This document shows, piece after piece, positions 1-64,000 of a stretch of 64,000 nucleotides of DNA; the stretch's first letter is position 1; every line of letters starts with the position of its first letter. The notes beneath the pieces were generated by a model. That model was given only the letters and a program-made list of their open reading frames with translations. It did not search any database and was not told where the DNA came from. The translations under genes were made by a program, and so were the position numbers. The stretch spans positions 1 to 64,000 of the forward strand of contig CAMKTS010000015.1 in assembly GCA_946415755.1 (NCBI GenBank), written 5' to 3'. This DNA comes from an uncultured Prevotella sp. (lineage in GTDB: Bacteria; Bacteroidota; Bacteroidia; Bacteroidales; Bacteroidaceae).

Positions 1-741
1 CTGTACCAGACAGACCGAAGAAGATAGCGGTGTTCTTACCCTCCATATCGGTGTTGGCAGAGCAGTGCATAGAAGCGATACCCTGCAGGGGCAGATAGTA
101 GTTCATCATGGAGAACATACCCTTCTTCATCTCACCACCGTACCAAGTGTTGATGATCACCTGCTCGCGGCTGGTGGTGTTAAAAGCAACACAGGTCTCT
201 GAGTTCAGACCCAGTGCCTGATAGTCTTCCACCTTTGCCTTAGAAGCGTTATAGATGACGAAGTTAGGCTCGAAGTTCTCCAGTTCCTCGGCGGTAGGCT
301 GGATGAACATGTTCTTTACGAAGTGAGCCTGCCAGGCCACCTCCACGATGAAACGGACGCGCAGACGGGTAGCCTCGTTGGCACCGCAGAAAGCGTCCAT
401 CACATACAGGTTCTTGTTGCAGAGCTCCTTGATGGCGATATCCTTAACGGTCTTCCAAACGTCCTCAGACATGGGGTGGTTGTCGTTCTTGTAACCCTCA
501 GTGGTCCACCATACCTTGTCCTCGCTCTGTGCATCCTTCACGATGTACTTGTCCTTAGGAGAACGACCAGTGTAGATACCAGTCATTACGTTAACGGCGT
601 CGAGTTCAGTGTTCACACCCTTATCGAAACCTTCCAGACCAGCTTTTGTCTCCTCCTCGAAGAGGTACTCATAAGACGGATTGTGGGCAATCACTGTACT
701 ACCGGTGATGCCATACTGTGTCAAATCTAACTTTGCCATGT
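1..741 (-). CDS. pckA: phosphoenolpyruvate carboxykinase (ATP), N-terminal part; C-terminus lies beyond the left edge
   Basis: Reverse complement from ATG at 741 reads [31 protein letters not shown]...[14 protein letters not shown]...; open to the window edge. The listed + ORF 323..730 is its antisense. Confidence 0.93.
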
Positions 742-937
742 TATTAATACTTTTATAGATGAATTATACTTATTATCTTGAAATCGGATGCAAAGGTACG
801 AAGAAAATAAGAATTAAGGATGAAGAATTAAGAATTATTTGCTCATGCATAGTCCTTTTTAGGTTAAAGAATTTAAAAACTACGTGTGTGACAGTCCTTT
901 TGTCACGCCGACTTGTCAATAATTGAATAAAAAAGTG

Positions 938-945
938 TACCTTTG
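938..945 (+). promoter_or_regulatory. Bacteroidetes-type -7 element TACCTTTG upstream of upp
   Basis: TAnnTTTG motif 30 bp upstream of the upp start. Confidence 0.6.
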
Positions 946-973
946 CCCCCGTAACTATAAAAGCTAAGACGAT

Positions 974-1630
974 ATGCAAGTAATCAATTTCGCCGAACAG
1001 AACAGCATCATTAATCAGTATATGGCCGAATTGCGCGACAAGAGCTACCAGCGCAACCGCCTTGTGTTCCGTACCAATATTGAGCGACTGGGGGAACTGA
1101 TGGCCTACGAGATTTCGAAGACATTCGACTACAAGCCGAAGACCGTCACCACTCCATTGGGCACGATAGATATTCCATTGCCCAAGGACGATGTGGTGAT
1201 TGCCACGGTGCTGCGTGCCGGTCTGCCGTTCCATCAGGGGTTCCTTCGGGTATTCGACCATGCTGAGAATGGCTTTGTGTCGGCCTATCGCATGTATACC
1301 AACCGCGAACATACCGAGGTGGGGGTACATACCGAATATATGGCATCGCCCAGTGTGAAGGGAAAGACACTGCTTATCGTAGACCCTATGCTGGCCACCG
1401 GTGGTTCTATGGCAGCCAGTATTGAGGCACTGGTGAAGACGGGCAAGCCCAGGAAGATACATATTGCCTGTGTGATAGCGACTCCGGAAGGCATTGATGT
1501 CATTAAGTCGGCACTGCCCGACGATGCAGCCATCTGGTGTGCAGCCATCGATCCTGGCATGAACGAGCATAAATATATTGTGCCGGGCTTTGGTGACTGC
1601 GGCGACCTGTGCTATGGTGAGAAACTGTAG
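974..1630 (+). CDS. upp: uracil phosphoribosyltransferase
   Basis: 218 aa; MQVINFAEQNSIINQYMAELRDKSYQRNRLVFRTNIERLGELMAYEI...; PRPP-binding segment LLIVDPMLATGGSM. Confidence 0.95.
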   Translation: MQVINFAEQNSIINQYMAELRDKSYQRNRLVFRTNIERLGELMAYEISKTFDYKPKTVTTPLGTIDIPLPKDDVVIATVLRAGLPFHQGFLRVFDHAENGFVSAYRMYTNREHTEVGVHTEYMASPSVKGKTLLIVDPMLATGGSMAASIEALVKTGKPRKIHIACVIATPEGIDVIKSALPDDAAIWCAAIDPGMNEHKYIVPGFGDCGDLCYGEKL

Positions 1631-1679
1631 CGGCGGAGTGGAAAAAAGAGGAAACAAAACTACTTAAACTACTAATGAT

Positions 1680-4600
1680 ATGATGAGAAGAATGATTTCC
1701 GTGTTGTCTCTTCTGACCTTTGTGTTTTTGGCAGCATGGGGCGACGGTACCAATGGTACGACAGCACCTTCGCACAAGCACTACAGCGAATGGATCGTGG
1801 AGAGCGAGATGCAACGTGTAGCCCATCCTTACAACCTCGATTTCTGCAGCAAGCCCAAGTGGCAGTATTCCATCGCCGTAGAGATAGAACCGATGATGGA
1901 TGTCTACCTGCGCTATGGCAACGAGCAGGTACTCAACTATATTAAAGAATATCCCGACTACATGGTGTCCTCCGATGGGTCTATTGGTGGAGGCTATAGC
2001 TACAAGGCCTTCAACCTCGACAATGTGCGCCCGGCCCACTTCCTGCTGCGCTATCATCAGCAGTGGCCTGAGGAGAAGAATGCCCTGGCCTTGGAGACGC
2101 TGTTCCAGCAACTGGAGAACCAGCCGCGCACCCAGGAGGGAGTCTGGTGGCATAAGGAGATCTATGCCAACCAGGTGTGGCTCGACGGCATCTTCATGGG
2201 ACTGCCTTACTACACGATGGCGGCACCCCTGCTGCGTCCCGGACAGGAAAAGCAATACTACGACGATGCTGTCGACCAGATCTGCAAGACCGACCAGCGT
2301 ACCTACGATGCTGGTACGCGCCTGTGGAAGCATGCCTGGGACGAGACGCACAGCATGTTCTGGGCCAACAGCGAGACGGGACAGAGTCAGCACACATGGG
2401 GGCGTGCCCTTGGCTGGTATTCAATGGCCATCATCGAGGTGCTCGATGCCCTGCCGCAGGACTACGAGCGTCGTGACGAGGTGATAGTCCTCTTCCAGAA
2501 AGTGATGCGCTCGGTGGTCGACTACCAGGATGCAGAGAGTGGCGTATGGTACGACGTGATGGATGTCGTTGACTCGCGAAACTACCTGGAGGCTACCTGT
2601 TCGTCAATGTTTGCCTACTGTCTGCTGAAGGGCACCCGTCTGGGCTACCTCGACAAGAGCTACCTGAAAGCCGGCTTGAAGGCCTATCGCGGTATTGTGA
2701 AACAATTTGTCAAGGTCAACGACGACGGCACGCTGTCACTTTCCAAGTGCTGCTCGGTGTCGGGGCTTGGACCTGACAGCAATCCCCGCCGCGACGGTTC
2801 CTTCGAATACTATATGAGTGAGTCCATCCGCGACAACGATGCCAAGGGCGTAGGTCCCTTCGTATGGGCATCGCTGGAGATGGAGCAGATGGGGTATACC
2901 ACCTCCAATCTCGATGAAGACCTGGCAGGGCCGCTGCCTCCTGATTTGTTGGAACCCTTCGGATGGGGCACGTGCAGCGATTCCGCAGGTAAGCCGTACA
3001 CGCTGGACGGCGGCTGGCGCAATGCCGAACCGAAGACGGCTGTGGTATATGCCTCAGGTGCTGATGACTACCAGACCATCATGGATGCCATCGCCCGCTA
3101 CGACATCATCGTGCTCGACGGTGTACAGGGCGACTTCATCATCTCGCATCCCATGAGTCTGGTAAATATGCAGAACAAGAGTATCGTGGGACGTAACAAC
3201 GCACGGCTCTGCACCCAGTGGCATATCACTCCGGAACTGAAGGCTGTACTCGAAGCCGCCAACCTTAACCAGTATTCCACCAGTTCAGGTACTGGTGGCA
3301 CGCTGAGCAATGGCAGGACCGTCGGCGAGGAACGGGAGCTGCATACCCGCCAGACCATCATCGACTACACAGGCGATGCCAGTGAGGCCTACCGTAATTC
3401 CGGCTTCTTCGTGCTTCAGAGCACCTGCGAGAACATCATCCTCCGCAACCTGGTGTTGGTGGGTCCCGGTTGTGTCGATGTGGGTGGTGCCGACATCGTC
3501 AGCGTCAACGGTGCCAACCATGTCTGGATAGACCATTGCGACTTCATCGACGGACTGGACGGCAACCTCGACAGCGGTCACCATCCTGCCGAGATGTATG
3601 TCACCTATTCCTGGAACAAGTTCCATTATACCGACCGCAGTTTCTCCCATCCCTATAGCAATGGCACGGGATGGAATCAGGGTTACCTGCAGTACATCAC
3701 CTACGCCTATAACATCTGGGGCGAGGGATGCCAGCGCCGGTTGCCGCAGGCCGACTGGGTATATATCCACATGCTGAACAACTACTACACCTGCCTGGGC
3801 AATTCCGTGGCCATCGCCATCAATGCCAATTCGCATGCCCTCGTTGAGGGCAACTACGCCATCGACGGCATCAACAATCCTTTCAAGCCCGGCGGTCAGT
3901 CCGACCTCTTCTGGTTGACACGTGGCAACATCGGCTTTGGCAAGTACAACGATGCCACCAATACCGACCAGTCGCTGGAGGTGCCCTACCTTTATAATTA
4001 CTTCGAAGCCACTGAGGTGCCCGACAAGTTGACGGGAGCCAAGGGTGCAGGGGCCACACTGGCCAACGATGACATCCTGCTGTCTGCCGACGTGACGGAG
4101 ATAGGTCTTAAGAGTCCAGAGCCGGATCCCGACCAGCCGAAAGGCCGCACGGTCTATGCCGTCAAGAAGGGCGACACCTTCCCCTCGGGTACTACCGTCA
4201 CGCTCCCCCATATCTCGCTGACCTACGGTGAGGAGGGCGGTGCCGACTTCCTGGCAGCTATCGGGGTAGCCTTCCCCGAGCCGTATACCGACCAGTTCAC
4301 AGCCTATACGCCGGGCAACAATGTCAACGGCAACAAGGCTGGCGGCACGTTCTATCTCTTCCGTCCTGCCAAGGAGGGCACTCTCCATGTGGGCGTGGTG
4401 CAGAATAGGGTGAAGCCTCTCTATGTCGAGGAAGACGGCACGGCACTTTCAGGTTTCAACGGCAAGACGCTGGCTGAGTCCGATCCCAACATCTACACCC
4501 TCGACTTCCCCGTCAAGGCCGGCAGTACCTATAAGGTCTACTGCAGCGGTTCCAAGTTGGGCTTCGCCGGCTTCCTCTTCGAGTGGGCCACCGTCAAGGG

Positions 4601-4766
4601 CGATGCCAACGGTGATGGTGTGGTCGACGTGGCCGACATAGTGGCCATTGTCAACTTCATCCTGGAGAATCCCGCTGCCGACTTCAACGAGCAGGCTGCC
4701 GATGTCAACGGCGACGGCATCATCGATGTCGGCGACGTAGTGGCTGTGGTGAATCTGATTCTCTGA
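1680..4766 (+). CDS. multidomain secreted pectinolytic enzyme: GH105-like unsaturated rhamnogalacturonyl hydrolase + PL1-like pectate lyase + C-terminal type I dockerin-like repeats
   Basis: 1028 aa; signal peptide; GH105-like N-half (HYSEWIVESEMQRV...QEGVWWHKEIYANQVWLDGIFMGLPYY); PL1-like middle (NHVWIDHCDFIDGLDGNLD...YSWNKFHYTDRSFSHP); C-terminal GDANGDGVVDVADIVAIVNFIL...ADVNGDGIIDVGDVVAVVNLIL. Confidence 0.88.
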   Translation: MMRRMISVLSLLTFVFLAAWGDGTNGTTAPSHKHYSEWIVESEMQRVAHPYNLDFCSKPKWQYSIAVEIEPMMDVYLRYGNEQVLNYIKEYPDYMVSSDGSIGGGYSYKAFNLDNVRPAHFLLRYHQQWPEEKNALALETLFQQLENQPRTQEGVWWHKEIYANQVWLDGIFMGLPYYTMAAPLLRPGQEKQYYDDAVDQICKTDQRTYDAGTRLWKHAWDETHSMFWANSETGQSQHTWGRALGWYSMAIIEVLDALPQDYERRDEVIVLFQKVMRSVVDYQDAESGVWYDVMDVVDSRNYLEATCSSMFAYCLLKGTRLGYLDKSYLKAGLKAYRGIVKQFVKVNDDGTLSLSKCCSVSGLGPDSNPRRDGSFEYYMSESIRDNDAKGVGPFVWASLEMEQMGYTTSNLDEDLAGPLPPDLLEPFGWGTCSDSAGKPYTLDGGWRNAEPKTAVVYASGADDYQTIMDAIARYDIIVLDGVQGDFIISHPMSLVNMQNKSIVGRNNARLCTQWHITPELKAVLEAANLNQYSTSSGTGGTLSNGRTVGEERELHTRQTIIDYTGDASEAYRNSGFFVLQSTCENIILRNLVLVGPGCVDVGGADIVSVNGANHVWIDHCDFIDGLDGNLDSGHHPAEMYVTYSWNKFHYTDRSFSHPYSNGTGWNQGYLQYITYAYNIWGEGCQRRLPQADWVYIHMLNNYYTCLGNSVAIAINANSHALVEGNYAIDGINNPFKPGGQSDLFWLTRGNIGFGKYNDATNTDQSLEVPYLYNYFEATEVPDKLTGAKGAGATLANDDILLSADVTEIGLKSPEPDPDQPKGRTVYAVKKGDTFPSGTTVTLPHISLTYGEEGGADFLAAIGVAFPEPYTDQFTAYTPGNNVNGNKAGGTFYLFRPAKEGTLHVGVVQNRVKPLYVEEDGTALSGFNGKTLAESDPNIYTLDFPVKAGSTYKVYCSGSKLGFAGFLFEWATVKGDANGDGVVDVADIVAIVNFILENPAADFNEQAADVNGDGIIDVGDVVAVVNLIL

Positions 4767-4792
4767 TTCTCTGACATTCTTTCAAAAATATT

Positions 4793-4839
4793 CTCCGAAT
4801 CGCTTGGCGGTTCGGATTTTTCTTTTTATCTTTGCAGCG
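4793..4839 (+). promoter_or_regulatory. composite intrinsic terminator plus promoter, copy A
   Basis: CCGAATCG-cttgg-CGGTTCGG hairpin, T-rich tail, then TATCTTTG -7 element; near-identical 47-bp copy at 6307-6353. Confidence 0.65.
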
Positions 4840-4856
4840 TGCATTGTGATGCAAAG

Positions 4857-5327
4857 ATGAATACAATAGAACTAAATGCTGAGATATACCGTCAGTTAGA
4901 CTATTTGGCTGATGACCGTAGCTATCTGGAAAAAGCCCTTGAAATGCTTCGAGGGCTAACACGCATTAAGTCTATTGCCCAAGCACGCGGCAGCGTGTAC
5001 ACAGAACTGCTAGAATGCCTCTCCGATTTTCAGGACTATGAGCAGGGGTGGGACGGTGAAGATGCCCTTCCACTTGACAAAACTGTTGTAAGGAACTTCA
5101 AGGAGGTGCTTCAGAAGAGCAATGACAACGACTTGAAGGGATGGGTCATCTTTCCTGAACGCAATGGAACGCTTTTCATGCAGAATGAGCAGCTTGATGC
5201 TGGCATCAACATCGGCAACAAAGATTTCTCGTACTACATCAACAAAGACGGAAAGGTCATTGGCGAGAATGGCAAAAAGTTCACGTCAAAGTCCCTTTTA
5301 GAGACGATTAGGAAAATATGTGCGTGA
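4857..5327 (+). CDS. hypothetical protein, antitoxin-like N-terminus
   Basis: MNTIELNAEIYRQLDYLADDRSYLEKALEMLRGL...; ORF opens at 4839 (GTG) but the ATG at 4857 is more likely; overlaps the next ORF. Confidence 0.5.
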   Translation: MNTIELNAEIYRQLDYLADDRSYLEKALEMLRGLTRIKSIAQARGSVYTELLECLSDFQDYEQGWDGEDALPLDKTVVRNFKEVLQKSNDNDLKGWVIFPERNGTLFMQNEQLDAGINIGNKDFSYYINKDGKVIGENGKKFTSKSLLETIRKICA

Positions 5328-5740
5328 TAGCTGACCATGAAGATGTTGCCAGAGCTGTTTTCTCGCCGAAAATGGTTTTCCGTGGGATGATTCTTCCCGC
5401 AGCCTTTGAGTTACGCCCTCAGATGGCCGAAGAATACTTGTCGGTAATGAGGATGTCTTTCAATTCATGGAAAGAGGATATCATGAACATACCTCAGCGG
5501 AAAAAAGAAACTGGTTGGCGGTCGTCCGTTGTTGTCCATTCAAGACAAAATAGCCCAAGACTTCATGCTCCTGTCCATTCGCCAAGAATTGGTGCGGATA
5601 GCCCAAAAGAGGTTGAGGGTGGTGAAATAGAAACTGTAAAAACGAAAATAGTTGCTCCGCAAAAAGAACCACGACATATTAAAAAGGCATTTACATTGAC
5701 TTGTCAAGAAAATGGAAGGGAAAAAATATCCAACAATTGA
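5318..5740 (+). pseudogene. hypothetical protein, probably truncated or scrambled downstream partner of the preceding ORF
   Basis: N-terminal segment MCVIADHEDVARAVFSPKMVFRGMILPAAFELRPQMAEEYLSVMRMSF looks coding; C-terminal half is low quality and runs through the 50-bp repeat at 5651-5700. Confidence 0.35.
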
Positions 5741-6029
5741 GAAAGAGGACGGCTACGGCGTTATGACGGCAGCGGAGCCTGCTACGGCATGCGCAGTTCA
5801 TCCCCGGGCAACTAACACTGTGTACATGAGAGAGAAAGATGAGATTGCTGACCGTACACCCATGGGAATGTTTGGCTTTTACACAGATGCCCCAGATGTA
5901 CTCGAACAACGGATTGCCGAGATGGAGGCCGACATGGATGAAGTAGACGCAGGAATTGAAGACCCTGAGAAATGGATTGAAGTGAATGATTTCTGGGCAG
6001 CAATGAGAAAGGAACATCCATGGCTGTAG
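5712..6029 (+). CDS. hypothetical antitoxin-like protein
   Basis: 105 aa; acidic C-terminal half EKDEIADRTPMGMFGFYTDAPDVLEQRIAEMEADMDEVDAG...; overlaps a short downstream RelE/ParE-like ORF. Confidence 0.45.
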   Translation: MEGKKYPTIEKEDGYGVMTAAEPATACAVHPRATNTVYMREKDEIADRTPMGMFGFYTDAPDVLEQRIAEMEADMDEVDAGIEDPEKWIEVNDFWAAMRKEHPWL

Positions 6030-6226
6030 TAAAATGGCGCAAGCAGACATGGCAGCATACACCAGAACAACTATTGTGTGGTAAAAGACACCAATATCGC
6101 AGTTGTCATATTATGCGTAGATTCAAGATAGTCTATTATTTCGCACACACCTCCGACACTGTTTACATTCGTGATCTTTGGGATACAAAGATGAATCCCA
6201 AAACTCTTGCACATCGGCTTAAGTAA
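6020..6226 (+). pseudogene. RelE/ParE-like toxin remnant (internally deleted or miniature)
   Basis: 68 aa; C-terminal RFKIVYYFAHTSDTVYIRDLWDTKMNPKTLAHRL resembles the last strands of ParE/RelE toxins, but the central helices are missing. Confidence 0.4.
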
Positions 6227-6306
6227 CACCTTAGAAATATCAAATTTCCCAAAGCCTTTCCCAAAGCCCTATAAGCCTATCTCATTTCTTTTTTGCAAAA
6301 AAAAAT

Positions 6307-6353
6307 CTCTGAACCGTTTGGCGGTTCGGATTTTTCTTTTTATCTTTGCAGCG
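6307..6353 (+). promoter_or_regulatory. composite intrinsic terminator plus promoter, copy B
   Basis: CTGAACCG-tttgg-CGGTTCGG hairpin + T-tract + TATCTTTG; 44/47 identical to 4793-4839. Confidence 0.6.
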
Positions 6354-6739
6354 GTTCTTGGAGAATAAAGGCTGAACCGTGAGAGGAACGGTCGCTCCAC
6401 AAAAAGAACCACGACATATTAAAAAGGCGTTTACTTTGACGCTTTGTTCTTGACAGCTTGGAATCTTGCAAACTCCGTTGGATAGTCATGAACATGGCGA
6501 GGGTAGATGCCCACGTGATGTGATTATGCATTCACCTCCTTTGCCGAGCAAGGGAGAAGTGTATTCATATCATTGTGGGTTCTATGCTTGCTCGTTCAAC
6601 TATTCAGGGCATGCAAGAGCCTCAAGCTGTGGGACGAGTAAAGAGTATAGTTCCCACATCTTTTTTTATGCCGTAACGAAGTATCCAATAACTTATTAAA
6701 GGCCAAATCTGGGGACGAGAAGGCTGGTGTATTACAAAT

Positions 6740-8218
6740 ATGAAGAAAATTATATCAGTTCTGTTATGTGCTCTCTTCTGTATTTCAGCAAATGCTACTG
6801 ATTATGGTAAAAACATCACTTTGACAAAAGGACAGACCCTAACATTAGATTTAGCTTCCGATATAGGGATTACTCTTGATTTTTCTGGAGGTACATATAT
6901 AATTAGTCAGCAATACACAGTATCTGATGTGACCGCATTATCTATTGTTCCTCATGAATACAAATACGCAGATTGGTTTGGTGGTCTTTACTATACGTAT
7001 GATATTACTCCTCAAATAGTAGGAAGTTATACCTTGGTTGAAACTTTTAGCCTTACTCAAAATGCCCGTGGATCAAATAATACTATCACTTACAACATAA
7101 CAGTCGTTGACGTAACAGCTATAAGCATGGCCTCTTCTCTATCATTGTTTGTTGGAGAACAACAGCAGATTGTTCCCTCGGTTATTCAGGTTGGAGCAAC
7201 AACTACATTGACTTGGCAAAGTAGCAACACAACTGTTGCCACTGTTTCGACAGAAGGGGTTATAACGGCCATGAAACAAGGCACTGCCATCATTACTTGT
7301 ACAGCCCACAACGGTGTGTCAGCACAGTGCGAAGTAACAGTAAATCCTGTGTTAGTAAGCGGAATTACAATGAATGAAGCTGAAGCAGAGATGACCGTGG
7401 GTGAGAAACTGCAATTAGAGGCAATCGTTGCTCCAGAAAATGCTACAGACAGGAGCGTGACTTGGAGCAGTACCAACGAGACGGTAGCTGTAGTGAGCGA
7501 AACAGGACTGGTGAGTGCTGTCGGCTCTGGTACGTGTCAAATCAAGGCTGCGGCCAATGATGGCAGCGGAAAGACAGCAAGTTGCCTGATAACCGTGGAG
7601 AAGAACAATAAACTGACAGTGACAGATATGACGCAATGCAGCGGTGGACGTGGTGTGCTCAACGTACTGCTGACAGACGAGGAGACCATCATGGGCTTCC
7701 AGTTCGATTTGCAGTTGCCTGATGGTGTGACCGTGGCTGAGAACGGCAGCAACCTGATGGCGGCATTGACGGGTAACGCGGTGAATACGCACAGCATCTC
7801 TTCAAGCAAGGTGAGTGACGGACTCTATCGTTTCGTCGTTACGCCACAGGGTAACCGTGCTATCAGTAGTGCCAGCGGCGACGGCATGACTATCACCATC
7901 GACGTTGCTGACAATGTGGTCGTAGGAACATACACGATGACGATTAAAGATATAGAAATGACGGTGAAGAAGGCAGGTAATGTATATGAAGACATTCATC
8001 CGAAGAATAGTACCGCATCGCTTACTGTTACAGAAGCTGTGATGGGCGACGTGAATGGCGACGGACGTGTAAGTGTAACAGATGTTATCAGCATGAATAG
8101 CTATATCCTGGAGGAAGAGCCGGCACAGTTCATCCGCAAGGTTGCCGATTTGAATGGTGACGGGAAAGTGACGATCACCGATATGGTGCAGGTAATCGAT
8201 ATTATTTTAGGCAGATAA
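6740..8218 (+). CDS. secreted BIG2 Ig-like / cohesin-like / dockerin-like protein
   Basis: 492 aa; signal peptide; two BIG2-type repeats (VSGITMNEAEAEMTVGEKLQLEAIVAPENATDRSVTWSSTNETVAVVSETGLVSAV); cohesin-like ITVEKNNKLTVTDMTQCSGGRGVLNVLL...IMGFQFDLQLPDGV; C-terminal GDVNGDGRVSVTDVISMNSYIL...ADLNGDGKVTITDMVQVIDIIL. Confidence 0.8.
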   Translation: MKKIISVLLCALFCISANATDYGKNITLTKGQTLTLDLASDIGITLDFSGGTYIISQQYTVSDVTALSIVPHEYKYADWFGGLYYTYDITPQIVGSYTLVETFSLTQNARGSNNTITYNITVVDVTAISMASSLSLFVGEQQQIVPSVIQVGATTTLTWQSSNTTVATVSTEGVITAMKQGTAIITCTAHNGVSAQCEVTVNPVLVSGITMNEAEAEMTVGEKLQLEAIVAPENATDRSVTWSSTNETVAVVSETGLVSAVGSGTCQIKAAANDGSGKTASCLITVEKNNKLTVTDMTQCSGGRGVLNVLLTDEETIMGFQFDLQLPDGVTVAENGSNLMAALTGNAVNTHSISSSKVSDGLYRFVVTPQGNRAISSASGDGMTITIDVADNVVVGTYTMTIKDIEMTVKKAGNVYEDIHPKNSTASLTVTEAVMGDVNGDGRVSVTDVISMNSYILEEEPAQFIRKVADLNGDGKVTITDMVQVIDIILGR

Positions 8219-8232
8219 CAAAACATACATTT

Positions 8233-9444
8233 ATGAAGAAGATAGTTTTTATACTTTCAGCCTGTATCTTCTGTATAGGTCAGGCTGTATGCGGAAACGT
8301 GCTGACCGTGAGCGATGTGAATGTACCGCAGGGAGGACAGGCCACGCTGGAGATTGGTTGTGAGTTTGAAAAGGAGTATACCGCCTTTGAGTTGCAGTTA
8401 GCATTACCCACAGGACTGACATTGTTAACTGATGCGGATGGCTATCCTGTAATAGAGAAGGCGTTTGATACGAACCATATTTTAACGGGCAATCTGCTGC
8501 CTTCGAACGGCAACTATAAGATAACCTGCCGCTCAATGGACAACTTGTCCATACCCGGCAGTGGTGCTTTGTTCCGTGTGACGGTGGTAGCAGACGCTGG
8601 TCTGGTGCTTGGTTCAAGTCATACTGCCAATATCACAGCCTGTGAATTCACACGTACGGCAGATTCTCAGGGTGAAAACCTGGAAGATGTCAGTTTTACG
8701 ATACGTATCACGGAATTCCGTACGATTCTTGACGAGACTTCCACTTCGGCTCCTCCAGCGGCTACAGGGGTTGATGTTCGTGTGATGCGCACCATTAAGG
8801 CCAATGAATGGAGCACTATCTGTCTGCCGTTTGCTATGTCTGAGACCCAGGTAAAGACTGCTTTCGGCGATGATGTGAAGTTGGGTGATTTTACAGGTTA
8901 TACTCCAATATATGACAATGATGTTGTAAAAGCTATAACTGTCAACTTTAGCGAAGTCACGGCCATTGAGGCTAACCATCCCTATATTATTAAGGTGTCT
9001 TCTGCCATTACGGAGTTTACTGCTGACGGTGTAACGATTAATCCTGCTGAGGCTAAAGTTTCATTTGGCACAACAACGGGAACAGGAAAGAATAAAGTAT
9101 ACCATCCCGCAGATTTCATTGGAACATACGTTGCAGACTTCGATTTCTATAGCGAAGCGACTTCTTATCCTCTCTTCCTTAACGCCAACAAGTTCTACTA
9201 TGCGACTGAAAACACAAAACACATGAAGGCCTTCCGTGCCTACTTCGACTTCGATGATTACATGCCAGAGGCAGAGCCTTCCAGTGCTCCGATTTACATC
9301 TCGTTCAAGAATGAGACAACTGGCATCAGGAACATCAACATGGCTGGAGAAACCGATAGTTACTACGACCTACAGGGTCGTCGTATTGAGACTCCGTCGA
9401 AGGGCCTGTATATCAAGAACGGAAGGAAGGTGGTATTAAAATAA
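8233..9444 (+). CDS. secreted cohesin-like domain protein with YYDLQGRR...GLYIKNGRKVVLK C-terminal tail
   Basis: 403 aa; signal peptide; N-terminal cohesin-like fold signature; C-terminal tail typical of Prevotella surface proteins. Confidence 0.75.
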   Translation: MKKIVFILSACIFCIGQAVCGNVLTVSDVNVPQGGQATLEIGCEFEKEYTAFELQLALPTGLTLLTDADGYPVIEKAFDTNHILTGNLLPSNGNYKITCRSMDNLSIPGSGALFRVTVVADAGLVLGSSHTANITACEFTRTADSQGENLEDVSFTIRITEFRTILDETSTSAPPAATGVDVRVMRTIKANEWSTICLPFAMSETQVKTAFGDDVKLGDFTGYTPIYDNDVVKAITVNFSEVTAIEANHPYIIKVSSAITEFTADGVTINPAEAKVSFGTTTGTGKNKVYHPADFIGTYVADFDFYSEATSYPLFLNANKFYYATENTKHMKAFRAYFDFDDYMPEAEPSSAPIYISFKNETTGIRNINMAGETDSYYDLQGRRIETPSKGLYIKNGRKVVLK

Positions 9445-9459
9445 TGGAGGACTGAAGAT

Positions 9460-9651
9460 ATGAAAAAGAAGATATATATGACTCCGGAAATGGAGACGAT
9501 AGCGTTCAAGGCCAACAAGCTGCTGATGGCCAGTGGTGTGAACAGCGATCTGGGCATCGGCTATGGCGGTGTGGATGAAGGTGGAACGCTTGACCCCGCC
9601 GCACCAGGCTTAGGTGGACTGACGGGACTGCCAGACTTCATTTTCAAATGA
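9460..9651 (+). CDS. small Gly-rich hypothetical peptide (63 aa)
   Basis: MKKKIYMTPEMETIAFKANKLLMASGVNSDLGIGYGGVDEGGTLDPAAPGLGGLTGLPDFIFK; 15 bp after the upstream gene and followed by a strong terminator. Confidence 0.6.
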   Translation: MKKKIYMTPEMETIAFKANKLLMASGVNSDLGIGYGGVDEGGTLDPAAPGLGGLTGLPDFIFK

Positions 9652-9665
9652 TGTAAGGCATGAAT

Positions 9666-9712
9666 GCAGAAGAAGAGAATGTTCGCGTGTAGGACATTCT
9701 CTTCTTTTCTGC
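9666..9712 (+). terminator. intrinsic terminator
   Basis: AGAAGAGAATGT (9671-9682) / ACATTCTCTTCT (9694-9705): perfect 12-bp stem, followed by TTTTCT. Confidence 0.8.
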
Positions 9713-9829
9713 TTGCCCGACATGCGCGCACTTGACAAGGATTTTTTTCAGTGCCCCTCAGGATATAATCTTTTGAAAGTAGCATATCTTGCACTGAATA
9801 CTGATACCCAATGGGTTACGTGTATATTT

Positions 9830-9901
9830 CCTACACTGAATCCTACACTGAATCCTACACTGAAACCTACACTGAAACCTACACTGAAACCTACACTGCG
9901 G
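9830..9901 (+). repeat. 12-bp tandem repeat CCTACACTGAAW, about 6 units
   Basis: Units at 9830, 9842, 9854, 9866, 9878 and 9890 (last one degenerate). Confidence 0.97.
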
Positions 9902-9990
9902 CTACAGTGACATCTCAATTTTATAAATAAACCACAAATTTGTTGCGTATTTGAGAAACAATTTGTACCTTTGCGGCAGGAAATCCATAA

Positions 9991-10344
9991 ATGATGGAAC
10001 AGACTGTATTTGAACTTGATTTATTAGAAGAGGCGCGCGACTTCTTGAAATCTCTGACAAAGGAGATCCGTGGCAAGATAGGTCACAACATCCGTAGGGT
10101 TCAGAAGGGAGAACGCGATAAGGAACTCTTCAAGAAATTAGATGGAACGGAGATATGGGAGTTTCGTACTCTCTACAACAAAACCTACTATAGATTATTT
10201 GCCTTTTGGGATAAAGACGAGAATACGCTGGTTGTAGCGACTCATGGCATCATTAAGAAGTCACAGAAAACACCCCAAAGTGAGATTACAAAGGCAGAAG
10301 GAATCAGAAAGCTGTATTTTGAAAATAAAAACAAGAAGATATGA
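9991..10344 (+). CDS. higB: type II toxin HigB / phage Gp49-like (RelE superfamily)
   Basis: FELDLLEEARDFLKSLTKEIRGKIGHNIRRVQKGERDKELFKKLDGTEIWEFRTLYNKTYYRLFAFWD; 4-bp overlap with an XRE antitoxin. Confidence 0.85.
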   Translation: MMEQTVFELDLLEEARDFLKSLTKEIRGKIGHNIRRVQKGERDKELFKKLDGTEIWEFRTLYNKTYYRLFAFWDKDENTLVVATHGIIKKSQKTPQSEITKAEGIRKLYFENKNKKI

Positions 10345-10673
10345 AAAAGGTCGGAAACATGAAACTGTATAGCTTTGAAGAATTGCTGGAAGAAGATTAC
10401 GGCAAGGTAGGCACTCCAGAGCGTGATGCATTCGAACAGAGTGTTGACGAAGCTGTTCAGGCCTATCGCGTAGGCGAAGCCATCAAGCAGGCACGTGAAG
10501 CCCAGAAACTTACCCAAGCTGAATTGGGCGAGAAGATGGGTGTGCAGCGTGCTCAAGTCTGCCGTTTAGAGAGTGGAAAGAGCATCACCCTTTCCTCTAT
10601 GATGCGTGCTTTCCGTGCATTGGGAGTACAGGTTGCACTCGAAATGAAAGGAATAGGCAAAGTGGCTCTATGA
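10341..10673 (+). CDS. higA: HigA-type XRE antitoxin
   Basis: HTH segment AIKQAREAQKLTQAELGEKMGVQRAQVCRLESGKSITLSSMMRAFRALGVQV. Confidence 0.87.
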   Translation: MKKVGNMKLYSFEELLEEDYGKVGTPERDAFEQSVDEAVQAYRVGEAIKQAREAQKLTQAELGEKMGVQRAQVCRLESGKSITLSSMMRAFRALGVQVALEMKGIGKVAL

Positions 10674-10697
10674 CGGACTGAGTGTACCTGGGCGTGA

Positions 10698-10772
10698 ACT
10701 GGGAATACATGGTACTTGTACAGGGAATACATGGTACTGGTACTGATTGTACAAGGTGCATGTACTCCCAGT
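10698..10772. repeat. imperfect 25-bp inverted repeat containing a direct 16-bp repeat
   Basis: 10698-10722 ACTGGGAATACATGGTACTTGTACA versus reverse complement of 10748-10772 (21/25); GGGAATACATGGTACT at 10701 and again at 10723. Confidence 0.85.
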
Positions 10773-10851
10773 ACCAAGAACTTGGACAAATTTTGGTACT
10801 ATAGTTAATAAATCTAAAAAGCTTGTGCATTGAAGGATTGGAGAAGTCTTG

Positions 10852-10898
10852 TTCAGTGTAGGATTCAGTGCTGGATTCAGTGTAGGATTCAGTGTAGG
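10852..10898 (-). repeat. 12-bp tandem repeat, inverted copy of the 9830 array
   Basis: TTCAGTGTAGG ATTCAGTGCTGG ATTCAGTGTAGG ATTCAGTGTAGG; reverse complement matches 9830-9876 at 44/47. Confidence 0.95.
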
Positions 10899-10996
10899 AA
10901 AATCTGCATAAAGCTCTGATAGTCAATGCTCAGTGCAGGATATGCGACTTTTTCTGGTGTGGCATTTCTAGTGCGCGTATATGCGAAGGCAAAAAA

Positions 10997-11040
10997 ACGT
11001 GTCCTATCTGTCCAATCCAACATAGACACATAGGACACGT
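10997..11040. repeat. 16-bp inverted repeat with 12-nt loop
   Basis: ACGTGTCCTATCTGTC (10997-11012) / GACACATAGGACACGT (11025-11040), 15/16 complementary. Confidence 0.9.
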
Positions 11041-11075
11041 GGTACACGTGTTTTGGCATATCGTAAGTATGCTGT

Positions 11076-11315
11076 TTACTTCTTGATGAGCGAGGCTATC
11101 CAGAGGATGGCTACGGCACCGATGATGGCAGTGCCCAGCTGGCCGAGGATGCCTCCCCATGTGATGCCCAGCGTCTCAAAGAGCCAGCCGCCTACCAAGC
11201 CTCCGAAGAGTCCGAGTACCAGATTCATAATGAAGCCGAAGCCTCCACCTTTCATCAACTTGCCGGCACAAAAGCCTGCCAGACATCCAATAATAATTGA
11301 ACCGATAATTCCCAT
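11076..11315 (-). CDS. GlsB/YeaQ/YmgE family stress response membrane protein
   Basis: 79 aa; MGIIGSIIIGCLAGFCAGKLMKGGGFGFIMNLVLGLFGGLVGGWLF. Confidence 0.9.
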   Translation of the reverse strand: MGIIGSIIIGCLAGFCAGKLMKGGGFGFIMNLVLGLFGGLVGGWLFETLGITWGGILGQLGTAIIGAVAILWIASLIKK

Positions 11316-11352
11316 TTCTGAATGATTTATTTGTTACTACGAATGATACGAA

Positions 11353-12354
11353 TCAGCTGACAGTCCACGTGTCGTTGGTCTCGAGCAGCTCGGTGAAGTT
11401 ATGGTACTTCTTCTGGGCAGAGACCTCGGCAAGCTGTGCATGGACGGCCTCGTCGTAGGTGGGTGCCTCAACATCGCGGATGACTCCCAGGGCGATGGGG
11501 AAGCCGTCGCCGTTGCCCATGAGGGCGAGCTTCAGCTGCAGGGTGTTGTCCTCGCAGTGGGCATCGTGAACCAATACATCATCGAGGGTGTAACCGTCCT
11601 TGCCAATCTCGACCACCTTCAGGCCGAAGCCCTGCTGAACGAGTCCGAACTCGTTGTTCTCACCGAAGACGAGTTTCTCGCCATGACGCACGTAGATGGC
11701 ATTCTTCTTGCGGCCCTCCTTGTTATATACGGCCTCATGGCAGCCGTCGTTGAAGATGACGCAGTTCTGCAGCACCTCGGTGACGGAGGCTCCCTTGTGC
11801 TGGTAGGCGGCCTTCAGCACCTCGACGGTACCCTGGGCATCAGTAGCCACGCAACGGGCGAAGAAATGGCCACGGGCACCGAAGCACAGCTCGGCAGGAC
11901 GGAACGGATCCTCGACGGTGCCGTAAGGACTGGACTTCGACACGAATCCACGGGGTGAGGTGGGGGAGTATTGTCCCTTCGTCAGACCGTAGATGCGGTT
12001 GTTCAACAGAATCATGTTCAGGTCGATGTTACGACGGTTGGCATGGATGAAGTGGTTGCCGCCGATGGCCAGACCGTCACCGTCGCCACTGACCTGCCAT
12101 ACCGTGAGGTTGGGGTTGGCCACCTTCGCACCGGTGGCGATGGCTGCGGCACGGCCGTGGATGGTGTTCATACCATACGTGGCCATGTAGTGGGGCAGAC
12201 GGCTGGAACAGCCGATACCGCTGATGACGGCTACGTTCTCGGGGGCTACGCCAATCTCGGCCATAGCCTTATGGAGTGAAGCCAGGAAGAAGTGGTCGCC
12301 ACAACCAGGGCACCACCGGGGCTGGCCTTTCTTAAAATCTTGTGCTGTATACAT
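11353..12354 (-). CDS. korB: 2-oxoacid:ferredoxin oxidoreductase subunit beta
   Basis: 333 aa; RWCPGCGDHFFLASLHKAMAEIG...SGIGCSSRLPHYMATYGMNTIHGRA; TPP-binding GDGDGLAIGGNH. Confidence 0.92.
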   Translation of the reverse strand: MYTAQDFKKGQPRWCPGCGDHFFLASLHKAMAEIGVAPENVAVISGIGCSSRLPHYMATYGMNTIHGRAAAIATGAKVANPNLTVWQVSGDGDGLAIGGNHFIHANRRNIDLNMILLNNRIYGLTKGQYSPTSPRGFVSKSSPYGTVEDPFRPAELCFGARGHFFARCVATDAQGTVEVLKAAYQHKGASVTEVLQNCVIFNDGCHEAVYNKEGRKKNAIYVRHGEKLVFGENNEFGLVQQGFGLKVVEIGKDGYTLDDVLVHDAHCEDNTLQLKLALMGNGDGFPIALGVIRDVEAPTYDEAVHAQLAEVSAQKKYHNFTELLETNDTWTVS

Positions 12355-12356
12355 TT

Positions 12357-12386
12357 TAATTAAGAATTAAGAGTTAAGAATTAAGA
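12357..12386. repeat. 30-bp terminal inverted repeat, left arm (AATTAAG heptads)
   Basis: taattaagaattaagagttaagaattaaga; 29/30 identical to the reverse complement of 12774-12803. Confidence 0.97.
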
Positions 12387-12769
12387 AAATCACTTTGAGC
12401 ATTGTCATACTTCGTTGTGTTTTCTTTTGTTGTTTTTACAATAGAAGCTAGAATCGCTGTTAGCTCATCTGCTTCTTGATGAAGAGAGTTAAACGATAAA
12501 TCGTCAATATATTCACTGTCATGTAAGAGTTCAATCCAATATAGAGTTTCATTGGCTTCTTTTAATGCGATGGATGCTTTATTGACAAAGTCTGCGCGAC
12601 TCTGTGCGAACTTGGCTTCTCGCATCAAAGCACCTATAGACGTTCCACTACGTAACAACTGCTTTGACAAAACATATTCATCTTTTTGCTTAGTCAAATA
12701 TTTGTATGCCTTTACTATACGTAAAGCAAACAGATACGAACGCTTCTCTATGGGATTGTCTTGAGTCAT
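12374..12769 (-). CDS. four helix bundle protein (23S rRNA intervening sequence / S23 family)
   Basis: 131 aa; KRSYLFALRIVKAYKYLTKQKDEYVLSKQLLRSGTSIGALMREAKFAQSRADFVNKASIALKEANETLYWIELL. Confidence 0.9.
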   Translation of the reverse strand: MTQDNPIEKRSYLFALRIVKAYKYLTKQKDEYVLSKQLLRSGTSIGALMREAKFAQSRADFVNKASIALKEANETLYWIELLHDSEYIDDLSFNSLHQEADELTAILASIVKTTKENTTKYDNAQSDFLNS

Positions 12770-12773
12770 TCTT

Positions 12774-12803
12774 TCTTAATTCTTAACTCTTAACTCTTAA
12801 TTA
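12774..12803. repeat. 30-bp terminal inverted repeat, right arm
   Basis: tcttaattcttaactcttaactcttaatta. Confidence 0.97.
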
Positions 12804-14637
12804 GTTTTTCGAACTCGGCAACGAGTTCAGAAACAATGAAAGGCTGTCCTTTGACTTGGTTAAATTGATAGGGTACGAAGTTGTCGACCTTCATGCGGAG
12901 GTAGGCAGCGAGCTGGCCCATGTTCTGTTCGGCCACGACCACCTTCTTGTACTTGGAGAGTACCTCGGCAGTGTTCTGGGGCAGGGGATTGAGGAACTTG
13001 AACTGTGCCTGGGCCACCTTATGACCTTGGGCGCGCAGCTCGTCCATCGCAGAGTGCAGATGACCGTAGGTGCTGCCAAAGCCCACAATGAGCAGGTCGG
13101 CATCATCCTTGTCGCCCTCAACCTCGAGGTCGGGAACCTGGATGTTGTCTATCTTCTGCTGGCGCAGACGTGTCATCAGGTCGTGGTTCTCAGGATTGGT
13201 GGAGATGGCTCCCGTCTGGTTGTCCTTCTCCAGACCGCCGAGGATATGCGTGAAGCCCTCGCGACCGGGCACGGCCCAATAGCGGGTGCCATTCTCGGCA
13301 CGCATATAGGGAGTCCATTTGCCCTTCAGTTCCTCAGGAACATACGGCGGATTGATGGTGTCGAGCTTATTGATGTCGGGCAGACGGAAGGCTCCGCTGC
13401 CGTTGGCCACATAGGCATCGGTGAGCAGTACAACGGGGGTCATGTGCTCCAAGGCAATCTTGGCTGCCTGATAGACGGCATCGAAGCAGTCGGTGGGACT
13501 TAGGGCGGCGATGACGGGCATCGGACTCTCGCCGTTGCGGCCGAAGAGTACCTGCAGCAGGTCGGTCTGTTCCGACTTGGTGGGAAGTCCCGTAGCAGGA
13601 CCGCCGCGCTGTACGTCGATGACCACCAGCGGCAGCTCCATGATGACAGCGAGGTTCATGGCCTCCGACTTCAGGCAGATGCCAGGGCCGGAGGTGGACG
13701 TTACGGCCAGGGCACCGGCAAACGAGGCACCGAGGGCCGAGGCGGCACCGCTGATCTCGTCTTCACACTGTACGGTGATGACACCGCATGACTTGTGCTT
13801 CGACAACTCGTGCAGGATGTCGGTGGCAGGAGTGATGGGGTAGGAGCCTAAGTAGAGGCGCAGACCTGCCTTCTCGGCAGCTGCTATCAGTCCGTAGGCC
13901 GTAGCCTTATTGCCCGTAATGTCCATATAGCGGCCGGGCACCTTCTCCTTCGACTCGACGCGGTAGACGTTCATGGCACTGGAGTGCGTGTTGTGACCGT
14001 AGTCGTAGCCTGCCTGCACCACCTTGATGTTGTTCTCGGCAATGGCGGGTTTCTTGGCAAACTTCTCGCGCAGGAAGTTGAACACCAGCTCCAAGTCGCG
14101 GTCGAAGAGCCAGCAGACGAGGCCCAGTGCAAACATGTTGCGCGACTTCAGCATCACCTTGTTGTCCATGCCCGTATCCTTCAGACAGTCCTTTACCATT
14201 GTGGTCAGCGGACACTGGATGACGCGGTCGGGGTCGATATGCATCTCGCCCAGATAGTCTTCAGTCTGAAACTGTGCCTTTTCCAAATCCTTCGGGCCGA
14301 AGGAGTCGGTGTCGATGATGATCGTCGCACCGGGCTTCGCATAGCGGTACTGCGTCTTCAGCGCAGCGGCATTCATTGCCACCAGCACGTCGCACTTGTC
14401 GCCAGGGGTGTACACCCGTCCGGCACCGATGTGTACCTGAAAGCCGCTGACACCCGTCAGCGAACCTTGCGGAGCGCGGATGTCGGCAGGATAGTCGGGG
14501 AATGTAGATATCCCGTTGCCTACCGTGGCACTCACGGTAGAGAAAATGTTTCCGGCCAGCTGCATGCCGTCACCGGAGTCTCCAGAGAACCGGACAACTA
14601 CCTGGTCCAGTTGCTTCACTTCTAATTTTTCTGCCAT
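12790..14637 (-). CDS. korA: 2-oxoacid:acceptor oxidoreductase subunit alpha
   Basis: MAEKLEVKQLDQVVVRFSGDSGDGMQLAGNIFS...; start taken as the ATG at 14637 rather than the ORF-track start. Confidence 0.92.
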   Translation of the reverse strand: MAEKLEVKQLDQVVVRFSGDSGDGMQLAGNIFSTVSATVGNGISTFPDYPADIRAPQGSLTGVSGFQVHIGAGRVYTPGDKCDVLVAMNAAALKTQYRYAKPGATIIIDTDSFGPKDLEKAQFQTEDYLGEMHIDPDRVIQCPLTTMVKDCLKDTGMDNKVMLKSRNMFALGLVCWLFDRDLELVFNFLREKFAKKPAIAENNIKVVQAGYDYGHNTHSSAMNVYRVESKEKVPGRYMDITGNKATAYGLIAAAEKAGLRLYLGSYPITPATDILHELSKHKSCGVITVQCEDEISGAASALGASFAGALAVTSTSGPGICLKSEAMNLAVIMELPLVVIDVQRGGPATGLPTKSEQTDLLQVLFGRNGESPMPVIAALSPTDCFDAVYQAAKIALEHMTPVVLLTDAYVANGSGAFRLPDINKLDTINPPYVPEELKGKWTPYMRAENGTRYWAVPGREGFTHILGGLEKDNQTGAISTNPENHDLMTRLRQQKIDNIQVPDLEVEGDKDDADLLIVGFGSTYGHLHSAMDELRAQGHKVAQAQFKFLNPLPQNTAEVLSKYKKVVVAEQNMGQLAAYLRMKVDNFVPYQFNQVKGQPFIVSELVAEFEKLIKS

Positions 14638-14789
14638 AAATCTGTATAATAATATGTGTTCTTTGCTTTTTTTAGCGTGCAAAGTTCGCAAATATTCATT
14701 TATCTACCAAATATTTTGCAATAAAAATGCAAATATCGGGCAGAAAATGACTATTTTTGTATATTTATGCCGTTTTGGCCGCCTTCTTG

Positions 14790-16454
14790 CTAATACTCGA
14801 AGGAGGAGCCGCCAAGGAATTCGCGGAGCAGCGAGGTGGGCGGTATCTGGTCTTCGGAGATGGGGCTGATGTACTTCAGGAACTTGCGCAGGCGATAGGC
14901 CTCGGCATACTCCTCGCAGTTCTCAGGAACCTGTTCCAGCAGCGGCTCTGCCTGGCTCTTGATGACAGCCAGCTCGAAGAGCATGGCCGAGTTGAACATG
15001 GCGTCGGCATTCTCCTGATAGGGGAAAATCCAACGGTTCTCGCCCCGCCGCACGCTGGGCCAGCGACGGATGGTCTGCTGGGCACTGACTCCCCGGTACT
15101 TATGGTCGCGGATGATGCGGCGCAGCAGGCGGTTGTCGGTGGTGGGGATATAGTTGTGGTTGTCGAGCAGGATGGTGGTGAGTGCCGAGGCATAGACGCG
15201 GAAGATCTGCTCGTCGGGGATGTCCTGCGTCAGTTCGGGATTGAGGGCGTGGATGCCCTCTACCACCAGCACCTCCTTGCCCTTCAGCATCACCTTGTGG
15301 CCGCTGCGCTCGCTACGACCCGTCTGGAAGTTGTAGCGTGGCAGTTCTACCTCCTCGCCACGGAAGAGGGCGTTCATCTGTTCGTTGAGCAGGGGAATGT
15401 TGAGGGCGTGCAGGTGCTCGAAGTCGTAGTCGCCGTCGGCATCGCGTGGGGTCTGCTCGCGGTCGAGGAAATAGTCGTCGAGCGAGATGCCGATGGGCTG
15501 TATGCCATTGACGGCCAACTGTACCGACAGCCGCTTGCAGGTGGTGGTCTTGCCGCTGCTGCTGGGACCGGCGATGAGCACCATCTTGATGCTCTTACGG
15601 CGTGCTATCTCGTCGGCTATCTGGGCTATCTTCTTCTCCTGAAGGGCTTCGCTGATCTGGATGAGCTGGTTGGTGTGTCCCTGCTTGATGGCTTGGTTCA
15701 GGTCGCCTACGGTACGCATGCCGAGGATGTCCTGCCAGCGATGCTGCTCCTTGAAAATCTCGAACATCTTGTCCTGACGGATAAAGGCTCCCAGTTTGGA
15801 AGGATCTTCCTGCGAGGGGATGCGCAGCAGGATGCCGTCGTAGTAGTATTCCAGCCCGAAGAGGTGGACCTTGCCCGTCGAGGTGAGCAGTGAGCCGTAG
15901 TAGTAGTCTAAGTAGCCGTCGATGTCGTAGTAGGTGGTGTAGAGATTGCCTGCGCCTTCGAGGAGCTTGACCTTGGAGAAGGAGCGTGACTCGCGGAACA
16001 TGGCAATGGCCTCCTCCGTAGTGGTCTCGTGACGGTGGATAGGGATGTCGGCACTGATAATCTCCTGCATGCGTGCATGCAATTCGTGGACATCGTCGGG
16101 GGTCACCGGACGGTCGAGGCGCAGGTCGACATAGTAGCCGTTGCTCACGGGGATGTCGATGATGACGGTACAGTCGGGCCACAGGTCGTGGGCGGCCTTG
16201 TTCAGGATAAAGAAGAGGGTGCGCGTATAGGCACGCACGGCACTGGGGCTGAACAGGTCGAGAAACTCGATGTCCTTGGGCTTGTATATACGATAGTGCA
16301 TGCCTTCCACCTTGTTATTTACGCGCGCGCTGATAGGACCATAGTCCATTTGCAGGTGCAGCTGCTGAAACACTTCTTCGAGTGTGACCCCTACGGGAAC
16401 CTGCGTGTTGACGCCATTGTTGCGACAACGGATATTGACATACTTTTCATTCAT
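14790..16454 (-). CDS. nucleoside (uridine) kinase with TGS-like N-terminal domain
   Basis: Start at 16454 (MNEKYVNIRCRNNGVNTQVPVGVTLEEV); P-loop IAGPSSSGKTTTCKRL. Confidence 0.87.
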   Translation of the reverse strand: MNEKYVNIRCRNNGVNTQVPVGVTLEEVFQQLHLQMDYGPISARVNNKVEGMHYRIYKPKDIEFLDLFSPSAVRAYTRTLFFILNKAAHDLWPDCTVIIDIPVSNGYYVDLRLDRPVTPDDVHELHARMQEIISADIPIHRHETTTEEAIAMFRESRSFSKVKLLEGAGNLYTTYYDIDGYLDYYYGSLLTSTGKVHLFGLEYYYDGILLRIPSQEDPSKLGAFIRQDKMFEIFKEQHRWQDILGMRTVGDLNQAIKQGHTNQLIQISEALQEKKIAQIADEIARRKSIKMVLIAGPSSSGKTTTCKRLSVQLAVNGIQPIGISLDDYFLDREQTPRDADGDYDFEHLHALNIPLLNEQMNALFRGEEVELPRYNFQTGRSERSGHKVMLKGKEVLVVEGIHALNPELTQDIPDEQIFRVYASALTTILLDNHNYIPTTDNRLLRRIIRDHKYRGVSAQQTIRRWPSVRRGENRWIFPYQENADAMFNSAMLFELAVIKSQAEPLLEQVPENCEEYAEAYRLRKFLKYISPISEDQIPPTSLLREFLGGSSFEY

Positions 16455-16611
16455 GCGATTGTCGGGTTTGATAAACTTCGGCAGCAAAGTTACGAATAAA
16501 ATTTCAAAATTGCTTTGATAATTCAAATAAAATAGATAAATTTGCAACTTGAAATGCAAAAGAAGCAAAAAAATGCCTGTCGGAAACAAGCAAATCAGTA
16601 AATAAATCAAT

Positions 16612-18363
16612 ATGTCTATCTGGGTAATTTTTACACTTCTGGGGTCGCTGGCTCTGCTGATGTTCGGTATGAAGTCGATGAGTGAGGCTCTGCAGAAGAT
16701 GGCGGGTCCACAACTGCGACACGTCCTGGGTGCCATGACAACCAACCGCTTCACGGGAATGCTGACGGGAATGGTGGTGACGGCATCGGTACAGTCTTCT
16801 ACGGCTACGACGGTGATGACCGTCTCGTTTGTCAACGCCGGTCTGCTGACGCTGGCACAGGCCATCTCAGTGATCATGGGTGCCAACATCGGAACGACGC
16901 TCACGGCGTGGATCATGTCGGCGGGTATGTCGTTCGACATCAGCAACCTGGCCTATCCGGCCTTCTTCATAGGCATCATCCTTATCTATCAGAAGAAATA
17001 CCGGTACATTGGCGACTTCCTCTTTGGTCTGGCCTTCCTCATCTTTGCGCTGGCCACCCTGCGCGTGACGGGGCAGAACATGCACCTGGGAGAGAACCAG
17101 ACGGTGCTGGACTTCTTTGCCTCTTTCGACCCCAACTCGTTCCTTACCACCCTCATCTTCCTGCTACTGGGTGGCGTGCTGACCTTCTGCGTGCAGTCGT
17201 CGGCTGCCGTGATGGCCATCACGATGATACTATGCTCCAGTGGCGCACTGCCCATCTATCAGGGTATCGCACTGGTGATGGGTGAGAACATCGGTACTAC
17301 CGTCACCTCCAACCTCGCGGCCATGTCGGCTAATACCCAGGCAAGGCGTGCCGCATTGGCACACATGTTCTTCAATGTGTTCGGCGTCATCTGGATACTC
17401 TTCGTGTTCCGCCCCTTCATAGATATGGTGTGCGGACTGGTGGGCTATGATGTCGATATGGCCAAGGATGCCGTGGCTACCAGCGCGTTCCTGGCCAATG
17501 CCGCCAAGTTGAGTTTTGTGCTGGCAGCCTTCCATACCTGTTTCAACGTGGCCAACACCTTTATCCTGATATGGTTCATCCCGCAGATAGAGAAGTTCGT
17601 ATGCTGGGTCATCAAGCCCAAGAAGGTGGACGAGGAGGAAGACTTCCGCCTGCACTTTATCACGGCGGGGTTCATGAAGACACCGGAACTCTCGGTGCTG
17701 GAAGCCCAGAAGGAGATTCAGCAGTTTGCCAACCGTATGCAGCGCATGTTTGGTATGGTGCGCGATCTGCTCAATCTCTCGTCCAGCTCGTCGAAGAACA
17801 AGAAGGACAGCCAGACGGGCGACTTCAACAAACTCTTCACGCGGATAGAGAAGTACGAGGGCATCTCCGACAGTATGGAATTGGAAATCGCCAAGTATCT
17901 GGACTCCGTGAGCGATGCCCACCTCTCGGATGACACCAAGGCCAAGATCCGTGCCATGCTCCGTGAGATCTCCGAGCTGGAGAGTATCGGTGATGCCTGC
18001 TATAACATGGCCCGCACCATCTCCCGCAAGTACAATGGCAAGGAAGACCACTTTGTGGAGAAACAGTACGAACACCTGAACCAGATGATGGAACTGACCA
18101 ACCAGTCGCTGTCGCAGATGAACCGGCTGATGGGAGGCCGCAAGGACTCGTTCGACGTCAACCGCACGTTCAATATCGAGAACGAAATCAACAACTACCG
18201 CAACCAGCTGAAGTCGCAGAACATCACCGATGTGAACAACCACGAATACACCTATGCCGTGGGAACCATCTACATGGACCTCATCAATGAGTGTGAGAAA
18301 CTGGGCGACTATGTGGTCAACGTCGTAGAGGCTCGCATGGGCACTCGGCAAAAAGAATTGTAA
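16612..18363 (+). CDS. Na/Pi cotransporter family protein with PhoU-like C-terminus
   Basis: 583 aa; LLMFGMKSMSEALQKMAGPQLRHVLGAMTTNRFTGMLTGMVVTASVQSSTATTVMTVSFV. Confidence 0.92.
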   Translation: MSIWVIFTLLGSLALLMFGMKSMSEALQKMAGPQLRHVLGAMTTNRFTGMLTGMVVTASVQSSTATTVMTVSFVNAGLLTLAQAISVIMGANIGTTLTAWIMSAGMSFDISNLAYPAFFIGIILIYQKKYRYIGDFLFGLAFLIFALATLRVTGQNMHLGENQTVLDFFASFDPNSFLTTLIFLLLGGVLTFCVQSSAAVMAITMILCSSGALPIYQGIALVMGENIGTTVTSNLAAMSANTQARRAALAHMFFNVFGVIWILFVFRPFIDMVCGLVGYDVDMAKDAVATSAFLANAAKLSFVLAAFHTCFNVANTFILIWFIPQIEKFVCWVIKPKKVDEEEDFRLHFITAGFMKTPELSVLEAQKEIQQFANRMQRMFGMVRDLLNLSSSSSKNKKDSQTGDFNKLFTRIEKYEGISDSMELEIAKYLDSVSDAHLSDDTKAKIRAMLREISELESIGDACYNMARTISRKYNGKEDHFVEKQYEHLNQMMELTNQSLSQMNRLMGGRKDSFDVNRTFNIENEINNYRNQLKSQNITDVNNHEYTYAVGTIYMDLINECEKLGDYVVNVVEARMGTRQKEL

Positions 18364-18441
18364 ATTTTTAGGGTAATTATAACAATAATTCGGAAAATAT
18401 ACTTAATTTTGCAGCCGAAAATACATAAACATTAATCAATT

Positions 18442-21400
18442 ATGCGCAGAATCCTATTTTTAATGGCTTTGATGCTGACGAGCATAGCGTCTGTAGTTGC
18501 CCAGGTGACAACGTCCGGCATGAACGGCAAGGTCACTGCCAATAATGAGGAGGTCATCGGTGCTACTGTGACAGTCAAGCATGTTCCTTCGGGATTCGTA
18601 TACCGTGCCGTGACGAATGTCAGCGGTATGTACTCCATTACCGGCATGCGGGCCGGAGGCCCCTACGAGGTGGAGGTGTCGTATATCGGTTACCAAACCT
18701 CGCAATATAAAGACATTATGCTCGAACTGGGTCAGAACCTGCTGCTTGACGTGATAATGACGGAGGGCAGCGAGATGCTCAAGGAAGTGGAGATAGTGGC
18801 TGCTGCGAGGAACACGATGCGTTCCGACCGCTCGGGAGCCGTCACCAGTCTTAATTTGGAGCAGATGGGCATGGTGCCGACTATCGGGCGTTCCATGACA
18901 GACGTGATGAAGCTCACCCCGCAGAGCAGCTCTGCCAGTGGTATGGCCATCGGTGGCGGTAACTACCGCCAGTCGCACGTCACCATCGACGGTGCCTCAT
19001 TCAACAACGCTTTCGGACTGGGAGCCTCACCGCTACCCGGAGGTGGAACACCCATCTCGCTCGATGCCATCGAACAGATGACCATCAGTGTCACTCCTTA
19101 TGACGTGCGCCAGAGCGGCTTTACCGGTGGTGGCATCAATGCTGTCACCCGTAGTGGTACCAACGATTTCAAAGGTTCTCTGTATACCTACCTTACCAGC
19201 ACGTCGCTGAAAGGCTCGCATGTGGGTGATGTCAACCTCCCCGTGGATGCCGGGCATAACAACACCTACGGCCTGACCTTCGGTGGCCCGATTGTCAAGG
19301 ACAAGCTCTTCTTCTTCGTCAATGCCGAGATAGAGAATAATGTCACGGCAGGACCGGCAGCACGTGCCGGTGATGGCGGTACCAGTTTCTCGAATACCAG
19401 CCGCCGTCCGCAGCTGGGCGAACTGGAAAGCCTCTCCAGCTATCTGCGCAATACCTATGGCATAGAGACCGGCTCGTGGCAGGGGTATAGCATCAAGACA
19501 CCGGCCTATCGCATCCTGGCCCGTCTGGACTGGAACATCAACGACAATCATAAGTTCAACGTTCGCTTTACCAAGTCTAACCGTAAAGAGTCCAAACCAG
19601 CATCGGCCTCACGTAGCATCGGCAGCAACCAGGCATCGTCGATCTATGGCGGTAACCAGAATACCTATGGCAGCAACACCAACTACGGCATGAGCTCGGA
19701 GTCGAGCCGTTACTTCAGCGAATACCGCTTCACGTCGATTGCTGCCGAGTTGAACAGCAAGTTCGGCAAGTTCAACAATACCCTGCGCGGTACATATTCG
19801 TTCCAAGACCAGCCGCGCTCCAACGAGTACGGCGTGTCTGCGCCCGTTATCGAATTGGTGATGAGCGACGGACAGGGGCATTACCCCTGCTGGGCCATGA
19901 CGGGTGACATCTTCACCTACCAGAACCTGGCACAGACGAAGAACACCATCATCACCGACGAGGTGAATGTCATGCTGGGCAAACACAACCTCTTTGCCGG
20001 TATCCAGTATGAGCACTACTATGCTGCCAACGGCTATGCACAGGCTGCCGCCGGCTACTACGTCTACGAGGTGACCCAGCAGCAGGCAAGCACGGGCGAC
20101 TGGGCATCGGTGTTCAATGCCACGCCGCGTCTCTTCGGCATCACCTACGGCAACAATCCTTCACTCTCGCCCTTTGTGTCGGAGATGAAGACCAACCAGT
20201 GGTCGTTCTATATCCAGGACAACATCAGCTGGAGCGAACGTTTCCGTACCTCTGTCGGCGTGCGCTTCGAAGTGCCGTCTTATCCTTCGCTGTCGGACAA
20301 CTTCAACCAGGAATATTACAATATCAAATTCGGCGAACAGCAGTTCCGTACCGACAACGTGCCGTCGAACAGCGTCAGCGTATCGCCCCGCGTCGGTTTT
20401 AACTGGGACATCAAGGGCAACCGCAAATATATCCTGCGAGGCGGTACGGGTCTCTTCGTAGGCCGCATGCCTTTCGTATGGCTCGTCTCGGCGGTAGGCA
20501 ACTCCGGCATGGGACAGACCTCATACGTGGCCAAGAAGGATGGACAGCTGCGCCCCACGCTGACTACCAACCAGGCAGAGATGCTGCGGCAGATCAATGC
20601 AGTAGGCAAGTCGTCAATACCCTCCGGACCGACCATCCTCTCCGAAGACCTACGCATGCCGAAGACGTGGAAGACCTCACTGGCCTTCGATGCCAAGTTG
20701 CCCGGCGACATCGACTTCACCATCGAGGGTATCTACAACAAGGACCTGAACCCCGTCGTGGTGTCTAACAGGGATATCTACTGGGATGGCGTGTCTACCG
20801 TTGACCTCGGTCATGGAGATGTGCGCCGCAAAATGTCGTACTACGATGCCAGCCACTCTGCCTACGTGCTGGAGAATGCCGGCTCAAAAGCTTACTATAT
20901 GTCGCTGAATCTCCAGCTGCATAAGAAGTTCAACTTCGGCCTCGACTTGATGGCATCCTATACCCTGTCGAAGGCCAAGTCGTATACTGAGGGCATTGGC
21001 GACCAAGTGTCGGCAGCCTATAGCAACTACCGTCATAGCATCAATGCCGTCAATGACAATGAGACAGGCTATGCCACCTACGTGGCTCCCAACCGCCTGC
21101 TCATCTCTGCCAGCTACAAGCTCAAGGAAAGCAAGTATAGCAGCTCGACCTTCAGTCTTATCTATGACGGCTATCAGTACGGATTCCTTGGCGACTACTC
21201 TTACAGCCGCTACTCCTATATCTTCAGCTCCAACGTCAACAGCGATGCACTGGCTCCCGGCAATCTCATCTACGTGCCAGGCAGTCGTGAGGAGCTGAAC
21301 AGCTGGGACTTTGCAGACAACGGTACCGTCAACGGACAGACTTATACCGCCGACATGCAGCGCGATGACTTCTGGACTTATATCTGTCAGGATGACTACC

Positions 21401-21738
21401 TGAAGAACCACAAGGGACAGTATGCCGAGCGTGGAGGTGCCAAGATGCCGTGGCATCACCAACTGGACTTCAAGTACCAGCGTGATATGAGCATCAAAAT
21501 CGGTCGGACGCGCCACACCCTGCAGCTGGGTCTCGACATCCTCAACCTGCCGAATTTCCTCTGCAAGGACTGGGGGGTGTTCAAGCAGGTGTCGGGCAAT
21601 GCCCTGCTGTCCTACTCGAAAGGCAAGTACACCTATAACCTAGTGGATGGTCAGCGTCATCTCTATACCTTCCAGAATTTCCAGAATGCCGCATCCACCT
21701 ATCAGCTGATGTTTACCATTCGCTACCTGTTCAACTAA
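18442..21738 (+). CDS. TonB-dependent receptor with carboxypeptidase-regulatory-like N-terminal domain (Oar-like)
   Basis: 1098 aa; signal peptide; GATVTVKHVPSGFVYRAVTNVSGMYSITGMRAGGPYEVEVSYIGYQT; outer-membrane barrel ending ...YQLMFTIRYLFN. Confidence 0.88.
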   Translation: MRRILFLMALMLTSIASVVAQVTTSGMNGKVTANNEEVIGATVTVKHVPSGFVYRAVTNVSGMYSITGMRAGGPYEVEVSYIGYQTSQYKDIMLELGQNLLLDVIMTEGSEMLKEVEIVAAARNTMRSDRSGAVTSLNLEQMGMVPTIGRSMTDVMKLTPQSSSASGMAIGGGNYRQSHVTIDGASFNNAFGLGASPLPGGGTPISLDAIEQMTISVTPYDVRQSGFTGGGINAVTRSGTNDFKGSLYTYLTSTSLKGSHVGDVNLPVDAGHNNTYGLTFGGPIVKDKLFFFVNAEIENNVTAGPAARAGDGGTSFSNTSRRPQLGELESLSSYLRNTYGIETGSWQGYSIKTPAYRILARLDWNINDNHKFNVRFTKSNRKESKPASASRSIGSNQASSIYGGNQNTYGSNTNYGMSSESSRYFSEYRFTSIAAELNSKFGKFNNTLRGTYSFQDQPRSNEYGVSAPVIELVMSDGQGHYPCWAMTGDIFTYQNLAQTKNTIITDEVNVMLGKHNLFAGIQYEHYYAANGYAQAAAGYYVYEVTQQQASTGDWASVFNATPRLFGITYGNNPSLSPFVSEMKTNQWSFYIQDNISWSERFRTSVGVRFEVPSYPSLSDNFNQEYYNIKFGEQQFRTDNVPSNSVSVSPRVGFNWDIKGNRKYILRGGTGLFVGRMPFVWLVSAVGNSGMGQTSYVAKKDGQLRPTLTTNQAEMLRQINAVGKSSIPSGPTILSEDLRMPKTWKTSLAFDAKLPGDIDFTIEGIYNKDLNPVVVSNRDIYWDGVSTVDLGHGDVRRKMSYYDASHSAYVLENAGSKAYYMSLNLQLHKKFNFGLDLMASYTLSKAKSYTEGIGDQVSAAYSNYRHSINAVNDNETGYATYVAPNRLLISASYKLKESKYSSSTFSLIYDGYQYGFLGDYSYSRYSYIFSSNVNSDALAPGNLIYVPGSREELNSWDFADNGTVNGQTYTADMQRDDFWTYICQDDYLKNHKGQYAERGGAKMPWHHQLDFKYQRDMSIKIGRTRHTLQLGLDILNLPNFLCKDWGVFKQVSGNALLSYSKGKYTYNLVDGQRHLYTFQNFQNAASTYQLMFTIRYLFN

Positions 21739-21773
21739 TCATAGCAAATACAACTTATCATAAAACATAATCC

Positions 21774-24587
21774 ATGAAACTTAGAAAAATCTTTGCAGTT
21801 GTAGTGGCACTGATGTGCTCTACAGTCATGGTGGCACAACAGATGCCGCCCATCCCCGTTGACCCCGATGTGCGCATTGGTAAGCTTGACAACGGACTAA
21901 CTTATTACATTCGCCACAACGCATGGCCTGAGCAGCGCGCCGAGTTCTATATTGCCCAGCGCGTGGGTGCCATTCAGGAGAATGACGACCAGCGTGGTCT
22001 GGCCCACTTCCTGGAGCACATGTGTTTCAATGGTACAGAGCACTTCAAGGGTAACGACATTGTGAAGTGGTGTGAGACCATCGGTGTGAAGTTTGGCCGT
22101 GACCTGAATGCCTACACATCTATCGACCAGACGGTGTATAATATTAGTAATGTACCTACCACGCGCGAGGGTATCGTCGACTCCTGCCTGCTCATCCTGC
22201 ACGACTGGGCCGACGGTCTCCTGCTCGAACCCGAAGAAATTCAGAAGGAACGTGGTGTCATCCACGAGGAGTGGCGTCTGCGCACCAGCCCTGTTATGCG
22301 AATGTACGAGCGCGACCTCCCCAAGCTCTATCCCAACTCGAAGTATGGCTATCGTCTGCCCATCGGTCTGATGGAGATTATCGACAACTTTGAGCCGAAG
22401 GTGCTGCGCGACTATTACGAGAAGTGGTATCGTCCCGACAACCAGGCCATCCTCGTCGTTGGTGACGTGGATGTCGATGCCGTGGAGCAGAAAATCAAGA
22501 ACCTCTTCGCCGGTATCAAGATGCCTGAGTATCCTGCTCCCGTCGTTGCCGAGGCTGTGCCCGACAATGCCGAGGCTATCTATGTGGTCGACAAGGACAA
22601 GGAGATGCAGTATTCGGTTGTTGACCTGATGTTTAAAAATGACCCCATTCCCGATGAGGTCAAGGGTAACATGCAGTACCTGATTATCGACTACGTGAAG
22701 GATGCCGCCATCGGCATGTTCAACGACCGTCTGTCGGAGTATGCCCAGAAAGCCGACTGTCCTTATCTGCGGGGATCGTCCAGCTATGGTCAGTACATCT
22801 TGTCGAAGACCAAGGATGCCTTCGATATTGAGGCCCTTCCCAAGGAGGGACAGACTGAGGCAGCCTTGAAGGCACTGTTCGTAGAGGCACGCCGTGCCGC
22901 TGAGTTTGGCTTTACTGCCACGGAGTACCAACGCTTTAAGTCTAACTTCCTGAGCCAGCTGGAGAAACGGTACAGCAATAAGGACAAGCGTTACAACAAC
23001 CAGTTTGTGCGTCAGTATGTGAATCACTATCTTGACAACGAACCCATCCCCAGCATCGATATGTACTATCAGGTGATGAAGCAGGTTGTGCCCAGCATCC
23101 CCCTGGAGGCCGTCAACGGTTTGATGAAGGAGTTGGTGCTTACCACCGACTCGAATTTAGTGGTGCTGAACCTGAACCAGGAGAAGGAAGGTGCCGTCTA
23201 TCCCACAGAGGCTACCCTCCAGCAGGCAATAGCTGAAGCCCGTTCCGCTCAGATTGAGGCCTACGTGGATAATGTGAAGGACGAACCGCTCATCACCAAG
23301 ATGCCGAAGGCAGGTAAGATCGTGAAGGAAACTGAGGGCGAGAAGTTCGGCTATAAGGAGCTGAAACTCTCGAATGGTGCTACGGTTGTGCTGAAACAGA
23401 CCGACCTGAAGAAAGACCAGGTTATTCTGGCCAGTGAAGGAATCGGTGGCTCGTCGCTCTACGATGAGAAGGATTTCGCCAATATCAAGATGTTCGATGA
23501 TGTCGTCGAAGCCAGCGGACTGGGTAACTTCTCGCATACAGAACTGGAGAAGGCTTTGGCTGGCAAGGTGGCTTCAGCCAGCCTTGTGCTGGGTACTGAG
23601 CGTGCCAATATCACGGGTTCGTCGACTCCTGGCGACGTGGAGACCCTGCTACAGCTGGTATACCTCTACTTCACCAACATTAACAAGGATCAGGAGTCGT
23701 TCGACAACCTGATGAAGACCCGCGAACTGATGTTGAAGAACAAGTCGCTGCAGCCTGAGGCCGTGTTCAGCGATTCACTCTATATGACCCTCGCCAACTA
23801 CAGCCAGCGTGAGGCTCCACTTCAGGTGGAAGACCTCAAGGATGTCAACTACGACCGCATCCTGCAGATGGCCAAGGAGTGTACGGCCAATGCCGCTGCC
23901 TATACCTTCACCATCGTTGGTAACTTTGATGAGGCCAAGCTGCGTCCGCTCATCGAGCAGTATCTTGCTTCGCTGCCCTCTCAGAAGAAGGTGCAGAAGG
24001 CCAAGGATGTCAGCAGCATGTTCCATGGTGTTGTCAAGAACCACTTCACCCGTAAGATGGAGACACCAAAGGCCATTGCCGTTATGGTATGGCTCAATCC
24101 CGAAATGCAATACTCGCTGGAAAACCTCGTGAAGTCTGACATGGTAGGACAGATCCTGACCATGATCTATACAGAGAAGATTCGTGAAGAGGCTTCTGCT
24201 GCCTACTCCGTTGCTGCCCAGGCCAGCCTGCAGCGCAACGACTTCCGTACTACGGGGCTTGCACTCGTCTATTGTCCCATGAAACCCGAAAAGGGCGACA
24301 TCGCCACGAAGATCATGCTAGAGGAAGTCGAGAAGATGGCTGACAGCGTGGACGAGGAGAAACTGAAGAAGGTAAAGGAGTATATGCTGAAGAATGTAGA
24401 TGACCAGGCTAAGACCAACAACTACTGGATTCGTCAGATCAACCGTTTGCGTGACTATGGTGTAGACACTCACACCGACTTTAAGCAGGTGGTGGAGGCT
24501 CAGACCCCGGCTACGGTGGCAGCCTATATGAAGCAGTTACTCCAGCCCGGCAACCGTGCCGAAGTCATCATGTTGCCTGCAGAGTAA
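21774..24587 (+). CDS. M16 family zinc metallopeptidase (insulinase family)
   Basis: 937 aa; HFLEHMCFNGTEHF inverted zinc motif. Confidence 0.93.
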   Translation: MKLRKIFAVVVALMCSTVMVAQQMPPIPVDPDVRIGKLDNGLTYYIRHNAWPEQRAEFYIAQRVGAIQENDDQRGLAHFLEHMCFNGTEHFKGNDIVKWCETIGVKFGRDLNAYTSIDQTVYNISNVPTTREGIVDSCLLILHDWADGLLLEPEEIQKERGVIHEEWRLRTSPVMRMYERDLPKLYPNSKYGYRLPIGLMEIIDNFEPKVLRDYYEKWYRPDNQAILVVGDVDVDAVEQKIKNLFAGIKMPEYPAPVVAEAVPDNAEAIYVVDKDKEMQYSVVDLMFKNDPIPDEVKGNMQYLIIDYVKDAAIGMFNDRLSEYAQKADCPYLRGSSSYGQYILSKTKDAFDIEALPKEGQTEAALKALFVEARRAAEFGFTATEYQRFKSNFLSQLEKRYSNKDKRYNNQFVRQYVNHYLDNEPIPSIDMYYQVMKQVVPSIPLEAVNGLMKELVLTTDSNLVVLNLNQEKEGAVYPTEATLQQAIAEARSAQIEAYVDNVKDEPLITKMPKAGKIVKETEGEKFGYKELKLSNGATVVLKQTDLKKDQVILASEGIGGSSLYDEKDFANIKMFDDVVEASGLGNFSHTELEKALAGKVASASLVLGTERANITGSSTPGDVETLLQLVYLYFTNINKDQESFDNLMKTRELMLKNKSLQPEAVFSDSLYMTLANYSQREAPLQVEDLKDVNYDRILQMAKECTANAAAYTFTIVGNFDEAKLRPLIEQYLASLPSQKKVQKAKDVSSMFHGVVKNHFTRKMETPKAIAVMVWLNPEMQYSLENLVKSDMVGQILTMIYTEKIREEASAAYSVAAQASLQRNDFRTTGLALVYCPMKPEKGDIATKIMLEEVEKMADSVDEEKLKKVKEYMLKNVDDQAKTNNYWIRQINRLRDYGVDTHTDFKQVVEAQTPATVAAYMKQLLQPGNRAEVIMLPAE

Positions 24588-24642
24588 TATTTGTGAATGA
24601 ATAATTGCTAATTACTCATTACTAATAAGAAGAAAAAGAAAC

Positions 24643-25902
24643 ATGAGCTATTTGTTTTCATCTGAGTCCGTATCAGAGGGCCATCCCGACAAAGTGGCCG
24701 ATCAGATAAGTGATGCCATCCTCGACCAGTTCCTGGCTTATGATGACCATGCCCGCGTGGCCTGTGAGTCATTTGTCACCACCGGTCAGGTGGTTATCAT
24801 GGGTGAGGTGCGCAGCGGTGAGTACATCGACCTGCAGACCATAGCCCGCAATACCATCAAGAAAATTGGCTATACGAAGGCCGAATACCAGTTCGACGGC
24901 AACTCGTGTGGAATCCTTACCGCCATCCATGAGCAGAGCGATGACATCAATCGTGGCGTGGACAATGGCGACGAGGACGAGCAGGGTGCCGGCGACCAGG
25001 GTATGATGTTCGGCTATGCCACCAACGAGACGGAGAGCCTGATGCCTGTGTCGCTTGACCTGGCCCATCTCCTAGTGCATACACTGGCCGAGATTCGCAA
25101 GGAGGGTAAGGTAATGACGTACCTGCGTCCTGACTCGAAAAGCCAGGTTACTGTCCAGTATAGTGATGCGGGCATTCCTGAGCGCATAGACACCATCGTC
25201 GTTTCTACACAGCACGACGAGTTTGACAGCGATGACGAGCGCATGCTGGCTCGCATCCGCGAGGATGTCATCAACATCCTCATCCCCCGTGTCAAGGCCA
25301 AGATCCATTCTGAAAGCGTATTGTCGTTGTTTACCGATGATATCAAATACTACGTCAATCCCACCGGCAAGTTTGTCATCGGAGGCCCTCACGGAGATAC
25401 CGGCCTGACAGGTCGTAAGATCATCGTCGATACCTACGGCGGCAAGGGTGCCCACGGTGGCGGTGCCTTCTCAGGAAAGGACTCCAGCAAGGTAGACCGC
25501 TCGGCAGCCTATGCAGCGCGCCATATTGCCAAGAACATGGTGGCTGCCGGTGTGGCCGATGAGATGCTGGTACAGGTGAGTTATGCTATTGGCGTGGCCA
25601 AGCCCATGAACATCTACGTCAACACCTACGGTCGCTCGCATGTTAATATGAGTGACGGTGAGATAGCCCAGCGCATTGAGAAGCTCTTCGACTTGCGCCC
25701 GAAAGCCATTGAGCGCACACTGAAACTTCGCCAGCCCATGTATTTGGAGACGGCCGCCTATGGTCACATGGGTCGCCAGCCGGAGGTGGTAAAGAAGACC
25801 TTCACCAGCCGCTATCATGAGACGAAGTCCATCGAGGTCGAGTTGTTCACGTGGGAGAAACTTGACAGGGTAGAGGATATCAAACGCGAATTTGCTTTGT
25901 AA
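24643..25902 (+). CDS. metK: S-adenosylmethionine synthetase
   Basis: [23 protein letters not shown]...; [30 protein letters not shown]. Confidence 0.97.
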
Positions 25903-26920
25903 GTTGATACAGCAAGATAGTATATCCCATCAGCAGTTGACGGTGGAGGGTGACACAGCGGTCACCCTCCACCGCACGCTTACACCGGCACAGGTGATTA
26001 GCTGGCTGCCGCGTAGTGCTACGCCTGCTCAACAGGACTCGGCAGTCCAGGCACACTTTCAGCCGGGAGAGATACATTGGAGCAATCGCCCCGACACGCT
26101 CCACCTGCCTGGTCATGACAAGGGACGCAACCTGCTGGATATCAATATCCCACAATATTACCGTGAGGGTTTCTTCTCGAACGACACCCTCTTCCATCCC
26201 GAACTGCCAGGTGGCCGCTATGGTGTTGCCGGTGACCCTGTGCCCTATAGCGTGCGTGGTGACAACGTCATCACATCGATACTGCTGGTTTGTTTTGTCT
26301 TGGCCGTCATTGCCTTTTCCATTACCCGTTCATTTATTGTGCGCCAGCTGCACAGCATCTTTCATCTGCCGCATCAGGGAACGTCTGAGGTGTCAGAGAC
26401 AGGCACCGAGCTGCGCTTCCTTTTCTTCCTGGTGTTCATCACCTGCCTGCTGCTGTCGCTGCTTTACTTTTTCTATACCGTAAACTATGTCGGCCACACC
26501 TTCATACTCTCGTCAGAGTATCACCTCATTGCCATCTATCTGGCCATCATAGTCACCTATTTTCCGCTGAAGATGCTTCTCTATTCGGCAGTCAATAGCG
26601 TGTTCTTTGATAGTAAGAAAAATGGACAATGGCTTAAAGTGCTCTTATTCATAACTGCCATCGAGGGAGTCTTGTTGTTCCCTGCTGTCATATTGCTGGC
26701 TTATCTCGGATTTTCCGTCCAGAATGTCGCAAATTACTTTACTTTTGTACTTATAATCGTTAAAATATTGACATTTTACAAGTGTTATGTCATATTTTTT
26801 CGGGGAAATGTTTTTTTTCTTCAGATTATTTTGTACTTTTGTGCCCTCGAAATGGTTCCTTTGCTCTTTTTATGGGGAGCTTTGGACATCACGGCAAACA
26901 TGTTGAAAGTAATTTTTTAG
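25892..26920 (+). CDS. DUF4271 domain membrane protein
   Basis: 342 aa; multiple TM segments; sits immediately upstream of hemD as expected for this family. Confidence 0.7.
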
Positions 26921-26927
26921 GACATAG

Positions 26928-27677
26928 ATGATTAAGAAGATTTTGGTTTCACAACCTAAGCCGTCTAATGACAAGTCACCGTATTACGACATCGCATCGC
27001 GATACGAGGTGGAACTGGTTTTCCGTCCGTTTATCAAAGTGGAAGGTATCACGGCAAAGGAGTTTCGCACACAGAAGGTGAACATCCTTGACTACACAGC
27101 CATCGTGTTTACCTCACGCCATGCCATCGACCATTTCTTTACGTTAGCCAAGGAGCTGCGCGTTGCCATTCCCGAAGACATGAAGTATTTCTGTGTGACC
27201 GAGACCATCTCGCTCTATATCCAGAAGTATGTACAGTACCGTAAGCGTAAGGTGTTCTTCGGTACCACGGGTAAGATTGATGACCTCATCCCCACGATGG
27301 TCAAGCACAAGAGTGAAAAGTACTTGGTACCGATGAGTGATGTCCATAATGACAGCGTGCCAAAGCTGATGGACGCCAAGAAACTGAACCATTGCGAGTG
27401 CGTGATGTATCGCACGGTGAGCAACGATTTCACGAAAGAAGAGGTGGATTCGTTTGACTACGACATGCTCATCTTTTTCAGTCCTTCTGGCATCGAGGCT
27501 CTTACCAAGAACTTCCCCGACTTCAAGCAGGGCGACATTGTCATTGCCACCTTTGGTCCTGCCACAGCCCAGGCCGTCAGGGATGCCGGGTTGCGCCTTG
27601 ACCTTGAGGCTCCCTCAGAGAAGTATCCTTCCATGACTAGTGCCTTGCAGCACTATCTCTTAGAGAAGCAGGGATAA
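26928..27677 (+). CDS. hemD: uroporphyrinogen-III synthase
   Basis: KKILVSQPKPSNDKSPYYDIASRYEVELVFRPFIKVEG...IFFSPSGIEALTKNFPDF...IATFGPATAQAVRDAGLRLDLEAP. Confidence 0.88.
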   Translation: MIKKILVSQPKPSNDKSPYYDIASRYEVELVFRPFIKVEGITAKEFRTQKVNILDYTAIVFTSRHAIDHFFTLAKELRVAIPEDMKYFCVTETISLYIQKYVQYRKRKVFFGTTGKIDDLIPTMVKHKSEKYLVPMSDVHNDSVPKLMDAKKLNHCECVMYRTVSNDFTKEEVDSFDYDMLIFFSPSGIEALTKNFPDFKQGDIVIATFGPATAQAVRDAGLRLDLEAPSEKYPSMTSALQHYLLEKQG

Positions 27678-27692
27678 TCTCTTTTTTTTACG

Positions 27693-28133
27693 ATGATGGG
27701 TGTCCATGCGTCCTGCCCGCAACAAATCTCAGGTGGCGAAACACTTGGCCATAGGGAGCGCATGCGTGGCCGTCAGTTGATCACATCGTTCTTCAGTGGC
27801 GGCGGTAGCCGTTCATTGGCAGCCTATCCGTTGCGTGTCGTCTATATGACGGCCAAAGGCTCTAGTGATGCTGCTCCTGTGCGAATGATGGTCACTGTCT
27901 CCAAGCGTCACTTCAAACATGCCGTCGACCGCAATCGTGTGAAGCGTCAAGTACGTGAGGCCTTCCGTCGTCACAAGCAAGTGCTCTACGATTCCCTGCC
28001 TGCCGACAGTCATCTGCTGGTGGCCTTTATATGGCTATCCGACCAGCATAGTCCTTCGGCTAATGTCGAAGCACGGGTCGTGGGACTACTGCATCGTGTG
28101 GCAGAGAAGATGAAAACGAATAGTGAAAAGTGA
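27693..28133 (+). CDS. rnpA: ribonuclease P protein component
   Basis: [28 protein letters not shown] signature. Confidence 0.93.
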
Positions 28134-28360
28134 ATAATTTCAAAGACCTTCTTTCCTGGCTGCTGATTCTGCCCATCCGTTTCTACCAGCTTTGCATCTC
28201 TCCGTTGCTGGGACCCTCTTGTCGCTTCACCCCCACCTGTAGCGAGTATGCCCGTCAGGCCATCAAGAAACACGGTCCCTTCAAGGGACTTTGGCTGGCC
28301 ATCCGCCGCCTCCTACGCTGTCATCCTTGGGGAGGCTCTGGCTATGACCCTGTCCCATGA
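28130..28360 (+). CDS. yidD: membrane protein insertion efficiency factor
   Basis: GTG start; [36 protein letters not shown]. Confidence 0.93.
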
Positions 28361-28416
28361 AAAAGTGTAAAAGGTGTTTTTTCAAGTTTTTTTGCTTGTA
28401 TGTGGAGAAAAAGTCG

Positions 28417-28424
28417 TACCTTTG
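28417..28424 (+). promoter_or_regulatory. -7 element TACCTTTG of tyrS
   Basis: TAnnTTTG, followed by a leader of about 100 nt. Confidence 0.6.
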
Positions 28425-28528
28425 CATGCTGAAATAACATTGGGGTGGTTCGGGCATGACCTTGAGCCGTAAGTTTACCGAGAATTCGGATCCCCCACGA
28501 CACAATTATTAATAATAGCAATCATTCG

Positions 28529-29827
28529 ATGATTAAAAATTTTGTTGAAGAACTGAAATGGCGCGGCATGCTGGCACAGATGATGCCTGGCACAGAAGAA
28601 CTGCTCCAGAAAGAAATGGTAACGGCCTATCTGGGTACTGACCCCACGGCAGACTCATTGCATATCGGTCACCTGTGTGGCATTATGATGTTGCGCCACT
28701 TGCAGCGTTGTGGTCACAAACCCATCATCCTGGTGGGTGGTGCCACGGGTATGATTGGCGACCCCTCTGGTAAGTCACAGGAGCGTAACTTGCTGAACGA
28801 AGAGACGCTGCGCCACAACCAGGAGTGCATCAAGGCACAAGTATCGAAGTTCCTCGATTTTGAGAGCAAGGATGCCAATGCCGCTGAAATGGTGAACAAC
28901 TACGACTGGATGAAGGATTTCACATTCCTGGATTTCGCCCGTGAGGTGGGTAAGCACATCACCGTGAACTATATGATGGCCAAGGACAGCGTGCAGCAGC
29001 GACTGAACGGTACGGCCCGCGACGGTCTGTCGTTTACAGAGTTCACCTACCAGCTGCTGCAGGGCTACGACTTCCTGTATCTCTATCAGCACAAGAATTG
29101 TAAGTTGCAGTTGGGTGGCAACGACCAGTGGGGTAATATCACCACGGGTACGGAGCTTATCCGCCGTACGTTGGGATATGAGAACGAGGCCTTCGCCCTA
29201 ACCTGTCCGCTCATCACCAAGAGCGACGGCAAGAAGTTCGGCAAGACCGAGAGCGGCAACATCTGGCTCGACCCGAAGCGCACCACACCGTATAAGTTCT
29301 ATCAGTTCTGGCTGAACGTCAGCGATGACGATGCAGAGAAGTATATCAAGATATTCACTTCTTTGGAGAAGGACGTGATTGATGCACTCGTCGAAGAGCA
29401 CAAGCTGGATCCAGGACGCCGCGTGCTGCAGAAGCGTCTGGCTGAGGAGGTGACCGTCATGGTACACTCGCAGGAAGCACTGGATGCTGCTATCGAAGCA
29501 TCGAACTTGCTGTTCGGCAAGTCGACCAAAGAGGGACTGGAGAAGCTTGACGAGCAGACTTTCCTCGACGTGTTCGACGGTGTACCCCAGTTCGAAATCT
29601 CGAAAGACCAGCTGGGGCAGCCCGCCATTGAGATGTTCACTACTGTAGCCCCCGTTTTCCCCTCAAAGGGTGAGATGCGCAAGATGGTGCAGGGTGGTGG
29701 TGTCTCTCTGAACAAGGAGAAACTGACCGACCAGCAGCGTTCCATTACCGCCGATGACCTTATTGATGGCAAGTACCTACTGGCACAGAAGGGTAAGAAG
29801 AACTACTATCTGCTGATAGTAAAATAA
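28529..29827 (+). CDS. tyrS: tyrosyl-tRNA synthetase
   Basis: 432 aa; [35 protein letters not shown]. Confidence 0.96.
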
Positions 29828-29840
29828 TAAAAGGTGGAAA

Positions 29841-29865
29841 AATATTTGGCGATATGCCAAATATT
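29841..29865. repeat. perfect 10-bp inverted repeat between tyrS and tRNA-Gln
   Basis: AATATTTGGC-gatat-GCCAAATATT, directly upstream of TACCTTTG at 29869. Confidence 0.9.
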
Positions 29866-29894
29866 TCTTACCTTTGCACCCGCAAAAGTGCGAT

Positions 29895-29965
29895 TGTCCA
29901 ATGGTGTAATGGTAGCACAACAGGTTTTGGTTCTGTTTGTGGTGGTTCGAATCCGCCTTGGACAA
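29895..29965 (+). tRNA. tRNA-Gln (TTG)
   Basis: Acceptor TGTCCAA/TTGGACA, anticodon loop ...GGTTTTGGTTC..., T-arm GGTGG TTCGAAT CCGCC; no encoded CCA. Confidence 0.93.
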
Positions 29966-29972
29966 CAAAGAG

Positions 29973-30004
29973 AGAGGATGTGACTTGGGCACACCCTCTT
30001 TTTG
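29973..30004 (+). terminator. intrinsic terminator of tRNA-Gln
   Basis: AGAGGATGTG-acttggg-CACACCCTCT + TTTTT. Confidence 0.75.
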
Positions 30005-30029
30005 ATAAGGCTACGAAACAATCTATAAA

Positions 30030-30347
30030 ATGAAGAGATTTGCTTTTAAGATGCTGCTCCGTGCGGGCTGTGAGCAGGAGTACGAACGACGACATGCCGC
30101 CATCTGGCCCGAACTGGTGGAGATGATCAAGGCCCAGGGGGTGTCTAACTACAGTATTTTCTGGGATCGTGATACCAATATTCTCTTTGGCTATCAGGAG
30201 TGTTCAGGTGATGGCAATTCGCAGGATACCAGCCATGTAGACCCCATCACCCAGCGATGGTGGGACATGATGGCCGATTTGATGGATACCAATGCCGACC
30301 ACTCGCCTGTAACGATACCCCTTGTCGAGGTGTTCCATTTGGACTGA
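30030..30347 (+). CDS. rhaM: L-rhamnose mutarotase
   Basis: 105 aa; KRFAFKMLLRAGCEQEYERRHAAIWPELVEMIKAQGVSNYSIFWD. Confidence 0.9.
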   Translation: MKRFAFKMLLRAGCEQEYERRHAAIWPELVEMIKAQGVSNYSIFWDRDTNILFGYQECSGDGNSQDTSHVDPITQRWWDMMADLMDTNADHSPVTIPLVEVFHLD

Positions 30348-30413
30348 CCGTCTTTAAGTATTAATCTATTTTAAATCGTATTGAAAATAGATGACTATTC
30401 AAAAAGAATTTAT

Positions 30414-30421
30414 TAACTTTG
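30414..30421 (+). promoter_or_regulatory. -7 element TAACTTTG of kduI
   Basis: TAnnTTTG motif 36 bp upstream of the kduI ATG. Confidence 0.55.
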
Positions 30422-30456
30422 CAGATTAGAAACATACTAAGATAGATCAATACGAT

Positions 30457-31299
30457 ATGAAGACCCTTTATGAGATACGCTATGCGGCTCATCCAGAGGA
30501 TGCCAAAGGCTATGACACTCAGCGTTTGCGCCGTGACTTCTTAATAGAAACCCTATTCAGGGCCGATGAAGTGAACATGGTCTATTCCATGTACGACCGG
30601 ATGGTGGTGGGTGGTGCCATGCCTATAGCAGAGACTCTGTCCTTGGAGGCTATCGACCCGCTGAAGGCCACTTTCTTCACTACTCGCCGTGAAGTGGGCA
30701 TCTTCAATGTAGGTGGTGCCGGTAGCGTGAGAGTAGGGGATGAGATGTTCGACCTCGACTACAAGGAGGCATTATATATAGGTAAGGGTGACCGCGAGGT
30801 GGCTTTTATGTCAAAGAATGCTGCGCAGCCGGCCAAATTCTATTTCAACTCCACGACAGCACATGCCGTCTATCCCTGCCGCAAGGTGACCAAGCAGGAT
30901 GCCGTGGTGGCTCACATGGGTAGCCTCGACATGTCGAATGAACGTAACATCAACAAGATGTTGGTGAATCAGGTGTTGCCCACCTGTCAGCTGCAGATGG
31001 GTATGACGGAACTGGCGACGGGCAGTGTGTGGAATACCATGCCCGCACACGTTCACAGTCGTCGCATGGAGGCCTATTTTTATTTCGAATTACCTGAAGG
31101 ACAGGCTGCCTGCCATTTCATGGGCGAGCCACAGGAGACCCGTCACCTCTGGCTGCACAACGACCAGGCCGTGCTTTCACCAGAGTGGAGCATCCACAGC
31201 GCGGCTGCTACGCATAACTATACCTTCATCTGGGGAATGGGTGGCGAGAACCTCGACTACGGAGATCAAGACTTTTCTTTAATAACCGATTTAAAATAA
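30457..31299 (+). CDS. kduI: 5-dehydro-4-deoxy-D-glucuronate isomerase
   Basis: 280 aa; YEIRYAAHPEDAKGYDTQRLRRDFLIE...; WNTMPAHVHSRRMEAYFYF. Confidence 0.95.
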   Translation: MKTLYEIRYAAHPEDAKGYDTQRLRRDFLIETLFRADEVNMVYSMYDRMVVGGAMPIAETLSLEAIDPLKATFFTTRREVGIFNVGGAGSVRVGDEMFDLDYKEALYIGKGDREVAFMSKNAAQPAKFYFNSTTAHAVYPCRKVTKQDAVVAHMGSLDMSNERNINKMLVNQVLPTCQLQMGMTELATGSVWNTMPAHVHSRRMEAYFYFELPEGQAACHFMGEPQETRHLWLHNDQAVLSPEWSIHSAAATHNYTFIWGMGGENLDYGDQDFSLITDLK

Positions 31300-31309
31300 C
31301 AAACAAGTT

Positions 31310-32110
31310 ATGGCAAACATGTTTTCATTAGAGGGTAAGAATGCGTGGATTACCGGCGCTTCTTACGGCATTGGCTTCAACATTGCAAAGGCATTTGTGG
31401 GAGCAGGTATCAAAACCATTATTTTCAACGACATCAACGAGGCTGCCCTGGAGCGTGGCTTGGCCAACTACAAAGAGGCCGGTATCGAGAATGTGAAAGG
31501 CTACGTTTGTGACGTGACGAAGGAAGACGACGTGAAGGCACTTGTGGAGAAGATTCATGAGGAGGTTGGTCAGATTGACATTCTCGTGAACAATGCTGGC
31601 ATCATCAAGCGCATCCCCATGCACGAGATGAAGCGCGCCGAGTTCCAGCAGGTCATCGACATCGACCTCGTAGGTCCGTTTATCTGCTCATCGGCTGTGA
31701 TTCCTGAAATGATGGAGCGCAAGGAGGGTAAGATCATCAATATCTGTTCGATGATGTCGGAGCTGGGTCGTGAGACCGTATCGGCATATGCAGCTGCCAA
31801 GGGTGGTCTGAAGATGCTCACGCGCAACATCTGTTCAGAATATGGCGAGTATAATATCCAGTGTAACGGTATTGGCCCGGGCTACATTGCTACTCCGCAG
31901 ACTGCTCCATTGCGTGAGCGCCAGCCGGATGGCAGCCGTCATCCGTTCGACAGCTTTATCTGTGCCAAGACGCCTGCCGGTCGCTGGCTCAATCCTGAGG
32001 AGTTGGGTGGCCCCGCCGTATTCCTGGCCTCTCACGCTTCTGATGCCGTCAACGGTCACGTGCTCTATGTCGATGGAGGTATCCTGGCCTATATCGGTAA
32101 GCAGCCCTGA
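31310..32110 (+). CDS. kduD: SDR oxidoreductase, 2-deoxy-D-gluconate 3-dehydrogenase / gluconate 5-dehydrogenase type
   Basis: 266 aa; GKNAWITGASYGIGFNIAKAF, YAAAKGGLKML; adjacent to kduI. Confidence 0.85.
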   Translation: MANMFSLEGKNAWITGASYGIGFNIAKAFVGAGIKTIIFNDINEAALERGLANYKEAGIENVKGYVCDVTKEDDVKALVEKIHEEVGQIDILVNNAGIIKRIPMHEMKRAEFQQVIDIDLVGPFICSSAVIPEMMERKEGKIINICSMMSELGRETVSAYAAAKGGLKMLTRNICSEYGEYNIQCNGIGPGYIATPQTAPLRERQPDGSRHPFDSFICAKTPAGRWLNPEELGGPAVFLASHASDAVNGHVLYVDGGILAYIGKQP

Positions 32111-32132
32111 TTGTCGTGAACAACCATCAAAA

Positions 32133-32160
32133 AAAAGGCTTCCTACAAAGGAAGCCTTTT
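32133..32160. terminator. bidirectional intrinsic terminator between kduD and HU genes
   Basis: AAAAGGCTTCC-tacaaa-GGAAGCCTTTT. Confidence 0.85.
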
Positions 32161-32179
32161 CATTTTATTTTACAAAGCG

Positions 32180-32455
32180 TTACTTGTTTACAGCATCAGC
32201 GAGTTCTGCACCAGCCTTGAACTTGGCAACCTTCTTGGCAGCAATCTTAATCTTCTGCTTGGTAGCGGGGTTGATGCCTTCACGAGCGGGCTTCTCGGCA
32301 ATAGCGAATGTGCCGAAACCGACGAGCTGAATTTTGTCACCTGCTACGAGAGCATCCTTAATAGCTGCGATAGTGGCATCGAGAGCCTTCTTAGCGTCAA
32401 CCTTGGTAATGCCAGTACCTGCTGCAATCTTCTCAATTAATTCTGTTTTGTTCAT
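32180..32455 (-). CDS. HU family DNA-binding protein
   Basis: 91 aa; MNKTELIEKIAAGTGITKVDAKKALDATIAAIKDALVAGDKIQLVGFGTF. Confidence 0.95.
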   Translation of the reverse strand: MNKTELIEKIAAGTGITKVDAKKALDATIAAIKDALVAGDKIQLVGFGTFAIAEKPAREGINPATKQKIKIAAKKVAKFKAGAELADAVNK

Positions 32456-32714
32456 AATTTTGTTGTTTAAAAAGTTAATGATAATGTTTAAAGTCGTTTT
32501 TATGACGCAAATATAGGGGAAAGTTATCAGAAAACAAACAAAAATTCGAAAAAAATTACTTTTTTATCGAAAAAAAGTGTGTAAAGGCCCGTTTTTGTGC
32601 TTAAAAACAGATATTTTTCGTAATTTTGTGCGCGAAAAAGCAACAATAGGCTGAACAGCCATTGAAATCGCTCAACCGGTAAACGGTAAATTAGAAAACG
32701 GTAAATTACAAAAT

Positions 32715-33635
32715 ATGAACAACATGCCTCTTATGACCAAGAATCTGTTGGTGGTCAATTTCCTGGCTTACATGGCAACATGGGTGCTGGAGTTGCGCGG
32801 CATTGACCTGACGGCGATGTTGGGCCTCCATTTCTTCTTGGCCAGCGACTTCCATTTCTATCAGTTCTTCACCTATATGTTCCTCCACGGCAGTTTCATG
32901 CACATCTTTTTCAACATGTTTGCCCTCTGGATGTTTGGTAGTGTGATAGAGCGTGTGTGGGGACCAAAAAAATTCCTTTTTTATTACATTTGTTGCGGTA
33001 TCGGAGCGGGCCTGACACAGGAGATTGTGCAGTATGCCGACTATTCTATACAGGGTATTTCTGCCTATCAGTACGTGAATGCTGGCGGTGTGCAGATGAC
33101 CACCGATGCCTATGTCAACCTGTGGACTACCATCGGTGCGTCTGGTGCCGTCTATGGTATTCTGCTGGCCTTCGGAATGATATTCCCCAACGAACGGCTG
33201 TTCATTATCCCCTTCCCCTTCCCCATTAAGGCCAAGTGGCTCATCGTGGGCTATATCGCCATTGAGTTGTTCTCTGCCTTCCAGAGTTCGGGCGACGGAG
33301 TGGCCCACATGGCACATTTGGGCGGTATGCTCTTCGGTTTCCTGCTCATCCGCTACTGGCAGAAGCATCCCGATGCTTCGGGGCGTTTCGGACGAAGCCG
33401 GGGCATGGAGTTCTTCGATAGTTTGAAGCGTAGGTATGATGACCGCAGGCAGAACAATGGCATGCATGCTGGCTATGGTGCCAGCCGTCGCGAGACCGAT
33501 GAGGAGTATAATGCCCGCAAGCACCAGAACCAGGAAGAGATAGATGCCATCCTCGACAAGATTCGCAAGAGCGGATACGACAGTCTGACCAAGGAGGAGA
33601 AGCAGAAACTGTTTGACCAGAGCCGCAACCCGTGA
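32715..33635 (+). CDS. rhomboid family intramembrane serine protease
   Basis: FMHIFFNMFALWMFG; GASGAVYGILLAF; VAHMAHLGGMLFGF. Confidence 0.92.
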   Translation: MNNMPLMTKNLLVVNFLAYMATWVLELRGIDLTAMLGLHFFLASDFHFYQFFTYMFLHGSFMHIFFNMFALWMFGSVIERVWGPKKFLFYYICCGIGAGLTQEIVQYADYSIQGISAYQYVNAGGVQMTTDAYVNLWTTIGASGAVYGILLAFGMIFPNERLFIIPFPFPIKAKWLIVGYIAIELFSAFQSSGDGVAHMAHLGGMLFGFLLIRYWQKHPDASGRFGRSRGMEFFDSLKRRYDDRRQNNGMHAGYGASRRETDEEYNARKHQNQEEIDAILDKIRKSGYDSLTKEEKQKLFDQSRNP

Positions 33636-34726
33636 TTAAGCAACTCAAGAAAATTACTGTCCAGATGCTGGCTGGTGCCAATGTGGCTACCGTCATCGTA
33701 ATGTGTCTCGTGGGATTCAGCGACCGTGTCAATCCCGTCGACCATCCCCTGCTGTCGACGGTGGGTATGACGTTTCCTCTGTTCCTGCTTTTGAATATGT
33801 GCTTTCTCTTCTTCTGGATCATCTTTAAGTGGCGCATGGCATGGATTCCCATCTTGGGGTTCCTGTGCGCATACGTACCTATTAGTATTTATATGCCGCT
33901 CAACCTCAGACAGGACGTGCCCGACGGTGCCATCAAGCTCATTTCTTATAACGTCTGTTCATACGGTGGCAACTACAAATATGAGAATGGCTTTGAGGTG
34001 GTGCGCGACTATCTGATGGAGCAACAGCCCGACATCGCCTGTCTGCAGGAGGATGTGGACTCCTGGCGGCGCAACGTTTTCAAGGAGTATGAGAAGTGTT
34101 TTGCCAACAACGACACGCTGGTACTCTCAAAGACGGCTGCGAGTTTTAATGCCCTCGGCATCCATACACGCTTTCCCATACTGAAGCGGGAACGCATCGA
34201 CTATCAATCGTCGGCCAATGGTAGTGTGGCTTGGTGGCTGAAGGTGGAGGATGATACGCTGATTGTCATCAACAACCACTTTGAGAGCTGCCACCTTAAC
34301 AGCGATGACCGTCGCCAGTACCGCCAGATACTAAAGGGGGAGATGAACCGTGATTCGGTGCCCGCAGAGTCGCGGATGTTGCTTATCAAGCTAGCCGAGG
34401 CTAATGCCAAGCGGGCCACGGAGATAGATGCTGTGCGTAGCTATGTGCAAGAGCACAGCCACTATCCCATCATCGTTTGTGGCGACTTCAATGACTCGCC
34501 CATTTCCTATTCGCGCCATGCAATGGCGCAGGATCTCACCGATTGCTTCGTCACAAGTGGAAGGGGTATCGGTTTGTCATATAATCAGAAAGCTTTTCTC
34601 TTCAGGATTGACCATGTTTTCTGCTCCTCACAAATCACCCCTTACAATTGTAGGGTAAGTGCAGAAATTGACGCAAGTGACCATTATCCGGTCGTTTGTT
34701 GGCTGAAAATTGATGGAAAACCTTGA
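33632..34726 (+). CDS. endonuclease/exonuclease/phosphatase family protein with N-terminal TM segments
   Basis: ISYNVCSYG...DIACLQEDV...VVCGDFNDSPISYSRH...RIDHVFCS...DHYPVV. Confidence 0.9.
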   Translation: MIKQLKKITVQMLAGANVATVIVMCLVGFSDRVNPVDHPLLSTVGMTFPLFLLLNMCFLFFWIIFKWRMAWIPILGFLCAYVPISIYMPLNLRQDVPDGAIKLISYNVCSYGGNYKYENGFEVVRDYLMEQQPDIACLQEDVDSWRRNVFKEYEKCFANNDTLVLSKTAASFNALGIHTRFPILKRERIDYQSSANGSVAWWLKVEDDTLIVINNHFESCHLNSDDRRQYRQILKGEMNRDSVPAESRMLLIKLAEANAKRATEIDAVRSYVQEHSHYPIIVCGDFNDSPISYSRHAMAQDLTDCFVTSGRGIGLSYNQKAFLFRIDHVFCSSQITPYNCRVSAEIDASDHYPVVCWLKIDGKP

Positions 34727-34775
34727 AAAAATGCGGAAAATCTCTGATAAATTTCGTTGAGTGGAGAAAAATGCG

Positions 34776-34783
34776 TATATTTG
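34776..34783 (+). promoter_or_regulatory. -7 element TATATTTG of secDF
   Basis: TAnnTTTG upstream of secDF. Confidence 0.5.
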
Positions 34784-34830
34784 CAGGCTAAAAATGCGAA
34801 ATCATAAATTAAAGTAACAAAATAATCAAA

Positions 34831-37800
34831 ATGCAAAACAAAGGAATTGTAAAATTTATCGCAATCGTTCTGATTCTCGTTTGCTGCTTCTATCTTTCCT
34901 TCTCGTTCGTGACCAAGCACTACGAAAGTAAGGCTGCCGCCATGGGCGAAGAGGCCGGTCAGGAGTACCTCGACTCTATCATGAACGAGAAAGTGTACTG
35001 CGGAATCTACTCATTCAAGCAGTGTCGCGAAATGGAGATTGGCCTTGGTCTTGACCTGAAAGGCGGTATGAACGTGATTCTTGAGGTGTCGGTACCCGAT
35101 GTGATCGATGTGCTGGCCGACCACAAGACGGATGCAGCCTATAAGAAGTCGATGGAAGAGGCTAAGAAAGAAGAAGAGACCAGCCAGAGCGATTTTATCT
35201 CGCTGTTCATCAAGTATTGGAAACAGAACTCTAACGGTCGTCCCCTGGCTGCCGTCTTTGCCACTCAGCAGATGAAGGGCAAGGTAAGCACCCAGTCTAC
35301 CGATTCAGAGGTGGAGAGCGCCCTGCGCGCCGAGGTGCAGTCGGCCGTTGACAACTCGTTCAATGTGGTTCGTAACCGTATCGACAAGTTTGGTGTCGTA
35401 CAGCCCAACATCCAGAAGCTGGAGGGGCAGAGCGGCCGTATCATGGTCGAGATGCCTGGTATCAAGGAGCCTGAACGTGTGCGTAAGCTGTTGCAGGGAA
35501 GTGCTAACCTGGAATTCTGGGAGACCTACAATTCACAGGAAATATATCCCTTCTTGGGTCAGTTGAACCAGAAGTATGCCATTACCGGCGGTGAGGCTGA
35601 AGAGCCTGCTGCTGAGAATGCCGAGGCTACTGAGAATGCTGAGGAGAAGACCGACAGTGTTGCTGCAGCTCCTGCCACAACTGACCTGGCTGCCAAGCTG
35701 GCTGCGGGCAAGAAGGATGACAAGGGAGCCGGCGCAAAGGCTATTGCCGCTGCCAAGAAGCAAAACCCGCTGTTCTCCATCTTCCAGCCCGTACCTCAGG
35801 GATTGTCTATCGTTGGTTATGCCAACGCTCGCGATACCGCAGAAGTCAACAAGATTATCTATTCTGATGTTGCCCGTCAGGTGCTGCCTGCTGAGTGCAA
35901 GCTGCGCTGGGGTGCTCAGCCAGAGGACTTCGGAGGTGAGAATACTAGAGGTGATATCTATGCCTTGTATGCCCTGAAGGTGACAGAGCCTAACGGACGT
36001 GCTCCGCTGGAGGGTGATGTGATTACCAATGCCAAGGACGAGTTCGACCAGATGGGACATCCTTCTGTATCGATGCAGATGAACTCTGACGGTGCCCGTC
36101 GCTGGAGCCAGATTACCAAGCAGAACATCGGCCGTGGCGTAGCCATCGTGCTCGACGATGCTGTATATAGCTCGCCTCGTATCCTCACACAGATTGACGG
36201 TGGTAACTCACAGATTACGGGTAACTTCACCATTGAGACTACTAAGGACTTGGCCAACACACTGAACTCTGGTAAGATGCCGGCTCCCACCCGTATTGTA
36301 CAGGAAGAGGTGGTGGGTCCCTCACTTGGTGCTCAGTCTATTCGTCAGGGTGTGATCTCGTTCATCGTGGCTTTCGTGCTGCTGATGGTCTACATGATTA
36401 TGCTGTATGGCTGGATCCCAGGTATCCTCGCTGATATCGCACTGCTGTTTAACCTCTTCTTCACACTGGGTATTCTGACATCGTTCCAGGCAGCACTGAC
36501 CATGCCGGGTATTGCCGGTATCGTGCTGACGCTGGGTACTGCCGTGGATGCTAACGTGCTGATTTACGAGCGTATCAAGGAAGAGTTGAAGCGTGGCCTC
36601 TCGCTAAAGGAAGCCCTCAACAAGGGTTACTCCAATGCCTTCTCGGCCATCTTCGACTCGAACGTCACGTCTCTGATTACCGGTTTCATCCTGCTGTTCT
36701 TCGGTACAGGTCCTGTCAAGGGTTTCGCTACCACTTGGATTATCGGTATCTTCTGCTCGTTCTTCACCGCAGTGTTCCTGACCCGTCTGGTTTATGAGAA
36801 TCGCCTGAAGAAGGATAAGTGGCTTGGTCTCACCTTCGTGACAGCTTATTCGAAGAACCTCATGCAGAATGCCAAGTACAACTTCATGGGTATGTACAAG
36901 AAGAGCTTTATCATCTGGGGTGCTGCTGCCGTGCTGTTCTGTGTGTCGTTCGCCGTTCGCGGACTCAGCCAGAGCATCGACTTCACCGGTGGTCGCAACT
37001 ATGTGGTGACCCTCGATAAGGAAACCCCCGTTGAGCAGGTGCGTCAGGCACTGGCCGGTGCTTTCGTCAATACCGTCGGTGAGAATGCCGGCAAGGAAGC
37101 AAACACCAGCGTTATCGCCCTTGGTACCGATGGCAAGACCATCCGTGTCAGCACCAACTGGGATATCGAATCGAACAATCCGAATGTTGACGACGAGGCA
37201 GAGACTATTCTGTACAACGCTTTGAAGAAGGGTAGTTTCGTCAGCCAGGCAAAGGTCGAGGACTTCAAGAATCCTGACGTCCGCGAGGGTGGTTCTATCA
37301 TCAGCTCGGCCAAGGTAGGTCCTGCTGTTGCTAAGGACATCACTTACGGTGCTATCGTCAGCGTTATTATTGCCCTTATCGCCATCTTCCTCTACATCCT
37401 CATCCGCTTCCGCAACGTGGCATACTCTACGGGTGCCACCATTGCGCTGGCTCTTGATGCATTGGTGGTGATAGGCTTCTACAGCGTACTGTGGGGCTGG
37501 GTTCCCATGTCGCTGGAGATTGATCAGGTGTTCATCGGTGCTATCCTGACGGTGATCGGTTACTCTATCAATGATAAGGTGGTGGTGTTCGACCGTATCC
37601 GTGAGAACTTCCAGCTCTATGGCAAGCGCGACCGTCAGACGCTGTTCAACGACTCGCTGAACCAGACGCTGGCCCGTACCATCAACACCTCTGTGACGAC
37701 CCTGATTGTGCTGCTCTGTATCTTCATCCTCGGTGGTGACTCCATCCGCAGCTTCTCGTTCGCCATGATTCTCGGTGTGATTATCGGTACCCTTTCGTCG

Positions 37801-37881
37801 CTGTTCATCGCTGCTCCCGTGGCCTTCCTCGTTATGGGTCGCACCATCCGCGAGACAGACTCCGACGTAGTCAACGCATAA
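34831..37881 (+). CDS. secDF: protein translocase SecDF fusion
   Basis: 1016 aa; LGLDLKGGMNVILEVSVPDV; GTAVDANVLIYERIKEEL; SINDKVVVFDRIREN. Confidence 0.95.
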   Translation: MQNKGIVKFIAIVLILVCCFYLSFSFVTKHYESKAAAMGEEAGQEYLDSIMNEKVYCGIYSFKQCREMEIGLGLDLKGGMNVILEVSVPDVIDVLADHKTDAAYKKSMEEAKKEEETSQSDFISLFIKYWKQNSNGRPLAAVFATQQMKGKVSTQSTDSEVESALRAEVQSAVDNSFNVVRNRIDKFGVVQPNIQKLEGQSGRIMVEMPGIKEPERVRKLLQGSANLEFWETYNSQEIYPFLGQLNQKYAITGGEAEEPAAENAEATENAEEKTDSVAAAPATTDLAAKLAAGKKDDKGAGAKAIAAAKKQNPLFSIFQPVPQGLSIVGYANARDTAEVNKIIYSDVARQVLPAECKLRWGAQPEDFGGENTRGDIYALYALKVTEPNGRAPLEGDVITNAKDEFDQMGHPSVSMQMNSDGARRWSQITKQNIGRGVAIVLDDAVYSSPRILTQIDGGNSQITGNFTIETTKDLANTLNSGKMPAPTRIVQEEVVGPSLGAQSIRQGVISFIVAFVLLMVYMIMLYGWIPGILADIALLFNLFFTLGILTSFQAALTMPGIAGIVLTLGTAVDANVLIYERIKEELKRGLSLKEALNKGYSNAFSAIFDSNVTSLITGFILLFFGTGPVKGFATTWIIGIFCSFFTAVFLTRLVYENRLKKDKWLGLTFVTAYSKNLMQNAKYNFMGMYKKSFIIWGAAAVLFCVSFAVRGLSQSIDFTGGRNYVVTLDKETPVEQVRQALAGAFVNTVGENAGKEANTSVIALGTDGKTIRVSTNWDIESNNPNVDDEAETILYNALKKGSFVSQAKVEDFKNPDVREGGSIISSAKVGPAVAKDITYGAIVSVIIALIAIFLYILIRFRNVAYSTGATIALALDALVVIGFYSVLWGWVPMSLEIDQVFIGAILTVIGYSINDKVVVFDRIRENFQLYGKRDRQTLFNDSLNQTLARTINTSVTTLIVLLCIFILGGDSIRSFSFAMILGVIIGTLSSLFIAAPVAFLVMGRTIRETDSDVVNA

Positions 37882-37902
37882 GGTTTACACCATATTATAT
37901 AT

Positions 37903-37937
37903 AAGCAGCCCGCTTCCGTTCAAGAAGCGGGCTGCTT
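37903..37937 (+). terminator. intrinsic terminator of secDF
   Basis: AAGCAGCCCGCTTC-cgttcaa-GAAGCGGGCTGCTT. Confidence 0.88.
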
Positions 37938-37947
37938 AGTTGTTTTA

Positions 37948-37998
37948 TAGATACACTAGATTTCCTGGAATATCTAGATATACTAGTAGAGATACTAG
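37948..37998. repeat. CTAG-containing 12-bp repeats
   Basis: TAGATACACTAG (37948), TAGATATACTAG (37975), TAGAGATACTAG (37987); the last overlaps the MaoC stop codon. Confidence 0.85.
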
Positions 37999-38459
37999 TT
38001 GAAATAATAGAGGAAGGCGGCGATGCCCTCAAGTGCGGGCTTGCGCTGTCCTTCTATCTCGATGACGAACTTGATTTCGGCCTTACAGATTCCACGCAGG
38101 TTCTGGATGTTGTGTAGCGTGGTAACCAGGCGCACACGGCTACCGGTGATAACGGGCTGGCCGAAGCGCATGTCGTTCATGCCATAGTTGACGAGCATCT
38201 TGATATTGTTTACCTCTATAATCTGGTCCCACATGTAGGGGAGCAACGAGAGCGTCAGGTAGCCGTGGGCGATGGTGCTCTTATACGGACTCTCCTCCTT
38301 GGCGCGCGCTACATCGACGTGTATCCACTGGTGGTCGAGCGTGGCATCTGCAAACAGATTGATGCGCTCCTGGTCTACCTGCAGCCACTCCGATTTTCCC
38401 AACTCTTCGCCCAGGTGGGCGGCAAACTCATCGTATGAGTTAATGACTAATTTTCCCAT
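37995..38459 (-). CDS. MaoC family dehydratase
   Basis: 154 aa; DHQWIHVDVARAKEESPYKSTIAHGYLTLSLLP. Confidence 0.92.
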   Translation of the reverse strand: MGKLVINSYDEFAAHLGEELGKSEWLQVDQERINLFADATLDHQWIHVDVARAKEESPYKSTIAHGYLTLSLLPYMWDQIIEVNNIKMLVNYGMNDMRFGQPVITGSRVRLVTTLHNIQNLRGICKAEIKFVIEIEGQRKPALEGIAAFLYYFN

Positions 38460-38529
38460 GATTTACTGTTTTTTTTCTTGTTTTGATGATTTTATGTTGC
38501 AAAGTTAGTCATTTTTCCCGAAAAATAAC

Positions 38530-38537
38530 TAACTTTG
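38530..38537 (+). promoter_or_regulatory. -7 element TAACTTTG of tRNA-Arg
   Basis: TAnnTTTG. Confidence 0.55.
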
Positions 38538-38552
38538 CAGTCGAAAAGCGTT

Positions 38553-38627
38553 GCCCTGATAGTTAAATGGATATAACAAGGCTCTCCTAAAGCTTAGTTC
38601 CGAGTTCGATTCTCGGTCGGGGTACCA
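38553..38627 (+). tRNA. tRNA-Arg (CCT), CCA encoded
   Basis: Acceptor GCCCTGA/TCGGGGT, anticodon loop CTCCTAA, T-arm CCGAG TTCGATT CTCGG, then ACCA. Confidence 0.9.
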
Positions 38628-38637
38628 GGAAAATCTT

Positions 38638-38661
38638 CGGCTTTAGTTCTTGGTAAAGCCG
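38638..38661. terminator. hairpin overlapping the comF 3' end
   Basis: CGGCTTTA...TAAAGCCG stem between convergent tRNA-Arg and comF. Confidence 0.45.
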
Positions 38662-39335
38662 AGTGTAAGGACACTGATGCGGATGCCTTCAACATGTTTG
38701 AGGGCATCCGCACATGCTATCAGGGTGGCACCAGTGGTGCATACGTCGTCGATGAGTAGTACGTGGCGGTTTTTCAGCAGCTTGTCATCGGCCAGGTGAA
38801 ACATGTCGGCTACATTCTCTCTTCGTTCATAGCGGCTGAGTGCCGTCTGACTGTGTCGGAAATGCCTGCGCTTCAGTGCGTGGGTGACGATGGGCAGGTG
38901 GGTGATGTCACTGATACCACGTGCTATATGTTCACTCTGGTTATAGCCGCGCTGTCGCTTTCGTTTGCGAGAGAGTGGAACGGGCAGCAGGATGTCGATG
39001 CCGTCGAAGTAGGCGGCCAACTGCATATCGTTGGCCATGATGCGCCCCATATCCTCGCCGATGTCTGGGCGGTCGTTGTATTTCAGCTGATAGATGATCC
39101 GTGCAACCTCACTATGCGACTCGTAGAAGAAGAGGGCTGCAGCGCGTTCCACGGGTGTGAGATGCCAAAAGAGCTGTGCCATCGGGTTGTCGGTGGGTGT
39201 AAACTGGTAGGTGGTGCGCGGCAGATGCAGCAGACAGGGTGAGCAGAGCGTGCGCTCTGAGGGTGCCAGCCGTTGCCCGCAGATTTCACATTGGCGCGGC
39301 GAGATGAAGTCGAGGAGTTTAGTCCACCAGCTCAT
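38643..39335 (-). CDS. ComF family phosphoribosyltransferase-like protein
   Basis: CEICGQRLAPSERTLCSPC zinc finger; LPVPLSRKRKRQRGYNQSEHIARGIS; HVLLIDDVCTTGATLIACADAL. Confidence 0.93.
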   Translation of the reverse strand: MSWWTKLLDFISPRQCEICGQRLAPSERTLCSPCLLHLPRTTYQFTPTDNPMAQLFWHLTPVERAAALFFYESHSEVARIIYQLKYNDRPDIGEDMGRIMANDMQLAAYFDGIDILLPVPLSRKRKRQRGYNQSEHIARGISDITHLPIVTHALKRRHFRHSQTALSRYERRENVADMFHLADDKLLKNRHVLLIDDVCTTGATLIACADALKHVEGIRISVLTLGFTKN

Positions 39336-39346
39336 AGGATTTAGGG

Positions 39347-39844
39347 TTATTCCGGATGTTCCGGATGTTCTGGATCTTCCGGATTATCCGAATCTTCTAT
39401 ATTTAAGCACTGTCGGATGATGTCGAATGTGAAGCCGCGATTTAAGGCGAAGCGCATGAGTTTCTGGTTCCGTTCGTAGTCGGAAGCGGCCTTGACGGTC
39501 TTGCGTTTCTGGTGTAGCAGTGGGCGCAGCACGTTGAGGTATTCCTCATCGTCCACCTCGTTGAGCACCCGCTGTCGGATGTCATCGTCAATGCGTTTCT
39601 GCCACAGTGCCTGCTCCACCTTCCGGCGGCCCCATTTGTTGTAGCGCACCTTATCCTTGACGAAGGCACGGGCATAGCGCTCGTCATCGATATAACGCTC
39701 GCTGACCAGCCGCTGCATGATGCGTGCCTGGGCTTCGTCGGACAGTTCCCAGCGGCGCATCTTCTCCGTCATCTCATACTGGCAGTGCTCTCCCTGTGCA
39801 CAGAGGGCAGCCAGCGTGAGGTAGGCATCGTTTTCAGTTTTCAT
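39347..39844 (-). CDS. recX: RecX family regulatory protein
   Basis: 165 aa; MQRLVSERYIDDERYARAFVKDKVRYNKWGRRKVEQALWQKRID; repeat-encoded C-terminal tail. Confidence 0.85.
   Translation of the reverse strand: MKTENDAYLTLAALCAQGEHCQYEMTEKMRRWELSDEAQARIMQRLVSERYIDDERYARAFVKDKVRYNKWGRRKVEQALWQKRIDDDIRQRVLNEVDDEEYLNVLRPLLHQKRKTVKAASDYERNQKLMRFALNRGFTFDIIRQCLNIEDSDNPEDPEHPEHPE
39350..39394. repeat. 9-bp tandem repeat TTCCGGATG, about 5 units, encoding the RecX tail
   Basis: ttccggatg ttccggatg ttctggatc ttccggatt atccgaatc. Confidence 0.9.
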
Positions 39845-39861
39845 TTTCTTACTTTTCTTTG

Positions 39862-40707
39862 TTATCGTTTATGCGCCCTCATCATTCTTCGTTTGCCGAA
39901 TTGATCTTCTTTTGTTTCGATATCAGAGTATGACATCACGCTGAGCATTTCACGGAGGGAGTCGGCGTAGAGGGGGTTGATTTCAAAGTACAGCCAACCG
40001 CCGGGCTTTAGGGCTGTCAATGCATAGCGTGCGATGGAACGATAGAACAACAGTGGGTCGTTGTCGGGAACGAAGAGGGCGGTGTGCGGCTCGTATTCCA
40101 ACACGTTGGATTCCATGTACGCGCGTTCCTTATTACATATATAGGGTGGATTGCTGACAATCAATGAGAAGTGAGGCGTGAGGAATGAGGAATGAGGGAT
40201 GTTCAGGACATCTACTTGCTTAAACGACACGTTAACATCGGTACGTTTGGCATTCTCGGCTGCTACCCTCAATGCTTCGTCAGAGATGTCCCATGCCGTT
40301 ACTTGGGCATCGGGCAACGCAGCCGCCAGCGTGATGGCGATACATCCCGACCCTGTGCCGATGTCGAGGACACAGGGGGACTGTCCCCCTGTGCTGTCAT
40401 CGATGATCCATTGACAAAGCTCTGCCGTTTCAGGTCGAGGAATCAGCACGTGGTGGTTGACCAGAAAAGCCTGTCCGCAGAAGTCTGTCTGCCCTAAGAT
40501 ATATTGTACCGGTTCCTGCTGAAGCAGTCTTTCTGTAATTTCCTTCAGTTCTGCTTGGTGGTCTGCAGTTAATTGTGTATCTTTGCCGAGTAAAATGTCA
40601 GACAGGGAGAGTCCGTAGCGTATCTCGTACACCATTCGGGCGATGGCTTTTGCCTCGCCGTCACCATACACCTGTGCCAGTTGACGCCACATCTCGTTGT
40701 AAGTCAT
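39862..40707 (-). CDS. prmC: peptide chain release factor N5-glutamine methyltransferase
   Basis: VLDIGTGSGCIAITLAAALP; LIVSNPPYI. Confidence 0.93.
   Translation of the reverse strand: MTYNEMWRQLAQVYGDGEAKAIARMVYEIRYGLSLSDILLGKDTQLTADHQAELKEITERLLQQEPVQYILGQTDFCGQAFLVNHHVLIPRPETAELCQWIIDDSTGGQSPCVLDIGTGSGCIAITLAAALPDAQVTAWDISDEALRVAAENAKRTDVNVSFKQVDVLNIPHSSFLTPHFSLIVSNPPYICNKERAYMESNVLEYEPHTALFVPDNDPLLFYRSIARYALTALKPGGWLYFEINPLYADSLREMLSVMSYSDIETKEDQFGKRRMMRAHKR
40166..40200. repeat. 7-bp tandem repeat GAGGAAT, 5 units, inside prmC
   Basis: GAGAAGT GAGGCGT GAGGAAT GAGGAAT GAGGGAT. Confidence 0.92.
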
Positions 40708-40727
40708 ACTGCAAAGGTACGAAGAAA

Positions 40728-40755
40728 AATCAGAAATTAGAAATTAATAATTGAA
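40728..40755. repeat. heptad array upstream of ribD
   Basis: AATCAGA AATTAGA AATTAAT AATTGAA. Confidence 0.7.
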
Positions 40756-40761
40756 AAATAT

Positions 40762-41691
40762 ATGGATACTGACAGGAAATATATGCAGCGTTGCTTGCAA
40801 CTGGCCGCCAACGGCATACAAGGGGCACGTCCAAACCCGATGGTGGGTGCTGTAATCGTGGCCGACGGCAGGATTATCGGTGAAGGATATCATGTGCGCT
40901 GTGGCGAGGCGCATGCTGAGGTGAATGCCTTCAACAGCGTGCGTCCTGAGGATGAGCATCTGATAGGAGCGTCTACGATATACGTGTCGCTGGAACCTTG
41001 TTCACACTATGGCAAGACCCCGCCCTGTGCCGACCTCATCATCAGGAAGAAGGTGCATCGTGTGGTCGTTGGTTGCATCGACCCCTTTGCCGAGGTGCAG
41101 GGTAGGGGCATAGAGCGCATCCGCCAGGCTGGCATAGAGGTCACGGTGGGTGTGCTGGAGGAGGAGTGCCGCTGGCTGAACCGTCGTTTCTTCACTTATC
41201 ACTCTAAGCACCGTCCGTATATTATATTAAAGTGGGCACAGACGGCCAATGGCTTTATCGACGACCACGGGCGAGCCTTGCAGATATCCAACGAGCAGAC
41301 GCAGATGCTCAGTCATCAGCTGCGTGCCGAGGAGGATGCCATCCTTGTGGGCCATACCACCGAGGCCCGTGAGCATCCGCAATTGACGGTGCGCCACTGG
41401 CACGGTCCCAACCCCAAGCGTATCGTGCTGACGCATGGCCGTCCGTTGTCACAACTGATAGATGACCTCTACCAGCATGGCATCCAGTCGCTCATCGTCG
41501 AAGGAGGACTGCAGACGCACGAGGCCTTTATCCATGCAGGCCTTTGGGATGAGATTCGCGTTGAGACGGCTCCCCTGACGGTTGCCGACGGCACGCACGC
41601 CCCCCAGCTGCCAGCTAATGTGTCGCTACTGAGACAGACAGTATGTAACGGCCATACCGTTTGCCGGTATGTCGTAGAAAAAAAACAGTAA
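40762..41691 (+). CDS. ribD: bifunctional riboflavin deaminase/reductase
   Basis: MQRCLQLAANGIQGARPNPMVGAVIV...HAEVNAF...YVSLEPCSHYGKTPPCADLII. Confidence 0.95.
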   Translation: MDTDRKYMQRCLQLAANGIQGARPNPMVGAVIVADGRIIGEGYHVRCGEAHAEVNAFNSVRPEDEHLIGASTIYVSLEPCSHYGKTPPCADLIIRKKVHRVVVGCIDPFAEVQGRGIERIRQAGIEVTVGVLEEECRWLNRRFFTYHSKHRPYIILKWAQTANGFIDDHGRALQISNEQTQMLSHQLRAEEDAILVGHTTEAREHPQLTVRHWHGPNPKRIVLTHGRPLSQLIDDLYQHGIQSLIVEGGLQTHEAFIHAGLWDEIRVETAPLTVADGTHAPQLPANVSLLRQTVCNGHTVCRYVVEKKQ

Positions 41692-41709
41692 TAGAGTAAT
41701 AGTAGGGAT

Positions 41710-42174
41710 TTACTTCCGTCCGAAGTCGGCAGGCACCTCTCCCCATTTTGTGGTTTCCCACTTGATGATGGGGTTACGCCACTGGTGCGTCTGCAGCCAG
41801 CGTTCGGCACGTAGGATGATCTGATGGAGCGGCTCCGTCTCAGGGGTGCGCTCCAGCTTGGTTTTACACTTTCGCTTGTTGACCCACAGGATGGCGTTGT
41901 ACGAGTCAGAGTAGATGGCCTTGTCGTGCAGCCCCTGCTGTTGCATGAGAGCCAGTGCATGGACGATAGCCAGGAATTCACCGATATTGTTTGTGCCCTT
42001 CATGGGACCGAAGTGGAACACGCGGTAGCCTGTCTGCAGGTCGATGGCCTGATACTCCATCGGACCGGGATTGCCTGAACAGGCAGCATCCACTGCCCAT
42101 GCGTCGGCCCTTACCTCAGGGGGCAGGGGCAGCACCGTGTCGTTGCGGTATGTCGGTGGATTCTGTAGCGTCAT
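41710..42174 (-). CDS. RNase H-like protein (RNase HI superfamily)
   Basis: WAVDAACSGNPGPMEYQAID...NNIGEFLAIVHALALMQQQGLHDKAIYSDSYNAILWV; start taken at 42174. Confidence 0.8.
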   Translation of the reverse strand: MTLQNPPTYRNDTVLPLPPEVRADAWAVDAACSGNPGPMEYQAIDLQTGYRVFHFGPMKGTNNIGEFLAIVHALALMQQQGLHDKAIYSDSYNAILWVNKRKCKTKLERTPETEPLHQIILRAERWLQTHQWRNPIIKWETTKWGEVPADFGRK

Positions 42175-42203
42175 TTTTATTTTCTCTCTCTCGTTGAGCC
42201 GTC

Positions 42204-42893
42204 TTATTCTGCTGTCACGCGATGGAACTGTTGCAGCAGCCATGCTTTCTGTTCGGCAATCGTCATGTTTGAATTGTCGAGCAGGATGGCATCGTCGGCC
42301 CGTCGCAGCGGCGATACCTCACGGTGGGAGTCGATGTAGTCGCGCTCCTCTACGTTCTTGAGGATGTCGGCATAGTCGGCAGGCATGCCTTTGGCCTGCA
42401 GCTCGTCGTAGCGTCGGCGTGCGCGCACCTCTGCTGATGCGGTGACGAATATCTTCAGCTCGGCATCAGGGAAGACTACCGTACCGATGTCGCGGCCGTC
42501 CATGACCACCCCCTTGTCGCGCCCCATCGCCTGCTGCTGGGCCACCATTGCCTCACGGACAAAGCCCAGGGTGGCTATGGGACTGACGTGACTCGATACC
42601 TCCATCGTGCGGATGTCGTTCTCCACCAGTTCGCCGTTCAGGTAGGTGTCGGGGCATCCGGCCTCTGTGTTGAAACGGAAGGAGATATGGATGTCACCCA
42701 ACTGTCGGCGCAGGGCTTCCTGGTCGATGCCGTCGGCAAGGAACATGCCGTGGCGCAGGGCATAGAGTGTGACACAACGGTACATGGCACCCGTGTCTAC
42801 ATAGACGTAGCCCACTTCGCGAGCCAAGTCCTTGGCCATTGTGCTCTTTCCGCACGACGAATGGCCGTCGATGGCGATGGTAATCTTTTTCAT
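42204..42893 (-). CDS. cmk: cytidylate kinase
   Basis: [55 protein letters not shown]; start corrected to 42893. Confidence 0.95.
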
Positions 42894-42927
42894 ATCCTGA
42901 TTGGCAGATTTTACGGACTTTCTAATA

Positions 42928-43872
42928 TTATAAGGAATAGGTGGCGTTGACGAGTATCGAATAAGACGATACGTGGTACTTGGCGTAGGCGGCCTGAATC
43001 TTGAAACGTTGCAGCTGCAGGCCGGCACCGAAGGAGATGCCTGCACCGTGGTTGCTCTGTTCGTCGCCTGCGGAAATCTTCATCTCGCTGGACCGTCGGA
43101 AGTTATAGCCCGCAGCGATGTAGATGCCATAGCCCAACAGCAGGTCGGCACCCACGGCAAAGTGGCGAATGAAGGGATCGTCCCAGTGGGTGAGTCGCGA
43201 CATGGTGATTGACAGTCGCAGCGGCGAGCCGATGAGGCGTTTGGCGACACCTAACTGCAGGTCGATGGGGATGCGCTCGAACTCGTCGTTGTAGGCCTTG
43301 ATTTGTCCACCCAGATTCTTGGCAACGGCCGACAGCGACCACTGCCGGTCAGGGTCATAGTAGTTGATGCCCAGGTCGACGGCCATCGCCATCGAGTTGT
43401 AGCTGCCGATGTAAGAGGTGATGAAGCGTGCTGTGATACCACCGCTGATACGATTGGTGAGCATGTAGGCAAAGGTGCCTGTCAGCGCAATGTCCTTGGC
43501 CGAGAAGCTACCCATCTGTTCGTTGTTCACCGTAGTCTCCTTCATCGAGCCGTAGTCCATATACTGCGCACTGGCTCCCCAGGTGGCGCGCTGCTTCACG
43601 GTCTTCACAAACGATGCGGAGGCCATCTTGGCCCCTTCCATATACGTCATGAAGTTGAGGTTGATACTCTTGTCGCTGATGTTGTTGATGAGTGCAGGGT
43701 TATGGAAGACGACGGAGGGGTCATCGTCAGAAAGGGTGATGTTGTCGCCGCCGAGGGCTGCCGCATGGGCACTGACAGGCAACCGCAGGAAACTGTATAC
43801 TTCCTTGCTCTCCTGTGCCTGTACGGTGATGCCCAACAGGGCGGCTATGAGGATAAAAAATGCTCTCTTCAT
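42928..43872 (-). CDS. porQ: type IX secretion system protein PorQ-like
   Basis: [37 protein letters not shown]; adjacent to cmk. Confidence 0.82.
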
Positions 43873-43908
43873 CTTGTGAATTATCTAAATACGGTGCAAA
43901 GATACTAA

Positions 43909-43943
43909 TTAATTCTTAATTCTTAATTCTTAATTCTTAATTT
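43909..43943. repeat. heptad tandem repeat TTAATTC x4 + TTAATTT
   Basis: Perfect 7-bp period between divergent porQ and tonB. Confidence 0.97.
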
Positions 43944-43996
43944 ATTTGTACCTTTGCACCTAAATAACGCGACATTCCTGTTTTTATTGCCACAAA

Positions 43997-44704
43997 ATGG
44001 AACAAAAGAAGACTCAGCAGGCTGATATGGAACGGCAGCGAACGACGGGTTTCCTGCTCGGACTGGTCTGTGTCCTTGCCTTGTTGTATGTGGCTCTGGA
44101 GTGGAACACGGCAGCAGGCAGCAGTGATGTCGACTTGGTTGACCTGGACGAGCTGATGCATGAGAGCGAACTGGTGCCTATGTCGAACGAAGAGACCGTG
44201 ACACAACTCGTCGAGCAGAAGCCGGAGGCGAAGTCGGAGGAGCTGCACATCGTCGATGATGCCGTAGAACTGACCGACCCTGACGAGCAGGTGGCTGGCG
44301 AGGGCGACGATGAGGCACTGCTGCAGGAGTTGCAGGAACAGGAGAACATCGACAAGCCACTGGCTTCGCTGGATGTCGACCCTGCCAATCCGCTGAACTT
44401 CCATGTTGTCGAGGACTTGCCGCAGTATCCCGGCGGTGCTGTGGAGTTCATGAAGTGGCTGACCAAGACCCTGCGCTATCCGCAGCAGGCTCGCGACCGT
44501 AAGTTGCAGGGCAAGGTGGTGGCAGTGTTCTATATCGAGCGCGACGGCTCGGTGACGGGTATCAACATCACCAAGTCGCTGTCGCCAGAGTGCGACCGTG
44601 AGGCACTGCGAGTGCTCCGTATGATGCCCAACTGGAAACCGGGTATCCAGAACGACCAACCCTGCCGCACAAAGGTGTGTATCCCCATCGTATTTAAATT
44701 GTAG
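43997..44704 (+). CDS. energy transducer TonB
   Basis: N-terminal TM; C-terminal YPGGAVEFMKWLTKTLRYPQQARDRKLQGKVVAVFYIERDGSVTGINITKSLSPECDREALRVLRMMPNWKPG. Confidence 0.92.
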   Translation: MEQKKTQQADMERQRTTGFLLGLVCVLALLYVALEWNTAAGSSDVDLVDLDELMHESELVPMSNEETVTQLVEQKPEAKSEELHIVDDAVELTDPDEQVAGEGDDEALLQELQEQENIDKPLASLDVDPANPLNFHVVEDLPQYPGGAVEFMKWLTKTLRYPQQARDRKLQGKVVAVFYIERDGSVTGINITKSLSPECDREALRVLRMMPNWKPGIQNDQPCRTKVCIPIVFKL

Positions 44705-44734
44705 ACAAGCAATCAACAATCAACAATAATAATT

Positions 44735-45712
44735 ATGCTATTATCCTCCAACGACATCCTGCAGCTGGTCAACGACTGTCTCGACCACCTGCCATACAAG
44801 CGACAGCCGGCCTCTCTCTACGAACCGGTGCAGTACGTTCTCTCACTCGGCGGCAAGCGAATCCGCCCTGTGCTCATGCTGATGGGCTATAACCTCTGGC
44901 GCGAGCAGCCTGCCGACATTCTCATGCCGGCGATGGGCATCGAGACCTACCATAACTATACATTGTTGCACGATGACCTGATGGACAATGCCGACGTGCG
45001 CCGCGGACATGCCACCGTACACCGCCGCTGGGATGCTAACAAGGCCATCCTCTCTGGCGACTCGATGCTGGTGCTGGCCTACCAGCGTATGCAGCAGGTG
45101 CCTGCCGAGAAGATGCCTGCCGTAATCGACCTCTTCACGGAAACGGCATTGGAGATTGGCGAGGGACAGGAGTACGACATGGCCTTTGAGACGCGCAACG
45201 ACGTGACGGAGGAGGAGTACATCGAGATGATACGCCTGAAGACATCGGTGCTGCTGGCCTGCGCCCTGAAGATTGGTGCCTTGCTGGCCGATGCCCCACA
45301 GCGTGATGCCGACCTGCTCTATACCTTTGGCGAGCAGGTGGGGCTGGCCTTCCAGCTGCAAGACGACCTGCTCGATGTCTATGGCGACCCTGCGGTGTTC
45401 GGCAAGGCCATCGGTGGCGATATCACGTCGAACAAGAAGACCTATATGCTCATCAATGCCGTCAACCGTGCCAATGCTGCCCAGCGGCAGGAACTGGAAC
45501 GCTGGATTGCCGCCAAGGACTTCAACCGTCAGGAGAAGGTGGCTGCCGTCACCCGTCTGTATGACGAGATAGGCATCCGTCAGCTCTGTGAGGAGAAAAT
45601 CAACCACTATTTCGAGCTGGCGCGCCAGACGCTGGCCGAAGTCCATGTGGACGAAGAGCGCAAGCAGGCACTTAAGGTCTATATGGACGAACTCCTCCAT
45701 CGCAACAAGTAA
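44735..45712 (+). CDS. polyprenyl synthetase family protein
   Basis: GGKRIRPVLMLMGYNL; LLHDDLMDNADVRRGHATVH; LAFQLQDDLLDVYGD. Confidence 0.94.
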   Translation: MLLSSNDILQLVNDCLDHLPYKRQPASLYEPVQYVLSLGGKRIRPVLMLMGYNLWREQPADILMPAMGIETYHNYTLLHDDLMDNADVRRGHATVHRRWDANKAILSGDSMLVLAYQRMQQVPAEKMPAVIDLFTETALEIGEGQEYDMAFETRNDVTEEEYIEMIRLKTSVLLACALKIGALLADAPQRDADLLYTFGEQVGLAFQLQDDLLDVYGDPAVFGKAIGGDITSNKKTYMLINAVNRANAAQRQELERWIAAKDFNRQEKVAAVTRLYDEIGIRQLCEEKINHYFELARQTLAEVHVDEERKQALKVYMDELLHRNK

Positions 45713-45735
45713 ATTATCATTTCTCATTTCTCATT

Positions 45736-46530
45736 TTGAAATTCATCGATACCCATTGCCACCTGGAAGGTGAGGAATTCCATGCCGACCGCGATGCTGT
45801 AGTGCAGCGTGCCCGTGAGGCAGGCTGCCAGCGCATCTTCCTGCCCGCCATCGACCTCAAGTCGTGCCATACGGTGCTTGATGTCTGTCGCCGTTACCCA
45901 GGTTTCTGCCACCCCATGCTGGGCTTGCATCCAGAGGAGGTACGCAGCGACTGGTGCGACCAGCTCGCCGCCATCAAGGATATCATAATGCTCAATGTTC
46001 AACGTTCAATGTTAAATGTTATTGCCATCGGCGAGGTAGGGCTTGACTTCTATTGGAGCCGTGAGTTCGAGCAGCAGCAGCTGGAGGCCTTCGAAGAGCA
46101 GGTGCGCTGGTCGGTCGAGACGCGCCTGCCGCTGATGATACATTGCCGCAAGGCACAAAACGAACTGGTAACCATATTAAAGAGGTATGCGAAGGACTTG
46201 CCGGGTGGCGTGTTCCATTGTTTTACCGGCAACGAGCAGGAGGCGCGCCAACTGTTGGAGTTCGACGGTTTCGTGCTGGGCATCGGTGGTGTGCTGACGT
46301 TCAAGAAGTCCCACCTGCCTGAGGTACTGCCGGCCTGTGTTCCCCTGGAGCGTATCGTATTGGAGACCGATGCCCCCTATATGGCTCCCGTTCCCATGCG
46401 CGGCCAGCGCAACGAGTCGGCTTTCGTGCAGCATGTCATCCTTCGCTTGGCAGAGGCGTATGGCGTTGCCGAGGAGGTGGTTTGCGCCACAACCAACCGT
46501 ACCGTTCGCAAGATTTTTTCGATAGAATAG
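45736..46530 (+). CDS. tatD: TatD family hydrolase
   Basis: FIDTHCHLEGEEF; IGEVGLDFYW; VFHCFTGN; LETDAPYMAP. Confidence 0.92.
   Translation: MKFIDTHCHLEGEEFHADRDAVVQRAREAGCQRIFLPAIDLKSCHTVLDVCRRYPGFCHPMLGLHPEEVRSDWCDQLAAIKDIIMLNVQRSMLNVIAIGEVGLDFYWSREFEQQQLEAFEEQVRWSVETRLPLMIHCRKAQNELVTILKRYAKDLPGGVFHCFTGNEQEARQLLEFDGFVLGIGGVLTFKKSHLPEVLPACVPLERIVLETDAPYMAPVPMRGQRNESAFVQHVILRLAEAYGVAEEVVCATTNRTVRKIFSIE
45992..46019. repeat. 7-bp tandem repeat TCAATGT, 4 units, in frame inside tatD
   Basis: TCAATGT TCAACGT TCAATGT TAAATGT, encoding MLNVQRSMLNV. Confidence 0.92.
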
Positions 46531-46536
46531 AATTTT

Positions 46537-46571
46537 TTTAATATTTAATTTTTCATTTTTAATTTTTCTTC
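46537..46571. repeat. heptad array TTTAATT, 5 units
   Basis: TTTAATA TTTAATT TTTCATT TTTAATT TTTCTTC. Confidence 0.75.
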
Positions 46572-46572
46572 G

Positions 46573-46580
46573 TACCTTTG
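46573..46580 (+). promoter_or_regulatory. -7 element TACCTTTG of tRNA-Ser
   Basis: TAnnTTTG followed by CACCCGCAAA. Confidence 0.6.
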
Positions 46581-46597
46581 CACCCGCAAATCGTTGA

Positions 46598-46685
46598 GGA
46601 GAGGTGCTCGAGTGGTTGAAGAGGCACGCCTGGAAAGCGTGTAACCGGCAAAACTGGTTCGCAGGTTCGAATCCTGTTCTCTCCG
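46598..46685 (+). tRNA. tRNA-Ser (GGA)
   Basis: Acceptor GGAGAGG/TCTCTCC, anticodon loop CTGGAAA, long variable arm, T-arm GCAGG TTCGAAT CCTGT. Confidence 0.93.
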
Positions 46686-46694
46686 CTAAGCGAT

Positions 46695-46738
46695 AGAATA
46701 GGATTCAAAGCTTTTGAGGCAAAAGCGAATCCTGTTCT
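46695..46738 (+). terminator. hairpin downstream of tRNA-Ser built from copies of the tRNA 3' end
   Basis: AGAATAGGATTC-aaa-GCTTTT-gaggc-AAAAGC-GAATCCTGTTCT. Confidence 0.65.
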
Positions 46739-46786
46739 CCCTCTACTAATTTAACTGCAACAATCCACCCTCACTATCACGATTTT

Positions 46787-46840
46787 AGTAGAGGCAAAGT
46801 AGAAGCAAAGTAGAAGGAAAGTAGAGGGAAAGTAGAGGAA
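46787..46840. repeat. 11-bp tandem repeat AGTAGARGSAA, 5 units
   Basis: agtagaggcaa agtagaagcaa agtagaaggaa agtagagggaa agtagaggaa. Confidence 0.95.
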
Positions 46841-46925
46841 AAAATTTCCCTAACCTACATGTTTCCAGGCCGTTATCGTAATTTTAGTAGAAGCGAAGCA
46901 AACTGAGAATTAGGCTACTTTTAGG

Positions 46926-48383
46926 CTACTTTACATCATATTCCAAGCAAGTCCAGTAGTAGCCGCCTGTCTCCATACGAACAAATAGAGCCAGCCTCCC
47001 GGTAGATTTGGGGGTGATGGTCATGGTATAGATGCCATTGCTGGTATTCCAGTTTTTATACCAAGTGTTGTTGTTCACTATGACCCATTCAACACCGCAC
47101 TCCGGAAGAAACTGGAAGGTGTAGCTCTTGCCACGGCTTAGATGCTTATTCATCGGCACGGATACAATCTTCAGCCGTTGGCCTTTGTCACGATACAGGA
47201 TTGGGAGTTCTTTGATTTTGTCTTGTCTGATTTGCCTCAGCATTTCATGCCCGTCAATACCAGCTTGTTCCCAGACTTCTGCATTCAGGTTCGCGACATC
47301 CTTGGCATCCGGAACGCACAAAGGATGTACCTTTTCTACCATTGCCCAGTCGGTAGGAGTGGGTTCCTCAACAGCATACTCCAACAGGAAATTCCAATAG
47401 TCAGGCACTGTTGGGTCTTTCATCCCGAAGTTTACGGCATCCGTTGCTCTCGGCATGAAGTCGACCGAGTATACATCATTACCTTCGTTCTTCCATTCTC
47501 TTTCTTTGCAGGTGACCATCCCATTCGAGATGGCTATTTCCCTGCTGGCCTTCTTCTTCTTGATGCGGAAAGTATAGGTGCGTCCTATCTTCAGTGACTG
47601 GCACATGGGGATATCGATGATTTCGAAGTCGCCCTCGCCACGGTTGAAGAATTTGGGAAGCGTAACGTTGTTGTGGCGTATCATCTGGTAGATGTCATGG
47701 ACTTTTACTCCGTACTCCACCCATAGTGGATTGGCCACCTGCATGGCCCGGAATTCCTCGAAGGTGACAGGATGGTCGATCATCTGGTAAACTTCATTGT
47801 CTGGATAGTGGGTAAGAATGAGCCATTCTGGCTGGACATTGAACCAATGCCAATAGTCTTTGTTGCGTATGAAGCGATGGTCTTTCAGAGTGCCAGCCCC
47901 CCAGGTGGGGTCTAAAAAGATGCCATGCCTCTCCCGTGTATAGGCAAACAGCCACGAATGGCCGGAGCCAGAGACAAAACCTTCTTGGTTCTTGGAGTAT
48001 CCTCCCACAATTTCCACCCTGATTCCCTCTGCATTGGCCAGGTGGCAGAAGAGTTCGCAATAAGCCTGACACACTCCTTTCCTGTATTTGATGCAGCTGT
48101 CGGCTTTGTAGATGTCGTAGGAGGTGTCGTAGTCGATATTGTCGCAAACCCAGTAGTAGATGGCTTTTATGCGCTGATAGTCGGAGGTGCATCCTGCTGT
48201 TATCTCCTTGGCCAGCGGGGCGTAGTCATAGCTACTGGAAAAGAGGCGCATGCTCTTGTCTTCGGTATACTCCTTGTAGTAGTCCTCAAACACCTCTTCA
48301 TCTGGTGGAGTTGCACAAATTGCGCACCAAGGGCCTGTTGCAATACATAACAGGGCGAAGATGAAGGCTTTGGATAGAGGCAT
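46926..48383 (-). CDS. transglutaminase-like domain protein
   Basis: 485 aa; signal peptide; DYQRIKAIYYWVCDNIDYD...KGVCQAYCELFCHLANAEGIRVEIVGG...GHSWLFA. Confidence 0.88.
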   Translation of the reverse strand: MPLSKAFIFALLCIATGPWCAICATPPDEEVFEDYYKEYTEDKSMRLFSSSYDYAPLAKEITAGCTSDYQRIKAIYYWVCDNIDYDTSYDIYKADSCIKYRKGVCQAYCELFCHLANAEGIRVEIVGGYSKNQEGFVSGSGHSWLFAYTRERHGIFLDPTWGAGTLKDHRFIRNKDYWHWFNVQPEWLILTHYPDNEVYQMIDHPVTFEEFRAMQVANPLWVEYGVKVHDIYQMIRHNNVTLPKFFNRGEGDFEIIDIPMCQSLKIGRTYTFRIKKKKASREIAISNGMVTCKEREWKNEGNDVYSVDFMPRATDAVNFGMKDPTVPDYWNFLLEYAVEEPTPTDWAMVEKVHPLCVPDAKDVANLNAEVWEQAGIDGHEMLRQIRQDKIKELPILYRDKGQRLKIVSVPMNKHLSRGKSYTFQFLPECGVEWVIVNNNTWYKNWNTSNGIYTMTITPKSTGRLALFVRMETGGYYWTCLEYDVK

Positions 48384-48407
48384 GTAAAGAGAATGGTGTT
48401 TTTTCCC

Positions 48408-49937
48408 TTATTCGGTGCTTCTGCCCTTGATCAGGTAGGTACACAGGAAACCGACGAGGAAGATGGCTGTGGTGCCCAACACGATGGCGAGGTAGGGGTG
48501 CAGGTGCAGGCCTGGCAGGTTCCACATCTCGGCCATTGATATCCAGCCGATGACCAGCACTCCGCAGATGCAGCCTAAGAGTGCTGCCAGGCGGTTGATT
48601 TTCTGTGGAATGCAGCCCAGGAGGAAGAGTCCCAGCATGCCGCCTGAGAAGATGCTCGACAGCGTCCACCACGCATCGATGATGCTCTCTACGCTCAGCA
48701 TGGCGATGGCCACGCAGGCTCCCAGAATGCCCACGGCAAAGCTGCTGAGGCGCACGATGGCCAGCTCCTTGCGGCGTTCGCCCTCAGTAGGCTCAAGAGA
48801 AGCGTCGCCTTTATGCACAGCGGAACCGACCCTATTGTGTGCTTTTCTGAAGAAGGGGCGTATGTAGTCGGTGAGAATGATGGTGGCGGCAGAGGTGACT
48901 GAGGTGGATACGGTGCTCATGCCTGCCGCGAAGATGGAGGCGATAAGGATGCCGCGCACTCCGATGGGCAGTCCGTTGACGATGAAGTAGGGGAACACGT
49001 AGTCGGGTTTCTGGGCAATCTCCGTCGGAAGGGGAGCCACTCCGGCCTGGTAGTAGCTGTAGAGTGCCGAGCCAATGAGGAAGAAGAGTGCCGAGACGGG
49101 TATGAAGAGGTAACCGCCGAAGAGCGCCGAGAACTTGGCGTCCTTGTCGGTCTTGGCAGCATGGTAGCGCTGCACGTAGTTCTGGTCGATGCCGTAGTTC
49201 TGCAGGTTGATGAACACACCGTAGATGAGGCATACCCAGAAGGTCGAGGTGGTCAGGTCGCTGGTGAAGGCTCCCAGCGAGAATTTGTTACCCTCTGGCG
49301 AGTGGATGGCCAGGTCGAAGGTCTGCAGGGGGCCTTCGGGCATGGAGAACATCAGGATGGCCAGGCACAGCACGGCACCTCCTATGAGAATAATGCCCTG
49401 GATGGCATCTGCCCAGATGACGGCCTTCAGGCCGCCCATCATGGAGTAGATGATGATGCCTATCGACGTGAGGATGATGACGGCATGCATGTTCCAGCCC
49501 ATGAGGATATACATGGGTACGGCCAGCAGATAGAGTATCGACCCCATGCGGGCTATCTGCGTCAGCAGGTAGCATGCCGAGGCGTACAGGCGTGCCCATG
49601 CACCGAATTTCTCTTCCAGGAAGGTATAGGCAGAAACAGAGCCGCTATGTCTGTAGAACGGTACGAAATACTTGGCGGCAAAATAGCTGGCTATGGGTAT
49701 CGACAGCGAGAACACGAAGGCGTTCCAGTTGGAGGCAAATGCCTTGCCGGGATAGCCGATGTACGAGATGCTCGACACGTAGGTGGCGAATATCGACATG
49801 CCTACCACCCAGCCGGGAATGGAATGGCCTGCCGAGGTGAACTCATCGGCGCTGGAGCCTTTCTTGAAGAACGAACAGCCGAACACCACCACGCCCAGCG
49901 TGAAGACTATAAATACGATGAAATCTATAACGTGCAT
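48408..49937 (-). CDS. sodium:solute symporter (SSS family)
   Basis: 509 aa; multi-TM; IGYPGKAFASNWNAFVFSLSIPIASYFAAKYFVPFYR...SVSAYTFLEEKFG. Confidence 0.93.
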   Translation of the reverse strand: MHVIDFIVFIVFTLGVVVFGCSFFKKGSSADEFTSAGHSIPGWVVGMSIFATYVSSISYIGYPGKAFASNWNAFVFSLSIPIASYFAAKYFVPFYRHSGSVSAYTFLEEKFGAWARLYASACYLLTQIARMGSILYLLAVPMYILMGWNMHAVIILTSIGIIIYSMMGGLKAVIWADAIQGIILIGGAVLCLAILMFSMPEGPLQTFDLAIHSPEGNKFSLGAFTSDLTTSTFWVCLIYGVFINLQNYGIDQNYVQRYHAAKTDKDAKFSALFGGYLFIPVSALFFLIGSALYSYYQAGVAPLPTEIAQKPDYVFPYFIVNGLPIGVRGILIASIFAAGMSTVSTSVTSAATIILTDYIRPFFRKAHNRVGSAVHKGDASLEPTEGERRKELAIVRLSSFAVGILGACVAIAMLSVESIIDAWWTLSSIFSGGMLGLFLLGCIPQKINRLAALLGCICGVLVIGWISMAEMWNLPGLHLHPYLAIVLGTTAIFLVGFLCTYLIKGRSTE

Positions 49938-49951
49938 TGCTAATTACTAAT

Positions 49952-50890
49952 TCAAATGATCAGTTTTCCGTTCTCAATGGGCAGTGCATCGAGGGCCTGA
50001 CGGATTTTTTCGCGTTCGGGAGCCTCGAACTTGTAGAACGGCGAGGCTACGAAATCATCGTTGATGATGCCCAGCAGGGAGAGGGCGCACTTCAGCCCCT
50101 TCAGATAGCTGCTGCCATGCTTGCCAACGGTATAGATGCTGGTTGAAATCTGCATGATGAGCTGCTGTAGGTCGAGCACGCGGTTGATGTCACGGGCCGA
50201 GGCAGCATCATACATGGCCACGTAGAGTTCTGGGAACATGTTGGCACCACCGTTGATGCCGCCCTGCGCACCCAGCAGCACGCACTCGCTCGTAATCTCC
50301 TCAGGGCCTACCAGCATGGCGAAGTCCTTGCGGTGCTGCATCTTGTACATCACGCTCTGGAAGTAGACGGCATTGGCACTGGAGTCCTTGAAGCCCACCA
50401 CCTGCTCCAGCTCGGCAATGCGACGAACGGTGTCAGGGGCGAAGCTCACCTTCACGTGCGAGGGCATATTATAAAGGAATACGGGCAGTGGCAACTGCGG
50501 CACCAGCTCCTCGTAGAACTGTGCCAGTTCCGGCTGGCCAGTGGCGAAGTAATAGGGGGGAGCCGACACTACGCCGTCGGCACCATAGTCAGCAGCCTTC
50601 TTGGCCAGCCGCACGCTCTCCTCGATAGAGGTGTCGGTGATGCAGGCCAGCAGAGGCAGACGGCCGCGATTGATGCGGCACGACTCCTTGATCATCTGCT
50701 TGCGCACGTCGTAGGAGAGGCTTTGCTCCTCGCCTGTGGTTCCTAATACAAAGAGTCCGTGTACACCACCCTCGATAAGGTGTTCGATGAGTCGCTCCAA
50801 ACTCTCTATGTCCAGCGTCTCGTTATCTTTCAATGGGGTTACCAGCGGTGGAATAATACCGCTCAATGGGGTTTTGAAATTTGGTTTCAT
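49952..50890 (-). CDS. dihydrodipicolinate synthase / N-acetylneuraminate lyase family protein
   Basis: GIIPPLVTPLKDNETLDIESLERLIEHLIEGGVHGLFVLGTTGEEQSLS; PVFLYNMPSHV. Confidence 0.9.
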   Translation of the reverse strand: MKPNFKTPLSGIIPPLVTPLKDNETLDIESLERLIEHLIEGGVHGLFVLGTTGEEQSLSYDVRKQMIKESCRINRGRLPLLACITDTSIEESVRLAKKAADYGADGVVSAPPYYFATGQPELAQFYEELVPQLPLPVFLYNMPSHVKVSFAPDTVRRIAELEQVVGFKDSSANAVYFQSVMYKMQHRKDFAMLVGPEEITSECVLLGAQGGINGGANMFPELYVAMYDAASARDINRVLDLQQLIMQISTSIYTVGKHGSSYLKGLKCALSLLGIINDDFVASPFYKFEAPEREKIRQALDALPIENGKLII

Positions 50891-51035
50891 AAGTATGCGT
50901 CTTTTTTCAAAAAGACGTTCACCCTACCTCTTTGTCATCTTTTTGGGATAAAAATTGAATGTGATTGTTCATTTTATCAGATTCTTTTCGTATTTTTGCA
51001 CCCAAAGTGATAAGACACCTAATTTGATTCAAACT

Positions 51036-52982
51036 ATGAGAAAAATGAAACAATGGATGATAATTGCCATCCTGAGCCCTGTAGCCCTGTTGATCTCATG
51101 CACAGACAACGTCGACAATCCAGGTTCTTCCACCCGTCCCGCCAGTGAGACACCAGCCCAGATAGCATTCTGGGAAAAGTTCAAGCAGTGGCAGACAGAC
51201 AGCTGCTCCGTGGGCGACGACTTCTTCATGCACATGACGGGCAAGTTCTGGTGGAACCCAACGACCATCTATCCTGACGGTCTGATGCCTTATGCTGCGT
51301 CGGAGATGTTTGGAAAGACCGTTACGCTGACGGATGACACAGGCGATCCTGACCTGAAGACCATTCAGGAAGTGGTGAAAGCCTCAACGCCTGAGAAAGA
51401 GCCCACAGAAGCCCAGCTGAACGAGATGGTGAACGCCCGCCTGAACGAGATCTGGCAGAACGCTACCACGATGGAACAGGCTATGGAGGCCTTGGGGCGC
51501 GCTACGGCACTGGGCTATAGCAACTGTCTGGAACCTGTCATCAAAATCGTTGACGGTAAGCCTACATTTGCGATGGATACGCCTTTCCCCCGCTATTATG
51601 ATGCATCAAGCCTGGCACCACTCTATACTAAGGTGCAACTTCAGGAGCGCCAAGCCTATCGTGGAGGACAGCCGATGCGCAGAGCTGCTGGACAGATGGA
51701 TGCCAACAAGGCCGCATTCATCAAGGGTATGAATCTGGGCGTTACAGCCGATGAAGTGGTCTGGGAGACATGGGCCAACAACAACTATGCTGAGCTCATG
51801 AAACCCATGCTTGCTCCCGACTCCGTCAAGAAGTTTATCAGGAAGATGATTGCGACATACGATGGATTGCTGATTTCTGACGAATTGCTGCAAACATATG
51901 CCAATACGGATTATACCAGCTTAACGGGAAAGACCGTTAAACTTCCCCTTCCGAGATATAAGCTGAACAGTTACATCAGAACCTATATGGGGCAAATCTA
52001 TCGCATGCGCGCCTTTAATAGGAAATATGTAACGGCAGACATGAAGAAGAAGTATGCCGGATGGTGTGAAGACTTCCGACTGGCTTTCCAGAAACGACTG
52101 GAGAAGAACCAATGGCTCTCGGAGACGACACGTGCCAATGCGCTGGACAAGCTGAAGCTCATGGAATTCTACGTGGCTGCCGAACCTGACGTCATCCCCG
52201 AAGTGGCTGCGCCTACCGTGAAGGAGGGTGACCTCATCTCGCTGGTGCGCCAGATGCGCGACCGTCGTATCAACACCTACCGATGGATGATAGGCCGCAG
52301 CAGACGTGAAGTGCTGATGCTCATCTCCTACTGCCAGGATCTCTATGACTACTTGGTAGACAATGCTTCCTATTCGCCGTCAACCAATGATGTAACCATC
52401 AATCCGTCGAATTTGTTGCCTCCATATATCGACCCCAAAGACGAGGAGCCGCTCACATTGGTTTCGCTCGGAAGCTCTATCGGTCATGAGCTGACGCACG
52501 GATTCGACAGCTCTGGACGCGACTACGACAAATATGGAGCGAAGAAAGACTGGTGGGCACCTGCCGATACTGCTAAGTTTGTGCAGTTTGCCAATCAGCT
52601 CGTCGACAATTACAGTCAGCTGCTGATGATGCCTTGGGCCAGCAAGACCTTATATTGCAACGGAAAGTATACGCTGGCCGAGAATATTGCCGACATTGGT
52701 GGATGCTGTCTCGGACTCGACCTGTTGCTCGCCAGACATCCTGACGCCACTCTTGAGCAAATCAAGCAGCTCACCAAGCGCTACTTCCAGGCATGGGCTA
52801 TCGTATGGAGTAGAAGCTATGACTTGGAATCTGCGGAAACTGCCTATTACAACGACTCTCACTCGCAAAGCCGAGAGCGCGTGAATGGTGTGTTGCGTAA
52901 CATCAATGCGTGGTACAATGCTTACGACATCACGAAGGGCACACTCTATCTGGAGCCTTCGAAGCGCATAGCCATCTGGTAA
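51036..52982 (+). CDS. M13 family metallopeptidase, lipoprotein
   Basis: Lipobox-like LLISCTDN; GSSIGHELTHGFDSSGRDYD; LAENIADIGG; start taken at 51036. Confidence 0.92.
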   Translation: MRKMKQWMIIAILSPVALLISCTDNVDNPGSSTRPASETPAQIAFWEKFKQWQTDSCSVGDDFFMHMTGKFWWNPTTIYPDGLMPYAASEMFGKTVTLTDDTGDPDLKTIQEVVKASTPEKEPTEAQLNEMVNARLNEIWQNATTMEQAMEALGRATALGYSNCLEPVIKIVDGKPTFAMDTPFPRYYDASSLAPLYTKVQLQERQAYRGGQPMRRAAGQMDANKAAFIKGMNLGVTADEVVWETWANNNYAELMKPMLAPDSVKKFIRKMIATYDGLLISDELLQTYANTDYTSLTGKTVKLPLPRYKLNSYIRTYMGQIYRMRAFNRKYVTADMKKKYAGWCEDFRLAFQKRLEKNQWLSETTRANALDKLKLMEFYVAAEPDVIPEVAAPTVKEGDLISLVRQMRDRRINTYRWMIGRSRREVLMLISYCQDLYDYLVDNASYSPSTNDVTINPSNLLPPYIDPKDEEPLTLVSLGSSIGHELTHGFDSSGRDYDKYGAKKDWWAPADTAKFVQFANQLVDNYSQLLMMPWASKTLYCNGKYTLAENIADIGGCCLGLDLLLARHPDATLEQIKQLTKRYFQAWAIVWSRSYDLESAETAYYNDSHSQSRERVNGVLRNINAWYNAYDITKGTLYLEPSKRIAIW

Positions 52983-52991
52983 AATGAATTC

Positions 52992-54065
52992 CTAATTCCT
53001 GATTTTCATCAGCAGCATGCCGATGGCAATCCAGATGATTTCACGCACGCGGCAGATGATGCTGACGAAGATGCCCAGTGCCGGCGACAAGCCTAAAGCA
53101 GCAATGGACAGCACGAAACCGCCTTCCTGGACCCCCAGTTGCATGGGCAGAAAACCAATGAGATTGGCAAACAACGTGGTGAACGACACTATCAGGATGC
53201 TGTGCAGATAGGTGACGGCCAGGCCTGACAAGCCGCCGCCGTTGTCGATGCCGAAGAGCAGCAGCATGAACAGCACTTCAGAACTCTGCACCACACGCGA
53301 GAGGTACTCGTAGAACAGGCTGGAGTAGAAGGCTCCACGGTCCTGACCGTAGAGGGCGGCTATCTGACGGTCGATGTTGGCAATGGCCTCGCTGTGGCGC
53401 GCCCAGAAACGGAGCGTCCAGCGCTTCAGGCCGGGCAGATGACTGACGACGCCCAGCACATACTTCACCAGGCCGTTCTTGTAGCCTCGTGAGAAGAGGT
53501 AGAAGAAGAACAGGCAGAACACGACGATGATGCCCAGCGTGGTGCCGATAACGGGTGTGATGGGCAGGTCGCCGACAGCAGCCAGTGCCAGGTAGATGAA
53601 GATGCTGATGAACCAGAACCAGAAATGGGCGAAGAAGTGCATCATGGCATAGAGAATGACGCTTGAGGTGGCATGCTCGTTGTCGATGTCCTTCGACAGC
53701 TCCATGATGCGATAGGGTTCGCCACCTAAGCCACCCACAGGTGTGGCATAGTTCAATGCGTAGCCTGTAACCGTGAGACGGTAGATACGCCAGAAGAACT
53801 TACGACTGGACAATTGGCGATTTACAAATTCCTCTTCGCCGAGGTTCCCTTTGATCATCGCCCGCCAAGCCAGTGCGTTGAGCCCGTACACCAGTATCCA
53901 TACGCCGATGATGGGGATGAGCCAATAGCCGGCATGACACAGGTGCTGCCACAACTCGATGAAGCTGACATCGAACGTGAACAGCATCACCACTACGGCT
54001 GCACAGCCGAGCAGGAAGAACAGGTTGTTCAGGCGTTGTTTAGTCCATTGCATAGCTTCTTGCAA
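52992..54065 (-). CDS. lysylphosphatidylglycerol synthase TM region / UPF0104 flippase-like protein
   Basis: 357 aa; multi-TM; ATPVGGLGGEPYRIMEL; GFLPMQLGVQEGGFVLSIAALGLSPALGIFVSIICRVREIIW. Confidence 0.83.
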   Translation of the reverse strand: MQEAMQWTKQRLNNLFFLLGCAAVVVMLFTFDVSFIELWQHLCHAGYWLIPIIGVWILVYGLNALAWRAMIKGNLGEEEFVNRQLSSRKFFWRIYRLTVTGYALNYATPVGGLGGEPYRIMELSKDIDNEHATSSVILYAMMHFFAHFWFWFISIFIYLALAAVGDLPITPVIGTTLGIIVVFCLFFFYLFSRGYKNGLVKYVLGVVSHLPGLKRWTLRFWARHSEAIANIDRQIAALYGQDRGAFYSSLFYEYLSRVVQSSEVLFMLLLFGIDNGGGLSGLAVTYLHSILIVSFTTLFANLIGFLPMQLGVQEGGFVLSIAALGLSPALGIFVSIICRVREIIWIAIGMLLMKIRN

Positions 54066-55018
54066 AATGCCTCATGGCGGCAGTTGATATACTTGGTGAG
54101 CAGTCCCATGACGATGATCTCAAACAGAAAAAACTCTAAGGGCACGTCTAACAGACAGAACAGGAACAGCCACATACTGCGGAAGTTGAAGGTCAGCAGG
54201 CCGTTCCACTTGATTAGGGGCAGTGAGTAGTCGTGAAACTGATTGCGCACCTGCTGCGGTATCTGGTCGGCAGTGCCGTAGCGCTGATGCAGCAAGTCTA
54301 GCAGCCGCTGCAGCTGTGGGGTGGCGGCTTCCTGCTTCTGGGTGTAGCCCACGTATGACTTCTGGAAGGTACGCTCTATCCACGGTGTGTCGGCTGTCAT
54401 ACCGTTGAGGATGGCCTGCTGTTGGCGCGAGTTGTCGAGTTCACTACCTTTCTCACCTTTCAGGAAATACAGATGTACCTGGATGTAGTAGTCGGCCAGC
54501 CGCTGCTGTCCAGAGATGCCTGCAAAGCCCGATATCACCGCAGCCACCAAGACGACGGCGGTGGCGATGAGCACGTTCTGCGACGTGTCGTCCAATCCCA
54601 GCCAGCCGAATTCAAGATCATGATGCAAGTAGAAACGGTATACCAAGGCCAGATAGATGGGGATAAACCATGTGAAGCCTGCCATACCATCGAGTATGCG
54701 CCCCAGACGGCTCTTCTTGCCCGTCATACGTGCCAGCTGGCCATCCGTACAGTCCAGGACATCGGCCAGGCAGAGCAGGAGGATAGCCACGATGTTGAAC
54801 AGCAGCCCCTGAACTCCTTCGTAGTAGTAGCTGCCGTGGGCAAACCACAGACAACTGCCTGCCCCGATAATCATCGACAGAATGGTCACCGTGTTAGGAT
54901 GGATGCCCAGTCGGGCAAACAGCAATGCCCAGAGGTAGCTGAAGGGACGTACCACATGGTAGTCGAGCCAGTCTTCTGTCTCGGCAGACTTCAGCGTTTG
55001 GGAAACTTTCTCGTTCAT
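54029..55018 (-). CDS. CDP-alcohol phosphatidyltransferase family protein
   Basis: LADVLDCTDGQLARMTGKKSRLGRILDGMAG (DG..AR..G..D type motif); start taken at 55018. Confidence 0.86.
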   Translation of the reverse strand: MNEKVSQTLKSAETEDWLDYHVVRPFSYLWALLFARLGIHPNTVTILSMIIGAGSCLWFAHGSYYYEGVQGLLFNIVAILLLCLADVLDCTDGQLARMTGKKSRLGRILDGMAGFTWFIPIYLALVYRFYLHHDLEFGWLGLDDTSQNVLIATAVVLVAAVISGFAGISGQQRLADYYIQVHLYFLKGEKGSELDNSRQQQAILNGMTADTPWIERTFQKSYVGYTQKQEAATPQLQRLLDLLHQRYGTADQIPQQVRNQFHDYSLPLIKWNGLLTFNFRSMWLFLFCLLDVPLEFFLFEIIVMGLLTKYINCRHEAFCKKLCNGLNNA

Positions 55019-55141
55019 TCTTGTCTTTCTTTCGTCGCAATTTGCCTGCAAAGGTACAAATTATTTTCTTTTCCACCCCTCCTCCGACAGGAAATATTGC
55101 ATAAAAAAAGCCAGATGGTGCGGAAATCGGAAGAAATGTTG

Positions 55142-55149
55142 TATCTTTG
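55142..55149 (+). promoter_or_regulatory. -7 element TATCTTTG of the AraC regulator
   Basis: TAnnTTTG. Confidence 0.55.
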
Positions 55150-55206
55150 CAGCCAGAAGGTATCAATGCCTGGCACTCTCATGCAGGGAACAACAATAAG
55201 CAGCGT

Positions 55207-56085
55207 ATGGCGCAGGATGAAATAACAATCAAGACGCTCTCGGATACCGACAGGATTTCTGTGGGCTATTCCGATGACGATATTGTCATTATCGACAATA
55301 TCAAGACGCTGGTCGAACCCAGCTCGGCACGTCTGAAGATGAACCTCATTGCCATCTGTACGAATGGCAAGGTGCAGGTCCGGCTCAACGATATACCCAT
55401 GATTCTGGGGGCCAACCAGTTGCTGATATGTCCGCCGAATGGGGTGTTCAGCGACTTTATGGTCAGTCCCGACTTCGAATTCAAGGCTTTGTTTATCACC
55501 AACCGCATGCTGCAGAGCTTTCTGCGCGAGAAGATGAGTGTGTGGATGGAGACGATGTATGTACACAAGACACATGTCATCAGCTTGGACGGGCAGGATA
55601 CAGACTTCTACGACCACTTCTACGAGATGCTGCGGCTGTGCGTCAAGGCTCCAAAGGAGAATCCCTTCCGCGTGGAGATGGTGCAGTCGCTGTTGCGCAC
55701 CGCATTCCTGGGATTGTGCGGCATGTTGCACCAGATGCTGCCCACCGTCGGGCAGAACATGGGCAGACAGGGTGACGGACTGTTTCAGCGTTTTCTTACC
55801 GTGCTGGGCAACAGCAAGGTGAAGCATCGCACCGTGGAGTCGTATGCCTCGGAGCTGTGTATCTCGCCCAAATATCTCACCGTAGTATGCAAGAAGAATT
55901 CAGGAAGGACAGCCAACGACTGGATTACGGAGCATGTGATGGAAGACATCCGCTATTACCTGCGGCAGACAGACTTGAGTATCAAGCAGGTGTGCGACCA
56001 GATGGGATTCCCTAACGCATCATTCTTCGGAAAATATGTCAAGGAACATTTCGGCATGACACCTGTACAGTTCAGAAGGAATTGA
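55207..56085 (+). CDS. AraC family transcriptional regulator
   Basis: Two-HTH C-terminus: YASELCISPKYLTVVCKKNSGRTANDWI...TDLSIKQVCDQMGFPNASFFGKYVKEHFGMTPVQFRRN. Confidence 0.92.
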   Translation: MAQDEITIKTLSDTDRISVGYSDDDIVIIDNIKTLVEPSSARLKMNLIAICTNGKVQVRLNDIPMILGANQLLICPPNGVFSDFMVSPDFEFKALFITNRMLQSFLREKMSVWMETMYVHKTHVISLDGQDTDFYDHFYEMLRLCVKAPKENPFRVEMVQSLLRTAFLGLCGMLHQMLPTVGQNMGRQGDGLFQRFLTVLGNSKVKHRTVESYASELCISPKYLTVVCKKNSGRTANDWITEHVMEDIRYYLRQTDLSIKQVCDQMGFPNASFFGKYVKEHFGMTPVQFRRN

Positions 56086-58420
56086 CATCTTGCTCCTCAA
56101 AATGGTGCAGCCCCTCGCCGACACTCTCTGCATAACCGGAATAGGGAAGATAGATGTCGGCAAAGCCTCCCTTGGGAATGTCGACATCAAGATAGAAGGT
56201 GGCATTCTCCAACTTCCAAGATACGCTGACAGTGCCAAAAGCACTTTCCGTGCTGCCCTTGCACCAGGTGATGTCGCCAACGGGATGGGGTACAATCTCG
56301 ATGAGGTCGCCCTGACGCTGAATACCCAGCAAGTCGGGAATCAGCAGGTTCTCGATATGCCCCATCATAAAGTGGTTCATAGAGGCTCCGTGCTCTGGAT
56401 TCCACTGCTCGGTGAGCGTGGTCATACCTTTCTTTATCTGGAAACCATAGCCGGGTACGTCATCGTGGTTCAGCATCTTGTAAAGCAGTTCGCGTTGTTC
56501 GTTCTGGACAAGGGTGTAGAACAGGTAGCGGTTGCCAACATCGCCCGTGGTGAGGCGGTCCCCGTGGGCATGGATGTCTTTGACAAGGTTGTCAAGAACG
56601 GCCTGATAGTCTTCTTCGGGTACGAGTCTCAGGTATAGGGGCAGGGCCAGCGAACATTGCGAGCCGGTGCCATAGCTCTTCTTGCTGCTGTCATAGAAAG
56701 CACGGTTGAAGGCTTTGCGGATATGGGTGGCAAGGGTGTTGAAATAGTCAGCATCCTCTTTGTGTCCCAGATGCTTGGCCATGACGTAGAGGTAGCATGC
56801 CCACTGGTAGTAATGGGCGGTAGACACGAGTGGCATGGGAGTGTTTTGTGAAAAACCCGCACGTCCGGGACCATAGTCATACCAGTCGCCCAGCCCCATT
56901 TTCAGGATATAGGAAGAGTCCTGCGTGGCAAGATAGTCCATGTAGCGTTTCATCGGCTCGTAGTGGCGGCGTGCCAGCGACAGGTCGCCATAGTGCTGCC
57001 AGTAGAGCATGGGCAGGGCAATGATGGCACCACCCCATTCTGGCGACTCTTGGAAGGGACCTGCCCATGAACCGGTAAAGATGGTGTATTCGGGAGCTAT
57101 CTCTGGCATGGAGCCGTCTTCATGCTGGGTATCGACAATGTTCTGCATGGTCTGCTCAATCATACTGCGGCAGTCGTAGTTGTAGACGAGGCCCTCGCCG
57201 TTCAGCCAGTCTTGTTCCAGCCATCCTAACTTTTCACGGGCAGGACAGTCGGTCCATACGGCCTGCCAATTGCTGCGGACAGCACGGTCGATAAGACGGT
57301 GGGTCTGGTTGATAAGTGGATTGGAACACTCAAAGGTACCTGTACGTTTGGCACTGTTGTAGATAAAGCACGACTCGACTTTTTTCAGCACGTCTATGTC
57401 GCCTTCTATCTGTAAGTAGCGGAAACTATAGTACGAGAAGCGGGGATGCCACGTCTCGGTCTCTTGGCTGCCTTTTAATATATAGGTGTAGTAGTGTGGC
57501 CGTCCTGTCTGTTTCTGATTGACCAGTCCTTCGGCAGTTAATGTCTCTCCAGGAGTCAGTTTCAGGTGCTGGCCGGAATTGCCACAAACTGTAATCTCAG
57601 GATAACCAGCCAGATTCTGCCCCATGTCGAGAACGAGGAGGGTGTCGCCTTGTCGCTCCAGCTCCTGCCTTACCGGGTAGCGCTCCATGATTTTCACTGG
57701 TTCGGCAATCTGTAGGCGGAGTGTACCGCGTGGTGCCGTTTGAATGACTGCCGGCTTCCATACCTCCTCTCCTTGGGAGAGACCTGCGGAAATCTCCATC
57801 CTGGCATCATAGTCTTCTCCGCCATAGATGCTGTTGTATGTGACGGGTGAGAATGTCCACTGCCATTGCTCGTCAGAAAGCAGTCGTTCCCGACTGTCAT
57901 CGGTGTAAGTGACGTAAAGGAAGAAAAGCAGGGTGGGAGGACCGAAGGAGACTTTCAGTTTATGATAACGGCCGCCCTGTTCGTTGAAGAAACCGTTGCC
58001 GAGTAGTACGCGGAATTCGTTGTCGTCTTGGGTCAGGTATTCTGTCACGTCGTATTCATTAAAGAAAACGGTCTTGTCATAGTCGCTCCATAAAGGGGCA
58101 AACTCTGACTCTCCCACCTTACGGCCATTGATGGTGAGTTCGTAGAAACCAAGACCGGCAATACGAAGAAAAGCGTGTCTCACAGGACGCAAAGGCTTGA
58201 AGCTGCGGCGTAAGAAGATGCTGCGGCGTGACAACGTGTCGGCCTGTGCCCAGAGGGTCTTTGACTCCTTCAACAGGGAGCCTTGGAAAAGACGCCCCTC
58301 CGGAAGACGGGCATCCTCTTTCGTGATGGCTCCTATCCATTTGGCTCCACCGAAGTAATCGTCGGCCATTGCCTGGAATGACACGACGGATAGGAACAGC
58401 AGAATGGCTATCTTCTTCAT
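56072..58420 (-). CDS. GH78 alpha-L-rhamnosidase
   Basis: 782 aa; signal peptide; WTDCPAREKLGWLEQDWLNGEGLVYNYD...; overlaps upstream gene by 4 bp. Confidence 0.9.
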   Translation of the reverse strand: MKKIAILLFLSVVSFQAMADDYFGGAKWIGAITKEDARLPEGRLFQGSLLKESKTLWAQADTLSRRSIFLRRSFKPLRPVRHAFLRIAGLGFYELTINGRKVGESEFAPLWSDYDKTVFFNEYDVTEYLTQDDNEFRVLLGNGFFNEQGGRYHKLKVSFGPPTLLFFLYVTYTDDSRERLLSDEQWQWTFSPVTYNSIYGGEDYDARMEISAGLSQGEEVWKPAVIQTAPRGTLRLQIAEPVKIMERYPVRQELERQGDTLLVLDMGQNLAGYPEITVCGNSGQHLKLTPGETLTAEGLVNQKQTGRPHYYTYILKGSQETETWHPRFSYYSFRYLQIEGDIDVLKKVESCFIYNSAKRTGTFECSNPLINQTHRLIDRAVRSNWQAVWTDCPAREKLGWLEQDWLNGEGLVYNYDCRSMIEQTMQNIVDTQHEDGSMPEIAPEYTIFTGSWAGPFQESPEWGGAIIALPMLYWQHYGDLSLARRHYEPMKRYMDYLATQDSSYILKMGLGDWYDYGPGRAGFSQNTPMPLVSTAHYYQWACYLYVMAKHLGHKEDADYFNTLATHIRKAFNRAFYDSSKKSYGTGSQCSLALPLYLRLVPEEDYQAVLDNLVKDIHAHGDRLTTGDVGNRYLFYTLVQNEQRELLYKMLNHDDVPGYGFQIKKGMTTLTEQWNPEHGASMNHFMMGHIENLLIPDLLGIQRQGDLIEIVPHPVGDITWCKGSTESAFGTVSVSWKLENATFYLDVDIPKGGFADIYLPYSGYAESVGEGLHHFEEQDVNSF

Positions 58421-61400
58421 AGAACGTTGGGTATCAGTAGTTTGCCAAGGCTGTCGCGCTGCCCTTTCTGCTGTCCGTCAACAAAGATGCGCAGACCTTT
58501 TCCGACATGATAGCGCGAACCGTCCTTGTCCCAAAGAATGGTGATGTTGTGACCATGATACAGCACGTTGTCCAGACAGAAGTAGTCCCATTTGTTTTTG
58601 GGGAGTAATGGATTTACCTCGATGGCTTGGTCGGCACGGGGGCGCAGGCCGCAGAGACCAGTGATGACAAGATCGTTCCACGTAGAGTGGTTGTAATAGC
58701 GACTGCGCTCCTGGTCGCCCTTCAGCCAGTAGCCGGTGGTTTCGTCGAGGTATTCACCGATGTAGGGCTTGCCTCGCATGTGCTGGCTCTGCATGTATTT
58801 CTCCATTTCAGCGAAAAACAAGGAGTCAGGAGTTGGAAGACAGGAGACCGTAGAATAGTCGTTGGCGAAGTTGGCCATTGCTGTCAGCGTCTGACTGGTT
58901 GCGAAGGGCCATACGGCACCGTCCCACTCACACTGCCCTACGCCATGCGTGCGGAACTCCGGGTGGCGACGCTCAGCAGTAGTCAGTCCGTAGGGAGCCG
59001 AGAAACCTTCAGGGTCGCTGGCCTGAAGCCAAGCGACAGCGTATTTCGCCTCGTCTTTCGCCATATGGGTGTACCAAGGCATGAAACCAATAGCTTCGCG
59101 AACGTACGATGAGGAGTCGATGCGGTGGGTTTCGAAGAACTGGTGGTTTTCGTTCCAGAGTTTAGCATGGGCCTTTTCCTTCAGGTCGTTGGCTTTGGCG
59201 AAATAGGTTTGGGCCTTGGCGGAAAAACCGCCAAGCACGTTAATGTTTCCAATGGCCATTGCGTTGCCATACATATAGGCATTGATGGAGGGGCGCAGGT
59301 ACTTCTTCTTGCGTCCGCCACTGATGGTTTCCTCCATTGCGTCGCGAACGTCTTCCTGCCAGTAGAGGCCTCCTTCGCGAGTGTGCGTCGTCTCCCATTC
59401 GTTATACTCCCACTCCAACGAAGGCAGCAGGTCGATGTACCACTGTTTGCGACCATCTACCAAATGGCGCTGCCACAAAGAATGGGCTATCCACGAGGAG
59501 TATTTCATGAGTTTCGCCATCGGTTTGCCCTCGTTGCCTTTGTACCACGTGCGGACAATCTGGTCGAGGTACGTGCTGTCGCGAAGCCAGCGGCTCTCGT
59601 GGATATGGTGACCCACACCCGAGGAGATGAGCTTCCACTTGTCAGCATAGTTGCGATTGACCAAAAACTCTGTCATCGCATAGCCCACGGGCGTCACTTC
59701 GATGTGTTTTCGGAGTGTCCACCAGCGATAGTACCACATTTCCTCGAAGTCCTTGTTAGGACAGTCGAAGAGGGGCACGTTCTGCGTCATCCACTCCCAC
59801 GCTTTGCTGTTGGGAATGGCCTGCACGATGTTCTCGTCCTCCATCGTGTTAAAGTAGTCGACATAGTGCTTGTAGTCGTCGTAGCGGAGGAAGGCACCAC
59901 CCAACGGTGAACCGTTGGGCACGGTGACGAAGTTGGCGATAGAGAAGGTGGCTTCTGGTTCGCGTTCGCCAGCGTTGTCGAGGGTGCCGTCCCAGTCGGC
60001 AGGGGTATCGACATCAGGGAAGCGGCGCTCGCTGCCAGTACGGAACATGACGCGCTCGATGGCTTCCACAGGAGCGAAGAACATGCGCTGACCAGCCTTC
60101 TTGCTGTTGATGTATACCTCTATCATACGCTTCGATACGCTCAAGATTGCCTCGATACGATACGTGGCGTTGGACTCGTATTTGCCCAAGCCGCCATAGC
60201 GGGCACCTCCCTTACAGCGCATAACGCCTTCTTCCGTCAGCTCAATGCGCGAACAGGCAGTACCGTGTTCGTCAAGGAATTCTATCTGTAACAGTCCCGT
60301 GTTGTTTTGCAAGGTCTTGAGGTCAAAGCTAACCTTCAGCTCCTTGGTGGCAGGAATCTTCCTTTCCACACGGGCATAATCGAAGGGATCGCTGTCGCTT
60401 AGTGTCAGCCAACCGTCGTTCAAAGAAACGGGGGCATAGACGGGGGAGTAGATGTTCCAAGTAGAAAGATGAGAAAGTGTGTTGACGGGAGAACCGTCAA
60501 CAGCGAGGAACTCCCGTCCGTCAGCGTGGCTGTGGGCTTTCGTCTGGACGGGCACGGGGATATGAGCCACCCACATGTCCTCCTTATTCATCGAGTAAGA
60601 CACCCAGAGGTCGCCATCAGCAGGTGTGCCATTGCCCTCCTGGATGCCTCGTACATACTGAGGACCATAACTCTTGTAGTTGCCGCCATAGCGCATGGGC
60701 GGTACTTCACCCTGCACCAGATTCAGCGTGGTATACTCATAGCCATCCTTACTCAAGGAAATAGCCAGTGGCCAACGGTATTCTGAAGGGTTATAGATGG
60801 TAGCATAGGTGCCATCCGAGAGGCGCTGTCCCCATATCTTCGCATTACTGTTGACAAAGCCCTTGGCACGTTCCACAGGTTGTGCCCACATCAAGCCTCC
60901 ATCCGCACTTGTCGATGTCAGTGCGTGCTTCCACAGCGACGCAATCTGTCCGTCGGGCAGGGTGTAGTCGCAGTAAGCTTTGTACTCTTTGTGCAGGGGA
61001 ATGAGAGGGTCGTTACGGTCTGCCTCTTCTACCCATTGCATGCGGTAGCGGGGATTGGCGAGGATTTCTTCGCAGGCAGCCTTGACATCTTTAGGAGCCT
61101 TGGTGTAATAGGGGAAAATGCCGGATTTCCCGGATTGTCTGGAATATCCGGAATTCATATAGATGAAATAGATAGGCCCCAGCGTACCGTTTTTCTTTAC
61201 TTCTCGGATGACGCGTCCCATGCCATTTCCGTCGTTGGGGTCGTCCTTCTTGTCGAAAGCGACACCGTAATTGCCCAATGCCCACAGTTGTCCGCTCTTC
61301 GAGACGTACCAGCCCACACGCTGGTGCATGATGGCAATGAGGTCGTGGGCAACATCCTTGCGATTGGGCTTGGTAAAGCCCTCAGGCACTTGCACCTCAG

Positions 61401-62634
61401 GGAATAGTATTTGCGGGTTGCTCCACGTATAGCCATCCGTTGAGGTCTGGTACATGGTATGAGAAGGCGGCACATGCTCATCCTTGGGGTCGCAGAGGTA
61501 ATGCACATATAACTGATGGTTCCAGTAGGCCATCATGGGCTGGTGGTTATACGTCCAGCCCTGTCCGTTAGCCTCGGAAGGGTGTTCGCGATTGGCTCGC
61601 ATGATTTGGATGTTATGCACACCCACGACAGGCGACAGCCCTCCGTCGTGACGATTGGGATTGCTCAGCGTCTTACCCGTATAGTGAATCTTCTTGGCAT
61701 TCAACAGCCCTTGCAGGATGGTCTCGTCAGCCTCGAAGATGGTGCCGTGCTTATGCAAAGGCGGAATGGTGGTCTTGTCGCTGGCATCCTCAAAGGTCAC
61801 AAAGTCCTTCGTATAGTGGGCTCCGAAGTCCTTCAGACGATAGCGGTCGTAGTAAATCAACCAACCACTTTCTTCTTTCTTGTCTACCTTACGCGTCACC
61901 TTCACCGTCGTCGGACCCTCCATCATCTTGCCGGTAAAAGGCTCTGAGGCCTTCGACCAAGGACCATACGGAGACTTGGCATAAGCCACCTTGATATCCC
62001 TTTCTGGACGGGTGTTGTCCTTGAGCACCATCACATAGTCGTTCTTGCCGCGCTTCACCAGTGTGGCGTCGATGCACGAGAAGCCAGGGTCAATCATCAG
62101 CTTCGTGGGGGTAAACTTCTTGAAGTCCTTCGTGGTCGTATAGTAGAGGCGATGGTTGTTCTTATGATCTTCCAAGGCATCGGGGAATTTGCCAGGAATG
62201 CACGATGCCCAGATGATGATGGCCTGCTGCTTTACGTCGTCCCAGAAAAGTTCTGGTGCCCAGACATTCACCGTTGTCGTGTCTGTCATCACCTCGATGA
62301 AACGCTGTCCGCTCCAATGTACCAAGTCCTTCGAGCATGCATAGCCAAAGCCACGGTCACCGCGCCAGCTGCTGGTCCATACCAAATGGAACATACCGTC
62401 GGGAGTACGGATGATGCTGGGGTCGCGCATCACGCGCTGGTTACCCACTTCTGGCTTAAGCCATACCCCATCTATTGCCTGCCACGACCATCCGTCGTGG
62501 CTGTAGATAAACCGCAAGCCGTCTGTGGCAGGCTCGTGGAATGAGGTGGAGATATACACCTTCTTGTCTGTTGCCGATACAGCCAGTATAATTGTGAGCA
62601 GGGCTGTTAAGAATAGATAACGTCGTGTTGTCAT
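58417..62634 (-). CDS. large multidomain secreted glycoside hydrolase: N-terminal GH43-like/beta-propeller regions and C-terminal (alpha/alpha)6-type hydrolase domain
   Basis: About 1405 aa from MTTRRYLFLTALLTII; N-term RDPSIIRTPDGMFHLVWTSSWRGDRGFGYACSKDLVHWSGQRFI...NVWAPELFWD; C-term HVGQ/GQCEWDGAVWPFATSQTLTAMANFAND-like barrel. Confidence 0.78.
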   Translation of the reverse strand: MTTRRYLFLTALLTIILAVSATDKKVYISTSFHEPATDGLRFIYSHDGWSWQAIDGVWLKPEVGNQRVMRDPSIIRTPDGMFHLVWTSSWRGDRGFGYACSKDLVHWSGQRFIEVMTDTTTVNVWAPELFWDDVKQQAIIIWASCIPGKFPDALEDHKNNHRLYYTTTKDFKKFTPTKLMIDPGFSCIDATLVKRGKNDYVMVLKDNTRPERDIKVAYAKSPYGPWSKASEPFTGKMMEGPTTVKVTRKVDKKEESGWLIYYDRYRLKDFGAHYTKDFVTFEDASDKTTIPPLHKHGTIFEADETILQGLLNAKKIHYTGKTLSNPNRHDGGLSPVVGVHNIQIMRANREHPSEANGQGWTYNHQPMMAYWNHQLYVHYLCDPKDEHVPPSHTMYQTSTDGYTWSNPQILFPEVQVPEGFTKPNRKDVAHDLIAIMHQRVGWYVSKSGQLWALGNYGVAFDKKDDPNDGNGMGRVIREVKKNGTLGPIYFIYMNSGYSRQSGKSGIFPYYTKAPKDVKAACEEILANPRYRMQWVEEADRNDPLIPLHKEYKAYCDYTLPDGQIASLWKHALTSTSADGGLMWAQPVERAKGFVNSNAKIWGQRLSDGTYATIYNPSEYRWPLAISLSKDGYEYTTLNLVQGEVPPMRYGGNYKSYGPQYVRGIQEGNGTPADGDLWVSYSMNKEDMWVAHIPVPVQTKAHSHADGREFLAVDGSPVNTLSHLSTWNIYSPVYAPVSLNDGWLTLSDSDPFDYARVERKIPATKELKVSFDLKTLQNNTGLLQIEFLDEHGTACSRIELTEEGVMRCKGGARYGGLGKYESNATYRIEAILSVSKRMIEVYINSKKAGQRMFFAPVEAIERVMFRTGSERRFPDVDTPADWDGTLDNAGEREPEATFSIANFVTVPNGSPLGGAFLRYDDYKHYVDYFNTMEDENIVQAIPNSKAWEWMTQNVPLFDCPNKDFEEMWYYRWWTLRKHIEVTPVGYAMTEFLVNRNYADKWKLISSGVGHHIHESRWLRDSTYLDQIVRTWYKGNEGKPMAKLMKYSSWIAHSLWQRHLVDGRKQWYIDLLPSLEWEYNEWETTHTREGGLYWQEDVRDAMEETISGGRKKKYLRPSINAYMYGNAMAIGNINVLGGFSAKAQTYFAKANDLKEKAHAKLWNENHQFFETHRIDSSSYVREAIGFMPWYTHMAKDEAKYAVAWLQASDPEGFSAPYGLTTAERRHPEFRTHGVGQCEWDGAVWPFATSQTLTAMANFANDYSTVSCLPTPDSLFFAEMEKYMQSQHMRGKPYIGEYLDETTGYWLKGDQERSRYYNHSTWNDLVITGLCGLRPRADQAIEVNPLLPKNKWDYFCLDNVLYHGHNITILWDKDGSRYHVGKGLRIFVDGQQKGQRDSLGKLLIPNVL
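61118..61153. repeat. 9-bp period TCCGGA-type repeats inside the large hydrolase ORF
   Basis: atgccggat ttcccggat tgtctggaa tatccggaa, in frame. Confidence 0.65.
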
Positions 62635-62644
62635 GGTATTTTGA

Positions 62645-63622
62645 CTATTGTTTGTCATTGGGATTCCAATTGTCATCTCCTGCAAGGACTTTCTCCAAAG
62701 CGTACTCATCGGCATTGGTTAGCAGATGGGCGAAAGGAACTCGCCGACTGGTGTCGGCACCAAGACCGTAGTTGTCGTATTCCGCATAGAGAATGGTCTT
62801 TTCCTTTTCCTTGCTGCCCCAGTTGTTCCATCCTTCAGGAAGGATATGACTGCCCATGTCGCAATGGATGAAAACACAACGGGCAAATGGACGCCAAGGA
62901 CGTGACAGGCAAACTTTCCTTACACCCTCTGCTGCCGTCAGCTTACAGTCTTGGAATACGTAGCCATAGCTATGTCCTTCCGGAGTGGCGGGAGCTGTCA
63001 GGTAACCATTGCCGACGCTATGGATTTGACAGCGTAGGAAATAGGCCGTCGCCTTTCCAAAGATAAAGTCTACCGTTCCCTCGATATAGCAATCCTCATA
63101 ATACTGTCGTGCATCAGGGTCAAACGTATAAAGAGTGTCTTGGCATCCCAGGAAACGGCATCGCTTGAAAATAGCACGGTCTGCACTGACGAAACAGGCA
63201 ACGGCCTGACCTACAGGACCGGAAGAATTTTCGAACGTGATGTTTTCGGCATAGAAGTTCCGTCCGAAAATATAGGTGCTCGCCGAACCGGAAGTGCCTT
63301 TGTTCTCGCCAAAGATGTTGGGCTTGGTGGCGTAGTCGTCGTACGTAAGTCTTACGCCGTCCTCGCCAATCATCATGATACTCTCCTTGCTGGCGGGGAT
63401 AACCAGTTTCTCCTTGTATGTGCCTTTTCTGATGAATATGCGTGTCCATCCGTTCTTTCTGTAGTCGGGTACGGCATTCACGGCTTCTTGGACTGTTTTG
63501 AAATCTCCGGAACCGTCTGCGGCGACAATGAAGTCATATTTTTCTTCCGCATTCATTGGCAACCATGTCACTGCCATGAGTGACAGTAGTAGTAAAAGTC
63601 TGTAAGTAGTCATCTTGCGCAT
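62645..63622 (-). CDS. pectinesterase (CE8)
   Basis: DFIVAADGSGDFKTVQEAVNAVP; GQAVACFVSADRAIFKRCRFLGCQDTLYT; YIEGTVDFIFGKATAYF. Confidence 0.95.
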   Translation of the reverse strand: MRKMTTYRLLLLLSLMAVTWLPMNAEEKYDFIVAADGSGDFKTVQEAVNAVPDYRKNGWTRIFIRKGTYKEKLVIPASKESIMMIGEDGVRLTYDDYATKPNIFGENKGTSGSASTYIFGRNFYAENITFENSSGPVGQAVACFVSADRAIFKRCRFLGCQDTLYTFDPDARQYYEDCYIEGTVDFIFGKATAYFLRCQIHSVGNGYLTAPATPEGHSYGYVFQDCKLTAAEGVRKVCLSRPWRPFARCVFIHCDMGSHILPEGWNNWGSKEKEKTILYAEYDNYGLGADTSRRVPFAHLLTNADEYALEKVLAGDDNWNPNDKQ

Positions 63623-63763
63623 GCTTATATTTATATCATAGACGAAAAAACTCTTCTTTTGTCACTATTAGAGAATTCATGTTTCATGGTTGCAAAATTA
63701 CTAAAATAATCTCAATTCAAAATCTTCTTTCTCCAATAATTTGCATCATTGATAAAAACTTTG

Positions 63764-63771
63764 TATCTTTG
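63764..63771 (+). promoter_or_regulatory. -7 element TATCTTTG
   Basis: TAnnTTTG followed by CACCCGCAAA. Confidence 0.6.
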
Positions 63772-63802
63772 CACCCGCAAACTGAAATAACATTTAGAAA
63801 CA

Positions 63803-64000
63803 ATGATGAAGAATTTACTTTTGTCTGTACTCATGATGAATGCTGTCACTGCCGTTAATGCACAGGAAGTCATGGTGAAAGAAAAAGACGGAACGTATAT
63901 TGTCAATACTACTTCTTTAGCTCAGGATGTGGAGGGCTATAATGGTCCTACACCAGTGGAAATCCACATCCAGAAGAACAAAATCGTCAAGGTTGTGGCA
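63803..64000 (+). CDS. secreted protein, probable FMN-binding domain, truncated by the window edge
   Basis: MMKNLLLSVLMMNAVTAVNAQEVMVKEKDGTYIVNTTSLAQDVEGYNGPTPVEIHIQKNKIVKVVA. Confidence 0.6.
   Translation, partial: MMKNLLLSVLMMNAVTAVNAQEVMVKEKDGTYIVNTTSLAQDVEGYNGPTPVEIHIQKNKIVKVVA

Follow-up and report, generated by a model that had tools for sequence, protein, structure and literature searches.

Introduction

The closest described counterparts of the element studied here are the intervening sequences (IVSs) of bacterial 23S rRNA genes. Such IVSs are cut out of the precursor RNA by RNase III without ligation, and a subset of them carries an S23p ORF. The 23S IVS of Coxiella combines a terminal stem of 28 bp with an ORF for an S23 protein. 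This ORF is preceded by variable heptamers in tandem (GACAGAT), which were described as strain variation, and RNase III excises the IVS in vitro (PMC4990558). What rRNA IVSs and S23 do, and where they come from, has been under question for decades and is called unclear in PMC4990558. BT_0352 from Bacteroides thetaiotaomicron is an S23 protein with a solved structure. Arrays of another heptamer, TAACTGA, are known in Beggiatoaceae and cyanobacteria, where their cause is not known (PMC4679880).

We analyzed an S23 cassette in a 64,000-nucleotide window (the whole stretch of DNA under study) from an uncultured Prevotella sp. Like the 23S rRNA IVSs of Coxiella burnetii and Leptospira, the cassette has one S23 gene, complementary ends of about 28–32 nt and a total length of about 430–450 nt, and as in Coxiella tandem heptamers are found beside the S23 gene. 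Unlike the rRNA IVSs, it lies between the protein genes of an operon, spanning stop to start codon, and ORF-less and solo-arm relatives of it are scattered through the genus. The arrangement also resembles REPIN/RAYT systems (PMC3116915), in which a single gene is flanked by inverted repeats and the repeat is dispersed as inverted pairs and singles, mostly between genes. RAYT, however, is a Y1-type (IS200/IS605-like) transposase, whereas S23 is a four-helix bundle without a nuclease, and the S23 repeats are tandem heptads rather than one palindrome. In contrast to insertion sequences and transposons, the S23 cassette encodes no transposase. Intergenic heptamer arrays of Beggiatoaceae, cyanobacteria, and Bacteroidetes share the tandem heptamers, often positioned shortly before a start codon, but that report discusses neither S23 genes nor inverted S23 cassettes, and the term S23 is absent from it (PMC4679880). 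Finally, Avd of diversity-generating retroelements is a homologous pentameric four-helix bundle (PDB ID 4DWL, TM 0.68; PMC10053308); Avd acts with a reverse transcriptase and a template repeat, neither of which is part of the S23 cassette. We found no paper on a general link between S23 and heptamers in the literature searched, which was mostly open-access.

Results

An S23 Gene between Inverted Heptad Arms Separates korA and korB

On the minus strand of the window, korA lies upstream, the S23 cassette in the middle, and korB downstream. korA (12790–14637, minus strand) encodes the alpha subunit of a 2-oxoacid oxidoreductase (TIGR03710, 1e-197), and korB (11353–12354, minus strand, ATG at 12352–12354) encodes the beta subunit (PorB_KorB model TIGR02177, 1.8e-73, slightly below the model cut-off). 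With both flanks identified by HMM as korA and korB, the cassette is not within an rRNA gene. The 5′ arm, upstream in operon sense (12772–12803, minus strand), consists of the tandem heptads TAATTAAGAGTTAAGAGTTAAGAATTAAGAAA, and the 3′ arm (12357–12388, minus strand) carries tandem heptads inverted to those of the 5′ arm and overlaps the end of the S23 ORF. The arms are 32 nt long, match at 31 of 32 positions (97% complementary) and are spaced by 383 nt. An earlier note on this DNA had described 30-nt inverted repeats, which we confirm with 29 of 30 positions matching; the tandem heptad makeup of the arms, (TTAAGAR)n when read in operon sense, had been missed. The korA stop codon (12790–12792) is located inside the 5′ arm, as claimed there, and the arm supplies the last korA codons as well. 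The 3′ arm ends 2 nt short of the korB start codon. The arms reach a local alignment score of 29.5, compared with a maximum of 16.5 for random window pairs of the same geometry, and the cassette RNA folds 6 s.d. below shuffled sequences. By arm match, folding, and random-pair comparison, the complementary ends are capable of forming a long stem.

The S23 gene (12374–12769, minus strand) encodes a four-helix-bundle protein of 131 amino acids and is the only long sense-strand ORF of the cassette, in agreement with the sole-ORF claim. It matches PF05635 (7e-26, 91 bits, curated cut-off 33.8) and TIGR02436 (1e-29, 102.6 bits, curated cut-off 24). Its AlphaFold model (pLDDT 92.6) finds 2RLD and 2GSC as best matches among solved structures and also matches Avd (4DWL). 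S23 is pentameric in solved structures (2RLD, with five chains, and 2GSC). The earlier note had likened this layout to that of an IVS, and an S23 ORF enclosed by complementary ends is indeed what we observe. We found no transposase in the cassette, S23 being its only ORF. No flanking direct repeat stands out as a target-site duplication around the arms, which abut the korA stop and the korB start, and the sample contains no closely related strain pair. An assignment of S23 to an anti-phage defense family was considered and dropped, as PADLOC returned no match.

S23 Is Patchily Distributed at korA-korB Junctions

We classified 111 korA-korB junctions of the genus. The junction is clean in most relatives and S23 presence is patchy, which settles the search for an empty site that had been proposed for this locus: 67 junctions are short (median 21 nt), 8 contain S23, 18 contain GxxExxY (TIGR04256), 3 contain a small DUF559 gene, and 15 are intermediate. 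Several of the intermediate junctions have leftover inverted repeats. Gene-less junctions that retain inverted repeats (L073, L081, L158, L174, L179, L183, and L187) are likely deletion derivatives. S23 could instead belong to the korAB operon as an accessory gene, perhaps a regulator, that has inverted repeats by chance, and its sense orientation inside the operon fits such a role. We regard this as very improbable: S23 is missing in most relatives, GxxExxY or DUF559 cassettes occupy the same site instead, and S23 is also present in unrelated operons.

On the KorA/KorB tree, the distribution of S23 requires 6 changes, that of GxxExxY 9, and that of DUF559 3. The S23 genes located at korAB cluster together in the S23 tree (support 51, weak) but are scattered in the KorAB tree; one row of the S23 tree (L297) was misread by automatic ORF picking and, together with some decayed genes, was excluded from our conclusions. 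S23 identity does not track KorAB identity, with 82% for S23 versus 79% for KorAB between L067 and L098, and 66% versus 86% between L098 and L100. The grouping of the S23 genes and the mismatch in identities suggest, without proving, that S23 was transferred into the same site. A single move of an ordinary rRNA-type IVS into the operon, followed by vertical inheritance and many losses and with no present mobility, would account for the grouping of the korAB S23 genes, for their one shared heptad type, and for the clean short junctions of most relatives. Such a history sits poorly with the scattered presence and its 6 changes on the KorAB tree, with the discordant identities of the two pairs above, and with other S23 lineages at many further loci, and we consider it quite unlikely.

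Heptad Arms Accompany S23 Genes in Many Phyla

A search for other S23 genes with flanking inverted repeats, also suggested in the earlier note, located arms at 27 of 30 S23 loci in the genus and at 65 of 80 named S23 loci from public genomes of several phyla, with period 7 in 64 of the 65. The named loci come from Bacteroidota, from isolates of Alcanivorax, Okeania, and Propionigenium, and from metagenomic genomes labelled Campylobacterota, Bacillota, Fibrobacter, and others. Arms around S23 have a median length of 31 nt, i.e. about four tandem heptads, and the arm pairs are inverted in 65 cases and direct in 9. Control ORFs of the same loci have arms in 1 of 89 cases, compared with 65 of 79 for S23 (Fisher p 2e-31), and the lag-7 autocorrelation is 0.47 adjoining S23 versus 0.26–0.30 in controls. 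In a phylum-wide S23 sample chosen by HMM score, the arms are more degenerate, with clear ones at 11 of 30 loci; period 7 is retained. The heptad sequence varies widely from lineage to lineage.

The named S23 loci are placed in sense, co-directional with the upstream gene in 62 of 63 cases and with the downstream gene in 52 of 60. The element fits closely between its neighbors, with a median of 2 nt from the upstream stop codon to the arm and of 12 nt from the arm to the next start codon. Armed S23 genes are found in housekeeping operons, at korA-korB, the prfB region, serC-serA, rluD-murC, murA-hisG, and murF, and we detected no Rfam RNA genes at the 20 named S23 loci checked. The spread outside rRNA that had been suspected from this one locus finds signs in its favor, the S23 cassettes being patchy and located in unrelated operons.

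Arms and Heptad Arrays Also Occur without S23

The heptad of the cassette arms forms about 35 other arrays in the genome that contains the window, none with an adjoining S23 gene, and no S23 remnants were found beside these solo arrays. The own-genome arrays lie between co-directional genes and are oriented like the 5′ arm in 22 of 38 cases. A related repeat outside the cassette, (TTAATTC)5 (L056, 43907–43941, plus strand), is likewise a solo array without S23. Two contigs of this genome terminate in (TTAACTC)n arrays (start of L036 and end of L048); long heptad arrays therefore break assembly. At L062 and L051 a small hairpin of the GTCGGGCAT type is flanked by heptad arrays next to a TAnnTTTG promoter-like site, a REPIN-like arrangement without S23.

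The eight genomes whose korAB site carries S23 have 31–518 TTAAGAR array hits, compared with a median of 4 in 107 others (p 3e-5, uncorrected for kinship), and the median number of hits is 0 in genomes without detected S23 and 7 in genomes with S23. When sister species were paired phylogenetically, S23 presence and array number showed a consistent direction, but in too few independent pairs. In one genome (G006) we located seven homologous ORF-less hairpins with heptad arms, each at a different locus. In the lineage with AGTGAAW arms, an 18-nt core, AATTTGCTWCCGC, adjoins the heptads, and S23 copies that share these arms and the core precede different downstream genes. Arm and core together are found at 5–40 places per S23-rich genome, mostly as solo arms, many of them at stop/start junctions, and the ORF-less hairpins with the core span 27–78 nt. 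The core was found 0 times in 13 distant S23-less genomes, and the reversed-pattern control for it also gave 0; two close relatives in which S23 was undetected (G018 and G020) do contain some arm-core copies. The reversed-pattern control is informative for AATTGAY and the 18-nt core. For TTAAGAR and AGTGAAW it is uninformative, since an array of these heptads looks much the same when reversed.

The heptad arrays may alternatively be a host feature in which S23 genes merely settle or survive. They would then be slippage-prone intercistronic linkers that offer a stop codon in every frame and an A-rich region for the next start, and inverted arms would arise by recombination of S23 gene ends with genomic arrays. 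Most own-genome arrays are without S23 and located between stop and start codons, the number of TTAAGAR array hits ranges from 0 to 518 between species, and the TAACTGA arrays of Beggiatoaceae and cyanobacteria are without a known cause (PMC4679880), all of which speaks for this explanation. It leaves unexplained why inverted arm pairs outnumber direct ones (65 versus 9), why they are nearly absent at control genes, why period 7 accompanies S23 across phyla, and why the 18-nt core is joined to heptads in both S23 and ORF-less copies. We judge it unlikely. The earlier note had named heptads at S23-less sites, combined with no RNA processing, as speaking against an IVS-type element; of the two, S23-less heptad arrays do occur at many places, but they look more like related solo copies than like grounds for dismissing the element.

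Other Small Genes Have Repeat Arms of Their Own

The other occupants of the korA-korB junction, GxxExxY and DUF559 cassettes, have their own inverted arms. Such arms (score 14 or more) were present in each of the 17 GxxExxY cassettes tested at korA-korB, with a complementarity of 22.2 within and 11.9 across cassettes (0 of 10000 permutations). The GxxExxY loci are L072, L086–L088, L128, L130, L131, L134, L137, L142, L145–L147, L149, L154, L160, and L184. Here and elsewhere the GxxExxY arms are inverted with a period of about 9, e.g. ACCACGAATTTAACGAATTAAACGAATT. Small DUF559 genes (L075, L144, L165, L237, L239, L241, L243, L246, and L258–L260) are often found within inverted GC-rich arms, e.g. 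GCCCCCGAGGGGGC, whereas DUF559 domains of long proteins mostly are not. Within the window, a HigB/HigA-like pair (Gp49 family and HTH, 9991–10673) is located between inverted repeats at 9827–9876 and 10852–10901. These repeats are 50 nt long, 94% complementary, and built from a 12-nt tandem unit (TCCTACACTGAA), following the logic of the S23 cassette with another period.

Arm Pairs Change Type Together between Lineages

We compared arm complementarity within and between copies. Among 15 arm pairs of one lineage, self complementarity is 34.4/40 and cross complementarity 35.05/40, in a comparison limited by the little divergence within the lineage. Because the arms of one copy fit no better than those of other copies, the comparison does not demonstrate that an RNA stem evolves by compensatory change. 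Between lineages, self complementarity exceeds cross complementarity, and both arms of a lineage therefore change type together, by whatever process.

Discussion

IVSs with S23, the structure of S23, and heptamer arrays in some genomes were already known. What is new, as far as we have found, is that in many phyla the S23 genes located outside rRNA generally form intercistronic cassettes with heptad arms, that gene-less relatives of these are dispersed in genomes, and that rRNA IVSs fit as a special case of the S23 element. The S23 cassette is real and widespread, and had previously been recognized mainly in its ribosomal form.

The reading we favor, and hold to be reasonably likely, is that the korA-korB cassette represents one copy of a widespread S23 element that spreads between cistrons. 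Spread is inferred because the copies are patchy and dispersed. Several results count against this reading: compensatory changes were not seen within a lineage, clear arms are in the minority in the phylum-wide sample, heptad arrays are also common away from S23 and may have a cause of their own, the korAB S23 grouping is weakly supported, and no transposase or flanking direct repeat stands out. As the Coxiella IVS carries heptamers beside S23 too, the rRNA IVSs look like a special case, and those that carry S23 probably represent this element at a different landing site.

The unit would behave as a spreading mobile repeat whose derivatives are the S23-carrying copies and the ORF-less hairpins or solo arms, by analogy with REPIN/RAYT. 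The S23 pentamer would recognize the heptads as RNA or single-stranded DNA, and our best guess is that new copies would arise via host replication or recombination on heptad arrays or hairpins. Stop codons in the heptads and an A-rich stretch ahead of the next ATG would keep an insertion harmless. In the korA-S23-korB transcript, the arms would pair into a stem of roughly 30 bp, which RNase III could cut, as in the rRNA IVSs, freeing the S23 RNA and splitting the korA and korB messages; stem and processing are predicted from the layout of the cassette and by comparison with rRNA IVSs.

It is possible, and we put it forward only tentatively, that S23 represents a new kind of mobile element without transposase or nuclease and, more broadly, that unrelated small genes travel as tandem-repeat-armed cassettes. 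If so, pentameric S23 would propagate heptad arms, with itself, as bare hairpins, or solo, into mRNA stop/start junctions and occasionally into rRNA. The set of cassettes would comprise S23 with period 7, GxxExxY with period 9, small DUF559 genes with GC-rich palindromes, and the HigBA-like pair with period 12, and several of these armed types would share landing sites such as korA-korB.

S23 thereby gains a general setting, as the gene of cassettes that sit with their heptad arms at the stop/start junctions of mRNAs across many phyla. The element is also a candidate to explain the intergenic heptamer arrays reported from cyanobacteria, Beggiatoaceae, and Bacteroidetes.
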